A DNA stretch of 37,132 nt from assembly GCA_026706025.1 (NCBI GenBank), contig JAPOZO010000014.1, positions 1-37,132 of the forward strand, given 5' to 3'. The translations under genes and the position numbers were made by a program. The stretch comes from Candidatus Poribacteria bacterium (GTDB lineage: Bacteria > Poribacteria > WGA-4E > WGA-3G). The notes beneath the pieces are model-generated. The model did no database searches and was not told where the DNA came from. It saw nothing but the letters and a program-made list of their open reading frames with translations. This document shows positions 1 through 37,132 of this stretch, in pieces (position 1 is the first letter of the stretch; every line of letters begins with the position of its first letter).

Positions 1-663
1 CATCGTGCCAGCAGGCAGATTCAAATTGCTTGCACGAAGTGCTGTGATAACTCCTGCAATCGGCAGTTGATATGCTTTCAAGCGATCAGGGTCTACCTCG
101 ATCCAAATTTCCCTTTCACGGAGCCCTGCTATTCGGACAGATGCAACGTTTTTAATATCTAAGATTTCGTCTTTTAAGTTCTCGGCGATGTCCCGCATCT
201 GTGATTCCGCTATGTCGCCGCCGACAACAATTGTCAGCATCGGAAAACCAGAGGAGACATCAAGTTCTACAACTTGCGGATCCTCTAAGATTTCTTCCGG
301 AAGGTCATTTACCTGTTCTACAGCGGTACGTAAGTTTTCAAGTTCTTTGTCGAATTCCCGATCGCTCATCTCTTCAAAATCGACAGAGATGATAGATCTC
401 CCCTCCGAAGAGTTGGAAAGCATTAAATTGATTTTATTCACGTTTTCTTCAATAGCATCTTCAATAGGAGCAGAAACGAGTTTCTCGACCTCTTCCGGTG
501 AGGCACCCGGATACAGCGTCGTCACAGTCGCGCTCTGTAATGCGATTTCTGGTGTGAGTTCTCGTGGTAGGTTTATCCATGCGTACAACCCGAAAATTAT
601 AATAATAAGCATCAACATGTTCGCTAAAACCGGGTTGTTCACAGACATTTTAGGAATGGACAT
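1..663 (-). CDS. RND-family efflux permease, N-terminal part (cut by window edge)
   Basis: The 221 visible codons run off the left edge with no stop. I read an N-terminal Met-Ser-Ile-Pro, then Ser-Val-x-Asn-Pro-Val-Leu and a first membrane helix rich in Leu/Met/Ile, followed by the proline-rich segment and the periplasmic porter domain with the P-G-A-S-P-E-E-V-E motif. This is the normal order for AcrB/MexB/HAE1-type permeases, which use the proton gradient to expel compounds through a tripartite pump. Such proteins usually have about 1000-1050 residues, so only a fifth is seen. The start at 663 places that motif normally; GGAG lies about 13 bases upstream, a long spacing. No adaptor or outer-membrane channel gene is visible, so substrate cannot be inferred. 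Confidence 0.88.
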   Translation of the reverse strand, partial: MSIPKMSVNNPVLANMLMLIIIIFGLYAWINLPRELTPEIALQSATVTTLYPGASPEEVEKLVSAPIEDAIEENVNKINLMLSNSSEGRSIISVDFEEMSDREFDKELENLRTAVEQVNDLPEEILEDPQVVELDVSSGFPMLTIVVGGDIAESQMRDIAENLKDEILDIKNVASVRIAGLREREIWIEVDPDRLKAYQLPIAGVITALRASNLNLPAGTM

Positions 664-729
664 AGCGGTGGCGTTTCTCCTTGTTCTTTATGTTACTTTT
701 AAACGGTGTCTTTTGCGAAAACAGGTTTA

Positions 730-751
730 GGGGCAGTGCTAACACCACCCC
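730..751 (-). terminator. Tetraloop hairpin, possible terminator after the 771-1505 gene
   Basis: On the minus strand the RNA can form a 9-bp stem (GGGGUGGUG against CACUGCCCC, two G-U pairs) closed by a UUAG loop, 20 bases after the stop of the secreted-protein gene and before the permease start. There is only a poor U-run behind it, so it may be an attenuator or processing signal rather than a complete intrinsic terminator. Confidence 0.4.
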
Positions 752-770
752 ATTTTGAATTGGCTGACGC

Positions 771-1505
771 TTATTGGTTCGATTTGAGATGACCCCAGGT
801 TGTTGCCAATTTGCCTTCTGGATCGACTGCGAAAGGCTCTATCCCTTCGCCGTCAATGGAGAGCGTATCCACAAGAAATGTAACAGTTTGACCACCCCAA
901 TTGTTCATAAAACCGATACCAACACGTTCTACATCGAATTTATGGTTCCACGTTTTGCCGCCGGAGAGTTCCCACTCATCCTTCTCGCTTTCTCGGTAGT
1001 AGCCTGAGAATAGATCATCCTCTTTGACAATCTTAAGATGAAGAGGGACATCAAAGCCGGTTTGGAAGTGTCCTTTGTCCTGCCAACCGCCTTGAACCAT
1101 ACTCCCAATGAGCGTTTTTTGAGGTTGGTTGGCTTCACCACCAAACAGGAAGCAGGCATAGTTCAAATCCTCATCACTATAGAGGAAAATGCCGATCCAT
1201 GCATCTGCAGGTTTATCAGGTTCAGTGGAGAAAATCCCACTCACCGTTATATTCTTAGCGGCACTTTTTGGAACTTCTCGTTCGAGCATCGGTTTGTCAG
1301 GGGTTGTGTGCCCCCAATTCCCTGGATTTGTCATTTGTAAGAAGCCGTCTTTGACTTCAAACGTCGTTTTCTTAGCATTATGGTCACGGAATTCCCACCC
1401 TTCAGCAAGCTCGGTACCATCAAAAGGGTCGGTCCATACATCAGCAGACACTACCCCAGTGAGACTGAATATCAGGACTCCGCATACAAAAATCGTAATT
1501 CGCAT
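771..1505 (-). CDS. Secreted ConA-like jelly-roll protein with KLATTWGHLK tail
   Basis: The protein has 244 aa with a clear signal peptide (M-R-I-T-I-F-V then a hydrophobic core, probable cleavage after V-S-A at about residue 21). The mature part looks like a single ConA/LamG-type jelly roll of the DUF1349/GH43-C2 kind: D-P-F-D-G-T-E-L near the start, alternating strands, and F-L-V-D-T-L-S-I-D-G as the last strand. I see no catalytic pair that would make it a hydrolase, so sugar or glycan binding is the best guess. After a short linker it ends with K-L-A-T-T-W-G-H-L-K, a tail shared with two other secreted proteins in this window. A strong AAGGAGGT site precedes the ATG. It is transcribed alone, behind a palindrome-containing promoter region. 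Confidence 0.8.
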   Translation of the reverse strand: MRITIFVCGVLIFSLTGVVSADVWTDPFDGTELAEGWEFRDHNAKKTTFEVKDGFLQMTNPGNWGHTTPDKPMLEREVPKSAAKNITVSGIFSTEPDKPADAWIGIFLYSDEDLNYACFLFGGEANQPQKTLIGSMVQGGWQDKGHFQTGFDVPLHLKIVKEDDLFSGYYRESEKDEWELSGGKTWNHKFDVERVGIGFMNNWGGQTVTFLVDTLSIDGEGIEPFAVDPEGKLATTWGHLKSNQ

Positions 1506-1529
1506 GATAACCTCCTTTTGGTTTAAGGC

Positions 1530-1555
1530 ATTATAACATAGTGTGTAATGTTATA
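1530..1555 (-). promoter_or_regulatory. TATAAT box overlapping a perfect 8-bp palindrome
   Basis: Upstream of the secreted-protein gene the minus strand carries TATAAT (1530-1535). It overlaps one arm of a perfect inverted repeat, TATAACAT (1532-1539) and ATGTTATA (1548-1555). A good -35 hexamer at normal spacing is not visible. The arrangement looks like an operator covering a promoter, but the regulator is unknown. Confidence 0.4.
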
Positions 1556-1627
1556 GTTAACAAAAAACGGAGAAGATTCAATGGAAATATTGGAATTGTG
1601 AGACGACACATTTCACGTGATTGTAAG

Positions 1628-2407
1628 TTATCGGTCTGCTTTAAGGGTTGCCCAGGTTGTTGCGAGTTTGTTCGTCGGTGTGACAGCCAACCCGCCAAGT
1701 GCTTTCGCTAATCCGTGTTCAGCGATGGTTGTTAGATCATCTTCAGTGAGGACGACGTTGAAAATCGCGGCTTCATCAATAATACCGACGAAATATGAAC
1801 CGCCACCCCATCTACCGATTTCAACGGCGTTTCCCGTTACAGCGATGGCTCCCGGACGTGTACTTACACCAGCACGTTTGCCGTTCACATATACAACGAG
1901 ATGCTCATTTTTGGCGTTGCTGTCGTAAGTCGCTGCGAAATGGATCCATGTGTCTTCATCAGGGACATTCGCGGAGGCTCTCGGTTCCCAACTTCCGCCC
2001 GGTTTGACAAACGCTGACATTTTATTCCCTTCTTGTGGCGGGTCGATGCGTAGAAGGTACTCGTCGCTTTTCGCAATAAGCTGCCGCCAATCTCCGATGT
2101 CTGTGGCAAAGAACCATGCCATCATCGTGAACTCTTCGCCAGCTTGTAATGCTGGTGTTGACTCAATTGAGACCCACTGTCCACCATCAAACTCAAGAGC
2201 TTTGCCGAATTTACCGTCTTTCCATTTCGCACCGTTGATTTCGCCGTCGTGATCATTGCCAGAGGCATCTTTCGTTTCATTGCCAGCACCCTCATCGAAC
2301 AGCCAAACACCAACGGCGGTCTCTGGATCGATCTTGGCGACGGAGACTTGTGGTAGAATCCCAACGATTGAATAGGTAAGTCCTAAAATTAATATCAATT
2401 GTCGCAT
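1628..2407 (-). CDS. Secreted LamG-domain protein with KLATTWATLK tail
   Basis: The protein has 259 aa and a signal peptide (M-R-Q-L-I-L-I-L-G, cleavage near residue 24). The mature protein is one Laminin_G_3/ConA-type domain: V-G-V-W-L-F-D-E-G near the start, A-L-E-F-D-G, W-I-H-F-A-A-T-Y-D, V-Y-V-N-G-K and I-D-E-A-A-I-F-N. These are the usual landmarks of bacterial LamG lectin-like domains that bind glycans or other surface polymers. It ends after a Pro/Thr linker with K-L-A-T-T-W-A-T-L-K, nearly identical to the tail of the 771-1505 protein. That similarity does not extend into the domains, which differ in sequence. It is probably extracellular or surface exposed; the ligand is unknown. Confidence 0.85.
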   Translation of the reverse strand: MRQLILILGLTYSIVGILPQVSVAKIDPETAVGVWLFDEGAGNETKDASGNDHDGEINGAKWKDGKFGKALEFDGGQWVSIESTPALQAGEEFTMMAWFFATDIGDWRQLIAKSDEYLLRIDPPQEGNKMSAFVKPGGSWEPRASANVPDEDTWIHFAATYDSNAKNEHLVVYVNGKRAGVSTRPGAIAVTGNAVEIGRWGGGSYFVGIIDEAAIFNVVLTEDDLTTIAEHGLAKALGGLAVTPTNKLATTWATLKADR

Positions 2408-2458
2408 TTTATTTCCTTTACCTACTTTTAACTTGATAGGTTACTAATGATTAGATTT

Positions 2459-2512
2459 TGACAGGCTGTGTAGACTGTCACAATTATAGCATGTTATAAG
2501 CTTGGTTCGCAA
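2459..2512 (-). promoter_or_regulatory. Promoter and leader hairpin of the LamG gene
   Basis: The minus strand shows TTGCGA (2507-2512), an 18-base spacer, and TATAAT (2483-2488) preceded by TGC, an extended -10. Just downstream lies a 6-bp inverted repeat, TGACAG (2459-2464) and CTGTCA (2475-2480), which would sit at the start of the leader and could act as an operator or a 5' stabilising stem. The leader to the ATG at 2407 is about 70 bases. Confidence 0.6.
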
Positions 2513-2545
2513 ATAGAAACAATAAGTGTGTTTGTTAGATTTGAA

Positions 2546-2575
2546 TTGGACATTCGATTGAAATTGTGGTAATCT
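2546..2575 (+). promoter_or_regulatory. Promoter of the glcD operon
   Basis: TTGGAC (2546-2551), an 18-base spacer, and TAATCT (2570-2575) immediately preceded by TGG. This places a transcript start near 2582, about 40 bases before the glcD ATG. Confidence 0.5.
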
Positions 2576-2623
2576 AATATTAAGTCGTGAATCTAAGAAT
2601 TATGCCTCCAGAGGAAATAGACT

Positions 2624-4057
2624 ATGCACGAAAAAGAACAACTTATTGCTGACCTCTCTGCCCTCCTCGGTCCTAAAAATGTTTTAACGGATGCGACTGC
2701 GCTGTCCGTATATGAATGTGATGCCGCGCCCTCTTTTAAGGCGATGCCGGATGTGGTTGTCTTCGCGGATACGGCGCAACAGGTGTCGGATATTGTAAAG
2801 TTGGCGAACAAGCACGACACGCCGTTTATTGCGCGCGGCGGTGGAACAGGTTTAAGCGGTGGTATGCTCTCTGTTCAAGGGGGGATTATCATCGCTCTCA
2901 ATCGGATGGATCGTATCTTGGAGATAGACCTTGAAAACGAAAGAGCGGTGGTTGAACCAGGGGTCGTGAATCTATTGTTGACGCAGGCTGTACAAAACCA
3001 AGGTTATCACTACGCGCCCGATCCGTCAAGCCAGAAGGCGTGCACAATAGGCGGGAATATCGCCGAAAATTCTGGTGGACCGCATACCTTGAAATACGGC
3101 GTTACGTCTGACCATGTGCTCGAATTAGAGGTCGTTTTACCCGATGGTGAGATTATTGAATTGGGCGGAACCGTTGAGGAAACACCCGGCTACGACCTAC
3201 GTGGTGTGATGATCGGTTCTGAAGGCACGTTTGGGATCGTGACGAAGGCGGTCGTCCGCCTCACCCGTAATCCGCAGGCATACCAGACGGCACTTGCTGT
3301 TTTTGAAACGATGGACGACGCTTCAAGCGCGGTCTCGACAATTATCGGTGAAGGTATTATTCCAGCTGCGCTCGAAATGATGGATAGCCTCGTTATTCGT
3401 GCTTTGGAGGAAGCATTCCAGTTCGGTTTTCCACTTGATGCCGAAGCCATCTTGATTGTGGAACTTGATGGCATTAAAGCCGGAATGCAGAACCAAACCG
3501 ACCAGATATTAGAAATCTTTAAACAGCATAACGCGCGAAAGGTGGATTACGCCAAAGATGAGGCGGAACGACAACAACTCTGGAAGGCACGGAAGAGCGC
3601 ATTCGGTTCATTCGGACGACTTGCACCGAACTATATCACCCAAGATGGCGTTGTGCCGCGGACGACGCTACCAAAGGTATTGCGCCGGATCTCCGAAATC
3701 TCCGAGAAGTATCAGATTCCGATTGCGAATGTCTTCCATGCAGGCGACGGCAATATCCATCCTATCGTCCTTTTTAACGAACGTGATGCTGACCAGTGTG
3801 AGCGAGTCGAGCATGTTAACATGGAGATCCTTTCCGTATGTGCTGAAGTCGGTGGTACAATCACGGGAGAACACGGCATCGGTGTTGAGAAGATGGACTA
3901 TATGCCTCTCATTTTCAGTCCTGCCGATTTGCAGGTGATGGCGACGGTCAAAGAGATTTTTAATCCAACAGGTCTCTGCAACCCCGGAAAAATTTTCCCG
4001 ACTGCCGAATCTTACGCGAAGCTCGGTTTGCAACCGGATGCAGGGAGGAACTTCTAA
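2624..4057 (+). CDS. glcD: FAD-linked oxidase, glycolate oxidase subunit GlcD
   Basis: The protein has 477 aa, the usual GlcD length. The FAD-binding PCMH domain is clear: R-G-G-G-T-G-L-S-G-G at about 69-78, then P-D-P-S-S-Q-K-A-C-T-I-G-G-N-I-A-E-N-S-G-G, where the Cys-Thr-Ile-Gly-Gly stretch contacts the cofactor. The C-terminal FAD-oxidase domain carries H-A-G-D-G-N-I-H-P and T-G-E-H-G-I-G, and ends with F-N-P-T-G-L-C-N-P-G-K-I-F-P. In the glycolate oxidase complex GlcD oxidises glycolate to glyoxylate (related subunits take D-lactate or other 2-hydroxyacids) and passes electrons via GlcE and GlcF to the membrane chain. It is the first gene of a + strand operon with glcE, two small ORFs between. 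Substrate cannot be told from sequence alone. Confidence 0.92.
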   Translation: MHEKEQLIADLSALLGPKNVLTDATALSVYECDAAPSFKAMPDVVVFADTAQQVSDIVKLANKHDTPFIARGGGTGLSGGMLSVQGGIIIALNRMDRILEIDLENERAVVEPGVVNLLLTQAVQNQGYHYAPDPSSQKACTIGGNIAENSGGPHTLKYGVTSDHVLELEVVLPDGEIIELGGTVEETPGYDLRGVMIGSEGTFGIVTKAVVRLTRNPQAYQTALAVFETMDDASSAVSTIIGEGIIPAALEMMDSLVIRALEEAFQFGFPLDAEAILIVELDGIKAGMQNQTDQILEIFKQHNARKVDYAKDEAERQQLWKARKSAFGSFGRLAPNYITQDGVVPRTTLPKVLRRISEISEKYQIPIANVFHAGDGNIHPIVLFNERDADQCERVEHVNMEILSVCAEVGGTITGEHGIGVEKMDYMPLIFSPADLQVMATVKEIFNPTGLCNPGKIFPTAESYAKLGLQPDAGRNF

Positions 4058-4384
4058 ATGAAAACCTTCTCTAAAGATGATGTTATCAACGCTATCCGAG
4101 ATTTACTGCAAGATGTCACTGAAGTTGAATCTGTTGAACATATCAGTGGGAATGAATTCTCGGTTCGCATTATTATTACGAAAGCAGACAAGATACCTGT
4201 CATTCCTACGCACAGTTATGAACGATTTATTGACACTTTTGGTTCTGCGTTAGGACATAAATTTGATACTGATGGGAGCATATCAAGCACTGGTGACAGA
4301 ATGGAATACCTTGATAGCAAGTCAGGAGAGTACTGGACGAGACGAATCAACCTCAGTCTTGACCAAATTAATGTGAAGGGATAG
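4058..4384 (+). CDS. Small protein of unknown function inside the glc operon
   Basis: The ORF has 108 aa. Its ATG follows the glcD stop with no gap and has an AGGGAGG site at the end of glcD, so it is translated as part of the operon. The protein looks soluble, mixed alpha/beta and mildly acidic, without cysteines, a signal peptide or a membrane segment. I recognise no family. The position between two oxidase subunits could mean an accessory role or an insertion; nothing in the sequence decides. Confidence 0.65.
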   Translation: MKTFSKDDVINAIRDLLQDVTEVESVEHISGNEFSVRIIITKADKIPVIPTHSYERFIDTFGSALGHKFDTDGSISSTGDRMEYLDSKSGEYWTRRINLSLDQINVKG

Positions 4385-4386
4385 CG

Positions 4387-4689
4387 ATGGAAGCAGGTGT
4401 AATAGCCACCTTAATTGCAGCAGGGGTACCTGTATTCCTCGCTATAGTAGGTGGCATAATATGGATTGTTCGAGAGTTCGGAAAAATTAATTCGCGGTTA
4501 TCTCTACTTGGGCAGAGCGTGAAACACTTGAAAGATTCGCCTGTTTACCAGGACCTGTTCAACCCGGTCAGGTTGAACAGATCGAAGGACTCGAGATACG
4601 GATTCTCACCAATAAATCTGAAACATAACCGTTTACCATTGTCAGGAAGAAGAGAAATACATGGAAAATTCACGTGCCCTGCACGATGA
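4387..4689 (+). CDS. Small single-pass membrane protein, C-terminus overlaps glcE
   Basis: The ORF has 100 aa and starts 2 bases after the preceding stop. Residues 4-27 form one hydrophobic helix (A-G-V-I-A-T-L-I-A-A-G-V-P-V-F-L-A-I-V-G-G-I-I-W) followed by a charged amphipathic stretch (R-E-F-G-K-I-N-S-R-L-S-L-L-G). This layout resembles small holin-like or signal-anchor proteins. The last third is Arg/Pro/Ser rich with no recognisable fold, contains a DNA palindrome, and overlaps the start of glcE by 29 bases. The real protein may therefore once have ended elsewhere; a frameshift or decayed 3' end is possible. Confidence 0.5.
   Translation: MEAGVIATLIAAGVPVFLAIVGGIIWIVREFGKINSRLSLLGQSVKHLKDSPVYQDLFNPVRLNRSKDSRYGFSPINLKHNRLPLSGRREIHGKFTCPAR
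4555..4580. repeat. Perfect 10-bp inverted repeat
   Basis: CTGTTCAACC (4555-4564) and GGTTGAACAG (4571-4580) flank a CGGTCA loop. It lies in the 3' part of the small membrane-protein ORF, about 80 bases before glcE. No T-run follows, so it is more likely an mRNA processing or stabilising stem, or an inserted palindrome, than a terminator. Confidence 0.6.
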
Positions 4690-5992
4690 ACTTAAGCATA
4701 TTGTTGGAGAATCCGGCATCTTGCCAAAGACGCAGATTGCCGCTTATGCTTTTGATGGACATGTTCCGAAGGCGGTCGTTTTGCCAGCATCCGTTCAAGA
4801 AATGCAAGATGTCCTCCGATTTGCGGCGAAAGCGAATTTATCGGTTATGCCTGCGGGTGCTGGCACGAAACTCGGCATCGGAAACCTACCACAGAAATTA
4901 GATGTCGTGTTGGCGACAACTCGGCTGAACGGTGTGGTGGAATATGAACCTGCGGATTTAACTGTCACCGTGGAAGCGGGTATCCGTTTAGCTGCCTTGC
5001 AAGCCGTATTGGCACAACATCGACAGTATCTTGCGTTGGATCCAGCGTATGCGGACCGATGCACCCTCGGCGGGATTGTCGCTACAAATGCAAGTGGATC
5101 GCTCCGTATGCGATACGGAGCTGCACGAAATCAGGTCTTGGGGTTACGAGTTGTTCACGCGAACGGGACTGTTGTCAAGAGTGGTGGTAAAGTGGTGAAA
5201 AATGTTGCCGGTTATGATCTTAACAAACTCTATATCGGTGCTTTTGGAACGCTCGGTATTATTACCGAAGTGACACTCAAGTTGTCACCAATACCGGCAC
5301 ATGAAGCGATACTCACAGCAGATTTTCAAGACGTTCAAAATGCTATTGACACGGGGTTGAACGTTGTAGGTTCGCAGATACTACCGATGTTTGTAAATCT
5401 GTCTATAAACTTGGATATAGAAACCGGTGTTGCTACGGATGGGGAAAAACCGACGTTAGTGGTTGGGTTCGGTGGGGATCCCGAAACCGTGGCGTGGCAA
5501 TTGGCGCAATGTCAAGGAATTATGGAACAAAATAGCGGATTAGGTGTCACAATTACTGAGGGCGAATCGCGAGTGTCCCTTCAGGAAACTATTCAGGAAT
5601 TCCCCGCGACGGATAGGGATACAGAAAACATAATTGTCAAGGTGAACCTGAAACGCACCGATATCGCCGAATTTGCTGTGCAAGTGATGGACGCGAGTTG
5701 GGCGCGTGATGTCCAAGTAATGGCACTGCTCGGAAGTGGCATATTGTATCTCTCTATACCTGTTACTTCTGATACAGATTTCCAGGAACTTGCGAATACG
5801 CTAAGGCAGCTGCGTCAATCTGCAACGGTGGTGCGCGGAAATCTTATCGTAGAAACCGCACCATCTGAACTTAAAGAGCATATTGACGTTTGGGGGCCCG
5901 TCGGAGACACACTCGGTTTGATGCAACAGGTTAAAGGTAGATTTGATGCGGGAGGTTTGTTGAACCCGGGGAGGTTTGTCTCTGGTATTTAG
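4661..5992 (+). CDS. glcE: FAD-binding oxidoreductase, glycolate oxidase subunit GlcE
   Basis: The protein has 443 aa, longer than the roughly 350-aa E. coli GlcE. The PCMH FAD domain is evident: M-P-A-G-A-G-T-K-L-G-I-G at about 60-71, D-R-C-T-L-G-G-I-V-A-T-N-A-S-G-S, and G-G-K-V-V-K-N-V-A-G-Y-D-L-N-K-L, the last typical of GlcE rather than GlcD. It ends with K-G-R-F-D-A-G-G-L-L-N-P-G-R-F. AGGAAGAAG precedes the chosen ATG. GlcE is a non-catalytic or second flavin subunit of glycolate oxidase. The iron-sulfur subunit GlcF, which normally follows, is absent; a hairpin terminator and an unrelated gene come next. Confidence 0.88.
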   Translation: MENSRALHDELKHIVGESGILPKTQIAAYAFDGHVPKAVVLPASVQEMQDVLRFAAKANLSVMPAGAGTKLGIGNLPQKLDVVLATTRLNGVVEYEPADLTVTVEAGIRLAALQAVLAQHRQYLALDPAYADRCTLGGIVATNASGSLRMRYGAARNQVLGLRVVHANGTVVKSGGKVVKNVAGYDLNKLYIGAFGTLGIITEVTLKLSPIPAHEAILTADFQDVQNAIDTGLNVVGSQILPMFVNLSINLDIETGVATDGEKPTLVVGFGGDPETVAWQLAQCQGIMEQNSGLGVTITEGESRVSLQETIQEFPATDRDTENIIVKVNLKRTDIAEFAVQVMDASWARDVQVMALLGSGILYLSIPVTSDTDFQELANTLRQLRQSATVVRGNLIVETAPSELKEHIDVWGPVGDTLGLMQQVKGRFDAGGLLNPGRFVSGI

Positions 5993-6040
5993 TTTTTGCT
6001 CTGTTTTTTCTTCAAGATTCACGATGCTCACCCCGAAAGT

Positions 6041-6066
6041 AATGGGCAAGCGACGGATTGCCCATT
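6041..6066 (+). terminator. Hairpin terminator after glcE
   Basis: AATGGGCAA (6041-6049) pairs perfectly with TTGCCCATT (6058-6066) around an 8-base loop; the T-run behind it is short (TTATC). It lies about 50 bases after the glcE stop and before the next ribosome site, so it probably ends the glc operon, with some read-through likely. Confidence 0.55.
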
Positions 6067-6156
6067 TTATCAAGATATAGGTGCACTTTGCGAACCTATG
6101 TCGCACTTTTGTCAAGCGGATTTTGGCTTGCGAGCTGCGCCAAAAGGGGGTATAAC

Positions 6157-7812
6157 ATGAAAGAAAAAAGATGGAGGGTTCTGTGGATTGATAATCAGAG
6201 AACTGACGTAGAGCAATCTAACGGACAACCTGAAGATTCATATCGTGAAAAACAGAAGTATATAACACCAAAACCGTATGTTCGCTTTTTGGAGTACGAA
6301 GGATACGATGTATCCTTAGCGGACACGGGTGCTGAAGGCATTGCTTTACTCAAAGACGAGACATATCACGCTGCCTTACTGAATTACGATGCAGCGCTGC
6401 AAACGGATAATCTACTTGCGCGGATTCGAGATGTGGATGCCCATATTCCGATCATTCTCCTCACGCGTGAGGATGGACAGGAAGTCCTGCAGCAAGCGAG
6501 CCTTTATAATATTGGCAATATCTTCATGATGTCAGAGAATGCTCAGGTCAAGGCTTCTTCAAGACAGCTGGCATTATCACTTGCCTTTTTGCTTGAAAAG
6601 CAAGGCGTTCGGGAAGCGTATACACCGCAAGCGTACGTCCAAAATTTTAATCGGACGCGCATTTCCGGTGGGGAAATACGAGAACGCGACGCTGATAGCG
6701 ATTGGCAAACATGGATAGATACTTATGTTCGTCTCGTGGAATGGGATCTGCGGCTTGATACCTTACATAGTGTTGACGGGCTTAAAACTATTCATGAAAC
6801 GGAGAAACATGAGGCAAACGCTGCGTTTGCGAACTATGTTCAGGATAACTATAAGCATTGGCTTGTCGGTAAAGCGTCGCCGACCTTATCCGTGGATGTC
6901 GTTTACAAATATGTCATCCCTGAAATTCAGGCGGGGAAGCAGGTATTATTTATTGTTATGGATTGTATGCGGCTCGACCATTGGCTTAAAATCGAGCCGT
7001 TGCTTTATCCACTGTTTGACATAAAAACGGATTATTATTATTCCATCGTGCCAACAGCGACGCGCTATGCCCGGAACGCTATTTTTAGTGGTCTGTTTCC
7101 GCTTGAGCTTGCTGAAAGATATCCAGACCTGTACGCGGAACCGGATAACACACACACGAGCATCAATCGTTATGAGAAACAACTTCTGCGTTTGCAATTT
7201 GAGAGGCACGGCATACCTCTCAAACCGCCCTCGCATTACTTCAAAATTTTTGATGTGCGTGGGGAGATGCAATACCTGCACTGGCTGAGCGTCGCAGATC
7301 GGATTAGTTTGTCGGCACTCGTTGTCGATTTCTTGGATATGCTGACCCATGCGCGGTATGAGGTGGATTTACTTCGGCAGCTTATTCCAGATGAGGCGGC
7401 ATTCCGAACGCTCGTCCACGCGTGGTTTCAACATTCTCGGCTTTATGAAATATTCAGGATTGCTGCCGAACGCGATATAACCGTCATCTTAACGTCTGAC
7501 CACGGTTCGTTACGCTGTCAAAATGCTGCGAAGATTTCAAGCCAAGCCGCACTTACTGCTGGGCTTCGGTTTAAAGAGGGCAGAAACATCTCGTGCGCCC
7601 CTGAAACCGGATGGATTATAAAAGACCCAGAGACGTATCGTTTACCCGGGGAATCAACGCGGATGAATTATGTTCTCGCTAAAGAAGACTACTATTTTGT
7701 TTATGATAGGCAGTTCAACGTCTATAAGGAAATATTTCAAGGCAGTTTCCAACACGGCGGCGTTTCTCTTGAAGAGATGATTCTGCCGTGCGTTGTGCTT
7801 GAACCGAGGTAG
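6157..7812 (+). CDS. PorX-like receiver-PglZ protein with degenerate receiver
   Basis: The protein has 551 aa from the ATG at 6157, which has an AGGGGG site 7 bases upstream; an upstream GTG/ATG extension lacks one. Residues 6-135 have receiver-domain layout, but the acidic pair is D12-N13 and the phosphoacceptor position is N76 (A-L-L-N where L-L-D is expected). T103 is kept and the usual Lys after strand 5 is missing. The C-terminal half is a PglZ alkaline-phosphatase-fold domain: V-M-D269, P-T-A-T-R-Y-A-R-N-A-I-F (nucleophile T300 or T302), T-S-D448-H449-G and Q-H533-G-G, with D-F-L-D-M-L-T-H-A-R as in PorX. PorX regulates type IX secretion in Bacteroidetes and cleaves linear/cyclic oligonucleotides. 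Here the metal-site residues look intact. dsbD follows 17 bases later. No PorY-like kinase is in view. Confidence 0.8.
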   Translation: MKEKRWRVLWIDNQRTDVEQSNGQPEDSYREKQKYITPKPYVRFLEYEGYDVSLADTGAEGIALLKDETYHAALLNYDAALQTDNLLARIRDVDAHIPIILLTREDGQEVLQQASLYNIGNIFMMSENAQVKASSRQLALSLAFLLEKQGVREAYTPQAYVQNFNRTRISGGEIRERDADSDWQTWIDTYVRLVEWDLRLDTLHSVDGLKTIHETEKHEANAAFANYVQDNYKHWLVGKASPTLSVDVVYKYVIPEIQAGKQVLFIVMDCMRLDHWLKIEPLLYPLFDIKTDYYYSIVPTATRYARNAIFSGLFPLELAERYPDLYAEPDNTHTSINRYEKQLLRLQFERHGIPLKPPSHYFKIFDVRGEMQYLHWLSVADRISLSALVVDFLDMLTHARYEVDLLRQLIPDEAAFRTLVHAWFQHSRLYEIFRIAAERDITVILTSDHGSLRCQNAAKISSQAALTAGLRFKEGRNISCAPETGWIIKDPETYRLPGESTRMNYVLAKEDYYFVYDRQFNVYKEIFQGSFQHGGVSLEEMILPCVVLEPR

Positions 7813-7829
7813 TTGAGGAGGATTTACGT

Positions 7830-9680
7830 ATGTTGAAGAGCATCAAACGTCATCAATACTTATTCTGGGGTCTGGTGACACTTATCGCGATAACTTTCCC
7901 GATTCGCACACAAGCACAGCTCGCAGATTTCGGGCTTGGTGAAAAAATACCTGTTGAGAAACTCTCCGCGAAAGGTTACCTCTCACTTGACAAGGTGCAA
8001 CCGGGCAGTCAATTCCAAATTGCTGTCGTTGTGGAAATTGCCAAAGGATGGCACGTCAACGCCAATCCAGCGAAGGAAGGGCTTATCGCGACCGAGGTGA
8101 CCCCGCCTGAGGTGTCGCATCTCACTTTTGGGGCGGTCGTATACCCTGCAGGTGAAGTGCTAAAACTCGGGTCAATCGGGGAGGCACCCGTCTATCACGA
8201 TACTATCACTATCGGTATCCAAGCCGACTTAAACCAGACGGCTCCAGTTGGATCAAGCACGTTAGATTTTCAGCTGCAATATCAGGCATGTAACGATACG
8301 CAGTGTCTGTTACCTGAAACCCTCGCTTTTTCAATACCTATTGAGATTGTCGGTATAGAAGAGCCTGTTCAACGTATTCATGAAGCCGTTTTTGCTAATA
8401 TTGAATTCATGGCACCGCCGAGTTCTACTGGTGACGAAGGGAGTCTCGAGCGCGCCCTCTCCGGTGGGCAGGTCTGGCTTGCGTTCTTACTCGTGTTTGC
8501 AGGTGGAATCTTGACGAGCCTGACGCCATGCGTTTACCCACTCATCCCAATCACCGTTTCTGTTTTTGGTGCCAACGAGTCTGCTGGTCTATTTAAATCT
8601 TTCCTGCTCTCTGTTGTGTATGTTATCGGCATTGTTGTTATGTATTCGATTTTAGGCGTGGCGGTTGCTTCAACAGGTGCTGTTTTCGGTCAGATAATGG
8701 CGAACCCGTGGGTTGTCGGTTTTATCAGTTTAATTCTCGTTACCCTCGGACTGTCAATGTTTGGTGTTTTTGAAATTCGGTTGCCATACTCGGTACAGAA
8801 CCGTCTAAACACTGTCGGTGGTGCTGGATTTGCCGGAGCATTCGCTATGGGAACGGTCGCTGGTGTGATCGCAGCACCCTGCACAGGCCCCGCGTTAGCA
8901 GTGGTGCTAACGTATATAGCGACAACGGGGAGCCTGTTCCTCGGATTCTGGCTCATGTTCACTTATGCGCTCGGAATGGGACTGCTTTTTATCGGTATCG
9001 GTACATTTTCGGGTTTGCTCTCTGCGCTGCCACGTTCAGGCGGTTGGATGTATGTTTTGGAAAATATCTTCGGTATTGCGATTATTACGATGGCCCTCTA
9101 TTTTCTTAAAGATGTGTTTCCGGTCTTGCAGAGTTTCCTCCAGAACTCACTTCCATTTTTTGCTATCGCTGGCGGTTTAGTGCTTATCGGTTTATGGCTC
9201 GGTAAGTTGACACAACGTTTCAGTGGTATCTCTCCACAGATGAAATTCCAGAAAGCGTGCGGTCTCTTGTTAGCGGTGTTCGGTGCCTATATGTTTGTGG
9301 GTGGTATTCAACAACCTGCTGGACCCCATCTGGATTGGGTTTACGACGAAGCAGAAGGATTTGAAATCGCTAAACGGGAGAACAAGCTTGTAATGCTCGA
9401 TTTCTATGCCTCTTGGTGTGCCGCGTGTAATGAACTGGATCACCAAACATACGCGGATCCGGCTGTTGCAGCGAGACTTGATGACTATGTTAATGTTAAG
9501 CTTGATTTTACCCGCACCTCCGAAACCACGAAGGCACTCACCGAGGAGTATCAGATTCCCGGATTGCCGGTTGTCATTTTTTTGGATGCTGACCGTACCA
9601 CTCTTAAGCGGTTCACTGGGTTCGTTAATGCTGAGGATATGCTCGGCATTCTTGACGAAATTGAGAGCAGCAGGCAATAG
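7830..9680 (+). CDS. dsbD: Thiol:disulfide interchange protein DsbD
   Basis: The protein has 616 aa. After a signal peptide (cleavage near A29) comes the periplasmic alpha domain with C154 and C159 (Y-Q-A-C-N-D-T-Q-C). Next is an eight-helix membrane core with the two conserved cysteines C234 (S-L-T-P-C-V-Y-P-L-I-P) and C351 (A-A-P-C-T-G-P-A). Last is a thioredoxin-like domain with C530-A-A-C533. DsbD carries electrons from cytoplasmic thioredoxin to periplasmic reductants for disulfide isomerisation, cytochrome c maturation or peroxide defence. All six working cysteines are present. GAGGAGG precedes the ATG by about 8 bases. The distance to the PglZ gene (17 bases) argues for one transcript. 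Confidence 0.95.
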   Translation: MLKSIKRHQYLFWGLVTLIAITFPIRTQAQLADFGLGEKIPVEKLSAKGYLSLDKVQPGSQFQIAVVVEIAKGWHVNANPAKEGLIATEVTPPEVSHLTFGAVVYPAGEVLKLGSIGEAPVYHDTITIGIQADLNQTAPVGSSTLDFQLQYQACNDTQCLLPETLAFSIPIEIVGIEEPVQRIHEAVFANIEFMAPPSSTGDEGSLERALSGGQVWLAFLLVFAGGILTSLTPCVYPLIPITVSVFGANESAGLFKSFLLSVVYVIGIVVMYSILGVAVASTGAVFGQIMANPWVVGFISLILVTLGLSMFGVFEIRLPYSVQNRLNTVGGAGFAGAFAMGTVAGVIAAPCTGPALAVVLTYIATTGSLFLGFWLMFTYALGMGLLFIGIGTFSGLLSALPRSGGWMYVLENIFGIAIITMALYFLKDVFPVLQSFLQNSLPFFAIAGGLVLIGLWLGKLTQRFSGISPQMKFQKACGLLLAVFGAYMFVGGIQQPAGPHLDWVYDEAEGFEIAKRENKLVMLDFYASWCAACNELDHQTYADPAVAARLDDYVNVKLDFTRTSETTKALTEEYQIPGLPVVIFLDADRTTLKRFTGFVNAEDMLGILDEIESSRQ

Positions 9681-9755
9681 TGTGTTGTTTCGGTTGTCGG
9701 ATTGAAACGACTGTAGGATAGTTTTGTGTTTCAGCTCAAGGCAAAAGGAGTCCGT

Positions 9756-10877
9756 ATGTTATCCAATGTAAAATCCCTATTTTCTTTACGCAGTTGGCTC
9801 ATTTATGCAGAGGTGTTGGCGGTAGTCGGCTTTGTTGTGCTGGCATCGTTCTATATTCGTCGGGGCAGTGCCGAACCCGAATCGCCACCTGTGTCACAGG
9901 TGGGTGCCTTCGTTGAGAAGGCGGATACACTTTTTGCGCAAGAGGATCTCGTTTATGCTGCGCTTCTCTATTGGCGGGCGTTACAGGCATTAGAAACCGC
10001 TGAAAAGGGACAAATGGTACCCGTAAACGGGGAGTCCCAGACGAGTGCTGAGGTCGGTTTGCACGCGAATCTCCGTATCGCGGAAATCTATTCACGGAGC
10101 AATTGGGCGAAAGATGCAAGGGCGCGTTTAGAGCATGCAGCACGCATTCAACCGGATCATCCCGATGTTCGTCTTTTACGCGGCAAGCTGCTGAGCAATG
10201 AAGCCTTAGACGATACATTATTGGCGCAAGCGACGGAAGAATTCCTTGCTGTGATCGAGAATGATCCAAACAACGCTGAGGCACACTATCGTCTCGGCGT
10301 TCTCTATCACGGGAACAGGCAACTTGAGCAAGCCGTTGAACACTACAAAAAAGCGATTGAAAGTGATCCAGAGTTCCGAGATATTGTGTCTGAAAAAGCA
10401 CCTATCGGTATCCTTGCCCGCCTCCAGTTATCGAGGACGTACGCCAAAATGCTTCAAAGTTATCAATTTCTTGATCGGGAATTCACCGATGAAGATATGG
10501 CTGAAGTGACCCGCCTTGAATCGGAGTCAATTCTCTTATTGGAGCAAGCAGTAGCAAAGCGTCCTGAGATGGACGAAATTATTGCAGATCTTGTGCGTTT
10601 GTACTTTGCGCGTGCAGCTGCGCTTGAACGCGAAGATATTGAAACGCGTGGGTATGTGAACGCGCTTCGAGTCTACGAACGTATTGCAGAACTTGATCCG
10701 CAAGAGGTTCGCGCATGGGAACGGATGGCTGAAATTTATGGCAGTTTCCTTGTGGATAAGGCGAAGGCACTTGAGATGTACCGGAAGGTATACGAGATTG
10801 AGTCACACCCGACTGTTTTAGCGAATATCAAATCGCTTGAAGAAGACATTGCAGCTGAGTCTGAATCGGAAGAATAG
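9756..10877 (+). CDS. Membrane-anchored TPR protein
   Basis: From the ATG at 9756, which has AAGGAG 6 bases upstream, the protein has 373 aa; a GTG 30 bases earlier has no ribosome site. One N-terminal signal anchor (about residues 11-34, W-L-I-Y-A-E-V-L-A-V-V-G-F-V-V-L) is followed by a periplasmic helical region with TPR units. The clearest are A-R-A-R-L-E-H-A-A-R-I-Q-P-D-H-P-D-V-R and N-A-E-A-H-Y-R-L-G-V-L-Y-H-G-N-R-Q-L-E; another lies near the C-terminus around L-D-P-Q-E-V-R-A-W-E-R. Such proteins scaffold envelope complexes. It lies 75 bases after dsbD on the same strand and may be co-transcribed; its partner is unknown. Confidence 0.8.
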   Translation: MLSNVKSLFSLRSWLIYAEVLAVVGFVVLASFYIRRGSAEPESPPVSQVGAFVEKADTLFAQEDLVYAALLYWRALQALETAEKGQMVPVNGESQTSAEVGLHANLRIAEIYSRSNWAKDARARLEHAARIQPDHPDVRLLRGKLLSNEALDDTLLAQATEEFLAVIENDPNNAEAHYRLGVLYHGNRQLEQAVEHYKKAIESDPEFRDIVSEKAPIGILARLQLSRTYAKMLQSYQFLDREFTDEDMAEVTRLESESILLLEQAVAKRPEMDEIIADLVRLYFARAAALEREDIETRGYVNALRVYERIAELDPQEVRAWERMAEIYGSFLVDKAKALEMYRKVYEIESHPTVLANIKSLEEDIAAESESEE

Positions 10878-10931
10878 CGAAGATCGGAAAAGAATCCTAT
10901 ATTTTTAGTGTTGATATCTACGAAGGTAACT

Positions 10932-11453
10932 TCAAGAACCCCGCAGAAAATTCAAGTGTCGCGGCCGATGGTGTCGTTTTAATAGCTTGTCGATTTTCTT
11001 GTTAATCTTGTTCGGGAGCGGAAATGTTAAACTCTGGACTTTCTTGTGATTCTTTCCATAAGATGCTTTAACAATTTCAAGCGCAATAGGCAAATATTCC
11101 AACCGACGGCGTAACTTTCGCCCTACCTTCTTCGGTAAACGCGGAACAGTTGCTGCCACTCCATCACTTATCTTTTTAGTTTGCTTTGAGGCATGTTTGG
11201 TTAGATTCTTAATCATACCTCTGATTTCTTGGCGGTGTTTATACAAGAGTTTAGCAATTTCAAGTGCCAAAGGTAGAAGTGCTAAGAACCCAGGCATCAA
11301 TTTTTGAAGGCTCTTGGGCAAATGAGGTATGATGACTTTCGATGCGTTCAGGAGTGGGACAGTATTAATCACTGGTGTTCCTCCATGATTTTTAGCCAAA
11401 TGTGTTAAGAGTACGGAATAGAAATAAGTCTGATGTTGCAAACTTGGTAACAT
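10932..11453 (-). CDS. Very basic protein with internal repeats, unknown function
   Basis: The ORF has 173 aa and is strongly Lys/Arg rich. Two stretches repeat: L-P-K-S-L-Q-K-L then L-P-L-A-L-E-I-A-K-L-L-Y (about 45-69), and L-P-K-K-V-G-R-K-L then L-P-I-A-L-E-I-V-K-A-S-Y (about 106-133). A weaker third copy, L-P-N-K-I-N-K-K-I-D-K-L, is at the C-terminus. This argues for a real coding sequence. The start is uncertain: no good ribosome site is seen at 11453. It begins 33 bases downstream of tRNA-Thr, so it may be transcribed from the tRNA promoter. The charge suggests binding to nucleic acid or membrane surfaces, but no family is recognised. Confidence 0.45.
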   Translation of the reverse strand: MLPSLQHQTYFYSVLLTHLAKNHGGTPVINTVPLLNASKVIIPHLPKSLQKLMPGFLALLPLALEIAKLLYKHRQEIRGMIKNLTKHASKQTKKISDGVAATVPRLPKKVGRKLRRRLEYLPIALEIVKASYGKNHKKVQSLTFPLPNKINKKIDKLLKRHHRPRHLNFLRGS

Positions 11454-11485
11454 GAAAAAGTAGCGGAAACTGGCACATGATGAAG

Positions 11486-11557
11486 AGCCGATGAGAGGAT
11501 TTGAACCTCCGACCTACTGATTACGAATCAGTTGCTCTTCCACTGAGCTACACCGGC
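11486..11557 (-). tRNA. tRNA-Thr(CGT)
   Basis: The minus strand folds as a full cloverleaf. The acceptor is GCCGGTG against CATCGGC with one G-U pair, the D arm is AGCTC...GAGC, the anticodon stem is ACTGA/TCAGT with loop TTCGTAA (anticodon CGT, reading ACG), and the T arm contains GTTCAAATC. CCA is not encoded. It is the second gene of a tRNA-Phe-tRNA-Thr pair. Confidence 0.93.
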
Positions 11558-11587
11558 TTAACAAACTGTGACAATTGGGGAAAGAAA

Positions 11588-11660
11588 TGCCGAGAGGCAG
11601 AATCGAACTGCCGACACATAGATTTTCAGTCTACTGCTCTACCGACTGAGCTATCTCGGC
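11588..11660 (-). tRNA. tRNA-Phe(GAA)
   Basis: The minus strand gives a cloverleaf with acceptor GCCGAGA/TCTCGGC, anticodon stem GTAGA/TCTAT, loop CTGAAAA (anticodon GAA, Phe), T loop TTCGATT and discriminator A. CCA is not encoded. It lies 30 bases upstream of tRNA-Thr in the same transcript. Confidence 0.95.
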
Positions 11661-11673
11661 ACAAGGCTATATT

Positions 11674-11702
11674 ATAATACCATTAAAGTGGAGGGTTGTC
11701 AA
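11674..11702 (-). promoter_or_regulatory. Strong promoter of the tRNA pair
   Basis: TTGACA (11697-11702), a 17-base spacer and TATTAT (11674-11679) preceded by TGG; an overlapping TATAAT lies at 11671-11676. A start would fall a few bases before the tRNA-Phe 5' end, as expected for stable RNA genes. Confidence 0.75.
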
Positions 11703-12031
11703 GTTTTTTTGAGAAAAAATCGCTACCTTTGCAAACACCAAACCTACTGCTTTATCCACTTTGAAATTAAAGGTAAATCCGGTTCGTAGTAGGGCAATTT
11801 TGCGGCGTACGCGAAGCAATCCGCAGAAATATGCAGAAATCCGCAGAAACGCCCAAGCAAAGACCCCTATCAATACGCAAAAACACCCCAAATGCGAAAT
11901 GCATTGTTGCCCGTTGTTGACTTGTGGACGTGCCGTAAATTGCACGACTACGAAAGCCTTATACCGGTCGGTATGCCTGAAACCGGTTCGCTACAGCAGA
12001 AATCGATGTCCTGAATCTATGAAGTTTGCCG
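11703..12031. other. Gene-free stretch with small repeats
   Basis: About 330 bases between the tRNA promoter and the first dnaN stop hold no convincing gene. They contain a 19-base copy of a dispersed repeat beginning GGTTCGTAGTAG (11781-11799), three tandem 10-base units of TCCGCAGAAA type (11820-11849, the middle one TATGCAGAAA), and a small palindrome ATACCGGTCGGTAT (11961-11974). Open frames on either strand are compositionally driven by these repeats. Confidence 0.5.
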
Positions 12032-13135
12032 TTAGGATGCCAAGCGCATCGGCACGACAAGACAAAGATGGCCTTCCTCACCGATCGGTTTAAAGAATAT
12101 AGGCTTCACTTCAGTTGTGAATTCAATTACGACGGATTCTGTTTCGATGTGTGTCAACGCCTCTATCAATAGGCGCGCATCAATCCCAAACCGTATTTGT
12201 CCAGTGGCGGATTCCACAGGAAGCGTCTCGTGTGCCTCTCCTAATTCCGGGGTATTCACTGAAACTTGGACCTGTTCGGTGTCAATTTCTATACAGATCG
12301 CGTAGCTTTTTGGATTTGATAGCAGTGCGACGCGTCTACCCGCTTGTAGGAGTTGTTCTTTGGAAGCGATCGCAGTACCTTCCGGGGCTTCGGGGATGAC
12401 TTCTCGGTATTTTGGGTAATCTCCCTCGACCAGCCGTGTGGTTAAGGTGGCTTTGTCATCAGCGAGCAGCACCTGATTTTCCAAGACTGAGATCTGTACT
12501 TTATCAGATTCAGCGAAAGTGCGTTCAATCTCTTTGACGGCTTTCAGTGGAACGATGAATCCCTCTACATTCTCTGGCGTCTCGAACGGTTCGCACTGCG
12601 CGAGCGCAAGCCGGGTCATATCAGTAGCAACGACTTCAGTCTTATCTTCAAGGAAACTAAAATAGAGTCCGTTTAGATAGTATCGGACATCTTCTGTCGC
12701 TGCGGCAAATTCGGTTCTGCGGATGACGGCGCGCAAGGTTTCACCGTCGATCGTCAGTGAATGTCCATCAACAGAGGGCAATTGCGGGAATTCTTCGTCC
12801 GAGAGTCCAATAATCTTATAGACACCGTCGCCACAAGTGATTTCAACACGATCGTTTGCCGTGGTTACAAGGTGTATCGTCTTATCTTCGGGGAGTTCTT
12901 TGACGATGTCAGCCAGTTTTTTAGCGGAGACAGTAATTGCACCGTCTTCTTGAATAGCACCTTCGACCTTAATCTTAATCCCGACTTCAAGATCCGTTGC
13001 GACACATTCAATGTTTCCATCTGTGGCTTGGATCAGGACGTTTGAAAGAATCGGTAAGACATTGCGTCCACTCGCTACACCTTGTAGCACTTGCAGGGCA
13101 TGCAAGAGGTCATATTTTTCAAAAGTTAGTTCCAT
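12032..13135 (-). CDS. dnaN: DNA polymerase III sliding clamp beta, downstream copy
   Basis: A full-length clamp of 367 aa from the ATG at 13135; an in-frame TTG six bases upstream is less likely. It has three clamp domains, beginning M-E-L-T-F-E-K-Y-D-L-L and ending V-V-P-M-R-L-A-S. DnaN forms a ring that tethers DNA polymerase III and binds many clients through a C-terminal cleft. This is one of two tandem copies: codons about 27-144 are identical at the DNA level to the neighbouring gene, while the rest diverges. Its upstream region is also duplicated, but its ribosome site is weak (AGGGA) and the -35 box is poor compared with the other copy. At the E. coli M362 cleft position it has Val. 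Confidence 0.95.
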   Translation of the reverse strand: MELTFEKYDLLHALQVLQGVASGRNVLPILSNVLIQATDGNIECVATDLEVGIKIKVEGAIQEDGAITVSAKKLADIVKELPEDKTIHLVTTANDRVEITCGDGVYKIIGLSDEEFPQLPSVDGHSLTIDGETLRAVIRRTEFAAATEDVRYYLNGLYFSFLEDKTEVVATDMTRLALAQCEPFETPENVEGFIVPLKAVKEIERTFAESDKVQISVLENQVLLADDKATLTTRLVEGDYPKYREVIPEAPEGTAIASKEQLLQAGRRVALLSNPKSYAICIEIDTEQVQVSVNTPELGEAHETLPVESATGQIRFGIDARLLIEALTHIETESVVIEFTTEVKPIFFKPIGEEGHLCLVVPMRLAS

Positions 13136-13315
13136 TTCCAATTTTCCCTATTAAGCATTTCAGTAATTCTACCAGAAGGTCTCGTTAAAATTGAGCACAT
13201 TTTCAACTTTGCAGAGGCGTTCAGTTTTCAGTAATCAGCAGTCAGCAAAACAGCAATGAGTTATCAGCGGGTAGTGGGTATCATTTCTACCGAAGAAAAG
13301 ACTACGACGGTTCTT
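13136..13315 (-). promoter_or_regulatory. Duplicated, decayed promoter region between the two dnaN genes
   Basis: The first 70 bases upstream of the downstream dnaN align with the promoter region of the upstream copy: TAGAAT (13166-13171) after TGG corresponds to TAAAAT, but the TTGACT -35 has become CAATTT. The rest, around 13216-13260, contains CAGTTTTCAGTAATCAGCAG-like low-complexity repeats. This copy may depend partly on read-through from the upstream gene. Confidence 0.5.
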
Positions 13316-14419
13316 CTAAGATCCCAAACGCATCGGGTGTATAAGACAAACATGCCCTTCCTCGCCGACCGGCTTAAAGGCTACAGTCGTCACCGCAGTT
13401 GTAAATTCAATTGCGACGGATTCTGTTTCGATGTGTGACAGTGTCTCTATCAGCAAACGCGCATCAAGTCCAATCCGTTCACGTCCATTGCAGGATTCAA
13501 CAGAAATCGTTTCGTGTGCCTCTCCTAATTCTGGGGTGTTCGTTGAGAGATGAATCTGCTCGGTACTGATTTCTAAACAGATCGCGTAGCTTTTTGGGTT
13601 TGATAGCAACGCCACGCGCCGACTCGCCTGGAGGAACTGTTCTTTCGAGACGACCGCTCTACCCGTTGCAGACTCAGGAATGAGTGCCTGATATTTTGGA
13701 TAATCTCCCTCAACCAGCCGTGTGGTTAAGGTGGCTTTGTCATCAGCGAGCAGGATCTGATTTTCAAGGATTGAGATATCTACTTTATCAGATTCAACGA
13801 AAGTGCGTTCAATCTCTTTGACGGCTTTCAGTGGAACGATGAATCCTTCCACATTTTCTGGTGGTTTAAACTGTTCACAATGGGCAAGTGCAAGCCATAC
13901 TGCGTCAGTGGCAACGACTTCGGTCTTATCTTCAAGAAAGTTAAAATAGAGTCCGTTTAGGTAGTATCGGACATCCTCTGTCGCTGCAGCAAATTCGGTT
14001 CTGCGGATGACGGCGCGCAAGGTTTCACCGTCGATCGTCAGTGAATGTCCATCAACAGAGGGCAATTGCGGGAATTCTTCGTCCGAGAGTCCAATAATCT
14101 TATAGACACCGTCGCCACAAGTGATTTCAACACGATCGTTTGCCGTGGTTACAAGGTGTATCGTCTTATCTTCGGGGAGTTCTTTGACGATGTCAGCCAG
14201 TTTTTTAGCGGAGACAGTAATTGCACCGTCTTCTTGAATAGCACCTTCGACCTTAATCTTAATCCCGACTTCAAGATCCGTTGCGACACATTCAATGTTT
14301 CCATCTGTGGCTTGGATCAGGACGTTTGAAAGAATCGGTAAAGTATTGCGTCCACTCGCGACACTTTGTAGTATTTGCAACGCATGCAAGAGGTCATATT
14401 TTTCAAAAGTTAGTTCCAT
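13316..14419 (-). CDS. dnaN: DNA polymerase III sliding clamp beta, upstream copy
   Basis: Also a complete clamp of 367 aa, beginning M-E-L-T-F-E-K-Y-D-L-L and ending I-H-P-M-R-L-G-S. AAGGAG lies 8 bases before the ATG and a promoter 35 bases further up, so this is the better expressed copy by sequence. The C-terminal domain differs from its tandem partner. At the position of E. coli M362, part of the hydrophobic cleft that holds clamp-binding peptides, it has His instead of a hydrophobic residue. No dnaA, recF or gyrB is nearby, so this is not the usual origin locus. One copy may have a special role; which one is the housekeeping clamp cannot be settled here. Confidence 0.95.
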   Translation of the reverse strand: MELTFEKYDLLHALQILQSVASGRNTLPILSNVLIQATDGNIECVATDLEVGIKIKVEGAIQEDGAITVSAKKLADIVKELPEDKTIHLVTTANDRVEITCGDGVYKIIGLSDEEFPQLPSVDGHSLTIDGETLRAVIRRTEFAAATEDVRYYLNGLYFNFLEDKTEVVATDAVWLALAHCEQFKPPENVEGFIVPLKAVKEIERTFVESDKVDISILENQILLADDKATLTTRLVEGDYPKYQALIPESATGRAVVSKEQFLQASRRVALLSNPKSYAICLEISTEQIHLSTNTPELGEAHETISVESCNGRERIGLDARLLIETLSHIETESVAIEFTTAVTTVAFKPVGEEGHVCLIHPMRLGS

Positions 14420-14452
14420 TCCCAGTTCTCCTTACTAAGAAGCGTTTCAGTA

Positions 14453-14482
14453 ATTTTACCAGAAAGGTCGCATTAAAGTCAA
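14453..14482 (-). promoter_or_regulatory. Promoter of the upstream dnaN gene
   Basis: TTGACT (14477-14482), an 18-base spacer, and TAAAAT (14453-14458) preceded by TGG. The leader is about 30 bases. Confidence 0.6.
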
Positions 14483-14569
14483 GTGCTTTTTCAACGTTAA
14501 GTAGGCTGAATGGTGACGATAAAGTAGACTTCTGCCTGCGCTCTATGAACTGTTTCTGGAATAGGTCGT

Positions 14570-14622
14570 GGTAGACCGCGTTGAATTATCCGGCGTATGT
14601 GCCTCGTTTCAATCGGTCTACC
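14570..14622. repeat. Long-armed inverted repeat after the M16 protease gene
   Basis: GGTAGACCG (14570-14578) and CGGTCTACC (14614-14622) are perfect complements; inside them TTGAA and TTCAA extend the stem after a small internal loop. It lies 19 bases past the protease stop. With no T-run it could be a 3' stabilising stem or a small inserted palindromic element. Confidence 0.55.
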
Positions 14623-14641
14623 TTGTGAAGTGAACCCGATG

Positions 14642-17600
14642 CTACTCAAAAACATTTTCGATGTGGAGGGATTGAGCCATCTTCTGATTTTCGGTTTCTA
14701 ATTTTTCACGGCTCGCGATAACGCAAATCGAGGCTTTATCGTTGTTTGCCTCCAAAGTTTCGAGCAGTGCTCGTTTGACCGCCTTGGGGGTTGCGCGTCG
14801 GAGTTGTGCGTATCTTTCTTCGATTACTTCTCGTGTTTGCCCAGTGAGGTAGTGCATAAGGGCATCGGTTGAAGCTTGACCAGGGCGGACTGTTTTTTGG
14901 TAATCCGACGCTGTTGCAATAATTGCTCTATCAATGTCTGTCTGCGTCCACTCTACCTGTTTGATATAGTCAGCGGTCTCTGCGAAAACATTGAGCGACC
15001 GCGCGATGTGTGGATCAAACTGCGAGCCTTGATAGAGCACAGCATCAAATGGATTATATGTGAAATCAGCACCATAGGCATTGCCTTTGAGTCGGATTTC
15101 GGGTAACATGTGATCAAACGTTAGAATATGTGAACCGATGGTTAAGAGGACTGAATCTGGATGTGAGTAGTGCGGTGCTGGCATCGCTTGTGTGCAGTGC
15201 GCGACTTGAATGGGAGCCGCCAATCCTTCGCATGGCTTTATACCATTAGGTTTAAAGCCTTTTGGTTCTGGGGCTATCGGTTCACAGCGCATATTACTAA
15301 TCCACTCGGCGAACTGTCCTTGCAGTTGGTCAAAGGCTACGTCAGAGCCGGTAAAACTGGCGGTTACACGGCCTTGGACTAATAGAAACTCGCGAATTTG
15401 TTCAATAGAATCGGTGAGTTCTTCACAAGATTTGTCAAAATGTTTGAGCAACATTTCACTCATGCGGAATTGTGGCAACCCGAAGACGGTTTCTTTCAGA
15501 TATGCCTGTGGTGAAAGTCCGCGAGCAGCATGATGATTTGCAATACTTGGACCGCGATAGCCGTGTATCTGGTTCTGATAGCCTACTACTGCTTGACTGA
15601 GCACGGTGTATAGACGTTCTTTATCGCATGGGTTCATATCGAAAACCAAATCGTGCAAAACGTCTAAGGCATCCTCTATTTTATCATCAAGTGCCTTGAG
15701 ATGAAACTGCATGTTCCACACTGGACGGCTTAGATCAAGCGCGTGGGTGGTAAAGTTTGGTGAGCACCCGATGCCGCCGGTAGCTGCTGCGCTACGTTGT
15801 GACATCTGTTCATAATTCATCTTTCCCGCCCCAAGTTTACCAACAGCATCAGTGTATCTGGGTAGATACTGCCAAAGGTGTTGTGGCAACCCTTGCAAGT
15901 CAAAATTTAGCACAAGGTAGTTCACGCCGTTTGAAAAAATATCGTTCCGGAGCAGAGGTCGTTCGCCAACCATCTCAACAGTTGTAGGAATGTATAGTAG
16001 CTTCTTGGGCAGATCTGAGACGTGCAGTTGCGGCAACTTCGCTAAATCCTCTGGTGAGTTGGGCTGCTCATTGAGATGTTCCAGATCAACGGCGTCGGCA
16101 GCAATCTGTTTCATCTGCTCATCCGTGAGCTGTGATTGGATCGCTTTCAGGCGTGCGTCCTCCTCCGCATCCAGACGCGCCTGCCTATCCGGATCAGGGG
16201 AGAGAATGGTTGTCAGCCGATGCGGGTTATCAAGGAGCCGCTCGCGAATCAATTCATTGAAGATACGCGGATTTTGCTCCCAACGTTGTCGGATAGTAGA
16301 TAGGTGCGTCCCCATCTTTAAAAAGAGAGTCGGTTCCTTTTCATATATCCAGGTATTTACGACACGCTTCATCATTTCAAACGGGAAGTTCGACGTGACT
16401 TCTTGATAGTCATAGGTGATTTGTTGGAATGCGGTTTCGACCGTTTCTGGGTCAATTTCTGCCTCTGCAATTTGCGTGAGCGTATTGATAACCAATTCCG
16501 TGAAAGGGCCAACGCGATCTGCTTCGCTTCCAACCAGACCAACACAGAAGGTTCTGTTGGGGCCTGTAAAATCTCTTAGGAAATCATTGAGTATATCAGT
16601 TCCGAGTTTTGAATCGACGATTGCCCTGCGGAGCGGTGCTCCTTCATTGCCAAACAGAATCAGGTTTAAGATACTGCACAGGATGACATCTTCGGGATCA
16701 GTTGTCCCTCCAATGAGCCAACTCAGCATCAAGTATGTCTTTTCAGTGACTGGTTCATCTGCACCAATTGGATAGGTATCTGTCACAGTTCGCGGGGATT
16801 TCCATTTCGGTTGCTGTGAGATTTCTGGTCGGAGAGGGTGCAGAAACCCATTTGTTTCAACCTTCGGTATTGCTGCCAGTTTATCGGCGAGCAATTCGAG
16901 ATAATCACTTGTTGGAATATTGCCGTAGAAGAAGAAGTAGCAGTTGCGCGGATGATAGTAGGTTTGGTGATAGGTTTTGAATTGCTCGTAGGTTAAGTCG
17001 GGCATAGCCAATGAGTTTCCAGCACTGTTACGGGCATAGCAGGTGTCGGGCAGAAGTCCATTGGTCACAGCAAAATGCAAGCACGCTTCTGGGGCAGACA
17101 GACTGTTTTTCACCTCATTGTAGACGATTCCATTGATTTTTAAATCTCCTGTGGACTGATCCGGGTTGACTGATTCAAGGTGGTGTCCTTCACGTTTGAA
17201 AGTCTCCTCTGTCAGTAGTGGATTAAAAACTGAATCAAAGTAGACTTCTGCGAGATTGAACAGGTCCTTTTTGACAATGCTTGAAGCGTAGTAAAAAGCG
17301 TGATCAATGTAGTTCATGGCATTCGTGCTATCAAAGGTTGCGAGGCTCATCTTCATGATCTCAAAGAATACCTCTTTTACCGGATAGTTGCGAGATCCTG
17401 CCATCACTGAATGCTCAAGGATATGCTGTAACCCTGTATCATCTAATGTGGGTGTTATTGGGCTGATTGAGAACCAGTTTCTGGAGTCGTCTGTGTAGAG
17501 ATGCATCAGTCGTGCGCCGCTACGTGGATGTGAGAGTTCTATTGCTACCGCTCGCAATTCGTCAATGGGTGTGACAGCTTTTACCTCAAAGCCGTGAAGA

Positions 17601-17692
17601 TGTTGCCCTGGAGAAAGGTTAACAGGTAAGTGTAGAGAATTGACCTGACTTTGTTGGAACGAATCGTGTGTCTGGCTCCGTTTTAATTCCAT
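14642..17692 (-). CDS. M16C zinc metalloprotease, PreP/falcilysin type
   Basis: The protein has 1016 aa, the usual size of presequence-protease-like M16C enzymes. The inverted zinc motif H90-I-L-E93-H94 is followed by the third ligand E193 in V-Y-N-E-V-K, and the peptidase M16C-associated domain fills the middle. Two halves of about 500 aa form a closed chamber that degrades unfolded peptides such as cleaved signal or transit sequences. I see no signal peptide, so it probably acts in the cytosol. GGAGGT lies 4 bases before the ATG. It is a single-gene unit, separated from the TAXI gene upstream by a terminator. Confidence 0.92.
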   Translation of the reverse strand: MELKRSQTHDSFQQSQVNSLHLPVNLSPGQHLHGFEVKAVTPIDELRAVAIELSHPRSGARLMHLYTDDSRNWFSISPITPTLDDTGLQHILEHSVMAGSRNYPVKEVFFEIMKMSLATFDSTNAMNYIDHAFYYASSIVKKDLFNLAEVYFDSVFNPLLTEETFKREGHHLESVNPDQSTGDLKINGIVYNEVKNSLSAPEACLHFAVTNGLLPDTCYARNSAGNSLAMPDLTYEQFKTYHQTYYHPRNCYFFFYGNIPTSDYLELLADKLAAIPKVETNGFLHPLRPEISQQPKWKSPRTVTDTYPIGADEPVTEKTYLMLSWLIGGTTDPEDVILCSILNLILFGNEGAPLRRAIVDSKLGTDILNDFLRDFTGPNRTFCVGLVGSEADRVGPFTELVINTLTQIAEAEIDPETVETAFQQITYDYQEVTSNFPFEMMKRVVNTWIYEKEPTLFLKMGTHLSTIRQRWEQNPRIFNELIRERLLDNPHRLTTILSPDPDRQARLDAEEDARLKAIQSQLTDEQMKQIAADAVDLEHLNEQPNSPEDLAKLPQLHVSDLPKKLLYIPTTVEMVGERPLLRNDIFSNGVNYLVLNFDLQGLPQHLWQYLPRYTDAVGKLGAGKMNYEQMSQRSAAATGGIGCSPNFTTHALDLSRPVWNMQFHLKALDDKIEDALDVLHDLVFDMNPCDKERLYTVLSQAVVGYQNQIHGYRGPSIANHHAARGLSPQAYLKETVFGLPQFRMSEMLLKHFDKSCEELTDSIEQIREFLLVQGRVTASFTGSDVAFDQLQGQFAEWISNMRCEPIAPEPKGFKPNGIKPCEGLAAPIQVAHCTQAMPAPHYSHPDSVLLTIGSHILTFDHMLPEIRLKGNAYGADFTYNPFDAVLYQGSQFDPHIARSLNVFAETADYIKQVEWTQTDIDRAIIATASDYQKTVRPGQASTDALMHYLTGQTREVIEERYAQLRRATPKAVKRALLETLEANNDKASICVIASREKLETENQKMAQSLHIENVFE

Positions 17693-17795
17693 CTTGACCT
17701 CCGAGTTTTTGTATTTTAGGAAGATAAACCGGTAAATGTCTAAGTATTTTTGGAGAACCGGTTATATACGCTGTTTATATAGAGACCTCTAACGC

Positions 17796-17836
17796 AAAAA
17801 AGACAGTGAAAATTTTGTATGGGATTCTCACTGTCT
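17796..17836 (-). terminator. Intrinsic terminator after the TAXI gene
   Basis: On the minus strand AGACAGTGA (17836-17828) and TCACTGTCT (17809-17801) form a perfect 9-bp stem, extended by A-T pairs in the loop, directly followed by a run of T. It lies about 75 bases after the TAXI stop and before the M16 protease gene. Confidence 0.85.
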
Positions 17837-17909
17837 GATTTATTAACACGCTTTAGAGACGAAAACGGGCGTGATTTTGTGAAGCGTATAAAAACGAAAA
17901 GTAGGGGTT

Positions 17910-18929
17910 TTATTCGTTCCAGATGCCGATTTCTTGATAATAACGGATGGCACCCGGATGGAAAGGTGTACCTGTATCCTTGACGACATTTTTCGGATTA
18001 ATCGCTTTCCCAGCACCGTGCCGTTTGACGACTTCTGCTCGGTGTGTATATAAGGTTTTCGTAAATTCGTAAACCATATTCTCATCTACGTGCTCGGCGG
18101 TGATAAGATGCATTGCGCCTACGTTCATACTCGCAAAAGGTTCCGCTTGTCCTTTATAGGTATCGGCAGGGATAGTAATCGCGCTAAAGAAAGGGTAGGT
18201 AGCAAAAAGAGACTGTTTTGCTGTCTCATCGAATGGGATGAAAAAGATGTCCTGAGACGTGCTGGCTTGCATGACGGCTGGGGTTGGAATCGCACCGCCC
18301 ATGAACGCAGCGGCAGCAGCACCGTCTGCTAATAAATCTACCGCACCGGTATAATGACTGTTGAGCGGTGAAAAATCTTCGTAAGTGATGCCGTGTGCAG
18401 ACAATATCGGTTCGAGGAAATACTCAAAACCTGCGCCTGCGGGGCCAACAACGATTCGTTTGCCAGCAAAATCCTGAATTTTACGGATGCCTGAAGACTG
18501 TGATGTGATAAATAGACCGACATTCGGCGCAAGCGTCATGACACTACGGATGGCGTGTTCCGTTTTCCACGCGCCTTCGCCACGCACGGCGAAGTAAGAG
18601 ATCGCAGCATTGGCAAGCGCAAATTCGAGTTCACCATTCGCGAGACGACGGATGTTTTCCTGCGTGCCTTTCGTGCTTTCAGCCGTCACTTCCCAGTTGG
18701 TTTCCGAAGTGTTATCGGCAACTACAGCAGCGATCGCGCCACCCACGACGAAAAATGCACCACCCGTCGGGGCTGTCCCGATGCTGATGTGGACACGTTT
18801 TGCAGTATTATCACCTTCTGCTTTCTCACCCTCGGCAGATTGGCGTTTTTGTGCGTTATCGCATCCAAACCCGATGCTCAGGGCAAAGATGAGAGCAATA
18901 ATGGATAGATAGGACGTGATTGATTTCAT
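17910..18929 (-). CDS. TAXI-family TRAP transporter substrate-binding lipoprotein
   Basis: The protein has 339 aa with a lipoprotein signal peptide ending G-F-G-C23, followed by a short acidic linker. The mature part has TAXI landmarks: I-S-I-G-T-A-P-T-G-G-A-F-F, T-K-G-T-Q-E-N-I-R-R-L, E-F-A-L-A-N-A-A and R-I-V-V-G-P-A-G-A-G-F-E. TAXI proteins capture small anions such as dicarboxylates or glutamate for tripartite TRAP transporters. No DctQ/DctM membrane genes are in view, so this is an orphan binding protein here. GGAG precedes the ATG. It starts 36 bases after the halogenase-like gene on the same strand and ends at a good terminator, so the two are probably one transcript. Confidence 0.9.
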   Translation of the reverse strand: MKSITSYLSIIALIFALSIGFGCDNAQKRQSAEGEKAEGDNTAKRVHISIGTAPTGGAFFVVGGAIAAVVADNTSETNWEVTAESTKGTQENIRRLANGELEFALANAAISYFAVRGEGAWKTEHAIRSVMTLAPNVGLFITSQSSGIRKIQDFAGKRIVVGPAGAGFEYFLEPILSAHGITYEDFSPLNSHYTGAVDLLADGAAAAAFMGGAIPTPAVMQASTSQDIFFIPFDETAKQSLFATYPFFSAITIPADTYKGQAEPFASMNVGAMHLITAEHVDENMVYEFTKTLYTHRAEVVKRHGAGKAINPKNVVKDTGTPFHPGAIRYYQEIGIWNE

Positions 18930-18965
18930 GGATTTCTCCTATAGATATGTGGCGCGTGTGCTATA

Positions 18966-20228
18966 TTAACCGAGCGAGATTTCAAGTGGCAGTGGACACA
19001 TTTCTGCCATCGCCGGGAAGATGTGTGTTACGTCTTTCCTAAACACATCTCCGCTCAAAATATCAACGATGCCACCCTGATGCTCTGGGTATTCTGATAG
19101 AAACCGCGCAAAGCTGAATTCTTTAGTATAAAAAGCGTAAACAAGTTTCCGAAATGCCTCCATTCCGTCTACAAACGCTGGTCCAAAACTCCCAAGTTGT
19201 GCTTCGGAAAAGTCGTTTTTGTTGAAGGCTTCAATGATCGCATCCGCCGCCATCTCCCCAGATTTAAGTGCCAAAAACAGCCCGGTCGAGTAGACGGGGT
19301 CCAAGAATCCAAATGCATCGCCGACTAATACCCAGTTGTTGCCTGCGATACGGCTGGCACGGTAAGAAAAATCTTTCGTGGTTTGGATCGGGAGCAGCTG
19401 CTTCGCACCTTTGAGCCGTTGCTTCAGCGGCATACACTTCGCGAGTTCTTCGTCGAAGATTTTCTGAGCGTTGAGTTTTCCGTCGGTATCTCTTCTGTTT
19501 TGGAGAAGGTAGTCCAATTCGCCTACAACGCCAATACTCGTGCGATTATACGGCAGCGGGATCGACCAGAACCAAGAATCTTTCTCTTCGGTGTGTAAAA
19601 TAAGCGTCGCCCCCTCATCAATACCTTCGTCTCTATGACCACCTTCATAGTGCGTAAAGAGCGATGCCATTTTGAGGTTCGGTTCTATTGTGTTCAGTTT
19701 CAGCTGCTTGCCGATGAGCGACCGCTGCCCGGTAGAATCGACAATAACGGTTGCATGAAGGGTTTCGCGGGTGCCGTCTATGTCCTGTGTAACAACACCG
19801 ATTGCTGTATCGTCTTCAAAAAGGACTTCGCGCACGCCTACGCCGCGACGCACCTCTACGCCTTTCTCTTTGGCGTTATCCAAAAGCATCTCGTCAAACT
19901 CACTCCGTAGTACCTGCCAAGTGACAGCGCTCTCATGTGGATTGGTTTGAAAGAAGTAGAACGGCGTGGAGCCTTTACCGGTGCGTGAATAGAACTGCAC
20001 GCTGTACTTCTGTGGGAAATGGCTTGTCCGCAATTTTTCGAGCATACCGAGGCGTTTGAAGGTCCAGTATGTAGCGGGAATCAGCGATTCGCCGATTTTG
20101 AATTGCGGTGTCGTTGCTCGTTCGAGGAGCAGCACGCGGTGGCCTTGTTCAGCAACAAGTGCCGCAACGGTACTCCCAGCGGGTCCGCCCCCGATAACAA
20201 TGGTGTCGTAGGTGTGGTGTGTGTGCAT
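18966..20228 (-). CDS. Flavin-dependent halogenase-like oxidoreductase
   Basis: From the ATG at 20228 it has 420 aa; a TTG 36 bases upstream would add 12. An N-terminal FAD site (V-I-G-G-G-P-A-G-S-T) is followed by G-E-S-L-I-P. K86 (numbered from the TTG start, in F-P-Q-K-Y-S-V-Q-F) sits where flavin halogenases keep the Lys that forms the chloramine-like intermediate. The halogenase signature W-x-W-x-I-P is present as W-F-W-S-I-P, and F-L-D-P-V-Y-S-T-G matches the FxPxxSxG tunnel motif. Such enzymes use FADH2, O2 and halide to halogenate phenols, pyrroles or indoles; relatives such as geranylgeranyl reductases lack W-x-W-x-I-P. No flavin reductase or biosynthetic cluster is visible. The ribosome site is weak. 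Confidence 0.75.
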   Translation of the reverse strand: MHTHHTYDTIVIGGGPAGSTVAALVAEQGHRVLLLERATTPQFKIGESLIPATYWTFKRLGMLEKLRTSHFPQKYSVQFYSRTGKGSTPFYFFQTNPHESAVTWQVLRSEFDEMLLDNAKEKGVEVRRGVGVREVLFEDDTAIGVVTQDIDGTRETLHATVIVDSTGQRSLIGKQLKLNTIEPNLKMASLFTHYEGGHRDEGIDEGATLILHTEEKDSWFWSIPLPYNRTSIGVVGELDYLLQNRRDTDGKLNAQKIFDEELAKCMPLKQRLKGAKQLLPIQTTKDFSYRASRIAGNNWVLVGDAFGFLDPVYSTGLFLALKSGEMAADAIIEAFNKNDFSEAQLGSFGPAFVDGMEAFRKLVYAFYTKEFSFARFLSEYPEHQGGIVDILSGDVFRKDVTHIFPAMAEMCPLPLEISLG

Positions 20229-20273
20229 CTGTGTTTTGTAGGAGAAGTCTCTTTGAATTGTCAAGGACCCGGA

Positions 20274-20474
20274 TCAATCTACCGCTTTTTCGTCGCCTGA
20301 TTTGGTGGGTCCAGGCTTCTCGGATGGTGGATCCACGAATTTATATTTGCCAGACTTCCGGTATTCTTGTTCTAATGCTTGATAGTGGGCGATCAGTTTG
20401 TCAACATCATGATCAAATCGTGCGGCGATTTCCCGCCGAATTCTGCGAATTTCATCAATTTCATAATCTGCCAT
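20274..20474 (-). CDS. Putative antitoxin paired with the PIN toxin
   Basis: The product has 66 aa from the ATG at 20474; a TTG at 20486 would overlap the toxin stop. It is helical and charged (E-I-D-E-I-R-R-I-R-R-E-I-A-A-R-F-D-H-D) with a Pro/Lys-rich C-terminal tail. No DNA-binding fold is certain. The overlap or adjacency with the PIN gene and its size are typical of type II antitoxins. The order is toxin first, antitoxin second, the reverse of most VapBC pairs. Confidence 0.65.
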   Translation of the reverse strand: MADYEIDEIRRIRREIAARFDHDVDKLIAHYQALEQEYRKSGKYKFVDPPSEKPGPTKSGDEKAVD

Positions 20475-20475
20475 T

Positions 20476-20964
20476 TTAGTCGTCAACTCCTAAATAATTG
20501 AGGGGTGTTGCCAATTCCGGTGTCGGTAAGCCAAGTTCTTGGTTTATCTGCCGGATGCGATGAATTTTGTTAAGGTTCGCAATATGTTTATAATTCCACG
20601 TTAGAAGAGCATCTACATTATAAAACGAGGCAATTGCCAAGTGAAGGGCATCCCCAAAAGGATCTTGAGGCATTATTAACCTATCAATATAGATTTGTGT
20701 AATGCGACGAATTCTTGGAGAGATTGACAACATCTCCAAATTTGCCACCAAGTCAATCCGGTCTTGGGTTTTTTCACTTCTTCCGTCACTGAGTTCCTCA
20801 ATAACAGCTAAACTTGAAACGAGGGTGAATTGGTCCGCGTATTCGACCCACCATTTCCGGCTCCAACTCTGCATAGCGCGGGATTCAAGATCCGTGCGCA
20901 ATGTGTAATAGAAACTCGGAATTGTCGTTTCAATGTAAACACGATATTGTGTTTCGTTATTCAA
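20476..20964 (-). CDS. PIN-domain toxin (VapC-like ribonuclease)
   Basis: The protein has 162 aa. PIN landmarks: an N-terminal V-Y-I-E-T-T-I-P-S strand carrying the first acidic residue (Glu instead of the usual Asp), V-I-E-E-L at about 59-63, and P-F-G-D-A-L-H-L-A near 123 with the third acid. A further segment, L-L-T-W-N-Y-K-H, has Asn where many families have Asp. PIN toxins are metal-dependent RNases that cut tRNA or rRNA. The only in-frame start near the domain is TTG at 20964. A perfect consensus promoter lies so close upstream that the mRNA would be leaderless or nearly so. Confidence 0.8.
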   Translation of the reverse strand: MNNETQYRVYIETTIPSFYYTLRTDLESRAMQSWSRKWWVEYADQFTLVSSLAVIEELSDGRSEKTQDRIDLVANLEMLSISPRIRRITQIYIDRLIMPQDPFGDALHLAIASFYNVDALLTWNYKHIANLNKIHRIRQINQELGLPTPELATPLNYLGVDD

Positions 20965-20966
20965 TA

Positions 20967-20995
20967 ATTATAGTCTCCAAAGGTTTGGATGTCAA
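20967..20995 (-). promoter_or_regulatory. Perfect consensus sigma-70 promoter of the PIN module
   Basis: TTGACA (20990-20995), exactly 17 bases, TATAAT (20967-20972). Transcription would be expected to start at about 20960-20963, on or inside the TTG start codon of the toxin ORF. A GGAG sits in the spacer and so would not be in the transcript. Confidence 0.75.
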
Positions 20996-21005
20996 GGTGA
21001 AGTAA

Positions 21006-21154
21006 ATCAGACATCAGGGTCATTCAATTTTAAGAAATTATTGGGTTTCACGTCTTTTTTTAAGGATCCGGTTCGGTTAGGAAACCGAACCTACCGGGCC
21101 TGGGGGTAAAAATTCGATCGAAAAATGAACAATTGAATGACCCTGAATCAGACA
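21006..21154. mobile_element. MITE-like element with 16-bp terminal inverted repeats and 8-bp target duplication
   Basis: The ends are perfect inverted repeats, TCAGGGTCATTCAATT (21014-21029) and AATTGAATGACCCTGA (21131-21146). Directly outside them is ATCAGACA on both sides (21006-21013 and 21147-21154), a perfect 8-bp direct repeat typical of a transposition target duplication. The 133-bp body has no ORF but contains a second perfect hairpin, GGTTCGGTT (21070-21078) and AACCGAACC (21083-21091). It sits between the brnA stop and the promoter of the PIN module, and would need a transposase supplied elsewhere. Confidence 0.85.
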
Positions 21155-21159
21155 TTGAT

Positions 21160-21393
21160 TTACCTATGTGCTTCCATGTATGATCGAAGCACCGTATTTA
21201 TCCGAGCGTGGTAATCTTGACCTTGTCCCTTGAACCACTCCAATACCTCTTGTTCAATCTGGAGGTAATTTTCAGGGGCAATCCGCTGAGCGTTTTCCCA
21301 AAAATCATCATCGAGTTCGGGGATATCTGATGTATCAATCGCGTCCTCGGGAAGGCTCTCAATTTCAGAAAGCCGTGTTTTTGAAAGCTTCAT
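21160..21393 (-). CDS. brnA: BrnA-type antitoxin
   Basis: The product has 77 aa with the BrnA signature: D-T-S-D-I-P-E-L-D-D-D-F-W in the middle and Y-H-A-R-I-N-T-V-L-R-S-Y near the C-terminus, a ribbon-helix-helix DNA-binding segment. BrnA neutralises BrnT and represses the operon. It overlaps the end of brnT by 29 bases, indicating coupled translation. Its stop lies 6 bases from the target duplication of the MITE-like element. Confidence 0.9.
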   Translation of the reverse strand: MKLSKTRLSEIESLPEDAIDTSDIPELDDDFWENAQRIAPENYLQIEQEVLEWFKGQGQDYHARINTVLRSYMEAHR

Positions 21394-21667
21394 TATACCC
21401 TCTCCTTTCTTTGGAAGTTGCTTTTCTGGCAGAGATAATTCGTGTCTGACTGTTCCGGTTTGTGTGACAAACTACCAACACCGCTCCACCTCTAAGTGTC
21501 CCGATGGTAATTTCTCTAATCTCTGCTTGACCTTGTTCATCGTAATAATCTCTGGGATCGACTCTCGTGAAGTGTACATCTTCAAAAATAAGCCTTGCTT
21601 CTTCAAAATAAATCCCATGCTTTTTGAAGTTTACTCGGTTTTTGTGTTCGTCCCAGCTAAATTCCAT
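21365..21667 (-). CDS. brnT: BrnT-type toxin
   Basis: The protein has 100 aa, full length for BrnT (DUF497). Family marks: F-S-W-D-E-H-K-N-R-V-N-F-K-K-H-G-I-Y-F-E-E-A at the N-terminus, an R-E-I-T-I-G strand, V-V-C-H-T-N-R, and R-I-I-S-A-R-K-A-T-S-K-E-R-R-G-Y. BrnT is a RelE-fold ribonuclease that halts translation under stress and is held by BrnA. This is the first gene of the module and precedes its antitoxin, as usual for BrnTA. Confidence 0.92.
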   Translation of the reverse strand: MEFSWDEHKNRVNFKKHGIYFEEARLIFEDVHFTRVDPRDYYDEQGQAEIREITIGTLRGGAVLVVCHTNRNSQTRIISARKATSKERRGYNEAFKNTAF

Positions 21668-21717
21668 AGTGCTATTTTGGCTTATTTGTAAGGTGTTAAT
21701 GTAATCACAATACGATT

Positions 21718-21847
21718 AGGACTTACGCAAATTGGATCCAAAAGTAATATATTCACCAAAAGATGCCTGGCAGTGAGAGTATTTCAGTTATTTAACCCCC
21801 TAAATCCGCCTTATCAGGGGGACTTTAAGAAGGAGTGCGTAAGTCCT
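21718..21847. mobile_element. MITE-like element ending in AGGACTTACGCA
   Basis: A perfect 12-bp inverted repeat, AGGACTTACGCA (21718-21729) and TGCGTAAGTCCT (21836-21847), bounds 130 bp without an ORF. Inside is CCCCCT...AGGGGG (21796-21821 region), a strong stem. GAT occurs just outside both ends, possibly a 3-bp target duplication, but one side is a base off. A related, degenerate copy lies at 30315-30432. The remaining gene-free sequence to 21973 holds only a small CACAAC/GTTGTG hairpin and the repeat at 21943. Confidence 0.7.
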
Positions 21848-21942
21848 GATGATATTATAACACAACTCAAAGGGTTGTGGAAGTCCCAATTGATTAAAAC
21901 GGTAGCGCGTAATTCCAATCCATTACGTCTTCACGCGCAATG

Positions 21943-21961
21943 AATTGTGCTACTACGAACC
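21943..21961 (-). repeat. Dispersed GGTTCGTAGTAG repeat, second copy
   Basis: GGTTCGTAGTAGCACAATT on the minus strand matches the copy at 11781-11799 in 17 of 19 bases, and TTGCG follows in both within a few bases. It lies just past the PaaK-like gene stop. Confidence 0.55.
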
Positions 21962-21973
21962 AGTGTATGCTCT

Positions 21974-23224
21974 TCACGATGTCCGTTCATCGGTGAAGCG
22001 TTTTGACTTAAGTTCATATCGCGGTAGCGTGCCGAATGGTACCGTTTTTACGGTGACACGCAAGCCTAAATCATCTCGGATGGCAGCGGCGACAGCAGTG
22101 GCAGTATCATCAGGATTCGGGTTTGTGGATTCAATCTGGATTTCGAGTTCATCAAGTGTGCCTGTTCCGTAAACACGTCCAGCGAACTCTTGGACATCCG
22201 GGAACTTGAGGATGATATTTTCAAGCGTTGCAGGGTATACGTTCAGTCCGCGAATGATAAGGGCATTGTCTATCCGTCCGAGAACGCCACCGTCAAGGAC
22301 ACGGCTTTCTCTTCCACATTCACACCGTCCCGATTTGAGTTTAACGTAGTCTCCCGTCCGATAGCGGATCACCGGCATACCGACGCGCCCTAAATTGGTA
22401 ATCACTAATTCACCTTCATCTGCGGGATTGTCGGTTTCCGGATCGAGCACTTCACAGATGAATTCGTTTTCGTTGAGATGGAGACCCGCCTGCGGTTCGC
22501 ACATCACACCCCATGCCCCGACTTCCGTTGCACCGGCGTGGTCGTAAGCGCGCGCACCCCAACGGGTCTCAATTCGTTCTTTTGTTGCGGGCAGACTCGC
22601 GCCCGGTTCACCCGCATGGATAGTAACCCGAACTGAAGATGCTTCGCTCAGATTGATACCGTCTTGTTCAGCGACTTCAGCGAGTCGGAGTGCATAAGTC
22701 GGTGTGGCGATGAGTACTGTCACATCGTTACTGAGAATGGCGCGGATCCGCTGATCCGAAGTCATACCACCGTTTGGGATTGTGAGCGCGCCGAGCTGCT
22801 GCGCGCCGTGATAGGCACTCCAGAAACCAATAAACGGACCGAATGAGAAGGCGATCATCAACCGATCTGCCGCGGTCACGCCTGCCCCGCGATAGATTTC
22901 TCCCCAACATTTTCCCCACCAGTCCCACGATTCTGCTGTGTCCAACCATCGCAACGGCGCACCTGTCGTACCTGAAGTGCGGTGGAGGCAGGTATACTGC
23001 TCCAGTGGAAAGGTGAGATTTGTGCCGTAAGGCGGATGCGAAACTTGATCCGCGCTGAGTTCTTCCTTTGTGGTAAAAGGCAGCTGCTGATAATCCATCA
23101 GCGTTTGCACAGCGTTTGGATCTGTAATCCCAGCTTCGGTGAGTTTTTGTCGATAGAATGCGTTTGTCTCTAACACCAGGGCAAGCATCTCACGGAGGCG
23201 GTGTAATTGTGTTTGTATTTCCAT
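21974..23224 (-). CDS. Phenylacetate-CoA ligase-like (PaaK family) adenylate-forming enzyme
   Basis: The protein has 416 aa, the size of PaaK enzymes. It has the phosphate loop T-S-G-T-T-G-A-P, the adenine motif Y-D-H-A-G-A-T-E, R-Y-R-T-G-D-Y with the ribose-binding Asp, and a CxCGR segment (C-E-C-G-R-E). The C-terminal lid with V-L-G-R-I-D-N-A-L-I-I-R-G-L-N-V-Y-P is also typical. These enzymes activate aryl or other carboxylic acids with ATP and CoA; the acid here is not known. It is the last gene of a four-gene operon, starting 3 bases after the radical SAM stop and without a visible ribosome site, so translation is probably coupled. Confidence 0.88.
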   Translation of the reverse strand: MEIQTQLHRLREMLALVLETNAFYRQKLTEAGITDPNAVQTLMDYQQLPFTTKEELSADQVSHPPYGTNLTFPLEQYTCLHRTSGTTGAPLRWLDTAESWDWWGKCWGEIYRGAGVTAADRLMIAFSFGPFIGFWSAYHGAQQLGALTIPNGGMTSDQRIRAILSNDVTVLIATPTYALRLAEVAEQDGINLSEASSVRVTIHAGEPGASLPATKERIETRWGARAYDHAGATEVGAWGVMCEPQAGLHLNENEFICEVLDPETDNPADEGELVITNLGRVGMPVIRYRTGDYVKLKSGRCECGRESRVLDGGVLGRIDNALIIRGLNVYPATLENIILKFPDVQEFAGRVYGTGTLDELEIQIESTNPNPDDTATAVAAAIRDDLGLRVTVKTVPFGTLPRYELKSKRFTDERTS

Positions 23225-23227
23225 GTA

Positions 23228-24598
23228 TTAGGTATATCGCGTATTCTGGTATTCTGGCGCATAGAACGCTGGCAGCAAACTATCGACTCGGAGCAATCCA
23301 CGTTGTGTCAGTTGGATTTCATCTGATGCAGCATTGACACGCAGCATACCATCGTTTTGCAGTTTTTCATAGGCTTCGGCATAAATATCGAGGATATCTG
23401 CGCTGAACTTCGCTTGGAAGTAGGAAGGACTGATTTTACCGAGTTTGAGCTGCAGTATCATCTCACGCGTCAATCGTTCAGATTCTGTCGGTTTCAGTGC
23501 GCGGTAAATTGGGAGTCTATCTTCCGCAAGGTTGCCGAGGTAGTCTCCCCATGAGGGTGCGTTTTGAAAGTGGATTCCGCTGAGATGCGAAAAAGAGGCA
23601 ACGCCTGTGCCTATCATATCACTGCCCTGCCAGACTGCGTCGCGATAGACGAACTGACAGTGTTTGTCTTTCTTGAGGACGGTATACGCGCTGGATTGTG
23701 TGTAACCGGCTTGAGCAAACTGTTCAAAAGCGTATTGGTGCCATTCACGCTTCAGTTTCCAATCCGCCACCGGTAGTGCGTCGCCGCCGAGGATGTCCTT
23801 GGAATAGACGGTATTGAATGGCAATTCGAGTTGATAGACGGTGATACTGTCCGGATCGAGTTCAATCGTCTTTCTGACAGTCTCACGCCAACTTTCCCAT
23901 GTTTCGCCTATCATGCCTGAGATGAGGTCAATGTTCACTTGATCGAATGCCAACATTTTTATCCACGGCGCGATGCGATAAACCTCTTTGGAGAGATGCG
24001 CTCTCCCGTTTTCGGCGAGAATCTCGTCGTTCAGATTCTCAACGCCGAGACTGAGTCGGGTGACACCGATTTCTTTGATGGCATCGAGTTTCTTTTTCGT
24101 CAAGGTCCCGGGTTCACACTCAAACGCTACTTCTTCAGCGGCATCCCACGGCATCGCCCGTTTCACTCTATCAACGAGAGCCGTCAAGTGTTTGACACTG
24201 ATATAGGACGGTGTGCCACCGCCAAAATAGACGAATCTTAGTGGACGACCTGCGATTGCGGGTTGTTCGCTATAAAGTTCAATCTCTTTCGCGAGTGCGT
24301 TCAGGTACGTATCGATTTCGGAACTGTTTTTGTCGGTATAGACGCGAAAATAGCAGAATTTGCACCGTTTCCGACAGAACGGGATATGGAGGTAAAGTCC
24401 TAAGGTCGCGTCTGGACGCGGGGATTCGTTGAGTGCGCGATGTACCTCTGGCACGTCAGATTCACCCCATGTGGAATATGGTGGGTAGTTGGAAACGAAA
24501 ACGCTCCCTACGGTTGTATCTTTTGAATCTATGCCTGCTGTTGCAGGTTCCGCTAAGGGCGTTGCTTGCGAGCCCGTGTTTAACTGTGTTTTAGACAT
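23228..24598 (-). CDS. HemN/HemW-like radical SAM enzyme
   Basis: The protein has 456 aa with an unusual N-terminal extension of about 65 aa ahead of Y-L-H-I-P-F-C75-R-K-R-C79-K-F-C82, the 4Fe-4S/SAM motif in the Cx3Cx2C spacing of HemN and HemW. F-G-G-G-T-P follows at 125-130, and a HemN_C-type domain ends it (L-T-Q-R-G-L-L-R-V-D-S-L-L). True HemN makes protoporphyrinogen; HemW is a haem chaperone; others methylate or cyclopropanate. The linkage with PaaK-like ligase and Fe-ADH, not haem genes, favours a different role. Third gene of the operon, with 3-base gaps on both sides. Confidence 0.85.
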   Translation of the reverse strand: MSKTQLNTGSQATPLAEPATAGIDSKDTTVGSVFVSNYPPYSTWGESDVPEVHRALNESPRPDATLGLYLHIPFCRKRCKFCYFRVYTDKNSSEIDTYLNALAKEIELYSEQPAIAGRPLRFVYFGGGTPSYISVKHLTALVDRVKRAMPWDAAEEVAFECEPGTLTKKKLDAIKEIGVTRLSLGVENLNDEILAENGRAHLSKEVYRIAPWIKMLAFDQVNIDLISGMIGETWESWRETVRKTIELDPDSITVYQLELPFNTVYSKDILGGDALPVADWKLKREWHQYAFEQFAQAGYTQSSAYTVLKKDKHCQFVYRDAVWQGSDMIGTGVASFSHLSGIHFQNAPSWGDYLGNLAEDRLPIYRALKPTESERLTREMILQLKLGKISPSYFQAKFSADILDIYAEAYEKLQNDGMLRVNAASDEIQLTQRGLLRVDSLLPAFYAPEYQNTRYT

Positions 24599-24601
24599 GA
24601 T

Positions 24602-25807
24602 CTATTTTTCTCCAAAGCAGTACAGAATTCCATCTTCTGTACCGATGTAAATTTTACTATCCGAGACGCTCGGTGAGGCAACGATAGATGAACCTGTTGC
24701 GAATTCCCACACCGATTCTCCAGTCGTAATATCTAAAGCGATAAACAACCCTCGAGTCGTTCCGAAAAAAGCACGCGTGCCAGCGATAACAGCGGAGGAT
24801 TCAATGCTGGATTTGGTGGTATAAGTCCATACCGGTTCTCCTGTTTCCCGTGAGAGGGCGTGCACCATCTTATCGCGTCCGCCAATAATAATGCTGTTCT
24901 CGGTGAGGGCGGCTGAGGCGAAGAATGGAAATTGCCGTTTTGGGTGCCGATACCGCCACGCGATCTCCCCTATGTCTAACGCGACTCCCAATATTTCGGT
25001 GCCATACGTGCCACAATAGACCCTATTTTGTGAAATTGCAGGACTTGCAGCGACATACGCGCCGAGTTCTACCTGTTGCGTCTGTGTGCCGTCGTCAATA
25101 CTGATAACGCGGAGATAGCTGTCGCATCCGGTGACAATCACGAAGTTTTTGGCATCACCAGATCCGCTTTCAGGTTGTGTCCAGACACCGGGGGTACCGT
25201 GGACATATCCTTCCGTCTCAAATTTCCAGCCCAACGCTCCATTTTCGCGGTTGAGGCAGTAGAGGAATCCGTCGTAGGAACCGAATAACACACGGTCGCC
25301 AGCAAAATTTGCCGATGATATGATTTCACCCTCTGTCTGAAACTGCCATTTCATTTCGTGGGTGTTGAGGTCTACTGCATGAAAGACACCATCGCCGTCA
25401 CCGAAGTAGATAACTCCATCATGGATAGCGGGTGACGCTTTGATTGCGCTGTTCGTCTGGTAGGTCCATCTCTTTTCACCTGTTTCCGCATTGATGGCGT
25501 AGAGGATCCCATCCAACGCGCCGATATAGACTGTTCCATCAACGACTGCGGCGGTGGACTCAATCATATCTCCTGCTTGAAAAGTCCAAAGCAATTGCGG
25601 ATTGTTAGGAAGTTCGGAATCCGCAACACCCGTGAGTTGTGGGTCGCCACGAAAACTTGTCCAGTTGCCGAGCGTTGCATTTGCAATGCTAAGTAGTAAT
25701 ACAAAGATGAGAAAGATAGCAGGCACATTTCGTTGTGCCGTCGCCTTCGGTTTCTTTGAGTGTGTTGGATTACATACAAATGCTTGTATTTCAATAAACC
25801 TGTTCAT
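24602..25807 (-). CDS. Exported PQQ-like beta-propeller protein
   Basis: The protein has 401 aa. An N-terminal hydrophobic stretch (V-P-A-I-F-L-I-F-V-L-L-L-S-I-A, about 29-43) follows a long charged n-region, so it is exported or anchored. The rest is a series of PQQ-like beta-propeller blades with the repeating pattern V-Y-I-G-(A/S)-x-D-G-x-(L/F)-Y-A-(I/L), each followed by G-x-x-x-W-x-(F/Y). These repeats occur in BamB and in quinoprotein dehydrogenases; I do not see the catalytic acids and Trp ring of a true PQQ enzyme, so a binding or scaffolding role is likelier. Its start overlaps the end of the Fe-ADH gene by 17 bases. Confidence 0.88.
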   Translation of the reverse strand: MNRFIEIQAFVCNPTHSKKPKATAQRNVPAIFLIFVLLLSIANATLGNWTSFRGDPQLTGVADSELPNNPQLLWTFQAGDMIESTAAVVDGTVYIGALDGILYAINAETGEKRWTYQTNSAIKASPAIHDGVIYFGDGDGVFHAVDLNTHEMKWQFQTEGEIISSANFAGDRVLFGSYDGFLYCLNRENGALGWKFETEGYVHGTPGVWTQPESGSGDAKNFVIVTGCDSYLRVISIDDGTQTQQVELGAYVAASPAISQNRVYCGTYGTEILGVALDIGEIAWRYRHPKRQFPFFASAALTENSIIIGGRDKMVHALSRETGEPVWTYTTKSSIESSAVIAGTRAFFGTTRGLFIALDITTGESVWEFATGSSIVASPSVSDSKIYIGTEDGILYCFGEK

Positions 25808-26915
25808 AAAGTTTCATAAAATCGCTGATATTCAAAGGACGCGGGTTGAACTGCGCTGTCCACTGTGTCGCCGCTTCCTTTGCTAATGTGGGTAGGTCTG
25901 CTGTCCCTATTGTGTATTGGACAGGGTAATCCCGGAGTCTGTTCGGTAGATTGCCAACCTGTTTTAGTTTTGTGACTCTGTCCGCTAAATCTCCGTCCGG
26001 GTACAGTTCATGATAGGCATCTCCTGCGATAGCACTATTGAATCGGATGACGTGTGGTAACATTAACGCGACGGCAACGCCGTGAATAACATCATATCTC
26101 GCTGTTAACGGATTGGCACAGGCGTGTGCAGCGCCAAGCATTGAGTTTTCAATCGCCAGTCCAGCGAGATAGGCACCAAACAACATCTTGCTGCGCGCTG
26201 CGGAACTTTGGGCTTCAGCGAGACATGCCTCAAAGTTCGTGTTTAGCAACTCCCATGCGTGCCGTGCGAACATACGGGACATTGGGTTATGTCGGGTTGA
26301 GACGAAGCTTTCAACGGCATGTGCGATGGCATCTATCGCCGTAATCGCTGCAATCGGTGTCGGCAAGGTCTTGGTGAGCGTCGCATCCAAAATTACGGTG
26401 CCGAACCGTGCTTTTTTATCGCCACACGCCATTTTAATGTGCGTCTCTGGTTGCGAGATGAGCGCGAACGACTGTGCCTCGCTGCCGGTCCCAATAGTCG
26501 TCGGGATCCCGATAGAGGGCAGCATCGGTTCTGCCGCTTTGTTGGTGCCCCAATAATCCGCCATTTTACCGCCGTTTGTGAGCAGGAAGTTCGCACCTTT
26601 CGCACAATCCATTGAGCTGCCACCACCGAGTCCGATGATGAGGTCTATCGGTGCGTTGGTTTCTGCAACTTCAACGGCGACTTCGACATCCTCCGTCGTC
26701 GGGTTAGACGTGACATCGGCATAAACGTAGGCGGCGATCCTTTCGCTTTGCAACGCTGAGAGGGCTCTCGCGAGGATACCTACCTTTTCGATGCCCGGAT
26801 CTGTCGTGAGAAGAATCCGACTGCCGCCCAGTGAACGCGTCAACTCACCGAGCCTTTCAATCGTGTTATCACCGTAGATGATCTGTTGTTTCAGTTCACA
26901 ATCAAAGGTTTCCAT
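25791..26915 (-). CDS. Iron-containing alcohol dehydrogenase
   Basis: The protein has 374 aa, matching the group III metal-dependent alcohol dehydrogenases (FucO/lactaldehyde reductase type). NAD is bound by G-L-G-G-G-S-S-M-D at about 95-103. Metal ligands appear as D195, H199, H264 and H278, close to the FucO pattern; P-T-T-I-G-T-G-S-E is also conserved. It interconverts an alcohol and an aldehyde or ketone; related phosphonate and hydroxybutyrate dehydrogenases cannot be excluded. It is the first gene of the four-gene operon. No ribosome site is evident before the ATG. Confidence 0.9.
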   Translation of the reverse strand: METFDCELKQQIIYGDNTIERLGELTRSLGGSRILLTTDPGIEKVGILARALSALQSERIAAYVYADVTSNPTTEDVEVAVEVAETNAPIDLIIGLGGGSSMDCAKGANFLLTNGGKMADYWGTNKAAEPMLPSIGIPTTIGTGSEAQSFALISQPETHIKMACGDKKARFGTVILDATLTKTLPTPIAAITAIDAIAHAVESFVSTRHNPMSRMFARHAWELLNTNFEACLAEAQSSAARSKMLFGAYLAGLAIENSMLGAAHACANPLTARYDVIHGVAVALMLPHVIRFNSAIAGDAYHELYPDGDLADRVTKLKQVGNLPNRLRDYPVQYTIGTADLPTLAKEAATQWTAQFNPRPLNISDFMKLYEQVY

Positions 26916-27010
26916 AAATGAATCCGATATAATATGGTGCGCTTGTAATGCGTGCCGGTAGAAGATCGTGGTGTATGAATACTATAATGGTATTGTATAA
27001 ATCCTATAAA

Positions 27011-27040
27011 AGGATACCAGAATCTGGAGCGGAAAGTCAA
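27011..27040 (-). promoter_or_regulatory. Promoter of the Fe-ADH operon
   Basis: TTGACT (27035-27040), an 18-base spacer, TATCCT (27011-27016) preceded by TGG. A small ATCCT/AGGAT hairpin overlaps the -10 region. The leader is about 90 bases. Confidence 0.6.
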
Positions 27041-27071
27041 GGGAAAGGCGAATTGTTTCAGTGGTGTGGTC

Positions 27072-28328
27072 TTATGGAGGGGTCAGCATTGCGGCGATGT
27101 CTTCTGGTGGATTGACACCGGACATCTGTTCAACGTTGACGACGTTTCTATTGGTGTGTTGGAGTGAGCGGATACTGTCTTTCCCGATGATTTTAGCGAC
27201 GGTCAGGTCTAATCTCGCTTTTTCCCACTGTTGCAGCCGCGACCATACTACGCCACGATTGTAATATGCCTCGGAATAATCGGATTTAAGTTCAATCGCT
27301 TTATTTAAATCTTCAATAGCACGCTCCAGTTCACTTTTGACAAGGTAAGTGAGGCCGCGATTGTTATATGCCTCAGCAAAAACTGGCTTGAGCTGTATCG
27401 CCGTGTCATAATCCTTAATGGCGAACTCAAGTTCACCTTTGGTATAATAAGCGTAACCACGACTGCCGTAGGCATTGGCAAATTCCGGTTTAAGTTCAAT
27501 CGCTTTGCTAAAGTCTTTGATGGCAAGATCAGCTTCGTCCTTTTTGTTGTAAACCACCCCCCGATTGTTATATGCCTCTACATAATCAGGTTGCAGTTCT
27601 ATTGCTTTGGTATGGTCTTCGATAGCACGCTCAAATTCACCCGTATGCTCGTAAGCAACACCGCGATTGCAATAGGCTTCGGCAAGTTCAGGATTCAGTT
27701 GTATTGCCTTGTTATAGTCTTTGATAGCGAGGTTCGATAAGCCTTTTTTGACATAGGCATTACCGCGATTGCTGTAGGTGTGAGAGGAATTTGGGGACAG
27801 TTCTATCGCCTTGGTAGTGTCATCAATGGTCTGATCGAACTCACCTTTCTCGCGGTAAGCAATACCACGATTGTTATATGCCTTGGCAAAATCAGGTCTC
27901 AGTTGTATTGCTGTATTATAGTCTTGGATGGCGAGGTCAACTTCATTCATCTGGAGGTACGTTAAGCCACGACCATTGTATGCATCAGCGAGGTTCGGTT
28001 TGAGTTCAATCGCTTTGTTAAAGTCTTGGATGGCGCGCGCAAATTCACCTTTTTTGCTGTAGGTAATTCCGCGATCGCAATAGGCATCAGCATTATCGGG
28101 TCTGAGTTCTATCAGTTTATCATAGTCTTTGATTGCAGATTCAAAATCACTTGTGATGCGGTAAACATAGCCGCGTATGCTATAGATGGGCGCGTAGTCT
28201 GGTTTCAGCTCAATGGCTTTATTATAGTTTTCTATGGCTTCGTCGTATTTTTTCGCGAATAGCCTCTGGTCACCGCGTCGCGAGTGTTTGGAGAAAAGTT
28301 TGTTTCTGTCGGTTAATTCGTTGTTCAT
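27072..28328 (-). CDS. Protein of eleven tandem TPR repeats
   Basis: The protein has 418 aa, almost entirely 34-residue TPR units from about residue 18 to 391. Each begins Arg-Gly and contains the A-I-x-D-Y-x-K-A-I-E-L-x-P core; ten are canonical and the eleventh is degenerate. No signal peptide or membrane segment is seen, so it is cytosolic and probably a scaffold. It follows an FRG-domain gene by 11 bases, with AAGGA 9 bases before the ATG. The pairing suggests it binds or presents that protein or its target. DNA of the repeats is divergent enough that they are not recent copies. Confidence 0.9.
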   Translation of the reverse strand: MNNELTDRNKLFSKHSRRGDQRLFAKKYDEAIENYNKAIELKPDYAPIYSIRGYVYRITSDFESAIKDYDKLIELRPDNADAYCDRGITYSKKGEFARAIQDFNKAIELKPNLADAYNGRGLTYLQMNEVDLAIQDYNTAIQLRPDFAKAYNNRGIAYREKGEFDQTIDDTTKAIELSPNSSHTYSNRGNAYVKKGLSNLAIKDYNKAIQLNPELAEAYCNRGVAYEHTGEFERAIEDHTKAIELQPDYVEAYNNRGVVYNKKDEADLAIKDFSKAIELKPEFANAYGSRGYAYYTKGELEFAIKDYDTAIQLKPVFAEAYNNRGLTYLVKSELERAIEDLNKAIELKSDYSEAYYNRGVVWSRLQQWEKARLDLTVAKIIGKDSIRSLQHTNRNVVNVEQMSGVNPPEDIAAMLTPP

Positions 28329-28339
28329 AGTAGTGTCCT

Positions 28340-29113
28340 TCAGGAACCGAGCGCGTCAACTGATAGGTTATAAGGCTGTGTGGCACTATTTCTTTCAAAA
28401 AAACCGAGTAAGTCGGAAAATAAAGTTCTTTCCGAGATTCCCATTTTTTCTAATGCTGTTCTGATATTCGCTTTGTCACCACTGCGGATTGTGATTTCTT
28501 GTGTGATCATTTCTGTATCTATTTCTGGTAAACCAAATAAGAACACTGATTGCTGCATAACTAGTCGTTGGGTATCTACTATTTGACTGTCCAGCGTGGG
28601 AGACCATAGATACCAATTTTCTTTATCAATCGGAAAAAATACTGCCAGATCCTGCTGAAGCTGTTCAATAGTTGTTATCTCTTCAATTTTCTCACTATCG
28701 TTTTCCAGCACAATAACCTTGCCATTTATGTTTTCATTAGTGCATGCGAACCAGAGAGCGACCAAGGGACTGAAAGTAAAATCAATTAAGCCTGTGGCAA
28801 CACGATTATGTTGTAAATGTGCCATGCATTCTAAGGGAGATAGGTCTCTATATGTAGATGGATATCTTAGTTTAATTTCGCCAATGATTTTAAGGAGATA
28901 GTTCTGGTATAAATGGCGCAATGGATAAGGAGGAAGATCAACTTCCGGTCCCAAATCTTCGGAACTGCTTACCAAGCGACGATAGGCACTGCTGGTCACA
29001 CGCCACGCTTCGTCTTCCTGACCGCGATAGAGATAACTCTTTTCCGGATGGGTTACCTCATCTATTTGGTTGATATATTCTGTTAGACTGGATATCTCAA
29101 TGAGTGTGTTCAT
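28340..29113 (-). CDS. FRG-domain protein
   Basis: The protein has 257 aa. The FRG domain covers about residues 26-130: Y-L-Y-R29-30-G-Q with W-R-V-T-S-S-A-Y-R-R, then L-Q-H-N-R-V-A-T-G-L-I-D-F-T-F-S-P-L-V-A-L-W-F-A-C. The domain is named for its F/YRG motif, is common in proteins of mobile or conflict-related loci, and its biochemical activity is not settled. No signal or membrane helix is present. It is the first gene of a two-gene unit with the TPR protein. The ribosome site is weak. Confidence 0.85.
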   Translation of the reverse strand: MNTLIEISSLTEYINQIDEVTHPEKSYLYRGQEDEAWRVTSSAYRRLVSSSEDLGPEVDLPPYPLRHLYQNYLLKIIGEIKLRYPSTYRDLSPLECMAHLQHNRVATGLIDFTFSPLVALWFACTNENINGKVIVLENDSEKIEEITTIEQLQQDLAVFFPIDKENWYLWSPTLDSQIVDTQRLVMQQSVFLFGLPEIDTEMITQEITIRSGDKANIRTALEKMGISERTLFSDLLGFFERNSATQPYNLSVDALGS

Positions 29114-29229
29114 GCCTTGCTGTTTCTATTCAATGTTTTCCGACGCATGCGGTATCAATTATACGATTTGTGGTTGAGTTTGTCAATTGAATTTTGCGTC
29201 GTGAATTTTGACGAATGACGCGAGGTGTC

Positions 29230-29279
29230 CTGAATCAGAATTCGTGAAATCTGCGCAATCTGCGTCATCCGCGATTCAG
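29230..29279. repeat. Low-order CTGCG-type repeat flanked by CTGAATC/GATTCAG
   Basis: Inverted arms CTGAATC (29230-29236) and GATTCAG (29273-29279) enclose decamer-like repetitions AATCTGCGC, AATCTGCGTC, ATCCGCG. The units resemble, on the opposite strand, the TCCGCAGAAA repeats at 11820-11849. No gene is seen between 29114 and 29403. Confidence 0.45.
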
Positions 29280-29291
29280 ACAATTTATTAA

Positions 29292-29361
29292 GGGTGATCC
29301 ATAAATCAGAGAAGCTTCCGAATGTGAACGGAAACCTACACTGAACGATTATGTACCACCC
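29292..29361. repeat. Imperfect inverted-repeat element, about 70 bp
   Basis: GGGTGATCCATAA (29292-29304) pairs with TTATGTACCACCC (29349-29361) at 11 of 13 positions; inside, TTCCG and CGGAA form a further small stem. It lies about 40 bases past the LamG gene stop on the minus strand and could be a decayed small element or a 3' stem. Confidence 0.4.
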
Positions 29362-29403
29362 TCAATTAATAATGAAAACTTTAGTTTACAAAAACGCCGA
29401 ACT

Positions 29404-30249
29404 TTATCTGTAAGTAGACTTCAAGGTACCCCAAGTTGTGCTGAGTTTGTCAGTCGCGTCAACGCTGGTCGTTGCATCGACAAAAGGATCGTCAGGTCCA
29501 GTAGCGAGATGTGCAATCTCATCTGCACTGAGTGGTCGATGGAACAGTAGGAACTCGTCCAAAAGCCCGTTGTACGCCCATGTAGGTCCCACATTGGCAT
29601 CAAACGCGCCTGCCTCTGAACCGATTCCGATGAACCCGAACCGTGCCTGCCCCGCACCGATGACTTCTGCCGGTGCCTCAATTTCGTCATCTAACTTCCC
29701 ATCAACATAGATCCGTTTCATTGTCCCATCAAACGTTGCGACTATATGGTGCCACTCATCATCGGCGACATCTGTTTTGCCGAACCAGTCATGGCAACAC
29801 GGACAACAAGTGTCGAAAGCGACGAAAGTTGTTCCGTTGTTTCCACCCACGTCATCGCCGACAGCGAAGCGGAAGAATTCGCTCCGATCCCATGAAGCGA
29901 CCATCCCTCTTACGCTTGTCTTAACCCAGGTGGCAAGGGTTATTTCCTCGAACGGGTCTGCATACATGTGCTCCCGCACCGAGATGTACTGGGCAGCATC
30001 CCCTGGGAACTGCATACAGCCTCCCACTTTGCCTGACACAATCTGCAAGTCGCTGCCGTGGAGGAAACCGTCATTCCCGTTGCCGGACACATCGGTAACA
30101 TCATCCCCATCCTGAGTGTCCTCGTTGAAGCTATAATAGATAACAAGACCTTCTTCGCTAACGCTCTGCGCGTGGCATGTCACCACCACTCCAGTCAGCA
30201 TTAGGCTTAACATCAAAAATCTGAAGATAAAAGAGGTTTTCATTTTCAA
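29404..30249 (-). CDS. Secreted LamG-domain protein with KLSTTWGTLK tail
   Basis: The protein has 281 aa with a signal peptide (hydrophobic core F-L-M-L-S-L-M-L-T-G-V-V-V, cleavage after C-H-A near residue 27). One LamG/ConA domain follows: G-L-V-I-Y-Y-S-F-N-E, M-Q-F-P-G-D, T-L-A-T-W-V-K-T, W-H-H-I-V-A-T-F-D-G and R-I-Y-V-D-G-K-L-D, then L-L-D-E-F-L-L-F-H-R-P-L-S. An inserted C-C-P-C-C segment at about 148-152 is unusual and might bind metal or form disulfides. The tail K-L-S-T-T-W-G-T-L-K is shared with two proteins at the other end of the window. AAGGAG precedes the ATG. It is monocistronic as far as visible. Confidence 0.85.
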   Translation of the reverse strand: MKMKTSFIFRFLMLSLMLTGVVVTCHAQSVSEEGLVIYYSFNEDTQDGDDVTDVSGNGNDGFLHGSDLQIVSGKVGGCMQFPGDAAQYISVREHMYADPFEEITLATWVKTSVRGMVASWDRSEFFRFAVGDDVGGNNGTTFVAFDTCCPCCHDWFGKTDVADDEWHHIVATFDGTMKRIYVDGKLDDEIEAPAEVIGAGQARFGFIGIGSEAGAFDANVGPTWAYNGLLDEFLLFHRPLSADEIAHLATGPDDPFVDATTSVDATDKLSTTWGTLKSTYR

Positions 30250-30314
30250 TCTCCTTACTATGCAAGCACGGATCGTGTGTATATATCTTCAAGAACGCTA
30301 CTATTCCAGGACCG

Positions 30315-30432
30315 TAGTACTTACGCAAACTACGCAACTATAGGTGAGATTTCCTAACCGCGCCTTGCTACCTTCACAGAAGCTGCGGTTACAGACTACA
30401 CCTACAATAGAAGCAAATTTACCTAAGTCCTA
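30315..30432. mobile_element. Degenerate relative of the AGGACTTACGCA element
   Basis: The ends read TAGTACTTACGCAAA and TTTACCTAAGTCCTA, inverted repeats with three mismatches, and resemble the perfect ends of the 130-bp element at 21718-21847. Nested inside are TAGGTG...CACCTA and TAACCGC...GCGGTTA. No ORF. It sits upstream of the LamG gene, where the promoter would be expected. Confidence 0.55.
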
Positions 30433-30506
30433 AAATTGATTGGATTCTATAGTTTATTGGTCAATTTGTCAATATTATTTTTATTCTTTTTAAAGGGAGC
30501 AGGGAT

Positions 30507-30635
30507 ATGAAGTTTTCAAAGAGTGATTGTCAAACTGAATTACTGAAATATTTTCTTAAACTACACCAGATGCTGCCAGCGAAGATCGGGGTAAGACTCA
30601 GAAATGGAAAATCGAATGGTTCTGCGAGGGTCTAA
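30507..30635 (+). CDS. Possible small ORF, unknown
   Basis: A 42-codon frame with GGAG/AGGG a few bases before its ATG ends on the last codon of the opposite-strand aminopeptidase gene. It encodes a basic peptide with no recognisable feature. The ribosome-like site is the only support; chance is at least as likely. Confidence 0.18.
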   Translation: MKFSKSDCQTELLKYFLKLHQMLPAKIGVRLRNGKSNGSARV

Positions 30636-31405
30636 ATAGACAAGGTGCGAAGGTCATCGCTGTGCCAGCTGACAGTGCGATCATCAATCTTCACTGCACC
30701 GCGTTTCAGGTACCCGTCAATGGATTTGCCTTCGAGGACTCGGACTTCAAATGTATAGGGCGGATCAATTTTGAATGGGACAATCTCAGCCATATTTTGA
30801 CAAGCCATCGCAGCCGTCTCTTGAATCAGTTCTCGCGACCGTTGCGGTGAGAGATGCAGTGCAAGTTCCTGTCCGAGCCCCTGTTTGGTTTCAACGCCAT
30901 AAATGTTGGGGATAAGTTGCTTCGCTTCTGCAACGGCTTTATCGTCGCCAGAGATGAAAACCGTTGGGACATCGAAAGTACCTGCTAACGCTGCACGGCA
31001 TCCGAATTCTCCGATCATTTCCCCATTGAGTTTGTAGTATTCAATCGACAACGAAGAATACGTATGACTCAACGGTGCGTTTGGTGTGCCTGCCATCGCG
31101 TGTTGCCCTAAAAAAAAGAGTGCGTCGTAGGTGGTGTCAAGATAGTAGGGCGGACGAATCGGTCCCCGTGCAATTAACTTCGCCTTCGGATGAAACCCAA
31201 GTACATCAATCCCGCCAGTTCCGTGTCCATCCCAAACCACAATTTCTGCGTTCCCATCGACATCAAGAATGCCATCAACAGCAGCATTTACCTCCTGCGT
31301 CAATAATCGCATGGCTGTCTGTTTCTGGGGACCTTCTTCACGGGTTTGACTGAAGCGGGATACCATTGCAACCCCTTCCAGGTCAGTTAAAATATAAATC
31401 TTCAT
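30632..31405 (-). CDS. dppA: M55 family D-aminopeptidase, DppA type
   Basis: The protein has 257 aa, near the DppA length. Metal ligands of the M55 family can be placed: D8 and E10 in T-D-L-E-G, H61 in W-D-G-H-G, H102 in G-Q-H-A-M-A-G and E133 in I-G-E-F-G, spacing matching B. subtilis DppA. H114 (L-S-H-T) probably serves in catalysis. These decameric zinc enzymes cleave N-terminal D-amino acids, such as D-Ala from cell-wall peptides. No dipeptide transporter genes adjoin it; a 158-base gap separates it from korB and its ribosome site is weak. Confidence 0.9.
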   Translation of the reverse strand: MKIYILTDLEGVAMVSRFSQTREEGPQKQTAMRLLTQEVNAAVDGILDVDGNAEIVVWDGHGTGGIDVLGFHPKAKLIARGPIRPPYYLDTTYDALFFLGQHAMAGTPNAPLSHTYSSLSIEYYKLNGEMIGEFGCRAALAGTFDVPTVFISGDDKAVAEAKQLIPNIYGVETKQGLGQELALHLSPQRSRELIQETAAMACQNMAEIVPFKIDPPYTFEVRVLEGKSIDGYLKRGAVKIDDRTVSWHSDDLRTLSI

Positions 31406-31563
31406 CAGCTGGGTCCTACCAGATTTGAAAACCGTTGAAAAGTTAAGACAACAGACTGCGGCTTAAATAGTTGAACGAACCAGAGTAGAGTACTCACGAA
31501 TTGAGGGAACCAAGCGTTTGTTCGCACCATTTATCCGACAACACATCAAGGTATTGTGCAATA

Positions 31564-32616
31564 CTATGACACAGTCCATGTTTCGCCATCGTTAAGGAGT
31601 GCTTCAAGATCGCCTTCACCCATGCGTTCTTTTGCGGCGCGGATCTGGTTCGTCATGGCATCTTCGTAAGAGGATCGCCGGACGCTACGGAAGATGCCAA
31701 TAGGGTGTGGCATGTCAGGGGTCTCACTCATTCCTGCTAAGAAGTTTGCAAGCGTGGTATCCTCCGCGTATTGGTCATGGACGATAAGGTCGTCGGCAGC
31801 ACCATTCTCGTTGTTTGCTGTGGTAACTTCAGGATGGAAGTCTTTGAGTCGGATCCCTTTCTCGTTTTCTTTCCCAAAAACGAGGGGTTGTCCGTGCTCA
31901 AGGCGGACAGTATTTTCAGTTTTAGTAGCCTTATCCGTAAATTGTTTGAAAGCATCTTTGTTGAAGATGGGGCAGTCTTGATAGATCTCGATGAAAGAGG
32001 TGCCTTTATGTTCAAAAGCGGATTTGATGGTGGACTGTAGGTGAGTGGAATCTGTGTCAAGTGAGCGCGCGACAAAGGTTGCCCCTGAAGCCAAAGCGAG
32101 GTTAATTGGGTTAAAGGGTGCCTCAAGGGATCCAAGCGGTGTCGATTTCGTTGCTTTTCCCTGTTCGGATGTCGGTGAGTATTGTCCTTTTGTGAGTCCG
32201 TAGATGCGGTTATTGAACAGCAACATATTCACATCGAAATTGCGGCGCATTAAATGGATGAAATGGTTACCACCAATCGAGAGCGCATCGCCATCTCCTG
32301 TGATAATCCAGACAGAGAGGTCAGGGTTCGCCATTTTTACACCCGAGGCGATGGTTGGTGCTCTGCCGTGAATCGTGTGGAAGCCATAAGTATTCATATA
32401 GTACGGGAACCGGCTTGAACACCCGATACCGGAGATAAAGACTACATTTTCTTTCGGTATGCCGAGGTCGGGGAAAATGCGTTGCGTTTGGGCGAGGATG
32501 GAGTAGTCGCCGCAACCCGGGCACCAGCGTACATCTTGGTCGGACTCGAAATCTTTTTTAGTGAGGGTGGGTGCCCCAACCGGAATCCGTGACCGTGAAG
32601 TTCTTTGTCTTTTCAT
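31564..32616 (-). CDS. korB: 2-oxoacid:ferredoxin oxidoreductase, beta subunit
   Basis: The protein has 350 aa. TPP-binding marks: G-D-G-D at 107-110 and N-N-R-I-Y-G-L-T-K-G-Q-Y-S-P-T-S. Four cysteines for the 4Fe-4S cluster are present: C32-P-G-C35-G, G-I-G-C66-S and Q-D-C215-P. This with KorA makes a 2-oxoglutarate-type (or other 2-oxoacid) CoA-acylating enzyme that reduces ferredoxin. It starts 28 bases after korA, so the two form one operon. No delta-type ferredoxin gene is present. The C-terminal 80 residues hold the usual KorB extension and P-H-P-I-G-I-F. Confidence 0.93.
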   Translation of the reverse strand: MKRQRTSRSRIPVGAPTLTKKDFESDQDVRWCPGCGDYSILAQTQRIFPDLGIPKENVVFISGIGCSSRFPYYMNTYGFHTIHGRAPTIASGVKMANPDLSVWIITGDGDALSIGGNHFIHLMRRNFDVNMLLFNNRIYGLTKGQYSPTSEQGKATKSTPLGSLEAPFNPINLALASGATFVARSLDTDSTHLQSTIKSAFEHKGTSFIEIYQDCPIFNKDAFKQFTDKATKTENTVRLEHGQPLVFGKENEKGIRLKDFHPEVTTANNENGAADDLIVHDQYAEDTTLANFLAGMSETPDMPHPIGIFRSVRRSSYEDAMTNQIRAAKERMGEGDLEALLNDGETWTVS

Positions 32617-32644
32617 GAGGTGTTACCGCCTTTGGCGTTTGAGG

Positions 32645-34498
32645 TTAAAAGTGTTCTATTTTTTTCAGTATTTCGTCTATTTTGGCATGCAACTCAAAAA
32701 CGTGGAAAGGCTGCCCCTGCACCTTGTTAAGCCCGATTGCGTCGATGAGATAGGTGCTACGAATGAGTTGACGGAGTTGGCCAGTGTTGAGTTCAGGAAT
32801 TAAAATCTTTTTGAATCTATTGAGAATGTCGCCTAAGTCGTTTGGAAACGGGTTAAGGTGTCGGAGATGGACGTGTGCTATCGGGACCCCCTCTGCAACA
32901 TAATTCTCCACTGCGGTCCGGATCGCGCCGTAGGTGCCGCCCCATCCGAGCACGAGGATTTCGCCTTCTTGCGCACCAAAGACTTCAATGGGTGCGAAAT
33001 CATTGGCGATGCGAGCCACTTTTTCTGCCCGGATTTCGACCATCTTCTGATGGTTTTCAGCATCATAACTAACGTGCCCTGTCACATCAGATTTCTCCAA
33101 GCCGCCGATGCGGTGTTCTAAGCCAACGGTACCGGGTTTTGCCCAAGGTCGTGCCAATGTCTCTGGATCGCGTAAATACGGTTCAAATCCGTTAGTGGTG
33201 TCTGCGCGCGCGGCGAAATTAGGTTTAATCTCTGGGAGTTCAGAGAGTTGAGGGATTTTCCACGGTTCAGCTCCCATCCCGATGTAGAGGTCGGAAAGAA
33301 AAATCACCGGTGTTCTGTATTTGATAGCGATATGACACGCTTCATAGACTGTTTCAAAACAGTCGTATGGACGGGAGGGCGCGACGATTGGGATCGGTGA
33401 TTCGCCGTTCCTACCGTAAAACATTTGCAGCAGATCGGATTGTTCCGTTTTTGTTGGCATTCCTGTTGAGGGGCCTGCACGCTGAATGTTGCATACCACG
33501 ATCGGTAACTCCGCAATCATCGCGAGATTAATCGCTTCCGATTTGAGCGCAAGCCCAGGTCCGCTACTACCTGTGACACCGAGCGCACCGCTAAATGCTG
33601 CACCGATTGCAACCCCAACAGCCGCAATTTCATCTTCCATCTGCATAGTGATAACACCGAAATTTCTATAGAGCGCGAGTCCATGAAGGATGTCGCTCGC
33701 TGGTGTTATCGGATAGCCACCGTAAACAAGCGGTAACTCGGATCGATGTGCTGCAGCGACAAGCCCAAGCACTGTTGCCATGTTGCCGTCAATATTTCGG
33801 TAAGTCCCCGGTTCAAAAACAGCCGGTTTCACATCGTAGGAGACAGCAAACTGTTCAGTGGCTTCGCAATAAACATTTCCAGCACGGAGTGCAAGAATGT
33901 TTGATTCGATGTACTGCGGTTTTTTGGCGAACTTTGTTTTGACCCATTTCATCGTATATTCCATCGGGCGATTGTAGAGCCAGAGGATCATACCGAGTGC
34001 GAAAAAGTTCTTACACAGGTCCATTTCCCGTGTTGACAGTTGTGTTGATTCGAGTGCTTTGCGGGTCAGCTGCGTTAACTCGACCGGGAAAACTTGGTAT
34101 TTCGTAAGTGTATCGCCTTCAAGTGGGTTACTTTCATACCCCGCAAGGCGTAGATTGCGGCGCGCAAAATTATCAACATTTACAATGAGGATGCCGTTAG
34201 GTTTGAGTTTATGGAGGTGAACTTTTAAAGCGGCGGGGTTCATTGCTACGAGTACGTCACAGAGATCTCCGGGGGTGTGGATTTGTTCGCTTGAGAAGTG
34301 GAGTTGGAACCCGGACACACCTGCTAACGATCCGGCGGGTGCACGAATCTCGGCGGGATAGTCGGGTAGCGTGGCGACATCGTTACCAATGAGGGCGGTG
34401 GTCTCTGTCATTTGTGTGCCAATGGTCTGCGACCCATCGCCGGAGTCGCCAGCAAATAGGATTGTCGCTTCCTCGATTTGCTCTACTGGCTTGCGCAT
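32645..34498 (-). CDS. korA: 2-oxoacid:ferredoxin oxidoreductase, fused gamma-alpha subunit
   Basis: The protein has 617 aa from the ATG at 34498; a GTG directly upstream would add one residue. The first 200 aa are the gamma domain (F-A-G-D-S-G-D-G-S-Q-T-I-G, then P-A-E-I-R-A-P-A-G). The alpha domain follows with G-G-Y-P-I-T-P-A-S, M-E-D-E-I-A-A and G-S-S-G-P-G-L-A-L-K-S-E. The gamma-alpha fusion is typical of KorA-type enzymes. Together with KorB it would link 2-oxoacid oxidation to ferredoxin, oxidatively or in a reductive TCA direction. Two CBS-domain genes precede it in the same direction. The 75 bases upstream include a small GC-rich hairpin. Confidence 0.93.
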   Translation of the reverse strand: MRKPVEQIEEATILFAGDSGDGSQTIGTQMTETTALIGNDVATLPDYPAEIRAPAGSLAGVSGFQLHFSSEQIHTPGDLCDVLVAMNPAALKVHLHKLKPNGILIVNVDNFARRNLRLAGYESNPLEGDTLTKYQVFPVELTQLTRKALESTQLSTREMDLCKNFFALGMILWLYNRPMEYTMKWVKTKFAKKPQYIESNILALRAGNVYCEATEQFAVSYDVKPAVFEPGTYRNIDGNMATVLGLVAAAHRSELPLVYGGYPITPASDILHGLALYRNFGVITMQMEDEIAAVGVAIGAAFSGALGVTGSSGPGLALKSEAINLAMIAELPIVVCNIQRAGPSTGMPTKTEQSDLLQMFYGRNGESPIPIVAPSRPYDCFETVYEACHIAIKYRTPVIFLSDLYIGMGAEPWKIPQLSELPEIKPNFAARADTTNGFEPYLRDPETLARPWAKPGTVGLEHRIGGLEKSDVTGHVSYDAENHQKMVEIRAEKVARIANDFAPIEVFGAQEGEILVLGWGGTYGAIRTAVENYVAEGVPIAHVHLRHLNPFPNDLGDILNRFKKILIPELNTGQLRQLIRSTYLIDAIGLNKVQGQPFHVFELHAKIDEILKKIEHF

Positions 34499-34573
34499 CA
34501 CAATTGTTTCCTTTTTTCTGTGATATGTGCGCGCTTAGGCGGCGCGCCTATAGGATGTGAGGTTCTAAAACAT

Positions 34574-35107
34574 TTACGCCCCCTCACGGGCTTTGAAGGC
34601 ATCGCGGACGGGCCTCGGAGGTAGCGTTAAAACTTCTTGCGGAAATTCCTCTATAAGATAGGAGATTACATCACGAATGGACACCATGCCGACGGGACGA
34701 TTCTCAGTATCGACAATCGGGACATGTCGGTAGCCACCTCGCGCCATATAGAGAATAGCCGTGTTTAGGGAATCTTCCGGTTGCGCTGTCTCTGGATCTG
34801 CTATCATGAATTCTTCAACATTAATGACATCCAGATCTCCAACCTGCTTGTTAAGAATTTTGTTGAGCACGTCTCGCTCGCTAAAAATCCCGCGGAGCGT
34901 GCCGTTTTCGATGACCGGTGCTGCACCAATCTTGTTTGTTAGGAGCAGATCAATTGCCTCGTTTGTGCTACTGTTGATGTCAATAGTGATAATAGGACGC
35001 ATCAGATCTTTTAGCGAAATCTGAATTTCTTGCGTACTCCATGCTTTTAACGCAGCGTCTTCATCCATTTGCTCTAATTCTTCATCAATTGCCAAGTCAT
35101 ATAGCAC
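34574..35107 (-). CDS. CBS-domain pair protein upstream of korAB
   Basis: The protein has 177 aa with a 35-residue acidic N-terminal helix, then two CBS motifs at about 33-90 and 98-155, including V-I-E-N-G-T-L-R-G-I-F-S-E-R-D-V and R-H-V-P-I-V-D-T-E-N-R-P-V-G-M-V-S-I-R-D-V. Bateman modules bind adenosine nucleotides. The start is GTG, supported by AGGAGG 7 bases upstream. It follows the other CBS gene by 11 bases and precedes korA by 75, so a role in sensing energy state for the oxidoreductase is plausible, but no effector domain is present. Confidence 0.88.
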   Translation of the reverse strand: MLYDLAIDEELEQMDEDAALKAWSTQEIQISLKDLMRPIITIDINSSTNEAIDLLLTNKIGAAPVIENGTLRGIFSERDVLNKILNKQVGDLDVINVEEFMIADPETAQPEDSLNTAILYMARGGYRHVPIVDTENRPVGMVSIRDVISYLIEEFPQEVLTLPPRPVRDAFKAREGA

Positions 35108-35118
35108 GGTTACGCCTC

Positions 35119-35547
35119 CTAATCCTGATGTTCTATAAATATAGCGATATGTTCGAGAATATCACGGGTCGAAATTATGCCGATGGGATATGCTTCGCCT
35201 TGATCATCCCAAACGCAAAGCGGTAAGTGCCGGAAATGCCCGAGGTGCATCAGATTTAGCGCGAAGGCAATCGGATCACTGGCGCGAAGGGTTTCTGGTT
35301 CTGGTGTCATTACCTGTTCAACCTTAAATTCCGTAGGTGCGGCGCGCTGCCCGCTCACATGTTGCAGCAAGTCCCGTTCGGTGATGATTCCGACCAATTG
35401 TTCATCCTCATCAACGACGAGAACACACCCGCGTCCACTCTCCTGCATCATATCAATGACGATAGAGACAGGGGATCCAATGGGTACGGCAGCAGGTTGT
35501 TTGTAGTCCAATGTGCTAATGGGTAAAGACAGCGTTCTCGCGTCCAT
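35119..35547 (-). CDS. CBS-domain pair protein, first gene of the korAB operon
   Basis: The protein has 142 aa, consisting of two CBS motifs and little else: V-V-D-E-D-E-Q-L-V-G-I-I-T-E-R-D-L-L in the first, and H-F-R-H-L-P-L-C-V-W-D-D-Q-G near the second with I-G-I-I-S-T-R-D-I-L. The S/T-x-R-D-(I/V/L) positions that contact nucleotide phosphate are present in both. It may pair with the adjacent CBS protein as a heteromer. It is the first gene after a recognisable promoter, with AAGGA 9 bases before the ATG. Confidence 0.88.
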   Translation of the reverse strand: MDARTLSLPISTLDYKQPAAVPIGSPVSIVIDMMQESGRGCVLVVDEDEQLVGIITERDLLQHVSGQRAAPTEFKVEQVMTPEPETLRASDPIAFALNLMHLGHFRHLPLCVWDDQGEAYPIGIISTRDILEHIAIFIEHQD

Positions 35548-35612
35548 CGCATCTATTCCTTTAGTATAACGTTAAAAAACAGATTTCAGTTTCTTATTCT
35601 CTTACCTTAAAA

Positions 35613-35641
35613 AGGATACCACATTTTTTGCCGATTTGCAA
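35613..35641 (-). promoter_or_regulatory. Promoter of the CBS-CBS-korA-korB operon
   Basis: TTGCAA (35636-35641), 17 bases, TATCCT (35613-35618) preceded by TGG. The leader is about 60 bases. The same TTGCAA-17 pattern is seen before the neighbouring gene at 36645. Confidence 0.6.
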
Positions 35642-35703
35642 AAATATTTTCAGCGAAAAATTCCCTCTGAATTTTGGAGTTTCGATTCCGATTTTTCCGG
35701 TAT

Positions 35704-36645
35704 CTATACCGTCAACGTAACGGCACGTGAACTCGGTGAACCCCAACCCGGAACAACGATACTCCACCGACCTGCCGGTCCACCGGCCACCATGATTAGC
35801 AGCTCTTCTTCCGAGTATCGTTGGGTCGTGTCGGCGATATAGCGACGGATGTCAGCTTTGCTGAAGCCGTCCTCGGAAATTGTCTTTGCGTGTTCAACAC
35901 CGATGACGAGAAGCGTTTCGCCGCTGCTGTTGCCGGGGGCAGCGATGTTCTCGGAGATCGTATTGAGGATACCTTCAGCGGTATTACTTCCGTGGTCGTT
36001 GACGGTTTGCGGACCCGCGGCGGCGAAAACCGTGACAGTACTATCGTCGGCTCGGAATCCACGGTCAACATGCATAGCACTCCAAGGACTTGCCTCCTCT
36101 TTTTCAGCGATGCAGCACGTGTATTTTCCTGCATGTCCAAACGCTGCACGATCGAGTTCACCGGGCAACGCGCCTCCGATATTTGTACAAATGAGACGTA
36201 ACGCGCGCCCGATGGTTGCGTTTGCCCGCCACCCTTGACCGAAGAGGTTGAACCCATCGTTGACTTCTAACTGCTTTCGGATGGGGCCGTTCACAACGAG
36301 CATCGGTCCGACGTGGGATGTTGTAACTTGGACACCGTGGAGGTTGAACTGCTCGGAAATCATCGCCTCAACAGCGGTGAGGATAAGCGGTAGGTATGCT
36401 GGTTTACATCCTGCCATGACAGCGTTAATTGCGACCTTTTCGACTGTGGCTCTGCCCCATTTCGGCGGGACGGCAGCGATAAGTTCGTCTGGGTCCCGGT
36501 CTGTTCCGCTGAGCATGCGTTCAACGCGTTCAGGGGTCGGTGGAACGACGGGGAGTCCATCCGTCCATCCGTTCTCATAGCAGGTTTCAATGAGGTCTTG
36601 GGTTTCGTCAATTTCTAATTGTGTGGAATGCCATTCTTGTGCCAT
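35704..36645 (-). CDS. Conserved protein of unknown function (WTDGLPVVPPT family)
   Basis: The protein has 313 aa, cytosolic by sequence. The N-terminal W-T-D-G-L-P-V-V-P-P-T is a pattern I know from uncharacterised bacterial proteins often mis-named as thioredoxins or found beside UGSC-type proteins. Other conserved-looking stretches are V-N-G-P-I-R at about 117-122, T-N-I-G-G-A-L-P-G near 154-162 and the C-terminal M-V-A-G-G-P-A-G-R-W-S. A C-C pair (about 175-176) is present, but no CxxC. No cofactor motif is certain. A promoter with TTGCAA precedes it, and it is separate from the CBS operon. Function unknown. Confidence 0.7.
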   Translation of the reverse strand: MAQEWHSTQLEIDETQDLIETCYENGWTDGLPVVPPTPERVERMLSGTDRDPDELIAAVPPKWGRATVEKVAINAVMAGCKPAYLPLILTAVEAMISEQFNLHGVQVTTSHVGPMLVVNGPIRKQLEVNDGFNLFGQGWRANATIGRALRLICTNIGGALPGELDRAAFGHAGKYTCCIAEKEEASPWSAMHVDRGFRADDSTVTVFAAAGPQTVNDHGSNTAEGILNTISENIAAPGNSSGETLLVIGVEHAKTISEDGFSKADIRRYIADTTQRYSEEELLIMVAGGPAGRWSIVVPGWGSPSSRAVTLTV

Positions 36646-36699
36646 AGATTTCCCTTTCTATACGATTAATTTTGGATATGTCCGTTGAGATATGTTATC

Positions 36700-36728
36700 A
36701 TATTAGCATGGATTTTTTGCGTTTGCAA
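36700..36728 (-). promoter_or_regulatory. Promoter of the 35704-36645 gene
   Basis: TTGCAA (36723-36728), 17 bases, TAATAT (36700-36705). It lies in the divergent region between this gene and the dehydratase; no separate + strand promoter is obvious to me. Confidence 0.55.
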
Positions 36729-36813
36729 GATACAATTTAAAATATTCAGTTGTCTGTTTCTGGTTGTCAGAACTGCTATACCGTGGCGGACACCTGGTAA
36801 ATAAAGGAATAAA

Positions 36814-37132
36814 ATGGGAACTATTAAATTTCAAGACATCATTGCCGCGAGACAGGTCGTGGCGCTGTATTTAAAATCTACACCACTAACTCACTACCCA
36901 GAATTGTCCGAGCGACTCGGATTTCAAGCATACATCAAACACGAAAACCATAACCCTACAGGCAGCTTTAAAGTACGCGGTGGTCTGAATTTCATGCACC
37001 ATCTGCCACAAACCCAACGCGAAAAGGGCGTAATTACAGCGACGCGTGGAAATCATGGACAGTCTATCGCTTACGCATCAGCACAGTTTGGTGTCAAGAC
37101 GACCGTCGTTGTACCGCATGGGAATAACCCTG
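36814..37132 (+). CDS. PLP-dependent threonine/serine dehydratase, N-terminal part (cut by edge)
   Basis: The 106 visible codons start at an ATG with AAGGA 6 bases upstream. The fold-type II PLP motif is complete: K-H-E-N-H-N-P-T-G-S-F-K53-V-R-G-G, with K53 as the Schiff-base lysine, followed by T-R-G-N-H-G-Q-S, the phosphate/carboxylate loop. This matches threonine or serine dehydratases (IlvA/TdcB), which deaminate to 2-oxobutyrate or pyruvate; diaminopropionate or hydroxyaspartate lyases are close relatives. No ACT domain can be judged, as the C-terminus is outside. Confidence 0.88.
   Translation, partial: MGTIKFQDIIAARQVVALYLKSTPLTHYPELSERLGFQAYIKHENHNPTGSFKVRGGLNFMHHLPQTQREKGVITATRGNHGQSIAYASAQFGVKTTVVVPHGNNP

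Follow-up and report, generated by a model that had tools for sequence, protein, structure and literature searches.

Most bacteria have been described with one essential sliding clamp, in which a single groove serves all partners. In Sulfolobus, the clamp paralogues PCNA1, PCNA2 and PCNA3 have different partners and form a heterotrimer. The dimer interface of the E. coli beta clamp (DnaN, TIGR00663; 2POL/1MMI) has a core of I78, F106, I272 and L273, and the I272A/L273A variant is known to be monomeric (PMC11139829). A second DnaN, GriR or MypR, has been proposed to protect the producers of griselimycin and mycoplanecin (PMC10817943). Late transcription in T4 uses the clamp gp45, to which the sigma-like gp55 binds through its C-terminal region (PMC7892883), and ECF sigma factors with C-terminal extensions have been reviewed in a text that contains neither 'clamp' nor 'DNA polymerase' (PMC8999054).

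Here we analysed two tandem dnaN genes, A and A', in a 37,132-nucleotide stretch of poribacterial DNA (the window), which is contig C14 of the G000 assembly (6.27 Mb in 103 contigs, 96.4% complete, 5.0% contamination). Like E. coli beta, A and A' are full length, have three domains and keep the interface core; unlike it, they are two tandem copies accompanied by a further clamp, B, their grooves depart from TDG(K/R)RLA / MPMRL, and their domain I evolves in concert. They recall GriR and MypR as extra DnaN proteins in addition to the housekeeping one, but they are in tandem and kept across the genus, no antibiotic cluster was recognised by Pfam in the ten neighbouring ORFs, and the canonical clamp has been lost in some relatives. 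If our proposal is right, they also resemble the Sulfolobus PCNAs in being clamp paralogues with different partners, although theirs is a dimeric bacterial clamp, with a predicted heterodimer and a domain I kept the same by conversion. A further paralogue, C, joins a clamp to a sigma factor, as with gp45 and gp55, but as a covalent fusion in a bacterium, with ring formation probably lost. It shares with the extended ECF sigma factors the order of sigma2, sigma4 and a C-terminal domain, whereas the extensions in Poribacteria are copies of essential proteins (DnaN, FtsZ, FtsZ-DnaE, PurC).

In this group of Poribacteria, predicted ring clamps multiply, their groove diversifies, conversion keeps domain I uniform and some genomes have lost the canonical clamp, which makes testable both a bacterial division of clamp work among paralogues, as in some archaea, and the means by which a groove changes alongside a constant polymerase motif.

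A tandem clamp pair with a converted 5' half

The first-pass annotation had described the two dnaN genes as full length and tandem, which we confirmed: both lie on the same strand, carry all three DNA_pol3_beta domains over their full length (Table 1), and score 282.7 (A) and 274.9 bits (A') with TIGR00663 against a cut-off of 137.65 bits, so that domain content and family model both place them in DnaN. The A-proximal part of the spacer and the A' leader, compared by eye, have in common ...TTCTGGTA(G/A)AATTACTGAAA..., which suggests that the duplication included the leader. Immediately downstream of the pair lie tRNA-Thr(cgt) and tRNA-Phe(gaa) (window 11485-11661, minus strand), and elsewhere in the window (6058-7812, plus strand) is a gene for a 584-residue PorX-like protein with a PglZ domain and a weak response-regulator match.

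Table 1. Positions of the clamp pair, its sequence features and the sigma factor fusions.
Feature	Location	Strand	Remarks
dnaN copy A	window 12032..13135	-	367 aa beta clamp; downstream member of pair; ATG at 13135
dnaN copy A'	window 13316..14419	-	367 aa beta clamp; upstream member of pair; ATG at 14419
Conversion block in A	window 12705..13057	-	codons 27-144
Conversion block in A'	window 13989..14341	-	codons 27-144; identical to block in A
Groove loop of A	window 12608..12625	-	residues 171-176, TDMTRL
Groove loop of A'	window 13892..13909	-	residues 171-176, TDAVWL
C-terminal groove strand of A	window 12041..12061	-	residues 359-365, LVVPMRL
C-terminal groove strand of A'	window 13325..13345	-	residues 359-365, LIHPMRL
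A/A' intergenic spacer	window 13136..13315	-	A-proximal part resembles A' leader (by eye)
PreP-like M16 peptidase	window 14642..17692	-	upstream of A'; common to many relatives; locus marker
ECF sigma-DnaN (C)	G000:C60, L035:8842-10569	-	in-frame, full-length clamp; damaged dimer interface
ECF sigma-FtsZ	G000:C94, L173:6694-7911	-	405 aa; FtsZ GTPase domain only; conserved in genus
ECF sigma-FtsZ-DnaE	G000:C77, L155:148-4227	+	1352 aa; PHP/DnaE polymerase core, no C-terminal DnaE domains
ECF sigma-FtsZ-DnaE	G005:C1, L209:3778-8079	+	one frame; PHP/DnaE core, no C-terminal DnaE domains
ECF sigma-PurC	G000:C60, L168:5532-7079	-	515 aa; SAICAR synthetase

A and A' differ at 141 sites over 1104 nt, all outside a single run of 353 identical nucleotides. 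This run, the longest in the pair, coincides exactly with the block of base-for-base identity (12705-13057 and 13989-14341) from which gene conversion in an older duplication had been proposed, and, as the annotation had not noted, it covers essentially domain I and extends into the beginning of domain II. When the 141 differences were placed at random, the longest run averaged 40 nt and never exceeded 110 nt in 20,000 trials. Synonymous divergence by windows, the check that the annotation had suggested, likewise set the block apart, with a dS between the copies of 0.01 in codons 27-144 against 0.4-0.7 in the parts of the gene after it. Within the block, A' of G000 differs at 13 sites from A' of its nearest relative, G015, and at none from its own A, which upholds the conversion reading and dates the event after the split of the two genomes.

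Comparison across relatives showed the same pattern on a wider scale. In four relatives within the clade of G000, every A differs from every A' at 63 sites, none of them within nucleotides 81-518. In trees of codons 27-170, A and A' group by genome in G000 (support 0.92), G006 (0.97) and G016 (0.95); in trees of codons 171 to the end, they separate by copy with support of 1.0 each in the clade of G000 and 0.999-1.0 in the other two tandem clades. For clades 1 and 3, between-copy dS rises from 0.01-0.58 across codons 27-144 to 0.70-1.08 across codons 244-366; in clade 2 (G003, G020, G025) it is high along the whole gene, with little sign of recent conversion. The domain-I conversions of G006 and G016 are independent and retain residual differences. 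These data support recurrent gene conversion between A and A' that is limited to the 5' half. Since A and the unlinked B are likewise most alike in domain I, this limitation may be passive; conversion may halt at the groove through selection, or simply because divergence of the 3' halves prevents recombination.

An identical block could also arise if two similar copies had been collapsed during assembly, an explanation that we regard as highly improbable. A 353-bp identity is longer than common assembly word lengths, and two further pairs in the genus, in G015 and G002, are interrupted by contig ends inside or beside them. However, both copies were resolved at the same place in 13 other genomes, one of which is a single-contig chromosome (G005, OX639973.1), and conversions in other genomes are partial and independent; collapse would leave none of the differences that persist in G006 and G016, so misassembly of the G000 pair is unlikely. 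Conserved tandem pairs and incomplete conversions in relatives thus weaken collapse as the main explanation, and assembler smoothing may still have removed a few SNPs within the 353 bp.

Clamp repertoire and groove divergence among relatives

Beyond what the annotation had noted, G000 encodes four DnaN homologues: besides A and A', these are B on contig C20 (69% identical to A) and C on contig C60 (54%). Its single dnaA lies on contig C63 (L156:3-5668, minus strand) with recF- and gyrB-like neighbours, named by eye, and we found no clamp in this neighbourhood, including the interval between dnaA and recF where dnaN usually sits. We compared 38 genomes of the genus (g1), of which 14 have a resolved tandem A/A' (G000, G003-G006, G011, G014, G016, G020, G025, G027, G029, G032 and G084). 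In about half of the 38, a single A occupies the same place, as judged from the shared neighbours (PreP-like peptidase, NMT1-like, TPR and DsbD), so the tandem duplication is derived. Looked for in related genomes, as the annotation had advised, the pair was present in the 13 other resolved genomes and absent from those with a single A; the latter are the single-dnaN loci that the annotation had named as telling against its reading, an objection that applies in part and that we take to mark the duplication as derived.

The annotation had further considered two intact clamp genes unusual, a view that does not extend to this family, in which multi-clamp genomes are common and tandem or triple clamps recur. 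In the sister genus g20, 14 of the 15 standalone clamp loci examined are arrays of two or three, and these arrays have the neighbours of the B locus; the other families of the order have mostly one full-length clamp per genome. Many of the relatives matched by the clamp protein are presumably sponge-derived. Triple arrays were seen at L137:3448-6935 (G080) and L140:3657-7166 (G077), and in several g20 clamps the groove loop is longer by one inserted residue (TDGTRQLA, TDAIRHLA). Frames were also seen in other families of the order that end in DUF4159 and begin with a stretch like clamp domain I (L093:4054-5766 in G049; L094:2652-4412 in G040); a Pfam match to that domain was found in L093 only, and the similarity of L094 is weak.

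A conserved OPT-like transporter (named by eye) marks the B locus, where G003, G007, G009, G019 and G025 have no B and G001 and G006 have only a 3' remnant of it. The ring-capable clamps found in genomes without an intact B are A, or A together with A'; none was found in G019, the assembly of which is therefore probably incomplete. DnaE retains its clamp motif QMSLF in the B-less G001, G006 and G007, so, judging from these sequences, A-type clamps with their remodelled groove presumably support replication in such relatives. QMSLF or a close variant occurs in nearly all genomes, with QISFF (G009), QGTLF (G020) and QMNFF (G032) as exceptions. Co-evolution of this motif with the groove was considered and rejected, as no pattern accompanied loss of B. 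The motif is much alike whichever clamps are present, and hence does not tie a partner to one copy.

Groove residues were taken from PMC11139829 and transferred through alignment to clamps in the PDB. TDG[KR]RLA (one TDGNRLA) with IMPMRL is the reading in B and in single clamps from the other families of the order. In the clade of G000, A has TDM[HT]RLA with VVPMRL and A' has TDA[VI]WLA with IHPMRL; each of the remaining tandem clades has a fixed pair of its own, TDAIWLA with TD[FM]VKLA and TD[FM]VQLA with TDGV[SA]LA. Relative to the canonical groove, A and A' keep PMRL and are changed at G174, M362 and, in A', R176. Fixed differences between the copies fall in the groove at positions 173, 174, 175, 245, 246 and 361, and none falls in codons 27-170. 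Among fixed differences in codons 171-367, the groove is over-represented in two of the three tandem clades (p = 0.030 and 0.009), and its enrichment in the clade of G000 is not significant (p = 0.086). Domain III dN/dS in clade 1 is about 0.02-0.08 for orthologues against about 0.2-0.28 between copies, and both A and A' are under purifying selection. A, A' and B of G000 all retain an identical hydrophobic interface core (I77, Y106, L271, L272), which would in principle allow heterodimers.

Candidate roles of the two clamps

Taken together, we consider it probable that A and A' are ring clamps from a derived duplication that diverged in the groove and were converted in domain I, and that a separate, sigma-fused copy does not form a ring. 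A and A' would be functional, ring-forming beta clamps; after the tandem duplication, their partner-binding groove and domain III diverged and later became fixed, so that each ring probably has its own preferred partners or its own tolerance of groove inhibitors. Gene conversion has repeatedly replaced domain I of one copy, with its half of the dimer interface, by that of the other, which would keep the two subunits interchangeable, and A and A' are predicted to form heterodimers as well as homodimers.

The strongest rival for the pair is resistance to groove-binding peptides, in which the grooves would have been remodelled against griselimycin- or mycoplanecin-type products in the sponge holobiont, and duplication and groove change would protect replication as the second DnaN has been proposed to do in producers. 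That the changed site is the groove fits this explanation, as does loss of the canonical B in relatives; DnaE retains its clamp-binding motif, meaning that the groove change need not serve a new polymerase, and a second dnaN is the putative self-resistance gene of griselimycin and mycoplanecin clusters (PMC10817943). Nevertheless, Pfam searches of the ten neighbouring ORFs of the window revealed no biosynthetic cluster for a DnaN-binding peptide, and resistance by itself does not require two copies with unlike grooves, leaving this reading unlikely for both the groove remodelling and the protective duplication. Simple dosage, by which two copies just supply more clamp and conversion only reflects their closeness, appears quite improbable: redundancy commonly yields tandem duplication and conversion, and the sister genus has arrays of two or three, but copy-specific groove states are fixed across species, and dN/dS between the copies is several times the orthologue value. 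Ring clamps with different partners remain our preferred reading of A and A'. Membership of a known anti-phage defence family was rejected, as A, A' and the sigma-DnaN, sigma-FtsZ and sigma-FtsZ-DnaE proteins matched none of the PADLOC models.

Sigma factors fused to DnaN and other housekeeping proteins

The fourth clamp, C, is one open frame comprising the Sigma70 regions 2 and 4 of an ECF sigma factor, a linker and a three-domain clamp, which is the arrangement of an ECF sigma factor with an added domain. Most genus genomes and three from g20 carry sigma-clamp fusions, and full-length examples are also found in the single-contig assemblies G005, G010, G021 and G028. Type 1 fusions are present in g1 and g20; type 2 fusions have a different kind of ECF domain and a clamp that groups with B, so at least two fusions probably happened. 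Purifying selection predominates in both the sigma part (dN/dS mostly 0.07-0.2) and the clamp part (mostly 0.1-0.4), with a few short or low-dS outliers. Some related fusions are without domain III (G005, G029, G032, G035) or domain I (G024).

Every full-length fusion of the genus has a damaged dimer core, through Y106 to R, H or N and/or LL to, for example, SR, AR, ER, LV, AF or PL in type 1, and through LL to LR, QL or EL in type 2, which retains the canonical groove loop. The three g20 fusions retain LL and have T or H in place of Y106. All tabulated standalone clamps keep the core with conservative changes only. On sequence grounds, the sigma-clamp is thus probably monomeric and no longer forms a ring. 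The former dnaN start is an ATG in 39 of 39 fusions, and in 38 of 39 a Shine-Dalgarno-like motif lies within 16 nt of this internal ATG, against a background of 8% in the same genes; a second, free clamp product is possible, and common ancestry explains part of the conservation.

We had initially favoured a sliding activator of the T4 kind for this fusion, in which a sigma factor carried on a ring would couple transcription to replication, given the T4 use of gp45 (PMC7892883) and the position of the clamp directly after sigma region 4 in C. This explanation was dropped as first choice once the interface residues had been read, and now seems very doubtful: no full-length genus fusion of either kind has an undamaged core, replacement of I272 and L273 by alanine is known to make E. 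coli beta monomeric (PMC11139829), and related fusions do without domain III or domain I. With the interface core of C damaged in its sequence, the ring that T4-like activation calls for is not expected, and the T4 precedent is a resemblance only. Instead, a further clamp copy has come to form the C-terminus of an ECF sigma factor and appears to have lost ring formation; most likely, we infer, it acts as a regulatory sensor or decoy domain. Occurrence of the sigma-clamp fusion in phages or plasmids was also rejected: no phage or plasmid record covers 80% of the fused protein and, among the matches listed, the best cover the clamp part.

C is one of several such proteins. G000 has 83 sigma region-2 matches, well over half of them in frames longer than 400 residues, and the extensions include TPR/thioredoxin and WD40 domains in addition to copies of housekeeping proteins (Table 1). 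Sigma-FtsZ occurs in most genus genomes searched; frames of about 1350-1440 residues that match it were found in more than 12 relatives and proved to be sigma-FtsZ-DnaE where read (G000, G005), and nearly all these genomes have a separate FtsZ-sized frame of 426-445 residues. In nine genomes, sigma-DnaN and sigma-FtsZ lie about 4-10 kb apart, and their surroundings contain genes for ABC-2 permeases, ABC exporters and MacB/FtsX. A literature search on sigma-clamp and sigma-FtsZ fusions and on Poribacteria sigma factors retrieved no paper on these subjects, nor any description of the sigma-clamp, sigma-FtsZ and sigma-FtsZ-DnaE architecture, which is also present in single-contig assemblies.

These fusions suggest that sigma factors read out the state of essential machines. 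As a tentative and rather doubtful extension, ECF sigma factors with assembly-disabled copies of such machines (DnaN with a damaged dimer interface, the FtsZ GTPase domain without the C-terminal half, FtsZ-DnaE without the C-terminal DnaE domains, and PurC) might serve as integrated decoys that sense attack on the real machine, or its state, and switch on neighbouring exporters. If so, the groove-remodelled tandem ring clamps would be the matching resistant or specialised targets.

A separate, normal PurC is encoded on C84 of G000, and further long PurC frames were seen in G022, G041, G046 and G047. Long arrays of ECF sigma genes with transmembrane or TPR-like C-terminal extensions were observed at G000:C56:34500-80000 (L160-L162) and also on C26, C72 and C3.
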